Origin: Lysobacteraceae bacterium
Lineage (GTDB): Bacteria; Pseudomonadota; Gammaproteobacteria; Xanthomonadales; Rhodanobacteraceae
DNA: 64,000 nt
Reading direction: 5' to 3'
Assembly: GCA_004143945.1 (NCBI GenBank)
Contig: SEHB01000005.1
Coordinates: forward strand, 147,081 to 211,080
The notes under the pieces are model-generated. The model was not told the DNA's origin and searched no databases. It saw only the letters and a program-made list of their open reading frames with translations. How positions within the stretch are numbered: the stretch's first letter is position 1; every line of letters starts with the position of its first letter. Both the position numbers and the translations under genes were made by a program. Positions 1 to 64,000 of this stretch are shown in pieces.

Positions 1-276
1 CAGCAGCGCATCGGCGACCTCGAACGCGCTGCGCTCACGTAGCCAAGCGAAACTGCCGTCGGCCTCGAAGCGCACGAGCGTCGCGTGCGCGGTGTTGTGG
101 TGGGTGACGTCCGCGAGCGCGAGCACGCTGCCGCCGGCCATCGGAAGCACCGCGACCGGCAGGATCGCGCGGAACGGTTCGGGGTGTTCCCAGGTCCCGA
201 TCCATTCGGGTGTCCACTGCGCGCGCGCAGGGAGCGCGGCCAGGAACAGGGCGATGGCAAGACAGGCGCGATGCAC
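1..276 (-). CDS. N-terminal part of a secreted protein (runs off window edge), paralog of the 440..1801 product
   Basis: Absent from ORF track because truncated by the window edge. Reverse strand reads (GTG)HRACLAIALFLAALPARAQWTPEWIGTWEHPEPFRAILP...LVRFEADGSFAWLRERSAF; GGAGGT Shine-Dalgarno just upstream; signal peptide; aligns with the N-terminus of 440..1801 (AQWTPDWIGEWQYE...IARFESDGAFAWLRERA). Confidence 0.8.
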   Translation of the reverse strand, partial: MHRACLAIALFLAALPARAQWTPEWIGTWEHPEPFRAILPVAVLPMAGGSVLALADVTHHNTAHATLVRFEADGSFAWLRERSAFEVADALL

Positions 277-439
277 GGGGACACCTCCGGGACACGTCGG
301 CAGGGCGCCCCCGTGTGCGCGGGGGCGCGTCGCTGGCCGGCGTCGCCGGCCCTGGATCTTTCCACATGAGTACCCCTGGCCTGCGTGCAGGTTGCGCCCT
401 CGTGGCCGCGAAGCCGCGTGCGTGCGGCCAGCCGAGTGC

Positions 440-1801
440 TCAGCGCGGCCAGCGGCGCGTGGGGTCGGGGCGTTCGAAGCCATCGGTGAACAGCGCATCC
501 GCCGTGCAGGCGCCGTCTGCGTCGTAGCGCAGCACATGCGCATCGTTGGACACGCCTTCGAACAGCGTGCCCGCCGCGAGCGTCCAGCCGTGCGCGCCGC
601 CCTCGGCGGCCGCGGCGAAGTACTGCGTCTCCAGGTTCGCCACGCGACACGGCCGCAGCTGCGCGTCGAACTCCGCGATGCGCAACCCGACGTGGCCCTG
701 GCTGTCGATGAAATCGAACCCGGTGACGAGCAGTCGCCCGTTCGGCGCCTGCGCGAGCCCGGTCGGCCAGCCCTCGATCGGCGCGAGGCCGACCGCGAGC
801 GGCTCGCCGGTCTGCCCGTCCGTGCGCAGCACGCGAAGCGGGCCGGAGAGGCCGAAGTCGGTCGCGACCAGCGCATCGCCGTCGGCGGCCAGCGCGAAGC
901 CCCCAGGCACCACCCTCATCAGCGGATTGCCCGGGTTTTCGAGCGCACGCGTCCACCGGCGCGTGCCGTCGGGCGCGAGCTTCCAGAGCTGCGCCTGCGA
1001 GACGCCGACCACATTCTCGAGCGCGCTGGCGGCGATCACCTCGTCGTTGCCGTCGACTTCCACGCGCACGAGCCCCTCGAAACCGTGGGTGGTGCCGTGG
1101 TGGCCGAGTTCACGGTCGTGGAACAGCACGCCGCCGTCCGCAGCGAACCGGATCACGAGCACGCCGCCGCTCTGCGGGTCGCCGCCGCCTGCGATCACCG
1201 CACCGCCGTCCGCTGTCGCGACGATGTCGTCGGCCTGCAGGTTCTCGGGGCCCGGCGACCAGCGCCACGCAGGCAGTGCGAGTCCGTCCGGGGTGTAGCG
1301 GATCACGACGAAGTCCTCGCCGTCGATCGCGGGGATCAGCAGGCCGCCGTCCGCGCCGATCGCGAGCCGGCGCGGACCCGCGGCGAGCAGGCCGGGCTGG
1401 GAGTGGTCCTCCCATGCGATCGCGCCGTCGGCGTCGTACACGCGCACGCGCACGTCTCCGAACTGGTCGATCACCGCGATGCGGCCATCCTGCATGAGGC
1501 GTGCGTCCATGCGGAACGAACCCGCACGCTCGCGCAGCCATGCGAACGCACCATCGGACTCGAAGCGCGCGATCGCCGCATGGCCCTGGCCGTCATGCCC
1601 GACGTCGATCAGGGCGAAGCTGCGCCCGTCCTCGGCCACGCGCACGCCGGCCGGGCTCGCGCTGCGCGGGGACGACTCGTATTGCCATTCGCCGATCCAG
1701 TCCGGCGTCCACTGCGCGCTCGCGGGCGCGGCGACGTGGCACCACACGACCAGCAGCAATCGGATCCAGGGCATGAGGCGGTTTCCGTCGGAGCAATGCA
1801 A
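440..1801 (-). CDS. Secreted beta-propeller-like (delta-60-like) protein with C-terminal LFTDGFE tail
   Basis: Signal peptide (start probably at internal MPWIRLLLVVW), repeated blades of the type '...R.DGG...IAG', C-terminus ADALFTDGFERPDPTRRWPR. Confidence 0.75.
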   Translation of the reverse strand: MHCSDGNRLMPWIRLLLVVWCHVAAPASAQWTPDWIGEWQYESSPRSASPAGVRVAEDGRSFALIDVGHDGQGHAAIARFESDGAFAWLRERAGSFRMDARLMQDGRIAVIDQFGDVRVRVYDADGAIAWEDHSQPGLLAAGPRRLAIGADGGLLIPAIDGEDFVVIRYTPDGLALPAWRWSPGPENLQADDIVATADGGAVIAGGGDPQSGGVLVIRFAADGGVLFHDRELGHHGTTHGFEGLVRVEVDGNDEVIAASALENVVGVSQAQLWKLAPDGTRRWTRALENPGNPLMRVVPGGFALAADGDALVATDFGLSGPLRVLRTDGQTGEPLAVGLAPIEGWPTGLAQAPNGRLLVTGFDFIDSQGHVGLRIAEFDAQLRPCRVANLETQYFAAAAEGGAHGWTLAAGTLFEGVSNDAHVLRYDADGACTADALFTDGFERPDPTRRWPR

Positions 1802-1868
1802 CTCCTACGCAATGGCGCACCCGAAATCCCAACCGGTGCGGAGCGCGGGATCCCCAGCTCGCGATGGT

Positions 1869-3359
1869 TCAGTCGCAGCAGCCGTCGCCGCCCTTGACGG
1901 TGTGCGCGTGCGACGCGGCGACGCCCTGGGTCAGTCCCTTGCCGCTCGCGACATAGTGGTCGGCGACCACCTTCGCCACGCAGGTCGACATGCGCTTGCC
2001 GGTCGGAATGTGCAGGAACTCGTTCGGCCCGTGCGCATTCGAGTGCGGGCCGAGCACGCCGGTGATCAGGAACTGCGCGCCCGGGAACTTCTCGCCGAGC
2101 ATGCCCATGAACGGGATCGACCCGCCTTCACCGTTGTAGGCGACCGGCGCGCCGAAGAATTGCTGCGAGGCGGCGTCGACCGATTGCTCGAGCCATGGCG
2201 CGAGCGCGGGCGCTTCCCAGCCGCTGCCGGCCTTTTCCAGCTGGAAGCTCACGTTGGCACCGTAGGGCGGATCGTTCTCGAGCAGGCGCTTGAGGAACTC
2301 GCCACCCTTCGCCGCATCGAGCGTCGGCGGAACGCGCAGGCTGAGTTTCACCGCGGTGTACGGGCGCAGCACGTTGCCGGCCGAATCGAGCGCAGGCAAG
2401 CCGCCGACGCCGGTCACCGACAACGCGGGGCGCCAGGTGCGGTTGAGCACGAGTTCGGTCAGGTCCGCATCCATCGGCGACATGCCGTCGACGAGCGGGA
2501 ACTTCGAATACACCGCGTCGCCGAGGATCTCGGCGGTGCGCTTCGCCTGCGCGACGCGCTGCGCGGGGATCTCGACATGCAGTTCCTGCGGCTTGATGCG
2601 TCCGGTCGACTCGTCCTCGAGCCGCGACAGGACCTGGCGCAGGATGCGGAAGCTCGAGGCGACGATGCCGGACGCATCGCCCGAGTGCACGCCTTCCTCG
2701 AGCACCTTGACGACGAGGTTGCCGCCGGTCATGCCGCGCAGCGACGTCGTGAGCCAGAGCTGGTCGTAGTTGCCGCAACCGGAATCCAGGCAGACGATCA
2801 GCGACGGCTTGCCGATCCGCGCGGCGAGGTGGTCGACGTAGTACGGCAGGTCGTAGCTGCCCGATTCTTCGCAGGCCTCGATCATCACGACGCAGCGCGC
2901 GTGCGGGATGCCCTGCTCCTGCAGCGCGAGCAGCGCGGCGAGCGAACCGAAGATCGCGTAGCCGTCGTCGGCGCCGCCGCGACCGTACAGCCGGTCACCC
3001 TCGAGCACGGGCTTCCAGGGGCCGAGGTGGTCGGACCAGCCGGTCATTTCGGGCTGCTTGTCGAGGTGGCCGTAGAGCAACACGGTATCCGTCGATGCCG
3101 CATCCGAGCCCGCGATCTCGATGAAGATCAGCGGCGTGCGGCCCTCGAGCCGCACGACTTCGACCTGCATGCCGCGCACTGGCTGCGCCCTGGCCCAGCG
3201 TTCCATCAGCTCGACCGCCGCATCCATGTAGCCGTGCTCGACCCATTGCGCGTCGAACATCGGCGACTTGTTCGGGATCCGGATGTATTCGGTCAGCTGC
3301 GGGACGATCTCGCCGTCCCAGAGGTCTCCGACGTAGCGGTTCAGTGCATTGGCATCCAT
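1869..3359 (-). CDS. M20-family metallopeptidase/dipeptidase
   Basis: MDANALNRYVGDLW...VLLYGHLDKQPE...GRGGADDGYA...EACEESGSYD...HSNAHGPNE; M20 metal-binding motifs. Start trimmed from the longer track ORF. Confidence 0.88.
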   Translation of the reverse strand: MDANALNRYVGDLWDGEIVPQLTEYIRIPNKSPMFDAQWVEHGYMDAAVELMERWARAQPVRGMQVEVVRLEGRTPLIFIEIAGSDAASTDTVLLYGHLDKQPEMTGWSDHLGPWKPVLEGDRLYGRGGADDGYAIFGSLAALLALQEQGIPHARCVVMIEACEESGSYDLPYYVDHLAARIGKPSLIVCLDSGCGNYDQLWLTTSLRGMTGGNLVVKVLEEGVHSGDASGIVASSFRILRQVLSRLEDESTGRIKPQELHVEIPAQRVAQAKRTAEILGDAVYSKFPLVDGMSPMDADLTELVLNRTWRPALSVTGVGGLPALDSAGNVLRPYTAVKLSLRVPPTLDAAKGGEFLKRLLENDPPYGANVSFQLEKAGSGWEAPALAPWLEQSVDAASQQFFGAPVAYNGEGGSIPFMGMLGEKFPGAQFLITGVLGPHSNAHGPNEFLHIPTGKRMSTCVAKVVADHYVASGKGLTQGVAASHAHTVKGGDGCCD

Positions 3360-3679
3360 GGTTTCACCTGTTTCGGTCGTGGGCGCGAGCGCGCGCCGGG
3401 GGTGCTGCCGGCACGCGCCCGCGACGCGGATCGACGATCGTATCCGATGGCGGCGGGGCGCGCCCGTGCGCGGCTGCGGGCAATCGCGGCGGCGGCGCGC
3501 GCAGGCGCCATCGAATCGCCGGCCTGGTCCGGCCGGGCAGCGGACGCAGCGTAGGAAATCTCCTACACGACGACGCAGCGGCGGCCTACGCCCGGCTGCG
3601 ACGACGCGCATTCCGACCCCCCGCGGTCGCGCCTAGAATTCGTGCATGGCGCAAGCTCGCGCCGCTCCCGTCGTCGCCG

Positions 3680-3994
3680 ATGAAACCGCTGCCTGCGCTG
3701 CTGCTCACGATCCTGCTGGCGTTGCTGCCAGCGGCGCCCGTCCGTGCTCAGGTCGACATCAACCACGCCGATGCGCGCACGCTGGCCGAGTCGCTCGATG
3801 GCATCGGGCTGGTCAAGGCCGAGGCGATCGTCGCCTATCGCACCGCGCACGGCCCATTCCGCCGTCCCGAAGACCTCAAGCGCGTGCGCGGCATCGGCAG
3901 CAAGACCGTCGAGGCCAATCGCGATGCGATCGTGATCGTCGGCACGCACGCCGACGTGAACGCGGCCGATCCGGCAACTTCGGCACCGTACTGA
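3680..3994 (+). CDS. Secreted ComEA-like helix-hairpin-helix protein
   Basis: Signal peptide, then VDINHADARTLAESLDGIGLVKAEAIVAYRTAHGPFRRPEDLKRVRGIGSKTVE. Confidence 0.85.
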   Translation: MKPLPALLLTILLALLPAAPVRAQVDINHADARTLAESLDGIGLVKAEAIVAYRTAHGPFRRPEDLKRVRGIGSKTVEANRDAIVIVGTHADVNAADPATSAPY

Positions 3995-4224
3995 CACGCT
4001 CGCCGCCGCGGCCAAAGATCAACGTTTGCAACATCCGACGCGCGCCCTGCGCGAACGCCGCGCGCGCATCGGCGGCTGCGCGCGCCTGCGGCCGCGCTCC
4101 GGGCGATGTCCGCGCGGGTGCACGGCAGATCCGCAGCCGCGATCCGCATGGGCCGGCGCGCTCGAGACCCCCACGTGCGCCCGCACGCTGCTAGACTTCG
4201 CATCCGCCTGTCGGCGGTGCACGC

Positions 4225-4686
4225 ATGATCCTCCCCCGCTATCACATCGGCCCGTCTTCGATCACGGGCGCAGGGCAAGGCTTGTTCATGGACGAGCCGG
4301 TCGCGCGTGGGCGCGTGATCGTCGCGCCCGACGGGATCCCTGCCGTGCACCGCTTCGACGAGATCCTCGCGCGGTCCGATGCGACGAGCGCGCTCGCCGC
4401 GACCGTGCGCTGGTTCGAGGATCGTTACACCGTCACGCCCGAATGGCCGGACGAGTGCTACATCAACCACGCGTTCGAGCCGAGCGCGCTCTGGCATCTC
4501 GGTTTCGTGTTCGCCGCGCGCGACCTCGACCCCGGGGCCGAGATCACGGTCGACTATCGCCACCTGCTCGCGCCGGGCCAGGAAGAAGAGTTCCTCGATT
4601 CCGCGAGCGGTCGGCGCATCGTCGGCTACGCATGGCCGGAAAGCCTTCGTGCCTCCACCACCGCGCTCGCTGCGCTGCTGGCCTGA
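4225..4686 (+). CDS. SET domain-containing protein
   Basis: SSITGAGQGLFMDEPVARGRVI...YINHAFEPSALW...ARDLDPGAEITVDYRHLL: SET-domain signature (NH, GEE/DY region). Confidence 0.8.
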   Translation: MILPRYHIGPSSITGAGQGLFMDEPVARGRVIVAPDGIPAVHRFDEILARSDATSALAATVRWFEDRYTVTPEWPDECYINHAFEPSALWHLGFVFAARDLDPGAEITVDYRHLLAPGQEEEFLDSASGRRIVGYAWPESLRASTTALAALLA

Positions 4687-4692
4687 GAAGAA

Positions 4693-5214
4693 ATGCCCGA
4701 CATCCCCGTGATCGACACCGAGCGCCTGCGCCTGTGCGCGCTCGACAATCGCCATTTCGAAGCCTATGCCGCGATGCTCGGCGACGCCGACACCACGCGC
4801 TTCGTCGGCGACGGCCAGCCGCTCGACCGCATGAATGCGTGGCGATCGATGGCGATGCTGCTCGGCCACTGGGCGCTGCGCGGCTACGGCATGTGGGCGG
4901 TCGAACGCAGGGACACGGGCGAGTTCATCGGCCGCGTCGGGCTGCACAATCCCGAAGGCTGGCCCGACATCGAACTCGGCTGGATGCTGGTGCCGGGCGC
5001 GCGCCACCAGGGATACGCGACCGAGGCTGCGCGCGCGGTGCTCGACTTCGCGTTCACGCGGCTCGAGGTGCCACGTGCGATCAGCCTGATCCGCGCGGAC
5101 AACAGCGCGTCCGAACGCGTCGCGCGCCGCATCGGCGGGCGCCAGGGCACCACCATCGACTTCCTCGGCGCGGCGACCCTCGTCTACGCCTACCACGCGC
5201 CGGATTCACCCTGA
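4693..5214 (+). CDS. GNAT family N-acetyltransferase (RimJ/RimL-like)
   Basis: TERLRLCALDNRHFEAYAAMLGD...IELGWMLVPGARHQGYATEAARAVLDFAF...LIRADNSASERVARRIG. Confidence 0.88.
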   Translation: MPDIPVIDTERLRLCALDNRHFEAYAAMLGDADTTRFVGDGQPLDRMNAWRSMAMLLGHWALRGYGMWAVERRDTGEFIGRVGLHNPEGWPDIELGWMLVPGARHQGYATEAARAVLDFAFTRLEVPRAISLIRADNSASERVARRIGGRQGTTIDFLGAATLVYAYHAPDSP

Positions 5215-5287
5215 GCGCCCCGCGCACTTGAGCGCCGCCCTGCTTTTGCGCAGCATGCGGCGTGATCCGGCCCGCAACGTCCACCCC

Positions 5288-5878
5288 ATGTCCGCGACCA
5301 CCCTGCTGCAACCGGCCCGCTACCAGCGCACGCGCTGGAAGAACGACGGCGGCTGGACCACCGAGATCGCGCGCCGCGACGACGGCCACGCTGATTTCCT
5401 CTGGCGCGTGAGCATCGCCGAGATCGAGCGCGATGGCGCGTTCTCGTCGTTCGCCGGCGTCGATCGCGACCTGCTGCTGCTCGAAGGCAGCGGCATCGAG
5501 CTCGAGATCGGCGACGAGCCGCCGCGCGCGCTCACGCGCCGGTTCGAGCACGCGCACTTCGGCGGCGAGCTGCCGGTCCATTGCCGGCTGCTGGCCGGAC
5601 CCACGCGCGACTTCAACGTGATGGTGCGTCGCGATGCGATGCTCGCCGAGGTCGCGGCGCGCCCGCTGGTCGGATCGATGCTGCTGTTCCCCGATGCGGG
5701 CGCCGCATGGCTCGTGTACGTGCACGCAGGTGCGCTCGCGCTGCGCCGCGACGGCAGCGAGACCACGGCGCTCGCGGGAGAAACGCTGATGGTCGAAGGC
5801 GAAGGCGGCCGCATCACGCTCGAGGGCGCCGGCGAGATCGTGCTGGTGAAGTTCGCGCCGCGGCTGCGCGGCGTCTGA
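5288..5878 (+). CDS. HutD/Ves family protein
   Basis: RYQRTRWKNDGGWTTEIARRD...FLWRVSIAEIERDGAFSSFAGVDRDLLLLEGSGIEL; HutD family signature. Confidence 0.85.
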   Translation: MSATTLLQPARYQRTRWKNDGGWTTEIARRDDGHADFLWRVSIAEIERDGAFSSFAGVDRDLLLLEGSGIELEIGDEPPRALTRRFEHAHFGGELPVHCRLLAGPTRDFNVMVRRDAMLAEVAARPLVGSMLLFPDAGAAWLVYVHAGALALRRDGSETTALAGETLMVEGEGGRITLEGAGEIVLVKFAPRLRGV

Positions 5879-5916
5879 CAGCCTCTCTGGCCCGCGACGC
5901 GCGACCTCTCACGCGT

Positions 5917-5935
5917 ATTGCAAATCATTCTCATT
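5917..5935. promoter_or_regulatory. Putative Fur box
   Basis: attgcaaatcattctcatt; reverse complement aatgagaatgatttgcaat matches AATGAGAATGATTCTCATT at 16/19 positions by hand; about 160 bp upstream of the siderophore receptor. Confidence 0.7.
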
Positions 5936-6094
5936 TGGTTTCTAATCCCGTCGCACCGCATCACGGCGCGGCGACCGGAGGGTCGGCATCGCGCGCCGCC
6001 TGCAGCGGCTCGCAACGGGGATCTGCATGCGGCGCCGTCGCCCGCTCGCCCCCGCTCGCCTGTCGCCGAACGACCACCACAGGATCGAACCCGG

Positions 6095-8416
6095 ATGAAG
6101 CACATCAAGAGTCGCAAGCACGCCAGCGCGGGCGTGTTCGGCCGCGCACATGGCCTTACGGGCGCGGCGCGCCTCGCCACCGGCATCGCGCTCGCGTTGC
6201 CGGGCCTCGCGTCGGCGGAGGCCGCCGACGACGCCTCCGCGCAGCTGCCGACCGTGTATGTCGAAGGCTCGCGCGTCGACGAATACAAGGTCGACGAGGT
6301 GTCTTCGCCCAAATTCGTCAAGCCGCTGCTCGACACCACGCAGTCGATCCAGGTGATCCCCGGCGACCTGTTCAACGACCAGGGTGCGACCACTCTGACC
6401 GAGGCGCTGCGCAACAGCGCGGGTGTCGGCACCTTCTACACCGGCGAGAACGGCAACACGACGACCGGCGACGCGATCTACATGCGCGGATTCGACAGCC
6501 AGTCGAGCATCTTCGTCGACGGCGTGCGCGACCTCGGCAGCATCTCGCGCGACGTGTTCAACATCGAGCAGATCGAGGTGACGAAAGGCCCGGCCGGCAC
6601 CGACAACGGCCGCACCGCGCCGAGCGGCGCGATCAATCTCGTGAGCAAGCAGCCGATGCTCATGGATGGATTCTCGGGCAGCGCCGCGCTCGGCACCGAC
6701 AGCCAGCAGCGCCTGACCGCCGACTGGAACGTGCGCCTCGGCGCGATCGAGGGCGCCGCGTTCCGCCTGAACCTGCTCGCGCAGGACAACGGCGTGCCCG
6801 GACGCGACAGCGTCGAGAATGCGCGCTGGGCCATCGCACCCTCGCTCGCTTTCGGCCTCGGCACGGCGACGCGCCTGTACCTCGATTACCTGCACGTGAA
6901 GCAGGACAACGTGCCCGACGGCGGCGTGTTCACGATCGGCCTGCCGGGCTATGCCTCGCCCGATCCCGAGCGTCCCTGGATCGGTGACGCGCCGACGGTC
7001 GATCCGCGCAACTTCTACGGGACCGACGCCGACCACGACGACGTCGAAGCCGACATGTTCACCGCGATCGTGCAGCACGACTTCAGCGAAGACCTGAAGC
7101 TGCAGAACAGCACGCGCTGGGGTCGCACGAGCCAGGACTACCTGCTGACCGCGTTCATGGGGACCGCCGCGAACCTCGTGACGCCCGATCCCACCGATCC
7201 GTCGACCTGGACGATCCGGCGCAGCAACCCGACGTTCAAGGACCAGGTCAACCGCATCCTGACCAACCAGACGAACCTGCGCCTGCACACTGCGTCGCGC
7301 TCGTTCGAGAACGACCTCAGCATCGGCGCAGAGCTCACGCTCGAGGACCTCTCCACGCGCCAGATCGCACCGCTGGCCGGCACCGCGTGGCCAGCCGCGA
7401 ACGTGTACGCACCCGATCCGCGCGTCGACGGCCTGCAGTGGGCGCCGACCGGCGGCAGGGGCGAAGGACGCAGCGACACCGTCGCGGTCTACGCATTCGA
7501 TACGCTCACGCTCGGCGAGCATTGGCAGCTCAACGCGGGCGTGCGCCTCGACGACTACGACACCGATTTCCGCAGTACCGTCGCGTGCACGGCGACCGGC
7601 GCCAACGCATGTGGAGATCGACCGCCGGGCACGGTCATCCAGGCCGTCGACGCCGACGTGTCCGACACGCTGTTCAGCTGGAAGGTCGGCGCGCTGTACA
7701 AGCCGCGTCCGAACGGCAGCTTCTACGCGAACTACGCCGTATCGCAGCAGCCGCCCGGTGGCGGCACGCTCGAACTCAGCGCCGCGGCGAACAACGCGAA
7801 CAACCCGGTATTCGATCCGCAGGAAGCGCGGACCGCCGAACTCGGCACCAAGTGGGAGCTGCTGGACCAGCGCCTGCTGCTGACCGCGGCGCTCTATCGC
7901 ACCGACGTCGACAACGAGATCGTGCGCGACCCGGTCGACCAGCTCTACTACCAGACCGGCGAGAAGCGCGTGCAGGGCATCGAGATCGGCGTCGTCGGCA
8001 AGCTCAGCGACGCATGGTCGGTGTCGGCCGGGTTCACGACGCTCGACGCGAAGGTCACCGAAGGCACGCCGGTCGCGCAGGACGGCTCGAGCGGGCTGAC
8101 CTACACGCCGGACAAGGCGTTCACGGCGTGGACCACCTACGTGACGCCGTGGAAACTCACGCTCGGCGGCGGCGCGCGCTATTCGGGGGAGATGAAGCGC
8201 GGCACCGACGGCGCGGTCGGCACGCCGACGCACACCGAGGACTACTGGGTGTTCGATGCGGTCGCGAGTTACCCGGTCCACGAAAACATCGAGCTTCGCC
8301 TCAACGCGTACAACCTGTTCGACGAGGACTACGTCGCCGCGATCAACAAGAGCGGCTACCGCTACACGCCGGGCCTCGAGCGATCGTTCCTTCTGACTGC
8401 GAACGTGCGCTTCTGA
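6095..8416 (+). CDS. TonB-dependent siderophore receptor (Fiu-like/catecholate type)
   Basis: Plug [31 protein letters not shown]...YMRGFD...[11 protein letters not shown]-terminal aromatic [10 protein letters not shown]. Confidence 0.93.
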
Positions 8417-8658
8417 CCGATCCGGCGACGCGCCTGCGCACACTGCGTCAAGCGCGCTGCAGGCGCACGCCGGGCACCGGAAGGAAGCGCGTTCACGAAA
8501 TGATGCCCGGGTGCGCCGTCCGTGTTGTTCCGCGACGTGCCCGGTGTCGCAGGCCTTGGTCGTGGCTCTTTTCCCTGGCCCGCGTACCGCTCATGATCCA
8601 CGCGGTGCAGATGCCGCCGCGCAATGGCGGTTGCCAGGCGAACCGCGAGGAACCGACG

Positions 8659-9336
8659 ATGCTCGTGCACATCCCGGGCGTGCTGACGCCCGACCAGGTC
8701 GCCGCGATGCGTGGTGCGCTCGATGCGGCAGACTGGACCGATGGTCGCGAGACGGTCGGCGCGCAGGGTTCGCGCGTGAAGCGCAACCTGCAGCTGCCCG
8801 ATGCTTCGCCGGTGCGCGAGCAGCTCGGGCGCCAGGTGCTCGCGGCGCTCGCGGCAATGCCGCTGTTCCATGCGGCCACCCTGCCCGTGCGCATCCTGCC
8901 GCCGCGTTTCAACCGCTACGAGGGCGGCGGCCACTACGGCTTCCACGTCGACGGCGCGGTGATGGGCGTCGCGGGCGGCGAGCAGATGCGCAGCGACGTG
9001 TCCTGCACGCTGTTCCTCGCCGCACCCGACGAGTACGACGGCGGCGAGCTCGTGGTCCACGACACCTACGGCGAGCACGACGTGAAGCTGCCCGCGGGCG
9101 ACCTCATCGTGTATCCGTCGAGCAGCCTGCACCAGGTGCTGCCGGTCACGCGCGGCGCTCGCATCGCGGCGTTCTTCTGGGTGCAGAGCCTCGTGCGCGA
9201 CGACGGCCAGCGGCGCCTGCTGTTCGAACTGGACACCTCGATCCAGTCGCTGACCCGATCCGGCGCCGATCCCGCCGCTGTGCTGCAACTCTCCGGCATC
9301 TACCACAACCTGCTCAGGCGCTGGGCGCAGACCTGA
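8659..9336 (+). CDS. Fe2+-dependent PKHD-type dioxygenase, PiuC family
   Basis: [18 protein letters not shown]...[20 protein letters not shown]...DYDGGELVV...[28 protein letters not shown]; HxD...H motif. Confidence 0.92.
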
Positions 9337-9517
9337 CCTTCGTGCGCCCGGCAGGCACCGGCCGGGCGAATGCGGGGGTCCTCCGTGGATCGGGCACGCA
9401 CGGTCCCGATTGCACACGCCTGCGATTTGTCCGATCTTCGCGCGGCGACCCCGCGGGTGTGTACGCTGCGGTGGCGGTCGCGGAAAGACTTCCTCTCCCT
9501 GCGAATCGGAGGCGTAC

Positions 9518-9940
9518 ATGGGCAAGGCACCTGGATGGTTCATGCCGGTCGTGGTCGTGGCACTGCTATGGAACCTGCTCGGCTGCGCGGCGTTCGCGAT
9601 GGACGCGATGATGGAGCCGGCCGACGTCGCCAAGCTCGAACCTGCACAACAGGCGCTGTACGCGGCACGGCCGGCGTGGACGCTCGTCGCGACCGCCGTC
9701 GCGGTGATCGGCGGGGCGCTCGGTTGCATCGGCCTCCTGATGCGACGTCGCTGGGCGTTGCCGTTGCTCGTGTTGTCGCTGCTCGGCGTGATCGTGCAGG
9801 ACGTCGCACTGTTCGTGCTCGTCGACGGCGCGACGCTCGCCGGCCCCGTCGCGGTCGCGCTGCAGGCGGTGGTGCTGGTCGTCGCGATCGGCCTCGTGCT
9901 GCTCGCGCGCACCGCGATCCGTCGCGGCTGGGTCGCCTGA
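9518..9940 (+). CDS. Small inner membrane protein (four predicted TM segments)
   Basis: MGKAPGWFMPVVVVALLWNLLGCAAFAMD...; GGAGG-like SD upstream; strongly hydrophobic segments. Confidence 0.7.
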   Translation: MGKAPGWFMPVVVVALLWNLLGCAAFAMDAMMEPADVAKLEPAQQALYAARPAWTLVATAVAVIGGALGCIGLLMRRRWALPLLVLSLLGVIVQDVALFVLVDGATLAGPVAVALQAVVLVVAIGLVLLARTAIRRGWVA

Positions 9941-9967
9941 GCCGGCTCCGCCGCACGCCCACCGCTC

Positions 9968-10000
9968 CGTAGGCTGGACGACCGAAGGTCGGCCGGCGCT
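9968..10000. repeat. Dispersed cloverleaf element, half copy A (left arm only)
   Basis: cgtaggctggacgaccgaaggtcggccggcgct; left arm identical to copies C/D; between convergent genes. Confidence 0.85.
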
Positions 10001-10010
10001 CCTCGCTCGG

Positions 10011-11654
10011 CTAGTACACGTCGCGCCGGTAGCGCCCCTCGTCCTGCAGGCGATCGACCCGGGCGGGCCCGAGCACGTCGACGAGTACCGCATGCACGCC
10101 GGGCGCCATGCCCTCGAGGCTGCCGCAGACATGGACCGATGCGCCCGCGTCGACCCATGCGCGCAACGCCGGCGCCGCCTCGGCGAGCCGCTGCTGCACG
10201 TAGACGCGCCCGGCCTGGTCACGCGAGAACGCGAGATCGAGCCGTTCGATCCACCCTTCGCGCTGCCAGCGCAGGATCTCGTCGCGATAGTGGAAGTCGT
10301 GCGCTGCGTGGCGCTCGCCGAACACCAGCCAATTGCGGCGATGGCCGTCGGCGATGCGTTGCCTGAGCAGTGCGCGCAGGCCCGCGATGCCGGTGCCGTT
10401 GCCGACCAGCAGCAGCGGTCGCACGTCGCGCGGTGCATGGAAGTTCGGATTGCCGCGCACGCGCAGGCGCACCGAGGCGCCCTCCTGCGCGTGCTGCGTG
10501 AGCCAGCCCGAACCGAGGCCGATCGAACCGTCCGGGCGCTGCATGCTTCGCACCAGCAGCTGGATCGCGCCGTCATCGGGAATCGACGCGATCGAGTATT
10601 CGCGATGCGGCAAGGGTCGCAGTCGCGACGCAATCGCGCGCGCGTCCTCGCCACGCAGCCCTTCCACGCTCGGCAACACACTGCCGGCCGCGCGTTCACG
10701 CAGCGCCGCTTTGCCTTCGTCGCGCGGATCGAGGCCGAGCGCGCCCAGCCATGCTTCGACGGTCGCCTCGGCATGGCAGGGACCGACCTCGGCGATGTCG
10801 CCGGCCTGCCAGTCATGTCGCGCGCCGTCGATCGGCTCGAGTTCGAGGTGGAAACACGGGCCGCCGACGCTGCCGGCGTTGAGCAGGCGCCGCGCGCGCA
10901 GGCGCCACGGCGCGTACTCGGGTGCGCTCCAGTCGGCAAGATCCGCGGAACCCGCGAGCAGCCCGAGGTGATGTTGCCAGTGGCGCAGCGCGCCTTCGTC
11001 GCCGTCGTCGACCTCGACCGGATCGAACAGCGGCTCGGCGGCGCCATGGCGCAGCCACGCATCGAGTTGCCGGCCGAAGCCGCAGAAATTGCGGTAGCTG
11101 CGGTCACCGAGCGCAAGCAGGCCGTAGCGAAGGCCGCGCAGATCCGCGGGTTCACCGAGGGCGTTGCGCACGAACGCGACCGCATCGTCAGGCGCGTCGC
11201 CTTCACCGGTCGTGCTCGCGACGATCAGCACGCGACCGGCCGCACGCAGGCGTGCCGGGTCGAGTGCCGCGAGGCGCATCAGGTCGACGACGACACCCGC
11301 GTCGCGCAACGCATCGGCCGTGCGCTGCGCGAGTTGCACGGCCTGCCCGGTCTGGCTCGCGTGCGCGACGAGCATGCGCGGCGAGTCGGCGAGCGCCGCA
11401 TCGGCGATGGACGTCGACGACCCGGCCCGGCGCGATTCGCGTGCGTGCCGGTACCCGGCGCGCGCGCAGGCGACGAGCCAGGCGAGCACGGCCACGGCCG
11501 CAAGCGTGCCGCGCAGCGCATCGGGCGCCTGCCACTCCGGCATGCGCCCCTGCAGGAGCAGCAGCCACGCCGCGAGGGTCGCAAGAGCGGCGAGCGCGAC
11601 GACGTGGCCGACCAGCGGTGGCCATTCCAGCGGCCGCCTCGCGCGTGCGCTCAT
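10011..11654 (-). CDS. Membrane-anchored flavodoxin/NADPH-flavin reductase (sulfite reductase flavoprotein alpha-like)
   Basis: Two N-terminal TM helices, flavodoxin domain (MLVAHASQTGQAVQLA...STTGEGDAPDDA), FAD/NADPH modules (LLLVGNGTGIAGLRALL...LVFGERHAAHDFHYRDE). Confidence 0.9.
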   Translation of the reverse strand: MSARARRPLEWPPLVGHVVALAALATLAAWLLLLQGRMPEWQAPDALRGTLAAVAVLAWLVACARAGYRHARESRRAGSSTSIADAALADSPRMLVAHASQTGQAVQLAQRTADALRDAGVVVDLMRLAALDPARLRAAGRVLIVASTTGEGDAPDDAVAFVRNALGEPADLRGLRYGLLALGDRSYRNFCGFGRQLDAWLRHGAAEPLFDPVEVDDGDEGALRHWQHHLGLLAGSADLADWSAPEYAPWRLRARRLLNAGSVGGPCFHLELEPIDGARHDWQAGDIAEVGPCHAEATVEAWLGALGLDPRDEGKAALRERAAGSVLPSVEGLRGEDARAIASRLRPLPHREYSIASIPDDGAIQLLVRSMQRPDGSIGLGSGWLTQHAQEGASVRLRVRGNPNFHAPRDVRPLLLVGNGTGIAGLRALLRQRIADGHRRNWLVFGERHAAHDFHYRDEILRWQREGWIERLDLAFSRDQAGRVYVQQRLAEAAPALRAWVDAGASVHVCGSLEGMAPGVHAVLVDVLGPARVDRLQDEGRYRRDVY

Positions 11655-12676
11655 CGCGCTGCCTCGGCCGCGAACGCCCGCGTCATGCGTTCGGCGAAGC
11701 CGTCGCCGTCGCGCACGACGATGCGCACCGCGAGCCCGCGCCGTTCGGCCCAGGCCAAACCCGCATCGGGTCCCAGCACCATGACGACGGTGCCGATCGC
11801 ATCGGCATCGAGTGCGTCGCGCGCGAGCGTGCTGACCGACGCGATGTGGTGCTGCACGGGCCAACCGCTGCGCGGATCGATGTGGTGCGTGTAGCGCGTG
11901 CCCTCGTGTTCGAATGCATGCCGGTAATCGCCCGATGTCGCGATCGAGCGATCGCGCAGGAGGAGCACGCGCTCGACCTGGTCGGCCGTCTCCACCGCGC
12001 CCGCCGCCGCATCGGGCCGTTCGATCGCGACATGCCAGGGCTGCCCGTCGGCGCGAAGCCCGCGCGCGCGCAGCTCGCCGCCGACTTCGACGAGGTAGTC
12101 GCGGATACCGCTCGATTCGAGGTGCCGACCGACTTCGTCGGTCGCGAAGCCTTTCGCGATCGAGGACAGGTCGATCGACACGCCGCCGGGCTGGCGCACG
12201 CTGCGCGTGCGCGCATCGAGTTCGATGCGCCGCCAGCCGACGCGCGCGCGCGCCGCCTCGATCTCGGCTTCGCCGGGGATCCGGTGCGAGCGGCTGCCGG
12301 CGCCGAAACCCCAGAGGTCGACCAGCGGGGCGACGGTCGGATCGTACGCGCCGCCGGAATCCGCCGCGAGCGCGAGCGCCTGTTCGAGCACGGTGAAGAA
12401 CCCCGGCGGCAGCACCTGCCAGCTGCCGGCCGTTGCCTGGTTGAAGCGCACGAGATCCGAATCACGCTCGTACGTACTCATTTGCGCGACGACGCGGTCG
12501 AGTTCGGCCTGGATGCCGCGCTGGATCACCGCGATGTCCGCGCGTGCGGGCGCGAGCAGCGTGGCCGACCAGGTCGTCCCCATCGTTTCGCCGCGCAGCG
12601 TGCGCGGCGACGGCGCCGCACACGCGGCGAGCAGCAGCGTGAGCGCGATCGAGGCGATGTGCGGGGACGCAGTCAT
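11651..12676 (-). CDS. apbE: FAD:protein FMN transferase
   Basis: Lipoprotein-like leader LLLAACAAP; RGETMGTTWSATL...MSTYERDSDLVRFN...GAYDPTVAPLVDLWGFG...SSIAKGFATDEVGRHLE. Confidence 0.93.
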   Translation of the reverse strand: MTASPHIASIALTLLLAACAAPSPRTLRGETMGTTWSATLLAPARADIAVIQRGIQAELDRVVAQMSTYERDSDLVRFNQATAGSWQVLPPGFFTVLEQALALAADSGGAYDPTVAPLVDLWGFGAGSRSHRIPGEAEIEAARARVGWRRIELDARTRSVRQPGGVSIDLSSIAKGFATDEVGRHLESSGIRDYLVEVGGELRARGLRADGQPWHVAIERPDAAAGAVETADQVERVLLLRDRSIATSGDYRHAFEHEGTRYTHHIDPRSGWPVQHHIASVSTLARDALDADAIGTVVMVLGPDAGLAWAERRGLAVRIVVRDGDGFAERMTRAFAAEAAR

Positions 12677-12723
12677 CGCCGGGGTCGGACGCCTGCACCG
12701 ACGGACACGACGTGGGCGACCGG

Positions 12724-13536
12724 TTACTGCGGCAGCACTTCCAGCGTCGCGGTGTAGGCGGCGCGACGCGAGGTCGCCTTCGCCTCGCTCGGCGTGCCGC
12801 CCTCGACCGACGCATGCAGCCAGTACATGCCCGCATCCGGCCAGGTCACGCTGAACTCGCCGTTCGCGTCCGTGGTGACATCGATCTGCTGCTGGGCATT
12901 GCGATAACGCGTGCCGCCCGGCACCACCTCGACCTCGAGGCCCTTCGCGGGCTCGCCGTCGAGCACGAAGCGGAACTTCGCAGGCTCGCCCGCGAACAGG
13001 TCGTTCGGATGCGTGATCGGGACCAGTTCGAGGCCGCGGCCGAGCGGTTTCAGCGCCGCGGTATCGGGCTTGCCGAGCGTGACGAAGGTCTCGACGCGGT
13101 TCTGCGCCTGCGTGACCACGACGTTCTTCGCATCGGCCGGGATCTGCTTCGCGAGCGCCTCGGCATTGCCGCGCGCACGCTGCTTCCCGCCATCGGCGGT
13201 CTCGTAGCTCGCGGCGAGCCCGTCGCTCGGAATCGCGATGCGATAGGTGCCCGGCGTGGCGAGCGGCAACTCGAACGTGCTGCGCAACGCGCCTTCATGC
13301 ACGTTCTCGGCAGTGAGCGTGCGACCGTCGGGCGCGGTCACCACGAGGGCCGCGAGCGACATCGGGCGATGGTTGAAGTAGAACAGGTCGTTGCTGACCG
13401 CCGCATCGAAGGTCACGCGCGCCTGCTCGTCGGAGAGCACCGTGGTCGAGGGCAGGATGAAGGTCTTGTGCGCGGAAGCGGACAGCGGAACGAGCGCGGC
13501 CAGCGCGAGCGCGGCCCAGTGGATCGTGGTCTTCAT
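12724..13536 (-). CDS. DUF4198 domain-containing periplasmic protein
   Basis: Signal peptide, SAHKTFILPSTTVLSDEQARVTFDAAVSNDLFYFNHRP...; recognised DUF4198 family. Confidence 0.88.
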   Translation of the reverse strand: MKTTIHWAALALAALVPLSASAHKTFILPSTTVLSDEQARVTFDAAVSNDLFYFNHRPMSLAALVVTAPDGRTLTAENVHEGALRSTFELPLATPGTYRIAIPSDGLAASYETADGGKQRARGNAEALAKQIPADAKNVVVTQAQNRVETFVTLGKPDTAALKPLGRGLELVPITHPNDLFAGEPAKFRFVLDGEPAKGLEVEVVPGGTRYRNAQQQIDVTTDANGEFSVTWPDAGMYWLHASVEGGTPSEAKATSRRAAYTATLEVLPQ

Positions 13537-13619
13537 TGGATGGACTCCATCAGCGTGCAATCGTCGATCGTTGGAGCGGATCACGCGGGACCGGCGTCCC
13601 GCGCGCGATGGATGGCGCG

Positions 13620-14159
13620 CTAAGACGGATCGAGGTCGAGCCGCAGCGCGCCGAGTTCCGTCTTGCCCTGCGCGTCGAGGTGTTGCGGCGAACGCGGCGG
13701 CCATTCGAACGGGATCGTGAGCACCTCGCGGCCTCCGACTTCGCGCGCGGCCTCGACCACGAGCTTGTAGCTGCCGGCCGGCAACGCGCCGAGCGGCGGC
13801 TTGCCCTGCTCGAAGTGCAGGCGCTGCTCGCCGGCCGGCCGCGTCGCGCCGCTCACGCCATCGATCGGCAGCGCCTGGTCGCGTCCGCTGCGGCGCCACC
13901 ACTGGCGCAGGTCCGCGAGCCACTTGGCGCCCGACTCCATCTTGCCCGACTGCGCGTCCTTGGCCGGCTTCTGCTGGTACCAGACCGCGAGGTTCGCGGC
14001 GACGCTGCGATCCTCGCGCTCGATCCAGGCCGCGACGTAGGGCCGGTGGTACTCGGCGACGTCGATGCGCGGAATCGTCAGGGTCACATCGAGCGAAGCG
14101 GCGGAAGCGGAAGCGGCGAGCCCGCATGAAAGTCCGATCGCAGCGTAGCGGTAACGCAT
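13620..14159 (-). CDS. DUF2271 domain-containing periplasmic protein with DGVSGAT motif
   Basis: Signal peptide; LTIPRIDVAEYHRPYVAAWIEREDRSVAANLAVWYQQ...ALPIDGVSGATRPAGEQRL. Confidence 0.88.
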   Translation of the reverse strand: MRYRYAAIGLSCGLAASASAASLDVTLTIPRIDVAEYHRPYVAAWIEREDRSVAANLAVWYQQKPAKDAQSGKMESGAKWLADLRQWWRRSGRDQALPIDGVSGATRPAGEQRLHFEQGKPPLGALPAGSYKLVVEAAREVGGREVLTIPFEWPPRSPQHLDAQGKTELGALRLDLDPS

Positions 14160-14172
14160 GGCATCTCCAGTG

Positions 14173-14796
14173 TCAGTGAACCAGCAACAACGCGATCAGC
14201 AGCGGCAGCAGCACGCCGAATCCCACCATCGGCCAGGTCGAAGGCCGCTGGCGTGCATGCATCTGCAGCAGGAACAGGCCGCTCAGCGAGAACACGAGCG
14301 CGGCGACCGCGAACAGGTCGATGAACCAGCTCCACCACGGCCCCGCGTTGCGTCCCTTGTGCAAGTCGTTGAGGTAGGCGATCCAGCCTCGATCGGTGCT
14401 TTCGTGCGTCGCCTCGCCGCTCGCGGTGTCGATGCTGATCCAGCCGTCGCCGCCGGGCCGCGGCAGCGACAGGTAGATCTCGCCGTCCGACCATTCGGCC
14501 TCGCGCGTGCCCACGCGCAACGACCAGTGCTGCGCGAGCCAGTGCGCGAGCGCGGGTGGCAACGACGCCTCGCCGTCTTCGTGCGCCGCGAGGCCGGCGA
14601 GCAGATCGGCCGGAACCCTCGCGGTGCGCGTGACGACCTCGGGGCGCGCTTCGATCCGACCCGCATGGTTCAACGTGATGCCGGTGGCCGCGAACAGCAG
14701 CATGCCGAGCAGGCAGACCGCCGAACTGATCCAGTGCCACTGGTGCAGCGTCTTGAGCCAGTACGCGCGGCGCTTGGGGTCTCGCTGGGTGTCCAT
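14173..14796 (-). CDS. PepSY-associated TM helix domain protein
   Basis: KTLHQWHWISSAVCLLGMLLFAATGITLNHA...DLHKGRNAGPWWSWFIDLFAVAALVFSLSGLFLLQ. Confidence 0.88.
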   Translation of the reverse strand: MDTQRDPKRRAYWLKTLHQWHWISSAVCLLGMLLFAATGITLNHAGRIEARPEVVTRTARVPADLLAGLAAHEDGEASLPPALAHWLAQHWSLRVGTREAEWSDGEIYLSLPRPGGDGWISIDTASGEATHESTDRGWIAYLNDLHKGRNAGPWWSWFIDLFAVAALVFSLSGLFLLQMHARQRPSTWPMVGFGVLLPLLIALLLVH

Positions 14797-14849
14797 GCTG
14801 CTCCGGCTCGGTCCTTCGCGGCCTTCGGAGCCACAGCGATTACAACACG

Positions 14850-14868
14850 AATGCGAATGACTCTCAAT
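14850..14868. promoter_or_regulatory. Putative Fur box
   Basis: aatgcgaatgactctcaat matches AATGAGAATGATTCTCATT at 16/19 positions by hand; about 54 bp upstream of the PepSY start (minus strand). Confidence 0.65.
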
Positions 14869-14974
14869 ACCAGAATGTCCGTCGCGGCGAGATTCCGCAG
14901 CCATCCGCCCGGCGCATGGCGCACCCCGGTCGCTTCCGGCGTTGTCGTGGATGTCTCCCTCAATGGGGTCCGCG

Positions 14975-16366
14975 ATGGTCACCGCACTGCGCCGAATCGG
15001 CTTCACGCTCGCCTGCCTCCTCACGGTGCCCGCGATCGCGCTCGACGGCGAGTACGACCCGCGCTTCGGCAATTACCTGCCGGCCCGCACGCTGGTTCAG
15101 CCCCTGGCGGACCACCACGGCATGGCGTGGAGCATGGCCGTCTTGCCCGATGGACGGCTGCTGCTCGGCGGAGACGCGCTCGTGTTGCGACTCGGTGCGA
15201 GCGGACTGCCCGACCCCGCGTTCGGAAATTCGGCGTTCGGCGTCGCCGGCGTGTTCGCACTGCAACCGTTCGGCCCGCAGACGGGCTTCCTGCAGCCCGA
15301 AGCCATCCTGCGACAGGCCGATGGCAGGCTGCTCATCGTCGGCTCCGCCGAAGCAACGGACTTCCGCCACCAGCCCGTCGCGTGCCGGACGAGCGCCGAC
15401 GGAGTCCTCGATGAAACCTATGGCGACGCGGGCTGCAGCGCCTACGTCGTCGAACAGGGACGCGAAGCGACGGTCGGCGCCGCCGCGCTCGACGCGTCCG
15501 GACGCCTCGTACTTGCGATCGACGGGGCGTTCACGTTCGGCGATCGGATCGTGATGGTGCGCCTGCTCGGCGACGGCGCGCTGGACACGACCTGGGGCAC
15601 CAACGGGCGCACGGTGATCCTGCGTTTCGACGAGCTCGCGGGCGGCGGCACCTACCAGCAGCCCTACGGACTCGCGATCGACGCACAGGGCCGCGCGATC
15701 GTGGTCGGCGATTCGGGGCCTGCGAACTCGCACGATTTCGCGATCGCGCGCCTGGGTACCGATGGCTTCCTCGATCCGTCGTTCGGCGACGGCGGTGTGC
15801 GCGTGGTGGACTTCGCGGGTCAGCTTCAGACCGATGTCGCCTACGCAGTCGCCGTGCAGCGCAGCGGTCGGATCCTCGTCGGCGGCTACGCGAGCTTCGC
15901 GGGCACGCAACCGGGCATGGCGCTCCTCGCATTGACCGACGCAGGCGATGCCGACGCGGAGTTCGGCAATCTCGCGGGCCGAACGGTCGTGTGGCCTGTC
16001 GCGACTTCGGCCTACGCGATGGCGACCGGCCTCGCGGTCCAGAACGACGGGCGCATCGTGCTCGGGGGCTACGCGCAGAACCCGGCCGACGGCGGCGCAG
16101 CTGCACAGGACATGGTCGTGCTTCGCCTGCACGCCGATGGCACCGGACCCGATGCGAGCTTCGCGAACGCCGGCGTGTTCACCGCAGGATTCGATCTCGG
16201 CGTCCCGGGCGACACGTCGAGGGACGATCGCGTGCACGCGATCGGGCTGCAGGCCAACCGGGTCGTCGCGGTCGGCGGCGCCGCCGACGACTGGCCGCAC
16301 GCGTGGTACAGCGCGATCCGACTCACCGAGGACCACCTGTTCGCCGATGGCGTCGAAGCGCCCTGA
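14975..16366 (+). CDS. Secreted delta-60 repeat (beta-propeller) protein with C-terminal LFADGVE tail
   Basis: Signal peptide MVTALRRIGFTLACLLTVPAIAL; repeated 'LG.DG.LDPSFGDGGV' blades typical of the delta-60 repeat; ends TEDHLFADGVEAP. Confidence 0.85.
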   Translation: MVTALRRIGFTLACLLTVPAIALDGEYDPRFGNYLPARTLVQPLADHHGMAWSMAVLPDGRLLLGGDALVLRLGASGLPDPAFGNSAFGVAGVFALQPFGPQTGFLQPEAILRQADGRLLIVGSAEATDFRHQPVACRTSADGVLDETYGDAGCSAYVVEQGREATVGAAALDASGRLVLAIDGAFTFGDRIVMVRLLGDGALDTTWGTNGRTVILRFDELAGGGTYQQPYGLAIDAQGRAIVVGDSGPANSHDFAIARLGTDGFLDPSFGDGGVRVVDFAGQLQTDVAYAVAVQRSGRILVGGYASFAGTQPGMALLALTDAGDADAEFGNLAGRTVVWPVATSAYAMATGLAVQNDGRIVLGGYAQNPADGGAAAQDMVVLRLHADGTGPDASFANAGVFTAGFDLGVPGDTSRDDRVHAIGLQANRVVAVGGAADDWPHAWYSAIRLTEDHLFADGVEAP

Positions 16367-16396
16367 CCGCAGGGCCCGGCCCGGCGGCGCGCGGCT

Positions 16397-16711
16397 TCAG
16401 CGGTCGTCGCGCGTGTACACGACGCCGTCCTCGACGCGGACCGGGAATTTCGCGGTGGGTTCGTACGCGGGCGGGCACAGCACCGCGCCGGTGCGGATGT
16501 CGAAGCGTGCGCCATGGCGCGGACATTCGATCTCGTGGCCTTCGATGATCCCGCCGGTCAGCTCGCCGCCGTCGTGGGTGCAGATGTCCTCGATCGCGTA
16601 GAGGTCGCCGTCGAGGTTGAACACCGCGATCGGCGTGTCGCCGTCCCATGCGACGCGGTACTCGCCCGGCAGCAGCTCGCTCGTGCTGCACACCCTCACC
16701 CAACCGTCCAT
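16397..16711 (-). CDS. Rieske [2Fe-2S] ferredoxin-like protein (non-heme iron oxygenase ferredoxin subunit family)
   Basis: IEDICTHDGGELTGGIIEGHEIECPRHGARFDIRTG: CxH...CxxH Rieske ligands. Confidence 0.92.
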   Translation of the reverse strand: MDGWVRVCSTSELLPGEYRVAWDGDTPIAVFNLDGDLYAIEDICTHDGGELTGGIIEGHEIECPRHGARFDIRTGAVLCPPAYEPTAKFPVRVEDGVVYTRDDR

Positions 16712-16790
16712 GCCACCTCCTGGCATCGATCCATGCGGGAGCCGAGGCCTGGAACAACGAGCCCTCCGAGCCTGCGAACGCAATGCCTGC

Positions 16791-17402
16791 TCATCGCGTC
16801 GTTCCCCGCATGTCCCGGGCGCTGCGTGTCGCGACCTCTTCCGACCTGGATGTCGCGTCGACACGCAGCGGCTTGGTCAGCAGCTCGAAGCGCAGGTCGT
16901 CCCGGAGCGGGATGCCGAAGCGTTCGTCGCCGTACGGGAACGGCGAGTACTCGCCGGTGCGCCCGTAGCCGCGGCGTTCGTACCACGCGATGAGTTCGTC
17001 GCGCACCGAGATCACGGTCATGCGCATCATCGCGCAACCCCATTCGTCGCGCGCGATGCGTTCGGCCTCGGCGAGCGTCGCGCGACCGATGCCGCCGCCC
17101 TGCGACCCGGGACGCACCGAGAACATGCCGAAATAGCCCGCATCGACCTGCCGCTCGAGCTGCGCGCACGCGAGCAGCACGCGATCGGCTTCGACCAGCA
17201 GGATGCGCGCATCGTCGCGGCCGAGGAGTTCGGCGACGCCCGCCGCATCCGTGCGCTGGCCATCGAGCAGGTCCGCTTCGGTGGTCCAGCCCTGCTTGCT
17301 GGCCTCGCCGCGGTACGCCGATTGCACGAGCGCGACGATCGAGTCGATGTCCGCGTGCGTCGCGCTGCGGAATTGCAGGGTGTGCGTTGGCGTGGTGTCC
17401 AT
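16791..17402 (-). CDS. GNAT family N-acetyltransferase
   Basis: MDTTPTHTLQFRSATHADIDSIVALVQSAYRGE...GYFGMFSVRPGSQGGGIGRATLAEAERIARDEWG. Confidence 0.88.
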   Translation of the reverse strand: MDTTPTHTLQFRSATHADIDSIVALVQSAYRGEASKQGWTTEADLLDGQRTDAAGVAELLGRDDARILLVEADRVLLACAQLERQVDAGYFGMFSVRPGSQGGGIGRATLAEAERIARDEWGCAMMRMTVISVRDELIAWYERRGYGRTGEYSPFPYGDERFGIPLRDDLRFELLTKPLRVDATSRSEEVATRSARDMRGTTR

Positions 17403-17596
17403 GCGATCGGTGTTGTCCGGTGGGAGTTTCGGTCACTCGGCACTTCGGGCAGTCGCACCCCATGCCAGGCGCCGGTGTGCCGTGAGGCATCCGATCATAC
17501 GTCGCCGGGCGCCCGCCAGGCGGCATGCGTCGATGCATGCGTTCGTACCGCCGCGCCCGCGGGTTTGTCCAGGCGACCTCCCGACCAGGCCTCGCC

Positions 17597-19087
17597 ATGC
17601 GCATGCTTTCCGCATTCCTTTTTTGCACGACCCTGCCGACCTGCTGCGTGCACGCGGCGACCCTCGTCGTCGACTCGACCGCGGACACGAGCGTCGTCGA
17701 CGGCGACTGCACGCTGCGCGAGGCGCTCGCGGCCGCGAACAACACGACCGTGCCGGACTGCGGTACGGGCCAGGCCGCGCCGATCGTGGACGTCATCGCG
17801 TTCGCGATACCGGGCGCGGGACCGCACGTGATCATGCCGACCGGCTGGCTCGGCTCGATCAACGAAGCGCTGACGATCGACGGCTCCACGCAACCCGGCT
17901 CGATGCCGAACGCCGCGACCCCGCAGCAGGGCGGAATCGACGGCACGATCGCAATCGAGCTGTCGGGCGAGGCCTGCGCGGGGTGCACGGCACCGTTCGG
18001 TTTCGGCGCCAGCGAGGGCGAGGTGGTCCTGCGTGGACTTGCGATGACGAACTACGCGTATGTCGTCAGCCAGGCGGTCGGCACGCAGGCGACGTTCCGC
18101 ATCGAAGGCTGCCACCTCGGAATCGGCGCGGACGGCGCAACCTCGGGCAGCCCGCCTTCAGGCATCGCGATCGCGAGCGGCAGCTGGATCATCGGCGGAC
18201 TCGCGCCGGCGCAGCGCAACCTGATCGTCGCGACTGCGTTCATGAGTCCGGCCGCTTCGATCCTGCTGCAGGGCAACCTGATCGGCACCGACCGCAGCGG
18301 CCTCGAATCGCGGCCGATCGCCGGCGAGGCGATGCAGCTGCGCGTCGGTCCCGGCCAGTTCGCGCGTATCGGCGGCAGCGATCCCGCGGCACGCAACGTG
18401 ATCGCATCCGCGAGCGGCATCGGCGTGCACCTGCTCGGTTTCGGGGCCGACGGCGCCGACCTGCGCGTCGAGGGCAACTTCGTCGGCGTCGGCATCGACG
18501 GCGTCACGCCGCTGCCGAACGGCGCGGCCGGCGTGCGCTACGGAAACAGCGTGCCGCCCGGCACCGGCAGGCCGCGTATCGGCGGCGGCGGCGCATCCGG
18601 CAACACGATCGCATGGAACCTCGGACCCGGCGTCGAGATCGCAGGCACGTCCGACACGATCGCCGAAGTGGTCGGCAACGCGATGCACGACAACGCGATC
18701 GGCATCGACATCGACGGCAATGGCCCTGTCCCGAACGATCCGGACGACATCGACACCGGACCGAACCTGGGCATGAACCACCCGCAGCTCCGCCGCGTGG
18801 CGTACGCGGCGGGTCAGTACACCATCCACTACCAGGCCGACATCGCCGTCGCGAACGCGGCGTATCCACTGCGCATCGACTTCTACGTCGCGGCCGGACC
18901 CGACGATGCCGAGGGCATCCAGTGGATCGGCAGCGAAACGATCGACGCGCCCGAAGCGCAAGCCTGGCGCGAGCTGACGCTCGCGGGTCCCGGACCCGCC
19001 GCGCTGGTGGCGACCGTCACCGATGCCGCGGGTCGCAGCAGCGAATTCTCCGGCAAGGACCGGATCTTCGCGGACGCATTCGAGTAG
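17597..19087 (+). CDS. Secreted CSLREA-domain right-handed beta-helix protein with C-terminal IFADAFE tail
   Basis: Signal peptide; ATLVVDSTADTSVVDGDCTLREALAAANN (CSLREA signature); beta-helix repeats (NLIGTDRSG...); ends SGKDRIFADAFE. Confidence 0.87.
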   Translation: MRMLSAFLFCTTLPTCCVHAATLVVDSTADTSVVDGDCTLREALAAANNTTVPDCGTGQAAPIVDVIAFAIPGAGPHVIMPTGWLGSINEALTIDGSTQPGSMPNAATPQQGGIDGTIAIELSGEACAGCTAPFGFGASEGEVVLRGLAMTNYAYVVSQAVGTQATFRIEGCHLGIGADGATSGSPPSGIAIASGSWIIGGLAPAQRNLIVATAFMSPAASILLQGNLIGTDRSGLESRPIAGEAMQLRVGPGQFARIGGSDPAARNVIASASGIGVHLLGFGADGADLRVEGNFVGVGIDGVTPLPNGAAGVRYGNSVPPGTGRPRIGGGGASGNTIAWNLGPGVEIAGTSDTIAEVVGNAMHDNAIGIDIDGNGPVPNDPDDIDTGPNLGMNHPQLRRVAYAAGQYTIHYQADIAVANAAYPLRIDFYVAAGPDDAEGIQWIGSETIDAPEAQAWRELTLAGPGPAALVATVTDAAGRSSEFSGKDRIFADAFE

Positions 19088-19138
19088 CCGCTGCAATGCC
19101 GGTCGCACGCGCCTTCGACAGCGCGAGGTGAACGGATG

Positions 19139-20386
19139 TCAGGCGAGCAATCGGCGCACGCGCGCGATCGCGTCGACGAATCGGTCGATCTCCTCGCGCG
19201 TGTTGTAGAACGCGAGCGAGGCGCGCAGCGTCGCGGGCACGCGGTAGAACTGCAGCAGCGGATGCGCGCAGTGGTGGCCCGAACGCACCGCGATTCCCTC
19301 GTGGTCGAGCAGCGTCGCGAGGTCGTGCGCGTGCGCGCCATGGATCAGGAACGCGAACACGCCGACGCGCTCCTTCGCCTCGCCGATCAGGCGCAGGCCG
19401 CGCACGGTCGAAAGCGCCTCGAGCATGTAGTCGCGCAACTCGTCTTCGTACGCGCGGATGCGCTCGCGCCCGAGCGCTTCGACGTAGTCGATCGCGGCCG
19501 ACAGCCCGGCGAAACCAGCGATGTTGGGCGTGCCTGCCTCGAATCGCTGCGGCGGATCGGCCAAGGTGGTCTTCTCGAAGCGCACCTCGCGGATCATCTC
19601 GCCGCCGCCGAAGAACGGCGGCATCTCCGCGAGGATCTCGCCGCGCGCCCACAGCGCGCCGGTGCCGGTCGGGCCGAACAGCTTGTGCCCGGTCATCGCA
19701 TAGAAATCGCAGCCGAGCGCGCGCAGGTCCACCGGAATGTGCGGGGCGGCCTGCGAGCCGTCGACGAGCAGCGGAATGCCGCGCTTGCGCGCATGGCGCG
19801 CGAGCTGCGCGACCGGATTGATCGTGCCGAGCACGTTGGACACGTGCGCGACCGCCGCGAGCTTGACGTCCGGGGTCAGTGCCTCGACGAACCTGTCGAC
19901 GACGAGCTCTCCGGCCTCGTTGATCGGAGCGACCTTGAGCTGCGCGCCGGTGCGCTCGCACACGAGCTGCCATGGCACGATGTTCGCGTGGTGCTCCATC
20001 GTCGTGACGAGGATCGAATCGCCCGGACCCAGCCGAGGCAGCGCCCAGCTGTAGGCGACCAGGTTGATCGCCTGGGTGGTCCCGCTGGTCAGCACGATCT
20101 CGTCGCGCGACGGTGCACCGAGGAAGCGTGCGATGCGGTCGCGCGCGCCCTCGTAGGCGGCGCTCGCCTCCTCGCCGAGCAGGTGCACCGCGCGCGCGAC
20201 GTTCGCGTTGTGCTCACGGTAGAAGCGGTCGACGGACTCGATCACCGAGGCCGGTTTCTGCGCGGTGTTGGCGCTGTCGAAATACACCAGCGGCTTGTCG
20301 TGCACGCTGCGCGCGAGCAGCGGGAAGTCCTCGCGCACGCGCGCGACGTCGAAAGGCTCGTGCGACGGACGTGCGCGCGCGCTCAT
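19139..20386 (-). CDS. sufS: SufS-family cysteine desulfurase
   Basis: FPLLARSVHDKPLVYFDSANTAQKP...TSGTTQAINLVAYSW...FYAMTGHKLFGPTGTGALW...VRSGHHCAHPLLQFY. Confidence 0.96.
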   Translation of the reverse strand: MSARARPSHEPFDVARVREDFPLLARSVHDKPLVYFDSANTAQKPASVIESVDRFYREHNANVARAVHLLGEEASAAYEGARDRIARFLGAPSRDEIVLTSGTTQAINLVAYSWALPRLGPGDSILVTTMEHHANIVPWQLVCERTGAQLKVAPINEAGELVVDRFVEALTPDVKLAAVAHVSNVLGTINPVAQLARHARKRGIPLLVDGSQAAPHIPVDLRALGCDFYAMTGHKLFGPTGTGALWARGEILAEMPPFFGGGEMIREVRFEKTTLADPPQRFEAGTPNIAGFAGLSAAIDYVEALGRERIRAYEDELRDYMLEALSTVRGLRLIGEAKERVGVFAFLIHGAHAHDLATLLDHEGIAVRSGHHCAHPLLQFYRVPATLRASLAFYNTREEIDRFVDAIARVRRLLA

Positions 20387-21653
20387 GCGCCTTCGACCAG
20401 CGGCAGGCGCTGCGCGAGCAGGCGCAGCAGGTGCGCACGCAGCGCGTCGGGGCTGATCCCGTCGAGCGTCGCGCCACAGAACGCCGAAACCAGCAGGCGC
20501 CGCGCGGCCTCGCGCGGAATCCCGCGCGTGCGCAGGTAGAACAGCGCCTGCTCGTCGAGCTGGCCCACGGTCGCGCCGTGGGCCGCGGCGACTTCGTCGG
20601 CATGGATCACGAGCACGGGCTGGGTATCGATCTCGGCCTGGGCCGACAGCAGCAGGTTCCTGTTCGAAAGCCGCGCGTCCGCGCCGTCGGCGCCGGACTC
20701 GATCGTGATCGCGCCGTGGAACACGCCACGAGATCGCTGGTCGGCCGCGCCGCGCCAGGCGATGTCGCAGGCGGTGTCGGGCGCGAGGTGGCGCACGTCC
20801 AGGCGCGTATCGGCATGCTGGCGACCGGTCAGCGCGAAGGTCCCGCGCGAAACCAGGCGCGAGCCGGGACCTGCAAGGTCGACGCGGAAATCGTGACGCA
20901 CGAGGCGCGCGCCGAGTTCGAGCGCATGCGCCGAGACGCAGGCGCCGCGGTCGAGCCGGAATGCGTCGCGCCGCACCAGCGTCGAGTCCGCGCCCGCATC
21001 CTGCAGTTGCAGCAGGTCGAGCCGCGCCCCGGCCGCAAGCACGTAGTCGGCCACGAGGTTGCCGAGGTGCGCCTGCACGCCGGTCCCGGCATGGTGTTCG
21101 ACCAGCGTCAGCGCGGCGCCTTCGCCGAGTTCGACCCGGACGCGCGCCTGCCAGGCGAGGTCAGCGTCGGCGGATGTACCGATGAAGACGAGGTGCAGCG
21201 GCATCCCGATGCGCGCATCGTTCGCGACGCGCACGAGCGCTCCGTCCGCGACCAGCGCTGTATTCAGGCGCTCGAATGCGTCCGCGCGCTCGCCCTCGCC
21301 GGCATCGAGCAGCGACGCGAGGCGCGCGGGTTCGCTCGACAGCGGCGACAGCGTGAGCCCCTGGAGTTCACGCTGGTCGGAGAGGTCGACGCGGAATACG
21401 CCGTTGACGAACACCAGCCGCGGCCCTTCGATGCCGGGCAATGCATACGTCGCCGCGTCGACTTCGCGTGCTGCCGCGCCGGCATCGCCGGCGACCAAGC
21501 GTCGCTGCTCGAGCGCGCGCAGCGCGGTGTACTTCCAGGCTTCGTCGCGCGTGCCCGGAAGCCCGTCGCGGCGCAGGGCGGCGACCGCCGCGCTTCGCGC
21601 CGCGGGCCCGGCGGGCACGCCCTCGAGCAGCGATTCGAGCAGCGCCACGGCCA

Positions 21654-21654
<1 letters not shown>
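20383..21654 (-). CDS. sufD: Fe-S cluster assembly protein SufD
   Basis: EAWKYTALRALEQRRL...VLVIHADEVAAAHGATVGQLDEQALFYLRTRGIPREAARRLLVSAFC; 4-nt overlap with sufS. Confidence 0.95.
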
Positions 21655-22415
<761 letters not shown>

Positions 22416-22489
22416 GGGATCGGGGATTCTGGATTCGGGATGACGGAGTGCAAGCGCGGCACGAGGCTCGCGCAGCGTGGGAAGCTTGC

Positions 22490-24003
<1,514 letters not shown>

Positions 24004-24007
<4 letters not shown>

Positions 24008-24450
24008 GCGCTCGCCACCCGCAACGGCGTGGAGACGCTGCGCCGCGCCGACGGTCGCGACATCTCGGCCAGCGTCACGCTGGCCAGCGCACCCGCGATC
24101 GCCTGGTTGATGCGCCGCCAGTTCACGCGCACGCCGCAGTGCGGTTCGTGGCCGCAGGTGCCGCTGTGCACGCTGCATTCGGTCATGCCGATCGGTCCTT
24201 CGATCGCGATCACGATGTCGGCGATCGTGATGCCTTCGGGCGCACGCGCGAGCCGGTAACCGCCATTGACGCCGCGCGTGGAGACGACGAGCCCGGCCTG
24301 CGCGAGCTGCTTGAGCAGCTTGCTGACGGTCGGGACTTCGAGGCGGGCGCTGTCGGCCAGCGCCTGCGCGCTCGCGAGGTCGCTGCCGCGCGCGGCGAGG
24401 CAGGCCATCACGACCGTCGCGTAGTCGGTGAGCTTGCTGACGCGCAGCAT
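24004..24450 (-). CDS. Rrf2-family SUF system regulator (Xanthomonas-type SUF regulator)
   Basis: [19 protein letters not shown]...[33 protein letters not shown], cysteine cluster [18 protein letters not shown]; overlaps sufB start by 4 nt. Confidence 0.92.
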
Positions 24451-24473
24451 GGGGGCGTCCTCGGGAGATCGAA

Positions 24474-24494
24474 ACAGGACTGAAATAGTACTGT
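24474..24494. promoter_or_regulatory. 21-bp imperfect palindrome upstream of the SUF regulator, candidate autoregulatory operator
   Basis: acaggact-gaaat-agtactgt; 7/8 bp dyad, 24 bp upstream of the regulator ATG. Confidence 0.5.
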
Positions 24495-24576
24495 ATCAGG
24501 CCGGTTGGCGCAATCCGGCGACCGCGCGCGCCGGCGAGGCGGCTTGCTAGACTTCCGCGCCACCCGAACCGGACCC

Positions 24577-25605
24577 GTGCCCTTGCGATCGAACGTCCCC
24601 CGCGCGCAGGCGCTCCGCGACTTCGCGCACCACGCGCTGGCGTCTGGCGGCATCGAGATCAGCCCAGCCTCCGCCGACGCGAGCTTCCGCAGCTACTGGC
24701 GCGTCGATGATGGCGGCACCACGCGCATCGTGATGGACGCACCGCCGGACAAGGAGGACATCGGTCCCTGGCTCGACATCGCAGTGCGTCTGCGCCACGC
24801 GGGCGTGCACGCGCCCGAAGTCTTCGCGGTCGATCGCGCACAGGGATTCGTGCTGATGGAGGACCTCGGCACGCGCACGTTCCTGCCCGAACTCGATGAG
24901 CACAGCGTCGATGCACTGTACGGCGATGCGCTCGACGCGCTGCTGCGCATGCAGGCCAGCGTGGATGTCGCGGGCCTGCCCGCCTACGACCGCAACCGCC
25001 TCGTCGCGGAGATGGAACTCATGCCCGAATGGTTCCTGCGCCGCCACCTCGGGTTCGCGCCCGGGTGCGAGCAGTGGGACGTGATCGAAGCTGCGTTCAC
25101 GTTCCTGGTGCACGCGGCGCAGGAGCAGCCGCGCGCGTTCGTGCATCGCGACTTCCACAGCCGCAACCTGCTCGTGCTCGAACGCGACGGCCCCGGCGTG
25201 ATCGACTTCCAGGACGCGGTGGTCGGGCCGCTGGCCTACGACCTCGTCTCGCTGCTGCGCGACTGCTACATCGAATGGGACGGCGAGCGCGTCGAAGGCT
25301 GGCTCGAATCGCACCGCCAGCGGCTGCGGCATGCGCACCTGCTCGGCACCGACGTCGACCTCGCGCGTTTCCGGCGCTGGTTCGACCTGATCGGCCTGCA
25401 GCGGCACATCAAGGTGCTCGGGATCTTCTGCCGGCTCTGGTATCGCGACGGCAAGCCGCAGTACCTCGCCGACCTGCCGCTGGTCTGGCGCTACGCGCTC
25501 GGCGTCGCGCGCCGCTATCCCGAGCTCGCGGATTTCGCTTCGCTGCTCGATCGCGCTCTCGGCGAACGCGACATCATGCAGCCGCGCGCGGACGCACCCG
25601 CGTGA
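24577..25605 (+). CDS. amgK: Aminoglycoside phosphotransferase-fold sugar kinase (AmgK, N-acetylmuramate/N-acetylglucosamine kinase)
   Basis: [29 protein letters not shown]...[14 protein letters not shown]...[25 protein letters not shown]; overlaps murU. Confidence 0.88.
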
Positions 25606-26279
25606 GCCTGCGCACCGCGATGATCTTCGCGGCCGGGCGCGGAGAACGCATGCGGCCGCTGACCGAAGCGACACCGAAGGCATTGCTGCGCGTCGGCGGG
25701 CGCATGCTGATCGAACATCACCTCGACAAACTCGCGGCGATCGGCGTCCGCGAAGTCGTCGTGAACGTGTCGCATCTCGCGGCGCAGTTCCCGCACGCGC
25801 TCGGCGACGGCTCGCGCTGGAACCTGCGCATCCGCTACAGCGACGAAGGGCCCGAACCGCTCGAGACCGGCGGCGGCATCGTGCATGCGCTGCCGCTGCT
25901 CGGCGAGGCACCCTTCATCGCGGTCGCCTGCGACGTCATCAGCGACTACGATTACGCGCGCTTGCCGGCAGAACCCGAGGGCCTTGGCCACCTGGTGATG
26001 GTCCCGAATCCGGATTTCCACCCGCGCGGCGACTTCCATCTCGACGGCTCGCGCCTGAACGAACACGGTTCGGGCGAACGCCTGACCTTCGGCAGCATCG
26101 CCGTCTACCGACCAGAGATCGTCTCCGGCGCGACGACCGCGCACTTCAAGCTGCTGCCGATGTACCAGCGCGCGATGCGCGAGGGTCGGCTCACGGGCGA
26201 ACGCCACGACGGCTTCTGGCGCAACCTCGGGACGCCGCAGCAACTCGCCGAACTCCAGGCGGCGGGCTGGCCGGAGTAG
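25602..26279 (+). CDS. murU: N-acetylmuramate-1-phosphate uridylyltransferase MurU
   Basis: AMIFAAGRGERMRPLTEATPKALLRVGGRMLIEHHLDKLAAIGVREVVVNVSHLA...LETGGGIVHALPLLG. Confidence 0.9.
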   Translation: MSLRTAMIFAAGRGERMRPLTEATPKALLRVGGRMLIEHHLDKLAAIGVREVVVNVSHLAAQFPHALGDGSRWNLRIRYSDEGPEPLETGGGIVHALPLLGEAPFIAVACDVISDYDYARLPAEPEGLGHLVMVPNPDFHPRGDFHLDGSRLNEHGSGERLTFGSIAVYRPEIVSGATTAHFKLLPMYQRAMREGRLTGERHDGFWRNLGTPQQLAELQAAGWPE

Positions 26280-26437
26280 GTTGCGCGCGTGCGAGCGTCA
26301 AGACATCCGCACGGCACTCTGCGCGGAGCCGCACCTGGCGTCTTGCCGAACGCAGCGCGCGCATCGTGTACGCCTGCATCGCCCAGCCGAACGACCGATG
26401 CAATTCCGGATGAACCGAGGTGTCTCGCCGGGATCGG

Positions 26438-27133
26438 CTAGTCGCGGTCGAGCAGCGTGCGCAGGAACGGAACGGTGACGCGGCGCTGGGCCGCCAGCGA
26501 GGCGCGATCGATGCGCTCGAGCAGGTCGAGCAAGGTCGCGAGGTCGCGCTTGCGTCGCGTGAACAGCCAGTCGAGCGCGCTGTCGTCGAGTTCGATACCG
26601 CGCGCGGTCGCGCGCGCGCGCACGATCCCGCGTCGTTCGACTTCGTCGAGCGGCTTCAGCGGCAGCCGCGTGCAGGCCCCGAGCCGCGAAACGAGGTCGG
26701 GCAGTCGGAGGCCGAGTTGCGCGGGCGGGGCGTTCGCCGCGAACACCATCGTCGCGCCCTGCGCGTGGCAGCGGTTGTAGAGATCGAACAGCGCATGCTC
26801 GGCATCGGCGTCGCCCGCGATCGAATCGACGTCGTCGACCGCGATGAGCGCGCTGCCGCCGAAGCCGCGGATCGCCGCGGCGCGCGGAGACGGCAACGTC
26901 GACAGCGGCAGGTACTGCGCGGAACGCGCCTCGGCGCTTGCGAGCGCGCAGGTCGCGAGCAGCAGGTGGCTGCGGCCGCTTCCCGGCGCTGCGGACAGGA
27001 ACATCCACGGCGCGCCCGGTTCGCGCGCGGCGGACCGCAGCGTTTCGATGACCGACGCATTCGGGCCGGCATGGAACGACTCGAACCGCTGGTGCGCCGG
27101 CCAGCGCAGCGCGAGCGGCAATTGTGCGCTCAC
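26438..27133 (-). CDS. hda: DnaA regulatory inactivator Hda-like protein
   Basis: GTG start; QLPLALRWPAHQRFESFHAGPN...FLSAAPGSGRSHLLLAT...LIAVDDVDSIAGD...LLDLLERIDRASLAAQRRVTVPFLRTLL. Confidence 0.9.
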   Translation of the reverse strand: MSAQLPLALRWPAHQRFESFHAGPNASVIETLRSAAREPGAPWMFLSAAPGSGRSHLLLATCALASAEARSAQYLPLSTLPSPRAAAIRGFGGSALIAVDDVDSIAGDADAEHALFDLYNRCHAQGATMVFAANAPPAQLGLRLPDLVSRLGACTRLPLKPLDEVERRGIVRARATARGIELDDSALDWLFTRRKRDLATLLDLLERIDRASLAAQRRVTVPFLRTLLDRD

Positions 27134-28308
27134 GTCGGTGCGGACGGCGGACTGACCGCTCCGCGCTCGACCACGACGACATCCGCCGTGCCGGCCATCG
27201 GCGTGCCGGCGACCACGATCGTCGGTTGTTCGGCCTGTCGATACAGCTGGCTCTGCGTATAGCGCTCGTGCGCGTACCGCAACAGCACCATCACGACCGA
27301 GGCGACCGGCAATGCGAGCAGCACGCCGAGGAATCCGAACAATTCGCCGCCCGCGAGCACCGCGAAGATCACCGCCACCGGATGCAGCCCGATCTTGTCG
27401 CCGACGAGCTTGGGCACGAGCACGTAACCCTCGATCAGCTGGCCGATGCCGAACACGCCGAGCACGAGCAGCAGGTGGAACCAGTCCTGGTACTGCACGA
27501 GCGCGGCGATGATCGCCATGATCACGCCGGTGATCGCGCCGAGGTACGGAACGAAGCTGATCAGGCCCGCGATCATGCCGATCAGCGGCCCGACGCTGAT
27601 CCCCGCGAACCACAATCCGACGCCGTAGAACACGCCGAGCGCGACCATCACGCTGAGCTGGCCACGCAGGAATGCGCCGAGCACGACGTCCGACTCCGAA
27701 GCGAGGCGCGACACCACCGGCTCGATCGAGCGCGGCAGCAGCGCATGGATGCGCTCGACCAGCAGGTCCCAGTCGCGCAGCAGGTAGAACGCGACCACCG
27801 GGATCATCACGAGGTTCAGCAGCCAGCCGATCACGGTCATGCCGGACTTGGACACGCCGCCGAGCACGGTCGCGGCGATGCCCCCCGCGGCCTTCCAGTT
27901 CGCCTGCAGCGCATCGATGAGCCGGCGCGTGTCGAGGATCTCGAGCGAGATGCCGAAACGGGCCTCGAGCCACGGCGTCGCGCGGTTCTGGAACCAGTCG
28001 ACCCAGACCGGGAGCTGCGCGAGGAAGTTGGCGATCTGCCGCTCGATGAAGGGCACCAGCACGAGCAGCACCGCGATCACGACGATGCTGCCGACGAGGA
28101 ACACCAGTGCCACCGCGAGGCCGCGCCCGAGTCCGCGCCGTTCGAGCCGGTCGACCAGCGGGTCCATCAGGTAGGCGAACAGCGCGGCGACGACAAAGGG
28201 CGTCAGCACCGGCGCGAGCAGGTACAGCACTGCGCCGAGCAGCAGCGCGAGGATCAGCCATTGCCAGTGCAACGCGAGTCCGCGCGTGCGTCCAGGGGTA
28301 TCCGTCAT
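27130..28308 (-). CDS. AI-2E transporter family membrane protein (PerM-like)
   Basis: LVFLVGSIVVIAVLLVLVPFIERQI...LLRDWDLLVERI...GLISFVPYLGAITGVIMAI...GQLIEGYVLVPKLVGDKIGLHPVAVIFAVLAGGELFGFLGVLLALP. Confidence 0.93.
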   Translation of the reverse strand: MTDTPGRTRGLALHWQWLILALLLGAVLYLLAPVLTPFVVAALFAYLMDPLVDRLERRGLGRGLAVALVFLVGSIVVIAVLLVLVPFIERQIANFLAQLPVWVDWFQNRATPWLEARFGISLEILDTRRLIDALQANWKAAGGIAATVLGGVSKSGMTVIGWLLNLVMIPVVAFYLLRDWDLLVERIHALLPRSIEPVVSRLASESDVVLGAFLRGQLSVMVALGVFYGVGLWFAGISVGPLIGMIAGLISFVPYLGAITGVIMAIIAALVQYQDWFHLLLVLGVFGIGQLIEGYVLVPKLVGDKIGLHPVAVIFAVLAGGELFGFLGVLLALPVASVVMVLLRYAHERYTQSQLYRQAEQPTIVVAGTPMAGTADVVVVERGAVSPPSAPT

Positions 28309-28874
28309 CGCATCGTCTCCTTGCGGGAACGCACGACGTCACGTGCGCGGCGTCCCCAGGCGAACAGGTAGTGCAGGCCGCTGGCCGCGGTCAACGCGGC
28401 GACCGCCGCGATCGCCGCCAGGTGGAGGATCCGCGGCAGTTCGATCCAGTCCGACAGCCGCAGCAGTTCCAGCAGGACATAGGCGATCTGGACCACGGTC
28501 GTGAGTTTCGAAACGCGGCTCGGCGCCGCGTCGAAGCGGCCGACGAGGTTGTGGTATGCGACCGCCCCCGCGACGATCACGAAGTCGCGCCCGACCACCA
28601 GCGCCGCGAGCCAGCCCTCGATGCCGCCGACCAGCGCGAGCGACACGAACGCAGCCGTCAGCAGCAGCTTGTCCGCGACCGGGTCGAGCATGCCGCCGAT
28701 CCAGCTCTGCCAGCCGCAGCGCTTGGCGATGTAGCCGTCGAGCGCATCGCTGAATCCCGCGATCGCCGCGACCAGCAGCGCGCGATCGTGGCGCCCGTCC
28801 GAAATCATCCAGCACAGCGGCACGACCAGCGCCATGCGCAGCAACGTGATCAGGTTTGGAAGATGGCGCAGCAT
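28305..28874 (-). CDS. CDP-alcohol phosphatidyltransferase family protein
   Basis: LPNLITLLRM...DALDGYIAKRCGWQSWIGGMLDPVADKLLL: DGx2ARx8Gx3Dx3D-type motif. Confidence 0.93.
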   Translation of the reverse strand: MLRHLPNLITLLRMALVVPLCWMISDGRHDRALLVAAIAGFSDALDGYIAKRCGWQSWIGGMLDPVADKLLLTAAFVSLALVGGIEGWLAALVVGRDFVIVAGAVAYHNLVGRFDAAPSRVSKLTTVVQIAYVLLELLRLSDWIELPRILHLAAIAAVAALTAASGLHYLFAWGRRARDVVRSRKETMR

Positions 28875-28886
28875 CGGCTGCGACGC

Positions 28887-29588
28887 TCAGTGTTGCAGCG
28901 TGAGCGCCGTGTCCGCGCCTTCGACCGGCGTTGGCGCGACCGCCAGCGCGCGCTCGAGCGCGACGATCTCGACGAAGTGCGCGAGGTCGGTCGCGAGCGA
29001 GAGCTTCAGCAGCAGCGCATCGCCCTGCGCCTGCAGCGGTTGCACCGCGCGCACGAAATTGTTGCGCGTGAAGTACGCGATCACGCGCGCGTAGTCGTCC
29101 GCATTGCGTACGTCGCCGACCCAGGCGGTCGCTTCGGTCGCGACTTCAGGGACCTGGGGCAAGCCCGCATACGGGCCGAGGCCATGCTGCTGCAGCATGC
29201 GGTCGATCGAGGCCGCATCGAAATGCGCGACCAGCATCAGCGGCGCACCGTCTTCGAGCGCATTGCGTTCGTAGCTGTACTGCAGCACGTAGCGTTCGGC
29301 CTGCGCGACCGACTTCGCGACATCGGGGTTGGCGAGCACGCCGCTGTCGCCGGACTGGTCGATCACGACATTGGCGAGCGCGGTGCGCAACGCGGACGAG
29401 CGCTCATCGTCGGACTGCGAATTGACCGGCGTGCGCCCGACGTAGGTCGCCGGAGCGGCCGCGGCGAGCCCGCACGCGAGCAACGCGAGCGCGAGACCGA
29501 AGGTGCGCAGCAACATCAGGGTTCGCACGGGCGTGGCCGAAAGCAGGATCGGGCATCCAGTCTGCCCAAACCGCGCCGGGGAGTCCAT
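28887..29588 (-). CDS. DUF2066 domain-containing protein (start uncertain; likely at internal [17 protein letters not shown])
   Basis: Signal peptide; [40 protein letters not shown]...[11 protein letters not shown]2066 family, conserved divergent neighbour of purM. Confidence 0.85.
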
Positions 29589-29754
29589 GGTGGAGCCGGG
29601 ATTCCGGATTCGGGATTCGGCGGAGCGGCATGCGTGGCGCGCCGTTCGGCTTCGCTTTCACCAATCCCCAATCCCGCATCCCGAATCCCGGCTTTGCCGA
29701 ATCCCCAATCCCGGCTCTGCTAGAATGCGCGCCCGCGACAATCCGCCGGTCGTC

Positions 29755-30807
29755 ATGCCTGCTGAACTGGAATCGCTGAGTTACCGTGCCGCCGGCGTCG
29801 ACATCGACGCAGGCAACGAGGTGGTCGAACGCATCAAGCCGCTCGTGCAGCGCACGTTCCGCCCCGAGGTGATGGCCGGGCTCGGCGGGTTCGGGGCGCT
29901 GTTCGAACTCGGCGGGCGCTACCGCGAACCCGTGCTCGTGTCCGGCACCGACGGCGTCGGGACCAAGCTCAAGCTCGCGCAGATGCTCGGTCGCCACGAC
30001 ACGATCGGCATCGACCTCGTCGGCATGTGCGTCAACGACGTGCTCGTGCAGGGCGCCGAACCGCTGTTCTTCCTCGACTACTTCGCGACCGGCAAGCTCG
30101 ACGTCGACACCACGGTGTCGGTCGTCGGCGGCATCGCCAGGGGCTGCGAGCTGGCCGGTTGCGCGCTCGTCGGCGGCGAAACCGCCGAGATGCCCGACAT
30201 GTACCCGAGCGGCGAGTACGACCTCGCGGGCTTCACGGTCGGCGTGGTCGAGAAATCCGCGCTCGTCGACGGCTCGCGCATCAAGGCCGGCGACGCGATC
30301 ATCGGCATCGCCTCGAGCGGAGCGCATTCCAACGGCTATTCGCTGATCCGACGCATCGTCGCGCGCGCGGGCATCACGCCGGAGACCGGCGGCTTCGAGC
30401 TGGACCTCGGCGGCGTGCGGCTCGACGACGCCCTGCTCGCGCCGACCACGATCTACGTCAAGCCGATCCTTGCGCTGCTGCGCCAGCAACCCGTGCACGG
30501 CATGGCGCACATCACCGGCGGCGGACTGCGCGAGAACATCATCCGCGTGGTGCCCGATGGCCTCGGCATCGCAATCGACAGCCGCAGCTGGAAGCGTCCC
30601 GCGCTGTTCGACTGGCTGCAGCGCGAAGGCAAGGTCGCCGACGACGAGATGCTGCGCACCTTCAACTGCGGCATCGGCTACGCGCTGATCGTGCAGCGCG
30701 ACCAGGTCGGCATCACGCTCGACGCGCTCGAAGCGCTCGGCCTCGCGGCCTGGACGATCGGCGCGGTGGAACCCGCGCACGGTGCGGAACGCGTCAACAT
30801 TTCGTAG
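29755..30807 (+). CDS. purM: Phosphoribosylformylglycinamidine cyclo-ligase
   Basis: [46 protein letters not shown]...[16 protein letters not shown]...[11 protein letters not shown]. Confidence 0.97.
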
Positions 30808-30882
30808 CGCCGGAATTCCGGTTTGGGATTGGGCAGGGCCACAGCCGGGCAGTCGCCTGCCCGCAACGAACGTCGGGACCTG

Positions 30883-31590
30883 ATGGAACCGCTCTCGCGA
30901 ATCCCGCATCCCCAATCCCGGATCCCGACCCTCAAGGCCGCCGTGCTCGCGTCGGGGCGCGGATCGAACCTGCAGGCGCTGATCGATGCGCGGGGTGACG
31001 GTCGGCTGCCTGTCGACATCGTGCTCGTGGCCGGCGACAAGGCGCAGGCGCTCGCTCTGCGACGCGCGGAAGCTGCCGGGATTCCGACGCTCGCGCTCGA
31101 TCCGAGCGGTTACGCCTCGCGCGAGGCGTACGACGCCGACCTGTTCGCGCGCATTGCGGCGAGCGGCGCCGAACTCGTCGTGCTCGCGGGCTTCATGCGC
31201 ATCCTCGATGCCTCGGTGCTGGGCGCATGGAGCGGACGGATCATCAACATCCACCCGTCGCTGCTGCCCAAGTACACCGGCCTGCACACGCACCGGCGCG
31301 TGCTCGCGGCCGGCGATGACGAACACGGCTGCAGCGTGCACTTCGTGACGGCCGAACTCGACGGCGGGCCGGTACTCGCGCAGGCGAGCATCCCGGTGCT
31401 GCGAGGCGACACGCCCGGGACGCTGGCCGAACGCCTGCTCGCGCACGAACATCGGTTGCTCGTCGCGACGGTCGCGGCGATCGCCGCAGGCCGGTTCACG
31501 CACGGCACCGAAGGCGTCCTGCACGACGGCGACGTGCTGCAGGCGCCGCTGCAACTGCACGATGGCGAGCTCCGCGCGGCAACGGCTTGA
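30883..31590 (+). CDS. purN: Phosphoribosylglycinamide formyltransferase; N-terminus overlaps a heptad repeat
   Basis: AVLASGRGSNLQALID...IINIHPSLLPKYTGLHTHRRVLAAGDDEHGCSVHFVTAELDGGPVLAQASIPV. Confidence 0.96.
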   Translation: MEPLSRIPHPQSRIPTLKAAVLASGRGSNLQALIDARGDGRLPVDIVLVAGDKAQALALRRAEAAGIPTLALDPSGYASREAYDADLFARIAASGAELVVLAGFMRILDASVLGAWSGRIINIHPSLLPKYTGLHTHRRVLAAGDDEHGCSVHFVTAELDGGPVLAQASIPVLRGDTPGTLAERLLAHEHRLLVATVAAIAAGRFTHGTEGVLHDGDVLQAPLQLHDGELRAATA

Positions 31591-31649
31591 CCCCGGGTTC
31601 AGCGCGCCGCCGCGACACTAGCGGCCTGTCCCCGCCCGAGTTCGACCCG

Positions 31650-32375
31650 ATGACGCTTTCACCACTCCTCGCTGCGCTCGCGCTGCTCGCCGCGACGGCT
31701 ACGGCCGCAGCGGAGGATGCGCCGGTGCACGCGTTCCACGCCGAGTACGCGACACTGCGCAACGGCGACGAGGTCGGGCGCACGACGCTCGAACTCGTCG
31801 AGGCCGGCGATGGGGCCTGGCGCCTGCGCAGCGAAACGCGCGGCACCGCGGGCCTCGCGAAACTCGCGGGCATCCACGTCGTGGAAACCTCGCGTTTCCG
31901 CTGGCGCGACGGACGACCCGAGGCGATCGCGTACGACTACCGCCAGGAAGGCGCATTCCGGCAACGCACGCGCGAAGCGAGGTTCGACTGGTCGGCGCGC
32001 GAAGCACGCGTGTCGGAGGGCGGCGAGCACCATCGTTATCCGATCGAAGCGGGCACGATCGACCGCCAATCGGTCACGCTCGGGCTCGCGAGCGACCTGC
32101 TGCGCGGCGCTTCCACGTTCGAGTACCGCGTCGCGGTGAAGGACCACGTCGAGGGAATGCACTATGCGCGGGGGTCCGTTGAATCCGTGCGGGTTCCGGC
32201 CGGGGCGTTCGAGGCCACGCTGATGCGTCGCGTCGGCGAACCCGGCAGCGACCGCAAGCGCGTGTCGAGAAGCTGGTTCGCCGAGTCGCTCGGCTGGCTG
32301 CCGGTGCAGATCGAGCAGACCGAGAAGAACGGCGACACGGTGACGCTGAAACTCGTGTCGATACGCAACGATTGA
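31650..32375 (+). CDS. DUF3108 domain-containing protein
   Basis: Signal peptide; FHAEYATLRNGDEVGRTTLEL...YRQEGAFRQRTREARFDW...SWFAESLGWLPVQIEQTEKNGDTVTLKLVS. Confidence 0.87.
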   Translation: MTLSPLLAALALLAATATAAAEDAPVHAFHAEYATLRNGDEVGRTTLELVEAGDGAWRLRSETRGTAGLAKLAGIHVVETSRFRWRDGRPEAIAYDYRQEGAFRQRTREARFDWSAREARVSEGGEHHRYPIEAGTIDRQSVTLGLASDLLRGASTFEYRVAVKDHVEGMHYARGSVESVRVPAGAFEATLMRRVGEPGSDRKRVSRSWFAESLGWLPVQIEQTEKNGDTVTLKLVSIRND

Positions 32376-32413
32376 TCGCCCGCGCATTCCCGGCCGCAGG
32401 AAGCACAAGCTTG

Positions 32414-32497
32414 GCAGGCTGGACCACCGAAGGTCGGCCGGCTTTTCGCGCGAGCGTGCATGCAATGCGCCGGCCGCGCTGCGCGCGTCCAGCCTGC
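32414..32497. repeat. Dispersed cloverleaf element, copy B
   Basis: gcaggctggaccaccgaaggtcggccggc...gccggccgcgctgcgcgcgtccagcctgc; compensatory terminal gcagg/cctgc instead of gtagg/cctac. Confidence 0.88.
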
Positions 32498-32517
32498 ACA
32501 TCCGGAAAATCGCGTGT

Positions 32518-32604
32518 GTAGGCTGGACGACCGAAGGTCGGCCGGCAGCTTTTCGCGCGAGCCTGCATGCAATGCGCCGGCCGCGCTGCGCGCGTCCAGC
32601 CTAC
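32518..32604. repeat. Dispersed cloverleaf element, copy C
   Basis: gtaggctggacgaccgaaggtcggccggcagcttttcgcgcgag...gccggccgcgctgcgcgcgtccagcctac; tandem with copy B. Confidence 0.9.
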
Positions 32605-32628
32605 GGGCAGCGGCAAGCCGGCGCCGCG

Positions 32629-34216
<1,588 letters not shown>

Positions 34217-34428
34217 TTCCTGTCGATTCCATGGCCACGCGGCTGCAACGCCGGAGCCGGCTGGACCGTCCTGCCTCGCGGGCGGGCGCGCCGGGACCAC
34301 CCTGGCGGCGCCGGCCACCCGACGGCGAAACGGCTACAATGAGGCCGCGCATGGTACTCAAAATCCTGCAACTGCGCAGAATACTTGCGTATCCCGACCT
34401 CCCCATCCCTCCGTCCGATCGCCCCTCG

Positions 34429-35451
34429 ATGAATGCCCAGATGAGTCCAGCGGCACGCCCCCTGAGCAATCCACTGCTCGATGCGACCGCGCTGGTGCGC
34501 AGCGCACAGGCGGCGATCTCGACCGAGGCGCGCGCGATCGAGGCGCTGCACGACCGCATCGATGCCAACTTCCTCGGTGCCTGCCAGCTGATGTTCGAAT
34601 GCGCGGGTCGGGTGGTCGTTTCGGGCATGGGCAAGTCGGGCCACATCGCGCGCAAGATCGCCGCGACGCTCGCCTCGACCGGCACGCCCGCGTTCTTCGT
34701 GCATCCGGGCGAGGCCAGCCACGGCGACCTCGGCATGATCACGCAGAAGGACGTGCTGCTCGCGCTGTCCAACTCGGGCGAGACCGACGAACTGCTCACG
34801 ATCCTGCCGTTGATCAAGCGCCAGGGCATCCCGCTGATCGCGATGACCGGCAATGAAGGCTCCTCGCTCGCGCGCCTCGCGGACGTGCACCTCGATACCA
34901 GCGTGCCGGCCGAAGCCTGCCCGCTCGGCCTCGCGCCGACGTCGTCGACGACCGCCGCGCTCGTGATGGGCGACGCGCTCGCGATCGCGTTGCTCGAGGC
35001 GCGCGGATTCACCGACGAGGACTTCGCGCGCTCGCACCCGGCCGGCAGCCTCGGGCGCCAGCTCCTGCTCAAGATCAACGACGTCATGCACGTCGGCGCC
35101 AAGGTGCCGATGGTCGGACCCGACGTCACCATGACCGAAGCCCTCGTCGAGATGACCCAGAAGGGCCTCGGCATGACCGCGATCGTCGACCAGGAGCGCC
35201 GCCTGCTCGGCGTGTTCACCGACGGCGACCTGCGCCGCGCGGTCGACGACGACGACATCGACCTGCGCACCACCCCGGTCACGCGCCTGATGACGCCGCA
35301 GCCGAAAACGGTGGCCGGCGACAAGCTCGCGGTCGAAGCCGCGCGCCTGATGGAAGCCCACAAGATCCACGCGCTGCTCGTCGTCGACGACGACAACCGC
35401 GTGGTCGGCGCGCTGAATATCCACGACTTGTTGCGGGCGCGGGTGGTGTGA
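34429..35451 (+). CDS. kdsD: Arabinose-5-phosphate isomerase (KpsF/GutQ/KdsD family)
   Basis: GRVVVSGMGKSGHIARKIAATLASTGTPAFFVHPGEASHGDLGMI...SNSGETDELL + CBS pair (FTDGDLRRAVDDD). Confidence 0.96.
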   Translation: MNAQMSPAARPLSNPLLDATALVRSAQAAISTEARAIEALHDRIDANFLGACQLMFECAGRVVVSGMGKSGHIARKIAATLASTGTPAFFVHPGEASHGDLGMITQKDVLLALSNSGETDELLTILPLIKRQGIPLIAMTGNEGSSLARLADVHLDTSVPAEACPLGLAPTSSTTAALVMGDALAIALLEARGFTDEDFARSHPAGSLGRQLLLKINDVMHVGAKVPMVGPDVTMTEALVEMTQKGLGMTAIVDQERRLLGVFTDGDLRRAVDDDDIDLRTTPVTRLMTPQPKTVAGDKLAVEAARLMEAHKIHALLVVDDDNRVVGALNIHDLLRARVV

Positions 35452-35550
35452 GAGCCGTGAATGGGGATGGGTGATGGGTGATGAACGATTGAACCGCACC
35501 GGGTCCCCGCCAGCTCTTGCGAACCACGAATCACGAATCACCCAGCATCC

Positions 35551-36093
35551 ATGCACCTCGCCGACCTCCCCACCGACATTCGTGAACGCGCTGCGCGCAT
35601 CAGGCTCGCGGTGTTCGACGTGGACGGCGTGCTGACCGACGGCAAGCTCTGGTACACGGCGGACGGGCACGAGCTGAAGGCGTTCAACGTGCTCGACGGG
35701 TTCGGGCTGAAGCGCCTGCTCGCGAACGGCATCGAGGTCGCGATCATCACCGCGCGGCTCAGCCACGTGGTCGCGCTGCGCATGGCCGAGCTCGGCATCG
35801 CGCACGTCTACCAGGACCAGAAGGACAAGCGCGCCTGCCTCGCGCAGCTGCTCGGCGCGCTGCAGCTCGCACCCGAGCAGGTGGCGTGGACCGGCGACGA
35901 CCTGCCCGACCTCGCCGCGATGCGCACGGTCGGCCTCGCGGTCGCCCCCGCGAACGCGCATCCGTACATGCTCTCGCACGTGCACTGGCGCACGCGCAAG
36001 GCCGGCGGCGACGGCGCCGCGCGCGAGGTCTGCGACCTGATCCTCGCCGCGCAGGGCCACGTCGAAGGCGAGCTGGCGCTGTACCAGGGTTGA
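35551..36093 (+). CDS. kdsC: KDO-8-phosphate phosphatase (HAD family)
   Basis: IRLAVFDVDGVLTDGKLWYTADGHELKAFNVLDGFGLKRLLANGIEVAIITARLSHVV...GDDLPDLAAM. Confidence 0.96.
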   Translation: MHLADLPTDIRERAARIRLAVFDVDGVLTDGKLWYTADGHELKAFNVLDGFGLKRLLANGIEVAIITARLSHVVALRMAELGIAHVYQDQKDKRACLAQLLGALQLAPEQVAWTGDDLPDLAAMRTVGLAVAPANAHPYMLSHVHWRTRKAGGDGAAREVCDLILAAQGHVEGELALYQG

Positions 36094-36097
36094 GCCC

Positions 36098-36676
36098 GTG
36101 ATCGGCAGGCGCTACTGGTTCGCCCTCGTCGCGCTCGCAGTGCTCGCGGCGGGCAGCGGCTACCTCGCATGGCTGCTGCGCGACCGACCGGATGCGCAGC
36201 AGTTCGCCGGACCGCCCCGCTCGGATTACACGCTCGCGGACTTCACGCTCAACGCACTCGATTCGGAGGGTCGCCGCACGTTCCAGGTCAGCGGCCCGCG
36301 CCTGGTCCGGCGTGGCGACGACGGATCGATCCACGTGGCGACGCCGAACTACCTGCTCGTCGACGGCGGCGGCAAGGGCTGGCACGGACGCTCCGATGCG
36401 GCATGGGTCGATCGCGAAGGCACGCTCATGAAATTGCAGGGGCATGTCGAGATGCGTCGCGACGCCGCCAGCGGCGAAGACCCGGTCGAGCTCGTCACGC
36501 GCGACGTGACCGCCTGGCCGCGCGAACACCGCATCGCGACCGAGGCGCCGGCCACGATCAGCCAGCCCGGCTCTATACTTCGCGGCACCGGCATGCGCGG
36601 TGACCTCGATGCCCGGATCCTGGAGCTCATGTCCGATGTCCATTCGACCCTGCAACCCGCGCGCACGAAGCGTTGA
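36098..36676 (+). CDS. lptC: LPS export ABC transporter periplasmic protein LptC
   Basis: N-terminal TM, DYTLADFTLNALDSEGRRTFQVSGPRLVRRGDDGSIHVATPNYLL; genomic context kdsC-lptC-lptA-lptB. Confidence 0.93.
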   Translation: MIGRRYWFALVALAVLAAGSGYLAWLLRDRPDAQQFAGPPRSDYTLADFTLNALDSEGRRTFQVSGPRLVRRGDDGSIHVATPNYLLVDGGGKGWHGRSDAAWVDREGTLMKLQGHVEMRRDAASGEDPVELVTRDVTAWPREHRIATEAPATISQPGSILRGTGMRGDLDARILELMSDVHSTLQPARTKR

Positions 36677-37226
36677 GCGCCTCTTCGCGAGCTTGCTGCT
36701 CGCCTGCGCGCTCCCTGCGCACGCGCTCAGCACCGATCGCAACCAGCCGATGGACGTGAGCGCGAACTACTCGCGCATCAACCAGGGCGGCGGCGGCAAG
36801 CCCGGCACCACATTCCTGCGCGGCGACGTGCGCGTCGTGCAGGGCACGATGAAGGCGAACGCAGCCGAGGCGACGATCGAGCAGGACGCAAACGGCGCGA
36901 TCCGCCGCGTGATCCTGAGCGGCGACCAGGCGCGGCTCGAGCAGCAGCAGGACGGCGGCGGCCTGATGACCGCGCAGGCCAACCGCATCGAATTCGACAA
37001 CGCGACGAGCATCGCCGAGCTCAGCGGCAGCGTGAAGGTCGTGCAGCAGGGCCGCGGCGAGTTCCGCGGCGCACACATGACCTACAACACCAATACCGGC
37101 CAGATGGAGAGCGGCAACCAGGAAGCCGGCGGTCGCGTGCACATGATCATCCAGCCGAAGAACCCCGCCCCCGCCGCGCAGCCGGCCCCCGTGGACGGCG
37201 CCGCCGGCAAGGACACCCCGACCTGA
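36636..37226 (+). CDS. lptA: Lipopolysaccharide transport periplasmic protein LptA
   Basis: [20 protein letters not shown]...[27 protein letters not shown]...[24 protein letters not shown]; overlaps lptC. Confidence 0.94.
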
Positions 37227-37945
37227 TGCTGAGTGCGAGCGGCCTGCGCAAGAGTTACCGCGCGCGCACGGTCGTGCGCGACTTCGGTTTCCGGCTCGGC
37301 GAAGGCGAAGTGGTCGGCTTGCTGGGTCCGAACGGAGCCGGCAAGACCACCTCGTTCTACATGATCGTCGGACTCGTCGCGGCCGACGAAGGCACGATCC
37401 GCATCGACGACCGCGACGTGACCGACCTGCCGATGCACGCGCGCGCGCGGCTCGGGCTCGGCTACCTGCCGCAGGAGCCGTCGGTGTTCCGCCGGCTCGG
37501 CGTCGCCGACAACATCCTCGCGATCCTGGAGCTTCGCGACGACCTCGACGAAGCCGGCCGCGCCGCCGAACTCGAATCGCTGCTCGACGACCTGCAGATC
37601 GGCCACATCGCGACGCAGATGGGCGTGAGCCTGTCCGGCGGCGAGCGGCGGCGCGTCGAGATCGCGCGCGCGCTCGCGGCCAAGCCCCGTTTCATGCTGC
37701 TCGACGAACCGTTCGCGGGCATCGATCCGATCTCGGTCGTCGACATCCAGCGCATCGTGCGCCAGCTCAAGTCGCGCGGCATCGGCATCCTGATCACCGA
37801 CCACAACGTGCGCGAAACGCTCGGCATCTGCGAGCGTGCCTACATCATGAGCGACGGCGCGGTGCTCGCGCAGGGAACACCGGCGGACATCCTCGCCAAC
37901 GAGCAGGTGCGCGAGGTGTACCTGGGGCGCGAGTTCAGGATGTGA
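37226..37945 (+). CDS. lptB: LPS export ABC transporter ATP-binding protein LptB
   Basis: [65 protein letters not shown]...[17 protein letters not shown]. Confidence 0.97.
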
Positions 37946-37954
37946 TTCGAAGCC

Positions 37955-37992
37955 GGGAATGGGGAATGGGGAATAGGGAATAGGGAATAGGT
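37955..37992 (+). repeat. G3N4 heptad tract (GGGAATG/GGGAATA)n, potential G-quadruplex
   Basis: gggaatggggaatggggaatagggaatagggaataggt between lptB and rpoN. Confidence 0.9.
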
Positions 37993-38250
37993 AGAGCGGG
38001 GCCCGGGTGGCGGAAACGGCGTCGCCCGGATGCGGGAAGAGCATCTCCCGAGCGCTTCTTCGGGTGCTCGGTGTTTCGATCTTGCGCTCCGGCTTCGCCG
38101 TCGCTTCGACGCCGGATGGCAAGGCGCGCCCCGGGTCGGGCGGCGCGGCAGGCGGAGATTGCGTGCCCGGGATCCGGATTTCGTCAAGGCCTGCCCGCGG
38201 CGGGGCTTTGGCGCTAGGATGGCTGAAACGGGACTTGGCACGCTTCGGGC

Positions 38251-39654
38251 ATGAAACCCGCTCTCCAACTCCGTCTGGGCCAGTCGCTGGCCCTGACGCC
38301 GCAACTGCAGCAGGCGATCCGGCTGCTGCAGCTGTCGCGGCTGGAGCTGGAAATCGAGCTCAACCTCGCGCTCGAATCGAACCCCCTGCTCGACCTCACC
38401 GAGGACGCGCCCGAGGGCGAGGACGGCGAAGGCGACGCGGAGCCGCTCGAGCAGGAAGCGCCCGAGGCACCGGACACCGACGAACAGCCGCTCGACCTCG
38501 AGATCGAACGCAGCGAGTACCGCGGGACCGCACTCGACGAGGACGGCCTCGAACCGCAGGATGCCGAACCCGAGGACCTGCGCGACCACCTCCTGTGGCA
38601 GCTGAACCTCACGCCGATGTCGCCGCGCGACCATGCGATCGCGGCCGCGATCATCGAAGCGATCGACGACGACGGCTACCTCGCCGAAACCGACGAAGGC
38701 ATTTGCGAAACGCTCGCGTCGCTGCACGTGGTGACGCCGGCCGAAGTCGCCTCGGTGCGCCGGCGCGTGCAGCAGTTCGACCCGATCGGCGTCGCGAGCC
38801 GATCGCTCAAGGAATGCCTCGCGGTGCAGCTCGATGCGTTCGACGCGGGCACGCCCGGCCTCGACCTCGCGTGCGTGCTCGTCGCCGACCACCTCGAGAC
38901 GATCGCGCGCCAGGATCGCGCGCGCATCTGCCAGCGCCTGCACGTGGAGGAGGCCGACTTCGACACCGCGCTCGCGCTGGTGCGCTCGCTTTCGCCCAAG
39001 CCCGGCAGTGGATTCGCGAGCGCCGCGGCCGAGTTCGTCGCGCCGGACGCGTACGCGCGCAAGGTCGGCGGGCGCTGGCAGGTCTCGCTCGCGCCGGGCT
39101 GCCAGCCGCGCCTGGGCATCAACGAGCATTATGCGAGCCTGATCGCGAAGGCGCGTCGCGACGATGCGAACTACCTCAAGGGCCAGCTGCAGGAAGCGCG
39201 CTGGTTGATCAAGAGCCTCAAGACGCGCGCCGAGACCATGCTCAAGGTCGCCGGCGCGATCGTGCGCGCGCAGGAGGCCTTCCTCGAGTTCGGGCCCGAG
39301 GCGATGCGTCCGCTCGTGCTCAAGGATGTCGCCGACGAGATCGGCATGCACGAGTCGACGATCAGCCGCGTGACCACGCGCAAGTTCCTGCATACGCCGC
39401 GAGGCACCTACGAGTTCAAGTACTTCTTCTCGAGCGGCGTGACCACGGTCGACGGCGGTTCGGCCTCGGCAACCGCGATCCAGGCGATGATCCGCAAGCT
39501 CATCGAAGAGGAACAGACCGCGCGGCCGATCTCCGACCAGGGCCTCGCGACCGAATTGAACCGTCGCGGCATCAACGTCGCGCGCCGCACGGTGGCCAAG
39601 TACCGCGAATCGATGAACATTCCCTCGTCGAACGATCGCAGCAGGCTCGCCTGA
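38251..39654 (+). CDS. rpoN: RNA polymerase sigma-54 factor
   Basis: MKPALQLRLGQSLALTPQLQQAIRLLQLSRLELE...RTYEFKYFFSSGV-type core; RpoN box ARRTVAKYRE. Confidence 0.98.
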   Translation: MKPALQLRLGQSLALTPQLQQAIRLLQLSRLELEIELNLALESNPLLDLTEDAPEGEDGEGDAEPLEQEAPEAPDTDEQPLDLEIERSEYRGTALDEDGLEPQDAEPEDLRDHLLWQLNLTPMSPRDHAIAAAIIEAIDDDGYLAETDEGICETLASLHVVTPAEVASVRRRVQQFDPIGVASRSLKECLAVQLDAFDAGTPGLDLACVLVADHLETIARQDRARICQRLHVEEADFDTALALVRSLSPKPGSGFASAAAEFVAPDAYARKVGGRWQVSLAPGCQPRLGINEHYASLIAKARRDDANYLKGQLQEARWLIKSLKTRAETMLKVAGAIVRAQEAFLEFGPEAMRPLVLKDVADEIGMHESTISRVTTRKFLHTPRGTYEFKYFFSSGVTTVDGGSASATAIQAMIRKLIEEEQTARPISDQGLATELNRRGINVARRTVAKYRESMNIPSSNDRSRLA

Positions 39655-39824
39655 TGCGACATCCTGCCATCCCGCGCGTGAACGTGCGTCGCGACGGCGC
39701 TTGGGAACACTGCGCGCGGCCGCAGGTCCAATCAGGTGCGACCGCGCCGACGCCGATCACGACGTCGCGCGCGGGTACTGAAACGGAGCCGGCACGCACC
39801 GGCTCCATCCAGAAGGAGTCAGAC

Positions 39825-40145
39825 ATGCAGATCAACGTCAAGGGTCACCAGGTCGAAGTCACCGAAGCGCTGAACAGCTACGCGATCGGCAAGTTCGAGC
39901 GCGTCACGCGCGTCTTCGACCAGCTGCATGACGTGACGATCGTGCTCGGCGTCGAGAAGCTGCTGCACAAGGCCGAGGTCACGATGCAGCTGTCGGGCAA
40001 GACCCTGCACGCGGACGCGACCGCCACCGACATGTATGCCGCGATCGACGTGCTGGTGGACAAGGTCGAGACGCAGCTGCGCAAGCACAAGGAAAAGCTC
40101 ACCGACCACCACGCCGACAGCGTGCGCGCCGCACGCTACAACTGA
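39825..40145 (+). CDS. hpf: Ribosome hibernation-promoting factor (short HPF)
   Basis: MQINVKGHQVEVTEALNSYAIGKFERVTRVFDQLHDVTIVLGVEKLLHKAEVTMQLSGKTLHADATATDMYAAIDVLVDKVETQLRKHKEKLTDHH. Confidence 0.96.
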   Translation: MQINVKGHQVEVTEALNSYAIGKFERVTRVFDQLHDVTIVLGVEKLLHKAEVTMQLSGKTLHADATATDMYAAIDVLVDKVETQLRKHKEKLTDHHADSVRAARYN

Positions 40146-40180
40146 CGCCGGCGGCACGCCGACAGGACCTCTCCAGCACC

Positions 40181-40636
40181 ATGCCCTTCCTCGAGTTGCT
40201 GCCCGCCGAGCGGGTGCGGTACGGCCTTGTCGCGCGCGACAAGGCCGAGCTGCTGGACAGGCTCGCGCTGCTGCTCGCCGACGGCGGGGATCCTGCGCCC
40301 ACGCGCGAAGCGCTGGTCGCGCGCGAGCGCCTCGGCAGCACCGGGCTCGGGCACGGCGTCGCGATCCCGCACGGCCGCAGCGCGGCCGTCACCGAGGCGC
40401 GCGCGGCGTTCGTGCGCCTCGAACCGCCGATCGAATTCGGCGCCGAGGACCGCGCGCCGGTGGACCTCGTCGCCGCGCTGATCGTGCCCGCGCATTTCAC
40501 CGACCAGCACCTGAAGCTGCTGGCCGAACTCGCGGAGATGTTCTCGAACGCGGTCGTCACCGCCGAGCTGCGCGCGGCTGCGGATGCACCGGCGTTGTAC
40601 GAGGCGCTGAAGAAAGGGCTGAGGGCCGAGCGCTAG
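40181..40636 (+). CDS. ptsN: PTS IIA-like nitrogen regulatory protein
   Basis: ERLGSTGLGHGVAIPHGRSAAVTEARAAFVRLEPPIEFGAEDRAPVDLVAALIVPAHFTDQHLKLLAELAEMFSN. Confidence 0.95.
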   Translation: MPFLELLPAERVRYGLVARDKAELLDRLALLLADGGDPAPTREALVARERLGSTGLGHGVAIPHGRSAAVTEARAAFVRLEPPIEFGAEDRAPVDLVAALIVPAHFTDQHLKLLAELAEMFSNAVVTAELRAAADAPALYEALKKGLRAER

Positions 40637-40825
40637 GGCGCGGCACGAAGCCGCGCGACCGCCTGGAAACGCCGCAGGCGCGATCGACGAAGCGTCGAGA
40701 CACTCACGACGCGGCGAACGTGCCACCGGACGGTCGCGGCTGCGCCGCTCCTACCCTACACTGCGCGCACCACGAAGGTTTCGCGATCCCATGGCCCTCA
40801 GCCCTCAGCCCTCAGCCCCGTCCCC

Positions 40826-41776
40826 ATGGATCGCCTGAGCGCGCGCCAGCTGTTCGATGCGGTCGGCGAGCGCCTGCAGTTGCGCTGGATCGCGGGCATG
40901 CGCGGGGAGACGCGTGCGATCGAGACGGGCGGCAACCAGGAGCGCCGGCCGTCACTCGTGGGCTACCTCAACATCATCTATCCGAACAAGGTGCAGATCA
41001 TCGGCACCGAGGAGCTCAACTACCTCGACAGCCTCGATTCGCGCCAGCGCTGGGAGACGGTCGAAAAGATCGTCGCCTACCGCCCGACCGCACTGCTCGT
41101 GACCAAGGACCAGGCCGTCCCGGCGGACCTGCGCGAAGCAGCCGAGGAATCCAATACGCCGCTCTGGCAAAGCCCCAAGCGTGGGCATGAATTGCTGACC
41201 TACCTGCAGTACCAGCTCGCGCGCAACCTCGCACGCCAGGTCACGCTGCACGGCGTGCTGATGGAGGTCTACTCGATCGGCGTGCTGATCACCGGCGAGA
41301 GCGGCACCGGCAAGAGCGAACTCGCGCTCGAGCTGATCACGCGCGGCCATCGGCTCGTCGCCGACGATGCGCCCGAGTTCACGCTGATCGCGCCCGACGT
41401 CATCGACGGTACCTGCCCCGAGATGCTGCGCGACCTGCTCGAAGTGCGCGGACTCGGCGTGCTCAACGTGCGCGACATGTTCGGCCAGACCGCGGTGAAG
41501 CCGTCGAAGTACCTGCGCCTGATCGTGCACCTCAAACCACAGAAGCTGGACACCACCGGCGATGCGATGATCCGCCTCACTGGCGATGTCGGTTATCGCG
41601 ACGTGCTCGACGTGCAGATCCCGCAGATCATCATCCCGGTCGCGCCGGGCCGGAACATCGCGGTGCTCGCCGAAGCCGCGGTGCGCAGCCACATGCTCAA
41701 GAGCAAGGGTTTCGACCCGGCCCAGACCTTCATCGACCGCCAGGCGCATCAGATGCGCCGCCTGCCGCCATGGTAG
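40826..41776 (+). CDS. hprK: HPr kinase/phosphorylase
   Basis: [38 protein letters not shown]...[19 protein letters not shown]. Confidence 0.97.
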
Positions 41777-42666
41777 ACACGCCCGAAGCCACCCCGGCCG
41801 ACGTGGCGGCCGCGCAGCTGATCATCGTCAGCGGCCTGTCGGGGTCCGGAAAGTCGGTCGCGCTGCGCACGCTCGAGGACCTCGGCTACTACTGCGTGGA
41901 CAACCTGCCGGCCGCGTTGATGCCGGCGTTCGTGCAGGCGGTCACGCAGGAACCCGCGGGCCTCGCGCACAAGCTCGCGGTCGGCGTCGACGTGCGCAAC
42001 CGGGCCGAGAACCTCAACCGCCTGCCCGACATCCTCGCCCAACTCGCGTCGCTCGACGTCGGCTATCGGCTCGTGTTCCTCGACACCCGCGACGACGTGC
42101 TGATCAAGCGCTATTCGGAGACGCGCCGCCGCCATCCGCTTTCCGGCGACGGCCTCGGACTCGCCGACGCGATCGCCGAGGAGCGGCGCCTGCTGCGCCC
42201 GATGCTCGCGATCGCCGATCGCACGATCGACACCAGCGACCTCAACGTGCATCAGCTGCGGCGCGTCGTGATCACCGAGATGGGCCTTGCCGGCGGCGCG
42301 ATGACCTTGCTGTTCGAGTCGTTCGCCTACCGCCGCGGCGTGCCGAGCGACGCCGACTTCGTGTTCGACGCGCGCTGCCTGCCGAACCCGCACTGGGACA
42401 CGCGCCTGCGCCCGCTCTCGGGCAAGGACGCGCCCGTGCGCGAATGGCTCGAATCCAAGCCCGACGTCATGCACTACGCCGGCGACCTCGGCGGCTTCCT
42501 CGAGACCTGGTTGCCGCGCTTCGAAGCCGAGAGCCGCAGCTACGTGACGATCTGCATCGGCTGCACCGGCGGCCGCCACCGCTCGGTATACCTGTGCGAG
42601 CATCTCGCCGAGCGCTTCCGCCAGCGCTATGCGCAGGTGCTGACGTACCATCGGGAGTTGGAATGA
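41770..42666 (+). CDS. rapZ: RNase adapter RapZ
   Basis: [38 protein letters not shown]...[25 protein letters not shown]. Confidence 0.97.
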
Positions 42667-42805
42667 TGGTGAAGATCAGGAATGGAGAATGGGGGATGGG
42701 GAATGGTCGAAGCACCCCCGCGTCCCCGCGGTACACGGTGGCTGCGCGCCGCGCTTTCCCATTCTCTGTTTCCCATTCCCTGTTCCCCGCCGGCGGAGCC
42801 GGCCC

Positions 42806-43198
42806 ATGACCGTCGGCGTCCTGCTCCTGACCCACGAATCGATGGGCGCGGCGCTCGTGAATGCGGCGCGGCACGTGCTCGGGCGGCTGCCGCTGTCGGT
42901 CGAGGTGCAGGAGGTCGCGGCCAGCGCGGATCCCGACCAGATGCTGCGCTCGGCCGCCGCGAATGCGCGCGAACTCGACCGCGGCGATGGCGTGCTGGTA
43001 CTGTCGGACCTGTACGGTGCCACGCCCTGCAACATCGCCAGGCGCCTGCCCGACCTCGGCGTGCGCATGCATTGCGTGTCCGGATTGAACCTCCCGATGC
43101 TGTTGCGGGTCCTCAACTACCCGGAACAGTCGCTCGACGAACTCGCGCAGACCGCCGCGACCGGCGGTCGCGGCGGGATCGTGGTCGATACGCCCTGA
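42806..43198 (+). CDS. PTS EIIA component, mannose/fructose type
   Basis: MTVGVLLLTHESMGAALVNAARHVLG...VLVLSDLYGATPCNIARRL; EIIA-Man fold, active-site His10. Confidence 0.93.
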   Translation: MTVGVLLLTHESMGAALVNAARHVLGRLPLSVEVQEVAASADPDQMLRSAAANARELDRGDGVLVLSDLYGATPCNIARRLPDLGVRMHCVSGLNLPMLLRVLNYPEQSLDELAQTAATGGRGGIVVDTP

Positions 43199-43350
43199 GG
43201 GCAGGGAATCGGGAATGGAGAATGGGAAAGGCGGGGCAAGCATGGAGCAGCCCGGCCCGGCACTGCGTCCGTCCCAACCCCGTTCCCGGTCCGATCAAGC
43301 CCGAATTCCGCCCTGACCATTCCCTGTTCCCCACTCCCAGCCCCAAGAAA

Positions 43351-43620
43351 ATGCTCGAAAAGGACATCGTCATCAGCAACAAGCTCGGCCTGCACGCACG
43401 CGCGTCCGCGAAGCTCGTGCAGGCCCTGCATGATTTCCAGTGCAGCGCGTTCCTCGCCTGCCGCGGCAAGGAGGTCAATGCCAAGAGCATCATGGGGGTG
43501 ATGATGCTCGCCGCGGGCCTCGGAACGCCGGTGACGCTGCGCACCGACGGGCCCGACGAGGAAGCCGCGATGCAGGCGATGCTCGGCCTGTTCGAACGCA
43601 AGTTCGACGAAGGGCAGTAG
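43351..43620 (+). CDS. ptsH: Phosphocarrier protein HPr
   Basis: VISNKLGLHARASAKLVQ (His15) and NAKSIMGVMMLAAG (Ser46). Confidence 0.96.
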   Translation: MLEKDIVISNKLGLHARASAKLVQALHDFQCSAFLACRGKEVNAKSIMGVMMLAAGLGTPVTLRTDGPDEEAAMQAMLGLFERKFDEGQ

Positions 43621-43692
43621 GATGGCCCTGCCCGCGCCGCAGGAACGGCACGGGTTCGAGGCGGTGGCCACGCAGCGGAGGAAGGCAAGCGC

Positions 43693-45429
43693 GTGCGACT
43701 CGTACTGACCGGCGGTGGCGCATCGCGCGGAATGGCGCTCGGTCGCGCTCGGCTCGAGCAACCCAGCCGCTTCCTCGTCGACGAACGGCCACTCGCCGAG
43801 GACGAAGTCGAAGCCGAAGTCGCCCGCCTGCAGCGCGCGTTGCTCGCCGCACGCGAGGAAATGCGCGTGCTGCGCGAAAAGCTGCACGGCACGATGGCGC
43901 GCGAGGTGGCCGAATTCATCGACGCGCACAGCCTGATGCTCGCCGACCGCGAGCTCACCACCGGCGTCTACGACCTGATCCGCAAGGGACGCTATCGCGC
44001 GAGCGCGGCGCTGAAGATCCAGCGCGACACGCTGGTCGCGATGTTCGAGGCGATGGACGATCCCTACCTGCGCAGCCGCAAGGAGGACGTCGAACACGTG
44101 ATCGCGCGCGTGCAGGCCGGCCTCGTGCGCGAATCCAGTCGCGAGGAGCGCCGGCTCGCCTCGCGCGTCGGGCAGGTCCTCGTCAGCGACACGGTCTCGC
44201 CATCTGAACTGATTCCGCTCGCCGAGCACGGCGTGCTCGGCGTGGTGCTGTCCTCCGGCAGCCAGGTCTCGCACAGCGCGATCCTCGCGCGCTCGCTGCA
44301 CCTGCCGATGATCGTCGCCGCGCACGAGGCGCTGTCCTCGATCCAGGACGACGACCTGATCCTCATCGACGGCGAGCTGGGCGAGGTCGTGGTGCATCCG
44401 ACCGCGGTCGACCTCTCGCGCTACCGCGCGTGGCAGCGCGAAACCGCGCAGAAGGGCAAGCGCCTCGCGTTGCTGCGCGACGCCGAGACGCTGACGCGCG
44501 ACGGCACGCCGATTGCGTTGCATGCGAACGCGGAATCCACCGGCGACGTCGCGCAGGCGCGCGCGCTCGGTGCCGCCGGCATCGGCCTCTATCGCACCGA
44601 GTTCCTGTTCCTGCAGCGGCGCGAACTGCCCGACGAGGACGAGCAGTTCCTCGCGTACCGCGACCTCGTGCTCGGCATGGGCGGCCTTCCGGTGACGATC
44701 CGCACGCTGGACCTCGGCGCCGACAAGGCCGACGCGAGCGGGCTCGTGCTCGACGACGAGGAAAATCCGGCGCTCGGCGTGCGCGGCGTGCGCCTGTCGC
44801 TGCGCCATCCGCAGCTGATGGCGACTCAGCTGCGCGCGATCCTGCGCGCGTCCGCCTACGGACCCGTGCGCATCCTCGTGCCGATGGTTTCGGCCGCCGC
44901 GGAGATGGCGACCGTGCGACGCATGCTCAACGAGTGCGCGCGCGACCTGCGCACCGCGGGCCACGAGATCGCCGACAATTTCGAGCTCGGCGCGATGATC
45001 GAGGTGCCCGCCGCCGCGATCGCGTTGCCGGGCATGATCCGCGCGCTCGACTTCATCTCGATCGGCACCAACGACCTCGTGCAATACACGCTCGCGGTCG
45101 ACCGCAACAACGACCAGCTCGCGAACCTCTACGATCCGCTGCATCCGGCGGTACTCAAGCTCCTCGCGCAGACGATCGCGACCGCGCGCCGCGCCGGTCG
45201 CCCGGTGGTGCTCTGCGGCGAGATGGCCGGCGACCGCCGCCATACCGCGCTGCTGCTCGCGCTCGGTCTCACCGACCTCAGCATGCACCCGGGCATGCTG
45301 CTCGAGATCCGCGAAACGATCCGCGGCCTCGACCTTCCCGCGCTGCGCGCGCACGCGAAGGCACTGCTGCGCGCACCGACGCGCGAGCGCATCGGGAAGG
45401 TGCTGGATAAAATGAGGGCTGAGGGCTGA
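43693..45429 (+). CDS. ptsI: Phosphoenolpyruvate-protein phosphotransferase (EI)
   Basis: LTGGGASRGMALGRA...GSQVSHSAILARSLHLPMIVAAHEAL...GIGLYRTEFLFL...TNDLVQYTLAVDRNN...VVLCGEMAGDRRHTALLLALG. Confidence 0.96.
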   Translation: MRLVLTGGGASRGMALGRARLEQPSRFLVDERPLAEDEVEAEVARLQRALLAAREEMRVLREKLHGTMAREVAEFIDAHSLMLADRELTTGVYDLIRKGRYRASAALKIQRDTLVAMFEAMDDPYLRSRKEDVEHVIARVQAGLVRESSREERRLASRVGQVLVSDTVSPSELIPLAEHGVLGVVLSSGSQVSHSAILARSLHLPMIVAAHEALSSIQDDDLILIDGELGEVVVHPTAVDLSRYRAWQRETAQKGKRLALLRDAETLTRDGTPIALHANAESTGDVAQARALGAAGIGLYRTEFLFLQRRELPDEDEQFLAYRDLVLGMGGLPVTIRTLDLGADKADASGLVLDDEENPALGVRGVRLSLRHPQLMATQLRAILRASAYGPVRILVPMVSAAAEMATVRRMLNECARDLRTAGHEIADNFELGAMIEVPAAAIALPGMIRALDFISIGTNDLVQYTLAVDRNNDQLANLYDPLHPAVLKLLAQTIATARRAGRPVVLCGEMAGDRRHTALLLALGLTDLSMHPGMLLEIRETIRGLDLPALRAHAKALLRAPTRERIGKVLDKMRAEG

Positions 45430-45572
45430 GGGCTGCGGACGACGCGCGATGGCGCTCACGGCTGCGGCGTCCGACCTTGTGGGAGGGGCTTCAGCCCCGA
45501 GCGCTCCGCGTTGGCTGCGCCATGACCTGCGCCATGACCGCCATCCCGGGCAACGTGGCATCATGCGCGCCC

Positions 45573-46532
45573 ATGAATGACCCCGCCCTCGCCGCCTGCA
45601 TCAATGACCGAGTGATCGCGAACGCGGACGCCCACGCCGCCGCGTTCGCACGTCGCGACCCGTTCCGCCATGTCGTCATCGACGGGTTCTTCACGCCCGA
45701 CTACGCCGATTCGCTGCTCGCGCAGTTCCCCGCGTTCGAGCGTGGCAATGCACGCAACGAGGCGGGCGAGCTGGGCGGCAAGTCCACGGTCGAGCGCATC
45801 CGCGGCCTGGGCACGCCCTGGGCGGCGCTCGATGATCTGGTTCGATCACAGGCCTTCCTCGCGTTGATCGGACGCCTGACCGGCATCGGCGACCTGCTCT
45901 ACGACCCGTACTACTTCGGCGGCGGCACGCATGAAAACCGCGAAGGCCAGGACCTCGATCCGCACGTCGATTTCAATCGCCATCCAGTCGAAGGCTGGCA
46001 TCGTCGCCTCAACCTCATCGTCTACCTCAACCACGAATGGGACGATGCCTGGGGCGGTTCGCTCGAGCTGCATTCCGATCCGCGCTCGCCCGATGATCGC
46101 ATCACGCGCGTGACGCCGCTGTTCAATCGAGCGGTGATCTTCGAGACCACCGAGTGGAGCTGGCACGGCTTCGACCGCATCGCGCTCCCGGCCGGGCGGC
46201 GCGAGCTTTCGCGCAGGTCGATCGCACTGTATTTCTACACGCGCGAGCGTCCCGAGGAAGAACTCGCGGGTACGCACTCCACCATCTACGTCGACCGCCC
46301 GTTGCCCGAACGCTTCCGTGCCGGCATGACGCTGGCCGAGGCGGATGTCGAGGAACTGCGCGTGCTGCTCGCGCGACGCGACCAGCACAACCAGCGCCTG
46401 TACCGCGACGTCTCGCGCATCACCTCGGAACTCGAACGCTCGCGTGACGCCCTCTACAGTGGCCTGTTCGGTCGCACGCGCTATTTCGCCGGGCTCGCCC
46501 GCCGCGCATTGCGGCGTCTGGGCGATCGGTGA
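45573..46532 (+). CDS. 2OG-Fe(II) oxygenase (prolyl-4-hydroxylase-like) with C-terminal extension
   Basis: LDPHVDFNRHPVEGWHRRLNLIVYLNHEWDDAWGGSLELHSDP...WSWHGFD...RRSIALYFYTRER: HxD...H and Arg ligands. Confidence 0.9.
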   Translation: MNDPALAACINDRVIANADAHAAAFARRDPFRHVVIDGFFTPDYADSLLAQFPAFERGNARNEAGELGGKSTVERIRGLGTPWAALDDLVRSQAFLALIGRLTGIGDLLYDPYYFGGGTHENREGQDLDPHVDFNRHPVEGWHRRLNLIVYLNHEWDDAWGGSLELHSDPRSPDDRITRVTPLFNRAVIFETTEWSWHGFDRIALPAGRRELSRRSIALYFYTRERPEEELAGTHSTIYVDRPLPERFRAGMTLAEADVEELRVLLARRDQHNQRLYRDVSRITSELERSRDALYSGLFGRTRYFAGLARRALRRLGDR

Positions 46533-46594
46533 CGCTGCGCGGCCTCTACCTCGGCGCCCCTGTCGTGCACGAACTGGACTGACGGACCAGGCAG

Positions 46595-47998
46595 GTGCTG
46601 TTCAATTCCGTCCACTTCGTCGTTTTCTTTCTCGTCGTCATCGCGCTGAACCAGGCGCTCAGGCGCTGGCCGGTCGCGCAGAAGTTGATGCTGCTGGCAG
46701 CCAGCTACTACTTCTACGGACAGTGGGAATGGCACTACCTGCTGCTCATCTGGTTCTCGACCATCGTCGACTACCTGATCGCCCTGCGGCTGCCACGCAC
46801 GGCACAACCGCGGCGGCTCGTGATCATCAGCGTGGTGGTCAACCTCGGCTTCCTCGCGATCTTCAAGTACGCGAACTGGCTGATCGATACCATCAACGTC
46901 GGCGCGGCGGCGGCAGGCAGCGCATGGCACCTGACACCGATCGACCTGCTGCTGCCGGTCGGCATCTCGTTCTACACGTTCCAGAGCCTGTCCTACACGA
47001 TCGACGTCTACCGCGGGGTGCTGCCTCCGCGGCGCAACCTGCTCGACTACGCACTCGCGGTCGCGTTCTTCCCGCAACTGGAAGCCGGGCCGATCGTCCG
47101 TGCGCGCGAGTTCCTGGCCGAACTCGACGGTGACCAGCGAATCGACTTCCGCGACGTCAAGTACGCGCTGGTACTGATCGCGCTCGGATACGCGAAGAAG
47201 CTCGTGTTCGCCGACAACCTCGCGCTGGTAGCCGACCCCGTGTTCGACGAACCCGCGGCCCACGGTTTCATCGATACGCTCATCGGGGTATATGCCTTCG
47301 CGTTCCAGATCTACTGCGACTTTTCCGGATACACCGATATCGCGATCGGCTGCGCACTCCTGCTCGGCATCCGATTCCCGAAGAACTTCGACTACCCCTA
47401 CTCAGCCGCCAGCCTGCAGGACTTCTGGCGGCGCTGGCACATGACGCTGTCGCGCTGGCTGCGCGATTACCTCTATATCGCCCTCGGCGGCAACCGCAAG
47501 GGCGAAGCGCGCACCTATGCCAACCTGATGCTGACCATGCTGCTCGGCGGGCTCTGGCATGGCGCAAGCTGGAACTTCGTGATCTGGGGCGGATTGCATG
47601 GCGGCTACCTCGCCTTCGAGCGCGCGCTGCTCGCGCGCCTGCGCTGGTGGAACGCGGCCGATCCGGCGATGCACGCATTGCGCGTGGCCGTGACGTTCCA
47701 CCTGGTCTGCCTCGCATGGGTGTTCTTTCGCGCGCGCGACTTCGGCAGCGCGTGGACGATGCTCGGCACGCTGGCGCGACCTTCGCTCGCGGGCTTCGAC
47801 ATCGGCACGCATGCGAATCTCGCGCTGCTCGTCGCCGGCCTGTTCGCGCTGCAGCAGCTCGGCGCGCGCCTGCACTACAAGGAGCGCATCGCCGAAGGCC
47901 GCGGCGTGCGGTTCGCGATGCTCCTTGCGGGTGCGATCGTCGCGATGATCTGGTTCGCGCCGACCACCACCGCCCCCTTCATCTACTTCCAGTTCTGA
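46595..47998 (+). CDS. MBOAT family O-acyltransferase (AlgI-like)
   Basis: GISFYTFQSLSYTIDVYRG...CDFSGYTDIAIGCALLLGIRFPKNFDYPYSAASLQDFWRRWHMTLSRWLRDYLYIALGGNRKG...GGLWHGASWNFVIWGGLHG. Confidence 0.95.
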   Translation: MLFNSVHFVVFFLVVIALNQALRRWPVAQKLMLLAASYYFYGQWEWHYLLLIWFSTIVDYLIALRLPRTAQPRRLVIISVVVNLGFLAIFKYANWLIDTINVGAAAAGSAWHLTPIDLLLPVGISFYTFQSLSYTIDVYRGVLPPRRNLLDYALAVAFFPQLEAGPIVRAREFLAELDGDQRIDFRDVKYALVLIALGYAKKLVFADNLALVADPVFDEPAAHGFIDTLIGVYAFAFQIYCDFSGYTDIAIGCALLLGIRFPKNFDYPYSAASLQDFWRRWHMTLSRWLRDYLYIALGGNRKGEARTYANLMLTMLLGGLWHGASWNFVIWGGLHGGYLAFERALLARLRWWNAADPAMHALRVAVTFHLVCLAWVFFRARDFGSAWTMLGTLARPSLAGFDIGTHANLALLVAGLFALQQLGARLHYKERIAEGRGVRFAMLLAGAIVAMIWFAPTTTAPFIYFQF

Positions 47999-48000
47999 CC

Positions 48001-49128
48001 ATGCTGCGCAAGCTGCTCGTGTTGTCCGCCCCGATCGCGCTGTTGCTGCTGCTCGAAGCCCTGTTTGCGGCAGGCGTGTGGGAGCCGCTGGCACAACCGG
48101 AAAGCCACGCGGGTACCAGCGTGCGCCTGAAGCGCGCACTCGGGGACCCCGCGCTCCCGCGACTGGACTACGTGACGCTCGGCAGCTCGCGGCCCGAATA
48201 CGGCCTCGACCACGCGCTCCTCGCGGCCAGCGCCCAAGAGGCGGGACTGGTCCATGCCGACCTCTCGATGCCCGGCGCGCACTGGACCACGATCGGCATC
48301 GTCGCGCGCTGGCTCGAGCGCCACCGGCCCGAAGTACGTGGCGGCATCATCGCGCTGTCGGTGCAGGACCTGCAGTACACGAACAACGGCAGCTACGAAC
48401 TCGGGATCCTGCAGCCTTTCCGTCGCGTCGATGACACGCCGTGGATCGCGGAACGGATACCCGTCAAACGCAACGACCTCGAAAGCTACGCGGTTTGGTC
48501 CGCGCTGTTCGGCTGGCGCGACGACATCCGCGAATTCGTGCGCGCGCCGCGCAGGCGCTTGGCGCGCCTCGAATGGTACGCGACGCAACGGCCGCCGCAC
48601 GGAATGCTGTTCGGCGGCCCCACCTCGACGGAGAACATGTGCGCGTTCGGCCTCGACTCGCTCGATGCCTGCGACCGCATCGACGCCTCGGGCGATGCGC
48701 GCCGCGACTCGCTTGCCCGCCAGTGCAGCGAACTGCGTTCGCTCGCCGCCAACCGCCTGGACTTCCGTACGGGCATGGCAGACGGGTCGCTGCCGGTCGT
48801 CATGTTGCGCTCGCGAGCCCTCGTGCGCGCACAGTTGCGGGACATGAAATGGAGCACTCCGCCGGTGGTCGTGCTCATGCCCATGCCGCCGATCTGGCAA
48901 CGCGACGTGCTCGGTCGCGGCCAACACCAGTGGGCACGGGCGGTCCTGCAGCCGCTGGTGGAAGAAGGAAGCATCCAGCTCGTCGACGCCACCGACTTCT
49001 TCTCGCGCGACACCGACGGCAGTTGCAGTGCCTTCTTCGATTTCTATCACCAGAACGCGGCCGGGCGCGATCGCTTGACGCGATGGCTTCTGCCGCAATT
49101 GAAGCAAATGTTGTATCAGGCACAATAG
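48001..49128 (+). CDS. Membrane-anchored SGNH/GDSL-like protein, probable O-acyltransferase partner (AlgJ/AlgX-like)
   Basis: N-terminal TM; YVTLGSSRPEYGLD (block I) and FFDFYHQNAAGRDRL (D..H block V); directly downstream of MBOAT. Confidence 0.75.
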   Translation: MLRKLLVLSAPIALLLLLEALFAAGVWEPLAQPESHAGTSVRLKRALGDPALPRLDYVTLGSSRPEYGLDHALLAASAQEAGLVHADLSMPGAHWTTIGIVARWLERHRPEVRGGIIALSVQDLQYTNNGSYELGILQPFRRVDDTPWIAERIPVKRNDLESYAVWSALFGWRDDIREFVRAPRRRLARLEWYATQRPPHGMLFGGPTSTENMCAFGLDSLDACDRIDASGDARRDSLARQCSELRSLAANRLDFRTGMADGSLPVVMLRSRALVRAQLRDMKWSTPPVVVLMPMPPIWQRDVLGRGQHQWARAVLQPLVEEGSIQLVDATDFFSRDTDGSCSAFFDFYHQNAAGRDRLTRWLLPQLKQMLYQAQ

Positions 49129-49167
49129 ACCTCTCCGGCCGCGCGCCGTGACAGGTTTCCCTGGCCG

Positions 49168-50319
49168 ATGAGTCCGCTCGCCGATCGCCTGATCCAATGG
49201 TTGCGCCCGTTCGCGCGGCAGCTGCCCGAGCGGGTCAAGCGGCGGCTGCGGCACCACTTGCGCCGGCGGTTCATCGATGGCGCGTCGGCTGGCCCTGTCC
49301 GCGCCCATGAGGTGTCTGTCGCGCGCGACGACGCCTACGAGGCGCGCGTCGCCGAGGAAACTCGGATCTTCGCCGGCCAGGCGGAGGTGCACGACCTCCC
49401 GCCGATCTTCCACTACTGGTCCAACGCCTGGCTGCGGCCGCAACTCGAATCCTTCGGGTTCTCGAATCCCGACCAGTTCTTCGCGCGATACCTCGCGGAT
49501 GCACACGAGGATGCACTCGCTGCCGGCCACCCGGCGCGCTTCGCGAGCCTCGGCTGCGGCAACTGCGACACCGAAGTGCGCGTCGCCCGCCTTCTGCTCG
49601 ATCGCGGCATCACCCGTTTCACGATCGATTGCGTCGACATCAACGACGCGATGCTCGAGCGCGGGCGGCGCATGGCCGAAGAGCACGGCGTGGGTGCGCA
49701 CATCGTGCCGGCGCGCGGAGATTTCAACGATTGGCGCCCTTCCGGCCAATACGACGCGGTCCTCGCGAACCAGAGCCTGCACCACGTCGTGAACCTGGAA
49801 GGCCTGTTTGCGGCGGTGGACGCCGCGCTCATGCCCGCTGGCCGGTTCGTGACGTCCGACATGATCGGCCGCAACGGACACATGCGCTGGCCGGAGGCCG
49901 TCGCGATCGTGCAGGAATTCTGGCAGGAGCTTCCTGCGTCCTACCGGCGCAACGTGCAACTTCACCGCAACGAACCGCGCTTCCTCGATTGGGACTGTTC
50001 GATCGCGGGCTTCGAAGGCGTGCGCGCGCAGGACATCCTGCCGCTATTGCTCGCGCGCTTCGACTTCGAGTTCTTCTTCGCCTACGGCAACGTCATCGAC
50101 CCGTTCATCGACCGGGGTTTCGGCCCGAATTTCGACGCCGAGGCGGCATGGGACCGCAGCTTCATCGATCGCGTGCATGCGCGCGATGAAACAGCCTTGT
50201 CGGCCGGCGAGGTCACGCCCACGCACATGCTCGCAGTGTTGCGACGCCGCCCGTGGAGCGGAACATGTGCGCATCGTCCGGGCTTGGCGCCGGAACGCTG
50301 CGTGCGCCGACCTGCCTGA
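49168..50319 (+). CDS. Class I SAM-dependent methyltransferase
   Basis: RFASLGCGNCDTEVRVARLLLDRGITRFTIDCVDINDAMLERGRRMAEEHGV...YDAVLANQSLHHVVNLEGLFAAVDAALMPAGRFVTSDMIGRNGH. Confidence 0.9.
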   Translation: MSPLADRLIQWLRPFARQLPERVKRRLRHHLRRRFIDGASAGPVRAHEVSVARDDAYEARVAEETRIFAGQAEVHDLPPIFHYWSNAWLRPQLESFGFSNPDQFFARYLADAHEDALAAGHPARFASLGCGNCDTEVRVARLLLDRGITRFTIDCVDINDAMLERGRRMAEEHGVGAHIVPARGDFNDWRPSGQYDAVLANQSLHHVVNLEGLFAAVDAALMPAGRFVTSDMIGRNGHMRWPEAVAIVQEFWQELPASYRRNVQLHRNEPRFLDWDCSIAGFEGVRAQDILPLLLARFDFEFFFAYGNVIDPFIDRGFGPNFDAEAAWDRSFIDRVHARDETALSAGEVTPTHMLAVLRRRPWSGTCAHRPGLAPERCVRRPA

Positions 50320-50332
50320 CCTGCTCGAATGC

Positions 50333-51142
50333 TCACCGCTCGCGCCGATACATCACCATCGCGAGCGGCGCGAAAACGAGCGTCAGCAGCGCGGCGGCGA
50401 CGAGCACCCAGACGATGTCGCCCGGAACGGGCTGGCCATGCATGAGTCCGCGTGCGGCACTGGTCAGGTGCGTGACGGGGTTCAGCGACACGACGGTCTG
50501 CATCCACCCCGGCATCGTCGCGGGATCGACGAAGATGTTGCTGACGAAGGTGAGCGGGAACAGGAACAGGAAGCTCGTCGTCATCACGGATTCCGGCGTG
50601 CGCACGAGCATGCCGACGATGATCCAGAGCCACGACACCGCCGACGTGAACACGAGCATCAGCGCGAGCGCGAGCAGCACGCCGAAGACGCCGCCCCCGG
50701 GCCGGAATCCGAGCAGGAAGCCGACCGTCAGCACCACGCACGCGGCGAGGCCGTAGCGCGTGAGGTCGCCGAGCAGCGCGCCCACGATCGGCGCGGGCTG
50801 CCAGATCGGCAGCGAACGGAAGCGGTCGTACAGTCCCTTGGTGATGTCGGTGTTGAGTCCGACGCCGGTGTAGACGGTCAGGAATACCATCGTCTGCACG
50901 ACGATGCCGGGCACGAGGAACTGCAGGTAGGCCGCGGGCGAGCCGGCCAGCGCACCGCCGAAGAGATACGTGAACATCAGCGTCGACATGATCGGGAACA
51001 CGACCACGTCGAACAGCTGGAACGGCACGTGCTTGATCTTGAGCATCGCGCGCCATGCGAGCGTGAGCACCGCGGACAGGCGGCCCGGCGGGGTGGGTCG
51101 CGCATCGCGCGAGATCACATCGTGCAGGCTGGACGTGCTCAT
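50333..51142 (-). CDS. ABC-2 type transporter permease (DrrB-like)
   Basis: [63 protein letters not shown]...[26 protein letters not shown]. Confidence 0.93.
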
Positions 51143-52101
51143 GCAGCTTCCTCCGTCTTGCGTGCCTCGGCCGCATGGCCGGTCAGTGCGAAGAACACGT
51201 CGTCGAGGCTCGGCTGCGCGAGGCTGAACTCGGCGATGCCGAGGCCGCGGGCCGCGAGCGCGGCGAGGGCCTGCGGCACGCGCTCCTCGTGCAGGATGCG
51301 CACGCTCAAGCTGCCGGGCTCCTCGCCATCGCTCGCCGTGCTGCCGAGCGCCTCCGCCAGCAACGCGCGCGCCTCTTCCGCGCGCGCCGCATCGACGAGC
51401 CGCAATTGCAGGCTGCGCCCGCCGACCGACTGCTTGAGTTCGCGGCTCGTGCCTTCGGCGATGACCTTGCCGTGCTCGATGACCGCGAGGCGGTCCGCGA
51501 GTCGATCGGCCTCCTCGAGGTACTGCGTCGTCAGCAGCACCGTCGTGCCCTCCGACGCGATCGCGCGCACGATGTCCCAGACCTGGCTGCGGCTGCGCGG
51601 ATCCAGGCCCGTCGTCGGCTCGTCGAGGAACAGCAGCTCGCTGCCGGTGACGAGGCTCGCGGCGATGTCGAGGCGGCGCCGCATGCCGCCCGAATAGGTG
51701 CGCACGAGGCGCTTGCCGGCCTCCGCCAGGTCGAATGCCGCGAGCAGGGCGAGTGCACGCTCGCGTGCGCCGCGCCACGAGAAGCCGAGCAGCCGCGCGA
51801 TCAGCACGAGGTTCTCCTGACCCGTGAGCTCCTCGTCGACCGAGGCGAACTGGCCATTGAGGCTCACGCGTGCTCGAATTGCATGCGGTTCGCCCACCAC
51901 ATCGTGACCGAGCACGCGCGCACTGCCGCCGTCGGGTCGCAGCAAGGTCGCGAGCATGCGCACGGTCGTGGTCTTGCCGGCACCGTTCGGACCGAGCAGC
52001 CCGAACACGCTGCCGCGCGGCACGACGAGGTCGATGCCGTCGACGGCGCGCACGTTTCCGAACAGTTTCACGAGGGCTCGGGTTTCGATCGCGTGGGTCA
52101 T
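51139..52101 (-). CDS. ABC transporter ATP-binding protein (DrrA-like)
   Basis: [36 protein letters not shown]...[42 protein letters not shown]. Confidence 0.95.
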
Positions 52102-52218
52102 GCGTGTCCTTGTGTGTGCGATTCAGGGACGACGAACGGGGGCGCATCGTTTCGACGCCGCGTGATGCCGATCGTGACTTGAACTTGCCCTTACCGCGTG
52201 GGTGAAGAGCACGAGCTT

Positions 52219-52265
52219 CCCTCATCCGCCCCTGCGGGGCACCTTCTCCCGCGGGCGGGAGAAGG
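52219..52265. repeat. REP-like double hairpin (CCCTCATCCGCCCCTGCGGGGCACCTTCTCCCGC.GGCGGGAGAAGG family)
   Basis: Two adjacent stems gcccctgcggggc and cttctcccgcgggcgggagaag. Confidence 0.85.
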
Positions 52266-52286
52266 GAAAGCGCGGAGGAACAGCCA

Positions 52287-52997
52287 TCAACCCCGCGTGC
52301 GCTGCTCGCGCGCCGCCTGCTGTTCCGCGCTCGTCAACGCGACCTTGTCGCGCAGGTACACGGGCGCCACGGAGTCGGGCGATGAACCCCGCTGCGCGCG
52401 CGCGATCGGCAAGGCGAGCAATGCGACGTCGACCGCGAGCGGATAGGCGACGCCCTCCGCCCAGGCGGGTGGCACCGGCATTCGCGCCTGCAGTGCCGCA
52501 TGCCATGCCGCCCAGCCCGTGCCGATCACGTTCCAGCGTTCGGTCGGCGGCAGCACGAGCTGGTCCGCCGCGCCGACCCACTCGGCGCCGAGAGCCTCGA
52601 CCAGCCCGTCTGCCGTGCGCCGGAAAGAACCCGCGTAGATTTCGCCCATGCGCGCATCGATCGCGGCGAGGATCGCCGCACCGTTGTCGGGCGCCTGCAT
52701 CGCGAGTGCGGCGAGCGATGAGACCGGCACCAGCGGCAGGTCGAGCGCGAGCGCCAGGCCCTGCGCGGCCGACACCGCGAGTCGTACGCCGGTGAATGCG
52801 CCGGGGCCGACGCCGACCGCGATTGCATCGAGCGCGTGGCGACCGATGCCGGCTTCGGCCAGCACCTGTTCGCACATCGGCAGCAGCAATTCGGCATGCC
52901 GGCGCGGCGCGATCTCGCTGCGCGCGACGAGCGTGTCGCCGCTGGCCAGCGCGACCGAGCAGGCCTCGGTCGCAGTCTCGATCGCAAGCAGGTTCAT
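52287..52997 (-). CDS. tsaB: tRNA threonylcarbamoyladenosine biosynthesis protein TsaB
   Basis: MNLLAIETATEACSVALASGDTLVARSEIAPRRHAELLLPM...IAVGVGPGAFTGVRLAVSAAQGLALALDLPLVPVSSL. Confidence 0.96.
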   Translation of the reverse strand: MNLLAIETATEACSVALASGDTLVARSEIAPRRHAELLLPMCEQVLAEAGIGRHALDAIAVGVGPGAFTGVRLAVSAAQGLALALDLPLVPVSSLAALAMQAPDNGAAILAAIDARMGEIYAGSFRRTADGLVEALGAEWVGAADQLVLPPTERWNVIGTGWAAWHAALQARMPVPPAWAEGVAYPLAVDVALLALPIARAQRGSSPDSVAPVYLRDKVALTSAEQQAAREQRTRG

Positions 52998-53034
52998 GGG
53001 CCGATCTTACATGCGCCGGTTGCAGATGCGGCGA

Positions 53035-54345
53035 TCAGGCGCGGCGTGGTGCCATCGCATACCAGTCGACGCGACGGGTCAGGTACATCAGCAGCGCGAC
53101 GGTCGCGAGCAGTGAGAGCGCACCCATGAGGAGCGCGTGGTCCTCGCTCGTGACGAGGCCGTACAGCAATCCGTAGACAAGGCCGAGCAGTCCGCCGAGC
53201 ATCCAGCCGGCGCGGCGCTGCCGCAACACGGCTGCCGCATAGCCGCCGACCATCGCGACGCTCGCGGCGGCCGCGACGACATAGGCCCACGCGAAACCCG
53301 CCTGCTCCGACAACGCGAGCAGCACCACGTAGAACGTGCACAGCGCGAGCCCGACCAGCATGTACTGCACCGGATGCACGCGCAGGCCGCGCAGCACTTC
53401 GAACAGGAAGAATGCGACGAAGGTCAGCGCGATGAACAGCACGCCATACTTGCCCGCGCGCACGTTCTGCTGGTACGGGCTGGCCGGCTGCACCAGCGCG
53501 ACGCCGAACGCGGACGCTCCGAGCGCGATCGATCCCGCGTCGCGTTCATGCCAGTGCTGCGCGATGCGGCGGTTGAGGTCGAGTACCTGCCAGCTCGCGC
53601 TGAATCCGTCCGCCTCGACCGTGCGCTCGGCCGGCAGGAACGCGCCGTCGAATCCCGGATCGGGCCAGTTCCCGCGGATCGCGACGTCGGTCTGGCGCGC
53701 GAGCGGCAATGCCGAGAAGCGTTCGCTGCCCGCGAGCCCGAGCTCGAATGCGAACGGCAGCGGACCGGCCGATGCACTCGCATCGAGCGCGATCGGCGCG
53801 GTGATCGCCGCGACGCCCGCGACGCCGCCGCTGTCGGGTCCGAACGCAGGCTCGGCCCCGCCGACGCGCAAGGCCGACGCGCGCCGGATCCCGCGCACGT
53901 CGGCGATCGGCACGCGCAGTTCCGCACGCTGCCATTGCGGTTCGCGTCCGTTCGATGCGATCGCGGCGATGTCGCCGGCGGCGAAGCGGCCTTCGACCTT
54001 GATCGCCGCGACGTACACCGGCGTTTCGTAGAGCCCGTAGCGACGCAGCTCGGGCGTCAGCGTCGCATCGAGCCGCACGCGATCGGGCAGCACGAACGCG
54101 CGTTCCTCGAGCGTCACGAAGCCGTTCTCGCGTTGTTCCTGCCAGCGCACCGGCACGACCAGCACCGGCCCGCCGACCCGTTGCTGTCCACCCCAGCGCT
54201 CGGCCACGCGCGCGGTCGCTTCGCGCGCGCGGCCTTCGCGCTCGCGCACGAGTTGGTTGACCTGCGCCAGCGGCACCAGCATCAGCAGCGCGAGCAACGC
54301 GATGCCGAGCACCTTGAACGTCACGCCCTGGGTGAATGCGGCCAT
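53035..54345 (-). CDS. creD: Cell envelope integrity inner membrane protein CreD
   Basis: QLVREREGRAREATARVAERWGGQQRVGGPVLVVPV...FIALTFVAFFLFEVLRGLRVHPVQYMLVGLALCTFYVVLLALSEQAGFAWAYV. Confidence 0.94.
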   Translation of the reverse strand: MAAFTQGVTFKVLGIALLALLMLVPLAQVNQLVREREGRAREATARVAERWGGQQRVGGPVLVVPVRWQEQRENGFVTLEERAFVLPDRVRLDATLTPELRRYGLYETPVYVAAIKVEGRFAAGDIAAIASNGREPQWQRAELRVPIADVRGIRRASALRVGGAEPAFGPDSGGVAGVAAITAPIALDASASAGPLPFAFELGLAGSERFSALPLARQTDVAIRGNWPDPGFDGAFLPAERTVEADGFSASWQVLDLNRRIAQHWHERDAGSIALGASAFGVALVQPASPYQQNVRAGKYGVLFIALTFVAFFLFEVLRGLRVHPVQYMLVGLALCTFYVVLLALSEQAGFAWAYVVAAAASVAMVGGYAAAVLRQRRAGWMLGGLLGLVYGLLYGLVTSEDHALLMGALSLLATVALLMYLTRRVDWYAMAPRRA

Positions 54346-54524
54346 GCTCTTTCTCCGTCAGCGTCGATGTGGACCGATTGCAGCGGAGCAACGCGTTGCC
54401 GCCAAGGCGAGTTGTGGCCGATTGCGGGCCATTTGCAGCCGAACGCGCGCTGGCGCAGACACGGGATCGCCCTCGACGTTCGATCGCGTCGTGGCCTGCG
54501 GCCCGGATCAAGATCAGGAGCGGC

Positions 54525-54656
54525 CTCCTTCTGCCCCTGCGGGGCACCTTCCCCGCAAGCGGGGAAGCAGAAGCGCGAACCGTGCAGGCAGCGAGCACGA
54601 CTCCCCTCCCTTCCCCCGCTTGCGGGGGAAGGTGCCCCGCAGGGGCGGATGAGGGC
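54525..54656. repeat. Inverted pair of REP-like double hairpins
   Basis: ccttctgcccctgcggggcaccttccccgcaagcggggaagcag (54525-54570) and its inverted counterpart cttcccccgcttgcgggggaaggtgccccgcaggggcggatgaggg (54611-54656); same family as 52219-52265. Confidence 0.88.
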
Positions 54657-54724
54657 ACGCCTTTGATCTGCGCTCACACCGCCGGTGATACTCTCGCGTC
54701 CATGCAAGGCCGACGACGAGGCGC

Positions 54725-55264
54725 GTGATGACCCCGATCGAGGACCGGTTGCTGGGCTTCGTGCTCGGCGTGCTGACGGGCTGGGTCGCGCACTGGCTGC
54801 TCCAGCGACTGCGCGGCAAGCGGCCCTCGCCGCAGGCGCCGCGGCGCGACGATCTCGCCGATGCGTTCGCGCCGGTGGCGCCCGCGCCCGCGCGCGTGGA
54901 CGAACCCGGATCCCTGTCGGCGGTCGAGGTCGCTGCCCATGTGCGCGTCGTCGACGTCACCGCGGCGCGCGCGGCGGGTTTCAACATCCGCCACATGGAC
55001 GACCTCACGGTCATCGAGGGCATCGGTCCGAAGATCGCCGACCTCCTGCACGCCAACGGCATCGGCAGCTTCGCCGAGCTGGCGGTGCAGCCGGTCGAGG
55101 GTCTCGTCGCGATCCTCGACCGCGGCGGCGCGAACTTCCGGCTCGCCAATCCCGAGACCTGGCCCGAACAGGCGCGGCTCGCCGCCGCAAACCACTGGAA
55201 GGAGCTCAAGCGCATGCAGCGCGAGATGATCGGCGGGCTGCCACCTGCGGAGCCGGGCGCCTGA
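54725..55264 (+). CDS. Membrane-anchored helix-hairpin-helix domain protein
   Basis: N-terminal [42 protein letters not shown]. Confidence 0.8.
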
Positions 55265-55307
55265 CCCGCGTCGCGGGCTCCGGCAAGCGCGGTTCCATCA
55301 CTGCGCG

Positions 55308-56609
55308 GTGCGGCCGATGAGCGCATCCGCTTCGGGCGACACGCGCTCGCGCATCCGTGCGATCGTCGCCGCCTCGTCGGGCAACCTCGTCGAGTGGTTC
55401 GACTTCTACGTCTACGCGTTCACCGCGGTGTACTTCGCGCCTGCATTCTTCCCGGCCGGCGACCGCACCTCGCAGCTGCTGAACGCGGCCGCGATCTTCG
55501 CGGTCGGCTTCCTGATGCGGCCGATCGGCGGCTGGCTGTTCGGCCGCATCGCGGATCGCCACGGACGCAAGACGTCCCTGGTGGTGTCGGTCCTGATGAT
55601 GTGCGGCGGGTCGCTGATGATCGCGTGCCTGCCGACGCACGCGAGCATCGGGGCGCTCGCGCCGGCGCTGCTGCTGCTCGCGCGCCTCCTGCAGGGTCTC
55701 TCGGTCGGCGGCGAGTACGGCATCACCGCCACCTACATGAGCGAGATCGCCACGCGCGGGCGCCGCGGTTTCCTCGCCTCGTTCCAGTACGTGACGCTGA
55801 TCGGCGGCCAGCTGCTCGCGGTGCTCGTGCTCGTGCTGCTGCAACAGCTGCTCGACGACGCGCAGCTGCGCGCCTGGGGTTGGCGCATCCCGTTCGTCGT
55901 CGGCGCGCTCGCGGCCCTGGTCGCATTGCGGCTGCGCACGACGCTGCCGGAAACGAGCACTGCCGAGTCGCGCGCGGATCGCGATGCGGGGAGCGTGGTC
56001 GCGTTGCTGCGGGACCATCGCAAGGCGTTCCTCGTCGTGCTCGGATACACCGCGGGCGGTTCGCTGATGTTCTACACGTTCACGACCTACATGCAGAAGT
56101 ACCTGGTCAACACCGCGGGCATGCCGATCCGCAGCGCGAGCCACGTGATGACCGCCTGCCTGCTCGTGTTCATGCTGATGCAACCCCTGTTCGGCGCGCT
56201 CTCCGATCGCATCGGCCGGCGCAACAACATGCTGCTGTTCGCGGGGCTCGGCGCGCTCGCGACGCTGCCGCTGCTGCATGCGCTCGGCAGCGTGTCCGAT
56301 CCGTTCGCCGCGTTCGCGCTGGTGACCGCGGGGCTAGCGATCGTGAGCTTCTACACCTCGGTCGCGGGCATCGTGAAAGCCGAGATGTTCCCGATCGAAC
56401 TGCGCGCACTCGGCGTCGGCCTTTCGTACGCGATCGCGAACGCGCTGTTCGGCGGCTCGGCCGAGTACGTCGCGCTCGCACTCAAGCGCGCCGGTCACGA
56501 ACCGCTGTTCTACGCCTATGTCACCGCGATGTTGCTCATCGCGTTCTGGGCAAGCCTGCAACTGCCGCACAGGCCGCGCTTTCTCCACGATGACGCGTCG
56601 CCCCCGTAG
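55308..56609 (+). CDS. MFS transporter, metabolite:H+ symporter (MHS/KgtP-like) family
   Basis: [29 protein letters not shown]...[32 protein letters not shown]...[21 protein letters not shown]. Stop codon lies in repeat copy D. Confidence 0.93.
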
Positions 56610-56690
56610 GCTGGACGACCGAAGGTCGGCCGGCAGCCCTGCGCGCGATCGCGCAAGAACGCCGGCCGCGCTGCGCGCGTCCAGCCTACG
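56605..56690. repeat. Dispersed cloverleaf element, copy D
   Basis: cgtaggctggacgaccgaaggtcggccggcagccctgcgcgcgatcgcgcaagaacgccggccgcgctgcgcgcgtccagcctacg. Confidence 0.9.
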
Positions 56691-56829
56691 GCAGCAACCG
56701 CGGGGTCAGCCGGTGAGGCGATGCAGGCGCCGAATCGCGCAGGAAAGGATTCAGCCGCGAGCTCTTCGCGTGATCGAACGGGGCCGACGTGCCTCCCGCA
56801 ATGCCCATGGATCGGGTCGCTGCCATGTT

Positions 56830-57069
56830 TCAGCCGGCGCACATCGCCTGGCTTCGAACCTGCTGCGCGCCGCGCGCATCCGCGTTTGCCTGCAGCGACT
56901 GCAGCAACCTGCGCGTACGCACCACGGTATCGATGATGCGCTCGCGCTGCTCCAGCTCCATCGGCGTCATCGGCGAGCCGAGCGGCCTGAAGTCCGCGCA
57001 GGCCTTGCGCGCGTGCTGCAACAGGTTCACGGCGACCAGCACGTCGCTGGCGGCATTGTTCGCGGTCAT
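56830..57069 (-). CDS. Small hypothetical protein (79 aa)
   Basis: MTANNAASDVLVAVNLLQHARKACADFRPLGSPMTPMELEQRERIIDTVVRTRRLLQSLQANADARGAQQVRSQAMCAG; balanced composition unlike shadow ORFs. Confidence 0.5.
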   Translation of the reverse strand: MTANNAASDVLVAVNLLQHARKACADFRPLGSPMTPMELEQRERIIDTVVRTRRLLQSLQANADARGAQQVRSQAMCAG

Positions 57070-57497
57070 CACACGCTCCGGAAAAAGGGATGACCCGCGT
57101 CGTCGCATGGCTTCCTGCCTGTCCCGGAAGCTGCCGGAACGTCCCTCCCTGGTCGATCCACGACTCGGCGGGTCGGGAACAGCATGCGCGTCGGACGATC
57201 ACGCGCGCTGCGGACGCCTGCCGCGCGCTCGTGTACGAAATCGCCGACCCATGCTGTCGGCGCAGGCCGCCTGAACGAAAAATCCCCGCAGTTCCGGCGT
57301 CTCGCGACGAGCGGCTGCGGGGGTGTCTCTCGTGGTTGCCTGACGCGGAAAGGGGGTCGCGGCAGGCAGCGTGACTATCGACGTGTGGCGTCTCAGGACG
57401 CGCGACGCGTTCGCAGGTTTTCGTGCCCGCCGTTCGACGCGAACGTGCGCAGCTCGCGTCGCACCGCCCGCGCGCCGGGTCGCGCGGCATCGATCAC

Positions 57498-57540
57498 GCT
57501 TGCGGAGAGCCGATTCCCTAAGCAGGAATCGGCTCTCCGC
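57498..57540. other. Perfect 18-bp inverted repeat (7-nt loop), 3' of the DUF11 remnant
   Basis: ttgcggagagccgattcc-ctaagca-ggaatcggctctccgcaa; no U-tract, so not called a canonical terminator. Confidence 0.8.
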
Positions 57541-57551
57541 AACGTTGCAGC

Positions 57552-58112
57552 TTACGGATCGATCAGCTCGAACCCGTCCTGGAACAGCGTGTCATCGATG
57601 CGCAGGTCGATCGTGCTCGAATTGTTGCCGGTCGGGTCGGTCAAGCCCGAACCTGCCGACAAGGTCACCGTCGCGGTATTGAAGAACTCGTCGTAGTCGT
57701 TGGCCGGATCCGCCGCGGAGCCCACTTCGCCCGCCAGCGTGAACGTCAGCGCTGCGTCCTTCGGCACCCACGCGATCGTGACATCGAGGGCACCGGCGCC
57801 CTGGTCGGGCGTCGCACAGGTGGTACCGACCGCCGCGGTGCATTGCCAGGCCAGGCTCGCCGGATCGATGCGATCGGGCACGCGATCCTGCACGCGCATG
57901 CCCGCGGTATCCGCTTCGCCATCGTTGCCGACCGTGATCGTGAACGTCACGGTGTCGCCCATCGACGTCACTTCGCAACGCACGCAGCGGACACGAACGC
58001 AGAGAGGACCGATCGCGGACGACGCAACGCGCGCGAAGCCGACGACGAGGACCATCCGCGCGCGTGATTCCATCCGTGCGATCCGTGTCGGCACGTGACA
58101 CGGACAGGGCAT
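57552..58112 (-). pseudogene. DUF11-type repeat protein, probable C-terminal remnant, ends DDTLFQDGFELIDP
   Basis: GDTVTFTITVGNDGEADTAGMRVQDRVPDRIDPASLAWQCTAAVGTTC...EFFNTATVTL...GNNSSTIDLRIDDTLFQDGFE; no convincing signal peptide and the domain begins mid-fold. Confidence 0.55.
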
Positions 58113-58321
58113 GCAAGCAGGCGGCAAACCGGACTGATCGATCCGAACACGCGCCGATCCATGCGGCGCAATGACCGCATCTTCGAACCCGGTGGCAGAC
58201 AGCAATCGACGTGCCAACGCCGGTCGTCGCGCGCCGCGAGTCGCGGGCCGACGGCAGGTGATTCTCGATGCCTGGATGACGAACTTCCGCGTCGACGCGG
58301 ATCGGCGGGATGTCGGCGGTA

Positions 58322-58396
58322 TGGTGGGCCGTGATGGGATCGAACCATCGACCAATGGATTAAAAGTCCACTGCTCTACCGCTGAGCTAACGGCCC
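58322..58396 (-). tRNA. tRNA-Lys (anticodon UUU), CCA encoded
   Basis: gggccgttagctcagcggtagagcagtggacttttaatccattggtcgatggttcgatcccatcacggcccacca folds as a cloverleaf; anticodon loop cuUUUaa. Confidence 0.95.
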
Positions 58397-58737
58397 GCCG
58401 ACATCGAACTCCTGATCAGGACCGGCGCTGGCCGCGTCGGCATGAGGGAAGGCATGTACGGCACACGCGAGCGCGCGTGCACCGAATCCGCCTGCTGTTC
58501 GGGCCGCGCAGTTTACCCGCCACGCCCGCCCGGTGGTAGCACGATTGCCCGAGCCCCGGTCGCGACGTGCGGCGACGCGTGCAAGCGCCACATGCGCAGC
58601 GGCGGATCCGGCGCCTGAACGAACGGATGGCGTGCGACGCCGACATCCGCATCGCGCGCGATCGCGTCACGCCCTGACATTCGTTGTTTGATCGTGCCGT
58701 CGCTGCCGCCGCGATCGCGCGAGCGGAGGGCCGCGAT

Positions 58738-58755
58738 CTGGCACGTGCCTTGCTT
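58738..58755 (+). promoter_or_regulatory. Candidate sigma-54 (-24/-12) promoter
   Basis: CTGGCACGTGCCTTGCTT versus YTGGCACGRNNNTTGCW; invariant GG and GC at correct spacing; about 70 bp upstream of the TonB receptor start. Confidence 0.65.
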
Positions 58756-58823
58756 GAGGGTGCGCACGCCCCGCAATCACTGCGCTGCCCGGCACCGCAG
58801 TGGATGTGCCCTGGAGAACCCCG

Positions 58824-60866
58824 ATGACGCCGCCCATCCGGAACAGCATGCGCTGGCACCGGCGAATTGCACGCTACGCTTGCGCCGCGGCGATCGCGGG
58901 CGCGCTCGCACCGGCGTCGACGCCGACCCGTGCCGCGGCGGCGCAATCGGCTTCCACGCAGGCCGACATCGCCGGACTCCCGCTCGAGGAACTGCTCGAC
59001 CTCGAGATCTACTCGGCCTCGCGCTTTACGCAGAAGACCCGCGAAGCGCCGTCCGCGGCGCGCGTGATCACCTCGGCGGAAATCCGCGCGCAGGGGTGGC
59101 GCACGCTCGCCGAGGCGCTCTCGAGCCTGCCCGGCCTCTACACGAGCTACGATCGCACGTACGCCTACCTCGGCGCACGCGGGTTCCTGCGTCCGGGCGA
59201 CTACGACAGCCGCTTCCTGCTGCTCGTCGACGGCATCCGCGTCAACGATCCGGTGTACGACCAGGCGCCGATCGGCACTGACGCACCAGTCGACATGCGA
59301 CTGGTGGAGCGCATCGAATACGTGCCCGGGCCGGGGTCGTCGGCGTTCGGATCGAATGCATTCTTCGGCGTCATCAACGTGGTCACGCGCCGCCCCGGCA
59401 AGGCACCCGGCGCGAGCGCGGCAATCGAAGCCGGCTCGCTCGGACGACGCGGTGCATTCGTCGAATACGCGGCTGCCGACCGCGACGGATTCGAATGGCT
59501 GGTCGCCGGCAGCCGCATGCGCAGGGATGGCGGCGACCTGTATTTCCCCGAGTTCGACACGCCCGCGGAGGACGGCGGCATCGCGCGCGGGCTCGACGAC
59601 GTCGCGGTGGATCGCGTCTTTCTCAAGGCGGCCGCCGGCAACGCCTTGCTCACGATCGCGCATGCGGTGCAGACCAAGGGCGATCCGACCGCGTCCTATG
59701 ACCAGCTGTTCGGCGATCCGCGCAGCCAGGCGCGGGACGCGCGCACGATCGCGGACTTCAGCGTGCATGGCACGTTGACGCGGGACCTGGCATGGTCCGC
59801 GCACGTGTTCGCCGGTCGCTACGACTACCGCGCCACCTACGTGTACGCGCCTCCACCAGGGCCGCTGAACCACGACACCGCGGCCGCACGCTGGGCAGGC
59901 TTCGGCGTGCAGGCGGTGTACGGCGGCTGGGCCGGGCACAAGCTCGTGTTCGGTTTCGACGGCCAGCGCGACATCCGCCGCGATCTCGGCAACCGCGATC
60001 GCGATCCCGACGCGGTCTATCTCGACGAGCGCAGCACGAACACGCATCTCGGCCCGTTCATCCAGGACGAAATCGAAATCGGCAGACACCTGCGCCTCAA
60101 CGCGTGCCTGCGCTACGACCATGCGAGCGCAGCGGGATCGGATCTCAGCCCGCGCGCCGCGCTGATCTACACGCCAGACGCGGACACCACGCTGAAGGCA
60201 CTGCTCGGCAGCGCGTATCGCGCGCCGAATGCCTACGAAACGTCCTACACGGTGCCGGGCGAAGGCGGCCAGATCGGCAATCCGGATCTCGATTCGGAGC
60301 GCATCCGCACCACCGAGCTGGTCTGGTCGCAACGGCTCGCGGCGGGCACCACGCTCACCGCGTCCGCGTACCGTTTCGACGTCAGGGACCTGATCAGCCA
60401 GGTCACGGACGAGCAGGCCGGCCAGCTGACGTTCGCCAATCGCGGGCGCGTGACCGCCGAGGGCCTCGAGTTGTCGGTCGACCATGCCTGGGGCAACGGC
60501 GCGAGCGCACGCGCGAGCTACAGTTTCGCCGATGTCGACGACGCGAGCGGGCAGCCCGTGCACAACTCGCCGCGCACCCTCGTGAAACTCGGCCTGGTCG
60601 CGCCGATCGCGCACGGGCGCCTGCTGTTCGCGCTGGATGCGCGCTACGTCGGGTCCCGCCTCGGCGAATCCGGCCGCGTCGATCCCTATGCCACGCTGGA
60701 TCTTGCACTCCGCTATCCCGTGCCGGGTGACCGCCTCGAACTCGGCCTGAAGCTGCGCAACGTGTTCGACGCCCGATATGGCGACCCGCCCGGGCCCGCG
60801 TTCGCGCAGGGCGAAATCGAACAGGACGGTCGCACGCTCCTGTTCGAAGCAGGCGTGCGCTACTGA
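58824..60866 (+). CDS. TonB-dependent receptor associated with YfiR/c-di-GMP operon
   Basis: GGAGA SD; plug LEIYSASRFTQKTREAPSAARVITSAEIRAQGWRTLAEALSSLPGLYTSYDRTYAYLGARGFLRPGDYDSRFLLLVDGIRVND; terminal TLLFEAGVRY. Confidence 0.93.
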   Translation: MTPPIRNSMRWHRRIARYACAAAIAGALAPASTPTRAAAAQSASTQADIAGLPLEELLDLEIYSASRFTQKTREAPSAARVITSAEIRAQGWRTLAEALSSLPGLYTSYDRTYAYLGARGFLRPGDYDSRFLLLVDGIRVNDPVYDQAPIGTDAPVDMRLVERIEYVPGPGSSAFGSNAFFGVINVVTRRPGKAPGASAAIEAGSLGRRGAFVEYAAADRDGFEWLVAGSRMRRDGGDLYFPEFDTPAEDGGIARGLDDVAVDRVFLKAAAGNALLTIAHAVQTKGDPTASYDQLFGDPRSQARDARTIADFSVHGTLTRDLAWSAHVFAGRYDYRATYVYAPPPGPLNHDTAAARWAGFGVQAVYGGWAGHKLVFGFDGQRDIRRDLGNRDRDPDAVYLDERSTNTHLGPFIQDEIEIGRHLRLNACLRYDHASAAGSDLSPRAALIYTPDADTTLKALLGSAYRAPNAYETSYTVPGEGGQIGNPDLDSERIRTTELVWSQRLAAGTTLTASAYRFDVRDLISQVTDEQAGQLTFANRGRVTAEGLELSVDHAWGNGASARASYSFADVDDASGQPVHNSPRTLVKLGLVAPIAHGRLLFALDARYVGSRLGESGRVDPYATLDLALRYPVPGDRLELGLKLRNVFDARYGDPPGPAFAQGEIEQDGRTLLFEAGVRY

Positions 60867-61378
60867 TGCGCGCGCGCAGGTCACACTTGCTCGCCCTGCT
60901 CGTCGCGCTCGCCGCGCAGGGTGCGGACGCGCGCGCGCAGGTCGACGCGGAAACGCTCAAGGCCGCCTTCATCTACAACTTCGCGATCTACACCACCTGG
61001 CCGCCACCGCCACGCGACGTGGTCGCGATCACGCTGTGCGTGGACCGCACCAGCACGCTGGTGCGCGCACTGCGCGAACTCGCGGGCAAGCGCGTGCAGC
61101 AGCGCACGCTCGCGGTGCGCGAGGTCGATGCGACCGCCGCTCCGCTCGCGGGATGCGACATCCTGATCACGACCGCCGCGCGGCCGGGTCCTGCACCGGC
61201 CGAGCGCGGACTGTTGACGGTTTGCGACTGCGATGGCCTTCCCGCTTCGACGGGCTCGATGATCGCGCTCGTGCGCGAGGGCGACCGCCTGCGCTTCGAT
61301 GTCGACCGACAAGCGGCCGAAGCGGCCGGATTGTCGCTGAGTTCGAAACTGCTGCGGCTCGCGAGGAACGCGCCGTGA
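60866..61378 (+). CDS. YfiR family (DUF4154) periplasmic protein
   Basis: Signal peptide; DAETLKAAFIYNFAIYTTWPP...CDILITT...GLLTVCDCDGLPASTGSMIALVREGDRLRFDVDRQAAEAAGLSLSSKLLRLAR. Confidence 0.92.
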   Translation: MRARRSHLLALLVALAAQGADARAQVDAETLKAAFIYNFAIYTTWPPPPRDVVAITLCVDRTSTLVRALRELAGKRVQQRTLAVREVDATAAPLAGCDILITTAARPGPAPAERGLLTVCDCDGLPASTGSMIALVREGDRLRFDVDRQAAEAAGLSLSSKLLRLARNAP

Positions 61379-63267
61379 GTGGCTGGACTCGCCGCGGCGA
61401 TCGCGAAGGCACGCACGGGTTCGGGCGTCGCACGCTGAAGATCGCGGCAATCGGCCTCGTGCTCGTCGGCATCCTGCTGACCGCTTTCGAGTTCGTGCTG
61501 CTGCAACGCGAATTCGAGCGCTCCGCGCAGATCCTCTCGCGCGTGACGGCGATCCATTCCGCGGCCCCGGTGGTGTTCAGCGACGCGCCCGCGGCGCAGG
61601 AGACGCTGGCCGCGCTCGCCGTGCAGCCGAACCTCGAGGCCGCCGCGATCTTCGCCAGCGACGGCAGTCGGCTCGCCGCGTTCACGCGCGACGAGCAAGA
61701 TGCGATCGCCGACGCGCGCGCGCCCGCCCACGCAGACCCCTGGCGACGCATCGTCGCGATTGCCCCGATCGTCGCCGGCGGCCGCGGCGTCGGCACCGTC
61801 GTGACCCGCTTCGGGCTTTCGCAGCTCTACACGCGCATCGCGGCGTTCGCCGGCATGTACGTGCTGGCGGGCTTCGGCACGCTCGCGATCGGGCTGCCGC
61901 TCTGGTGGCGCCTGCGCAAGCAGGTCGTGCACGCGCAGGAGCGCCTGACGCGGCTCGCGCACTACGACTCCACGACCGGGCAGCTCAACCGCAATGCGTT
62001 CAATCGCGACCTCGCACGTTGCGTGGACACCTGCGCCGAGGGTTCGCGCATCGGCCTGATGATTTTGGACATCGACGACTTCAAGGACATCAACGACCGT
62101 TTCGGGCACCACACCGGCGACGACCTGCTGAACCAGTTCGCCGCGCGCCTCGGCAGCATCGTGCGCCATACCGATCGCATCTACCGGCTCGGCGGCGACG
62201 AGTTCGCGGTGCTCGTGCAGCCGATCGCATCGCTCGATGACGTCGCAGCCGTCGCGTCGCGCCTGTTCACGCCGTTCCGTTCGCCGATCGTCATCGACGG
62301 CCATCGCCTGCAGGCGTCGTTCAGCGCGGGCATCAGCCTGTATCCAGACGACGCCGGCGACCTCGATACGCTGGTCGCGCATGCCGACGCCGCGATGTAC
62401 CACGCCAAGCGGCGCGGCAAGAACATGTTCCAGCGCTTCGAACCGAGGATGACCGAGTCGACGCTGCGGAGGCTGCGCCTGCAGGAAGACCTGCGCGAGG
62501 CGCTGCACGACGGCGGTTCTCTCGAGGTCGCGTACCAGCCGCAGTTCGGACGCGACGGCCGCACGATCGAAGGCATGGAGGCGCTGCTGCGCTGGACGCA
62601 CCCCGAACTCGGTCGCATCGCGCCCTCGGAATTCATCCCGCTCGCGGAGGACTGCGGACTCGTGGTGCCACTCGGCCAGTGGGTGCTGCGCACCGCGGTC
62701 GCGCAGGCCGCGCGCTGGCACGCAGCCGGACACCGTCGCCTGCGCATCGCGGTGAACATGTCGGTGCGCCAGATGCAGGATCCCGGGCTGCTGGCGCAGG
62801 TCGACGAAGCGCTCGCCCATTCCGGACTGCGGTCGTCGGCGCTCGAGTTCGAGATCACCGAGAACCTGTTGCTCGAGGACGCGGAAGCCAACATCCGCTT
62901 CATGCACGCGTTGCGCGAGCGCGGGATTGCGCTCGCGATCGACGACTTCGGCAAGGGTTACTCGTCGATGAGCTATCTGCGCCGCCTGCCCGTCACGCGC
63001 CTCAAGATCGACATGGGGTTCGTGCACGACATCCCGGGCAGCGGAGAGTCGATCACGACCGCGATCATCGCGATGGCGCACAGCCTTGCGCTCACGGTCG
63101 TCGCCGAGGGCGTGGAGACCGCGGAGCAGCTCACCTTCCTGCGACGCGCAGGCTGCGATGGACTGCAGGGATTCCTGCTTTGCGCGCCACTCTCCGCGCA
63201 CGAGGCCAGCGCACTGCTGCGTGAGCCCGCGTGCGAGCAGGATGCGAGCGCATGCTCGTCGGCGTGA
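61375..63267 (+). CDS. CHASE8-like sensor / HAMP-like / GGDEF-EAL bifunctional c-di-GMP enzyme
   Basis: GTG start overlapping yfiR-like gene; TM-periplasmic-TM; RHTD I-site, RLGGDEF, EGMEALLRW, DDFGKGYSS, KIDMGF, AEGVET all present. Confidence 0.93.
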   Translation: MSGWTRRGDREGTHGFGRRTLKIAAIGLVLVGILLTAFEFVLLQREFERSAQILSRVTAIHSAAPVVFSDAPAAQETLAALAVQPNLEAAAIFASDGSRLAAFTRDEQDAIADARAPAHADPWRRIVAIAPIVAGGRGVGTVVTRFGLSQLYTRIAAFAGMYVLAGFGTLAIGLPLWWRLRKQVVHAQERLTRLAHYDSTTGQLNRNAFNRDLARCVDTCAEGSRIGLMILDIDDFKDINDRFGHHTGDDLLNQFAARLGSIVRHTDRIYRLGGDEFAVLVQPIASLDDVAAVASRLFTPFRSPIVIDGHRLQASFSAGISLYPDDAGDLDTLVAHADAAMYHAKRRGKNMFQRFEPRMTESTLRRLRLQEDLREALHDGGSLEVAYQPQFGRDGRTIEGMEALLRWTHPELGRIAPSEFIPLAEDCGLVVPLGQWVLRTAVAQAARWHAAGHRRLRIAVNMSVRQMQDPGLLAQVDEALAHSGLRSSALEFEITENLLLEDAEANIRFMHALRERGIALAIDDFGKGYSSMSYLRRLPVTRLKIDMGFVHDIPGSGESITTAIIAMAHSLALTVVAEGVETAEQLTFLRRAGCDGLQGFLLCAPLSAHEASALLREPACEQDASACSSA

Positions 63268-63298
63268 GATCGCCCACGCGGCCAGGTGGTGCGAGCGA

Positions 63299-63979
63299 TC
63301 AGCGGTAGCGCGTCGGATCGGGCACGCGGGCCGCGGCGAATCCCGCGGCGCGCAGGCGGCAGGCGTCGCAGTGCGCGCAGGCGCGGCCGTTTTCGTCGGC
63401 CTGGTAGCAGGAAACGGTCGCGGCGAAGTCGACGCCGAGGCGAACGCCCTCGCGCACGATCTCGTCCTTGCCGAGGTGCATCAAGGGCGCGTGCACGCGC
63501 AGGCGAAGGCCCTCGACGCCGGCCTTGGTCGCGACGTTCGCGAGCCGCTCGAACGCTTCGACGAAGGCGGGCCGACAGTCCGGATAGCCCGAGTAGTCGA
63601 CCGCGTTGACACCGCACCAGATGTCCTGCGAACCGAGCACCTCGGCCCAGCCGAGCGCGACCGACAGCATGATCGTGTTGCGCGCGGGCACGTAGGTGAC
63701 CGGGATGCCCGCACCGCCATCGTCGGGTACGTCGATGTCGTCGGTCAGCGCCGAACCGCCGATGCGGCGCAGGTCGACGTGCACGGTCTTGTGCGCGACG
63801 GCGCCGAGCATCGCGCAGACGCGATCGGATGCTTCGAGTTCCGACGCGTGTCGCTGGCCATAATCGACGCTGAGTGCATGGCAGTCGAATCCGGCCTCGC
63901 GCGCGAGCGCAAGCGTGACGGCGGAATCCATGCCGCCGGAGACGAGGACGACGGCGCGTGGGCGGTGGGTGCTGGACAT
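63299..63979 (-). CDS. queC: 7-cyano-7-deazaguanine synthase
   Basis: [40 protein letters not shown]...[24 protein letters not shown]. Confidence 0.96.
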
Positions 63980-64000
63980 GGTGGGGGGCGAGGCGAGGGG

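Follow-up and report, generated by a model that had tools for sequence, protein, structure and literature searches.

The window that we analysed, a stretch of 64,000 nucleotides from the genome of a Lysobacteraceae bacterium, encodes four proteins that finish in closely similar residues, and the question raised by this locus is whether such a tail is a sorting tag and, if so, which system would recognize it. A preliminary examination of the letters alone (the sequence-only reading) had reported the four C-terminal tails, all of which proved to read exactly as stated. With the protein bodies assigned by their matches to Pfam and NCBIfam, the features are the following:

473..499, minus strand: tag DALFTDGFE (core LFTDGFE 493..473), 10 residues before the stop (stop 442..440)
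440..1774, minus strand: delta-60/DUF5122 beta-propeller protein bearing that tag; likely start ATG 1774 (MPWIRLLL...); signal peptide, by eye, MPWIRLLLVVWCHVAAPASA, followed by QWTP
16331..16357, plus strand: tag DHLFADGVE (core LFADGVE 16337..16357), 2 residues before the stop
14975..16366, plus strand: delta-60 repeat/DUF5122 propeller protein bearing that tag; signal peptide, by eye, MVTALRRIGFTLACLLTVPAIA, followed by LDGE
19058..19084, plus strand: tag DRIFADAFE (core IFADAFE 19064..19084), 0 residues before the stop
17597..19087, plus strand: CSLREA protein bearing that tag; signal peptide, by eye, MRMLSAFLFCTTLPTCCVHA, followed by ATLVV
57567..57593, minus strand: tag DTLFQDGFE (core LFQDGFE 57587..57567), 4 residues before the stop
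57552..58073, minus strand: DUF11-domain ORF bearing that tag, without a signal peptide; tRNA-Lys (58322-58396) just upstream

When the whole window was searched in six frames with a relaxed motif, these four tails were the only matches close to a stop, and when the residues were shuffled inside each of the 228 open frames that had 150 amino acids or more, 0.0 such tails were expected, versus the 4 observed. The bodies do have different folds, as had been proposed, but are of three kinds and not four, the proteins at 440..1801 and 14975..16366 both being delta-60/DUF5122 propellers; the span 440..505, under which the feature had been entered, covers only the tail of the first gene, whose likely start is the ATG at 1774. 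The description of all four proteins as secreted is in keeping with the signal peptides that we recognized in three, but is unproven for the DUF11 ORF, for which no signal peptide was visible in any frame upstream. Since, in addition, the listed start of that ORF falls within the tRNA-Lys gene, the ORF is probably a gene fragment, namely the C-terminal remnant of a longer gene; from its position directly downstream of the tRNA (57552-58396), the sequence looks like a leftover 3' end at a possible integration site. Beyond the left edge of the window (locus L037, G000:C27:145000-152000), a second delta-60-like propeller gene whose product carries the tag, ending in EGEADQVFADGFEPAP at the stop, adjoins the gene at 440..1801, the two being tandem paralogues. 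AlphaFold runs without an alignment on two of the window proteins gave a pLDDT of about 36, too low to be of use.

A nine-residue motif and its cargo

The genome holding the window (G000, 3.67 Mb) was searched with a strict motif, written as the DNA pattern for F-x-D-[GA]-F-E and controlled by the reversed pattern, and with a generalised 9-mer, D-x-[IVLM]-F-x-[DN]-G-F-[DE], so that the proteome-wide statistics given here are based on pattern searches and fetched loci. The strict motif occurred in 50 copies versus 0 in the reversed control, and 44 of the 50 were situated 0-24 residues before a stop; the generalised 9-mer occurred in 85 copies, while its control gave 4 matches in all the 150 genomes of the order. 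A crude signal-peptide predictor was positive for 29 of 35 motif ORFs versus 45 of 149 others (p 1e-8). These figures bear out the anticipated genome-wide enrichment at the C-termini of signal-peptide-bearing proteins.

The alignment of the 44 tagged proteins over their whole length revealed that they have only the end in common, DxIFADGFExP. An aspartate at position -3 was present in 41 of the 44 tails and an isoleucine, valine, or leucine at -1 in every one, though both of those positions lie outside the search pattern; farther upstream no position was conserved, sharp conservation being confined to nine positions. A profile of the tails retrieved further variants, with C-terminal DGFD or NGFE forms in 20 of the 20 weaker-match loci that were fetched. 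The third codon positions vary—GGC 28, GGG 12, GGA 5, and GGT 3 for the glycine, GAG 31 and GAA 17 for the glutamate—and the same peptide is written with other codons in AT-rich genomes; what is conserved is therefore the peptide, and a motif at the DNA level is ruled out. The tail is a short linear motif and a candidate sorting signal, with the core [IVLM]-F-x-[DN]-[GA]-F-[DE] usually preceded by D-x, that lies as a rule 0-24 residues from the C-terminus; in the window's own genome as many as some 80 exported proteins, otherwise unrelated, bear the nine-residue tag.

That no formally named family describes this tail, as had been supposed, is in agreement with the databases, in that the final residues of the window's four proteins lie outside every Pfam and NCBIfam match, and the families listed for the 44 (the best 25 of 39 from NCBIfam) include no C-terminal sorting domain. 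Open-access papers contained no mention of FADGFE, FSDGFE, FRDGFE, or their kin, and the tail profile found in the PDB chance matches only (e.g., the N-terminus of an ADP-ribosyltransferase, PDVIFRDGF, E 0.86).

The bodies of the 44 proteins match 39 NCBIfam and 47 Pfam families, among which are choice-of-anchor Q (6), delta-60, DUF11, beta-helices, FG-GAP, and GH44 (EpsB), along with the LapA aminopeptidase, PHB depolymerase, endonuclease I, LPMO, subtilase, and M36 families named as rhombosortase-dependent and myxosortase-dependent. We take this cargo to consist of typical exoenzymes of type II secretion systems (T2SSs), or of proteins whose relatives bear PEP-CTERM, GlyGly-CTERM, MYXO-CTERM, or LPXTG tails.

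The location within about 15 residues of the C-terminus, though true of all four window tails, does not extend to the whole genome, where some copies are N-terminal or lie between domains; a strictly C-terminal location is accordingly refuted by such copies and by tandem ones. At loci from other genomes, 50 of 57 matches were C-terminal. In DUF1800 proteins, the motif immediately followed the signal peptide in 16 of 18 copies from genomes possessing the second T2SS described below, versus 0 of 3 from G053, the one genome without that system in this contrast, where the test pattern, [IVLMA][FYW]xxx[FYLMH][DEK], was degenerate and written after inspection; another DUF1800 subfamily that was also searched had no motif. 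At L146 the motif precedes a subtilase-like domain, and at L018 and L019 it links a propeller-like body to a common further domain; the latter, a C-terminal domain of some 190 residues (YDDLEESFLGTSY..GVTYRD.NGIGGVFPDGSTF), there follows the motif behind two different bodies. The tandem tails of family f9 end in DLIFENGFELSDLIFKDGFE, DLIFRDGFDNSDLIFFNGFEES, and DLIFEDGFDPFIDLIFIDGFE, each at the stop. At L118 (G010), IFADGFETGDTSAWTTTISS comes after the tag DLIFSDGFE, so that the motif has a likeness to the start of another domain as well. With copies that are N-terminal, internal, or in tandem, a C-terminal cleavage signal is unlikely; such flexibility of position argues for docking rather than for removal of the tag, or its transpeptidation, at the C-terminus.

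Distribution across genomes and co-occurrence with a second T2SS

Among 150 genomes of the Lysobacterales/Xanthomonadales the strict count ranged from 0 to 77, and in a set of 299 genomes of the phylum all the counts outside that order were at background (at most 12); the enrichment is limited to the window's order and is patchy there. The version with an immediate stop occurs in Dokdonella fugitiva, Marinicella meishanensis, and MAGs of the Lysobacterales; the lineages of G091, G065, and G005 keep the core without the aspartate at -3, and genus g23 of family f10 has a few FxDAFE forms.

The sequence-only reading had looked to phylogenetic co-occurrence with one protease or secretion component, and such a component was found in a second T2SS, designated here T2SS-A, whose class of GspD was present in each of the 23 contrast-set genomes that are rich in the motif. 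The T2SS-A operon encodes a GspC with T2SSC and PDZ matches, GspD, and GspF, with FtsE-FtsX after GspF in several loci; ftsE-like genes were seen after gspF in seven. The T2SSC domain and PDZ matches were detected in 11 of the 11 GspC-A proteins scanned, several of those PDZ matches being below the Pfam cut-off. In T2SS-B, the common class, GspD is longer and has the appearance of a lipoprotein, and a scan of ten genes around it revealed no GspC. Comparison with a Xanthomonas-like genome, which has two such systems, suggests that T2SS-B is Xps-like and T2SS-A distantly Xcs-like.

A profile of the T2SS-A GspD divided the 150 genomes into 81 carriers, 7 with a distant Xcs-like relative, and 62 without. 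A mean strict count of at least 9 was reached by 28 of the 33 T2SS-A genera versus 1 of the 31 non-carrier genera, so that T2SS-A was present in 28 of the 29 genera with such a count (p 1e-9 in a genus-level Mann-Whitney test; p 1e-20 in a genome-level Fisher test). In the window's own family the 4 carrier genera are the only 4 motif-rich ones of 14, and among the 12 genera of family f2 one alone is a carrier and it alone is motif-rich. G118 and G123, at first sight exceptions, contain fragments of T2SS-A at contig edges; elevated counts with no T2SS-A detected were confined to G048 and G059, which are MAGs of 90% and 77% completeness, and to G063 and G097 of family f8, with 15 and 9 strict copies, respectively, and no detectable T2SS-A secretin. 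Conversely, the 15 genomes of f10 g23 (G009 and its congeners) and G064 possess T2SS-A, with a PDZ-bearing GspC in those that we checked (G064, G089, and G094), and few or no tails; these genomes may use a diverged tag. T2SS-A is not sufficient for the tails, and the dependence is one-way, the tails almost always implying T2SS-A.

In the T2SS-A tree the rows group by family, which topology is consistent with vertical descent and repeated loss. So vertical-looking a tree means that there were perhaps only about three independent loss events; the co-loss may reflect shared ancestry, and another co-lost gene may be the true partner. A tagged protein was encoded beside T2SS-A at only 1 of 16 loci, that of the window's own genome, where a Ser/Thr kinase-TPR protein and a DEAD-box helicase (L087, L088) also adjoin the system; the kinase-TPR protein is likewise found in G031.

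Rhombosortase and exosortase, for their part, are out as partners by their genome distribution. A rhombosortase (TIGR03902) above the cut-off was encoded in 3 of the 48 contrast genomes, all of them motif-poor, the best match in the window's own genome scoring 43 bits versus a cut-off of 84, and an exosortase (TIGR02602) in 0 of the 48.

A proposed docking motif for T2SS-A and rival explanations

The notion of a short, undescribed recognition sequence for secretion, surface retention, or processing finds support in the enrichment of the motif, in the lack of a model covering it, and in the co-occurrence with T2SS-A, except that the copies near the N-terminus, inside proteins, and in tandem speak against a role in processing alone. 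In the simplest model, GspC-A, through its PDZ domain, or else GspD-A would read a short motif; the main rival is retention at the surface after export. A tagged protein would cross the inner membrane by means of its signal peptide and fold, the motif staying exposed outside the folded body, be it C-terminal, next to the signal peptide, or repeated in tandem; within its periplasmic vestibule T2SS-A would then receive the exposed motif, the PDZ domain of GspC or the N-domains of GspD being the most plausible docking sites, and the protein would pass the outer membrane, perhaps to be kept at the surface. The binding to T2SS-A, its site, and export as the outcome we infer from the genomic pattern, and we consider the chances about even that the tag is a linear motif marking Sec-exported proteins for T2SS-A, docking there, and leading to export through the outer membrane.

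If the tag served instead in retention or anchoring, export would be independent of the motif, and a receptor or a modification at the outer membrane or surface would hold the protein on the cell, comparably to GlyGly-CTERM though by another chemistry. The cargo families that elsewhere have alternative anchors (choice-of-anchor Q and the rhombosortase- and myxosortase-dependent M36 proteins) speak for that possibility, tandem copies would fit avidity, and GlyGly-CTERM provides a precedent in working with a separate secretion signal (PMC13393428); but no candidate receptor was found, the tags right after the signal peptide and between domains go against retention by C-terminal transpeptidation, and the distribution of rhombosortase and exosortase is unfavourable, so that we regard retention as rather unlikely. 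Less probable still is an indirect link, by which a protease, chaperone, glycosylation enzyme, or receptor was co-inherited and co-lost with T2SS-A. An association does not show contact, the losses were few and clade-wide, and f10 g23 and G064 retain T2SS-A nearly without tails; against these considerations, the three alternatives examined (T2SS-B, rhombosortase, and exosortase) all fail to fit, and T2SS-A is the natural exporter for the class of cargo that is tagged.

That the motif is a neutral remnant—either part of the opening strand of a domain that begins '...IFADGFEtGDTSAW...' or a functionless linker spread by recombination—is suggested by L118, in which the motif is followed by IFADGFETGDTSAW and a further domain. 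The dozens of copies per genome, the peptide kept with varied codons in GC-rich and AT-rich genomes alike, the sharp limitation of the conservation to nine positions, and the near-absence from genera without T2SS-A render this explanation highly improbable. An artefact of chance or composition, for which the shortness of the motif might argue, is scarcely conceivable with controls of 0 against 50 in the window's genome and of 4 generalised matches in 150 genomes.

How a T2SS chooses its substrates is a long-standing question, and as of 2025 no conserved signal directing T2SS substrates through the outer membrane had been identified (PMC11981180); the tag may be the sought-after address label for T2SS-A. 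The motif predicts dozens of cargo proteins per genome and co-occurs with one class of T2SS while a second shares the cell, which circumstance makes the question directly testable. Even as a retention tag the motif would represent a new kind of surface-sorting signal, one lacking a membrane helix, and under either reading annotators could predict exported proteins in the Lysobacterales. A general, transplantable, linear T2SS export signal of 7-9 residues—active at either end of dozens of unrelated cargos and read by the GspC PDZ or GspD N-domains of one T2SS lineage—would, if proven, be categorically new, protein sorting signals as such being already known; on the present genomic grounds we hold this broader proposition to be possible though somewhat doubtful.

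Comparison with known sorting systems

As the sequence-only reading had stated, the tail lacks a hydrophobic helix with a basic cluster, the core being followed by 0-24 polar or proline-rich residues. The tag is neither PEP-CTERM nor GlyGly-CTERM because exosortase is absent and rhombosortase is limited to three motif-poor genomes. The resemblance to GlyGly-CTERM and rhombosortase lies in a short C-terminal tag borne by many T2SS-type exoenzymes of unrelated folds, whereas the present tag has no glycine-rich stretch, hydrophobic helix, or basic cluster and occurs in other than C-terminal positions as well. With PEP-CTERM and exosortase it shares the dozens of tagged proteins per genome and the phylogenetic patchiness, but not the PEP motif, membrane helix, or arginine cluster. 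MYXO-CTERM and myxosortase likewise involve a tag on secreted enzymes, and one of our tagged proteins matches myxo_dep_M36; nevertheless, the 44 tails contain no invariant cysteine, and the tag has no helix or basic end. An LPXTG-like motif with a membrane helix and a basic tail was found in none of those 44.

The C-terminal domains of the T9SS (TIGR04183) also sort many types of cargo to the surface from the C-terminus, but are long beta-domains of the Bacteroidota, in contrast to the 7-9 residues found here in one gammaproteobacterial order. Even at E<=10, none of the window's four proteins matched the models for those domains, and no T9SS family was among the best 25 of the 39 families of the 44 tagged proteins.

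A parallel to the mechanism proposed for the tag is that of VesB with EpsC and PelI with OutC (PMC12369372), where information borne by the substrate is read by a PDZ-bearing GspC. The PDZ domains of GspC are needed for particular substrates, and the PDZ-dependent signal of VesB is in its Ig-fold (PMC12369372); docking is likely to take place at the second periplasmic region of GspC, which often has a PDZ fold (PMC11981180). In those examples, however, the information resides in a folded Ig/Fn3 domain of single substrates, whereas the tag is linear and common to dozens. It counts against the proposed model that the tag, unlike the classical PDZ ligand, which is a free C-terminus, comprises 7-9 residues that are then followed by up to 24 variable ones.
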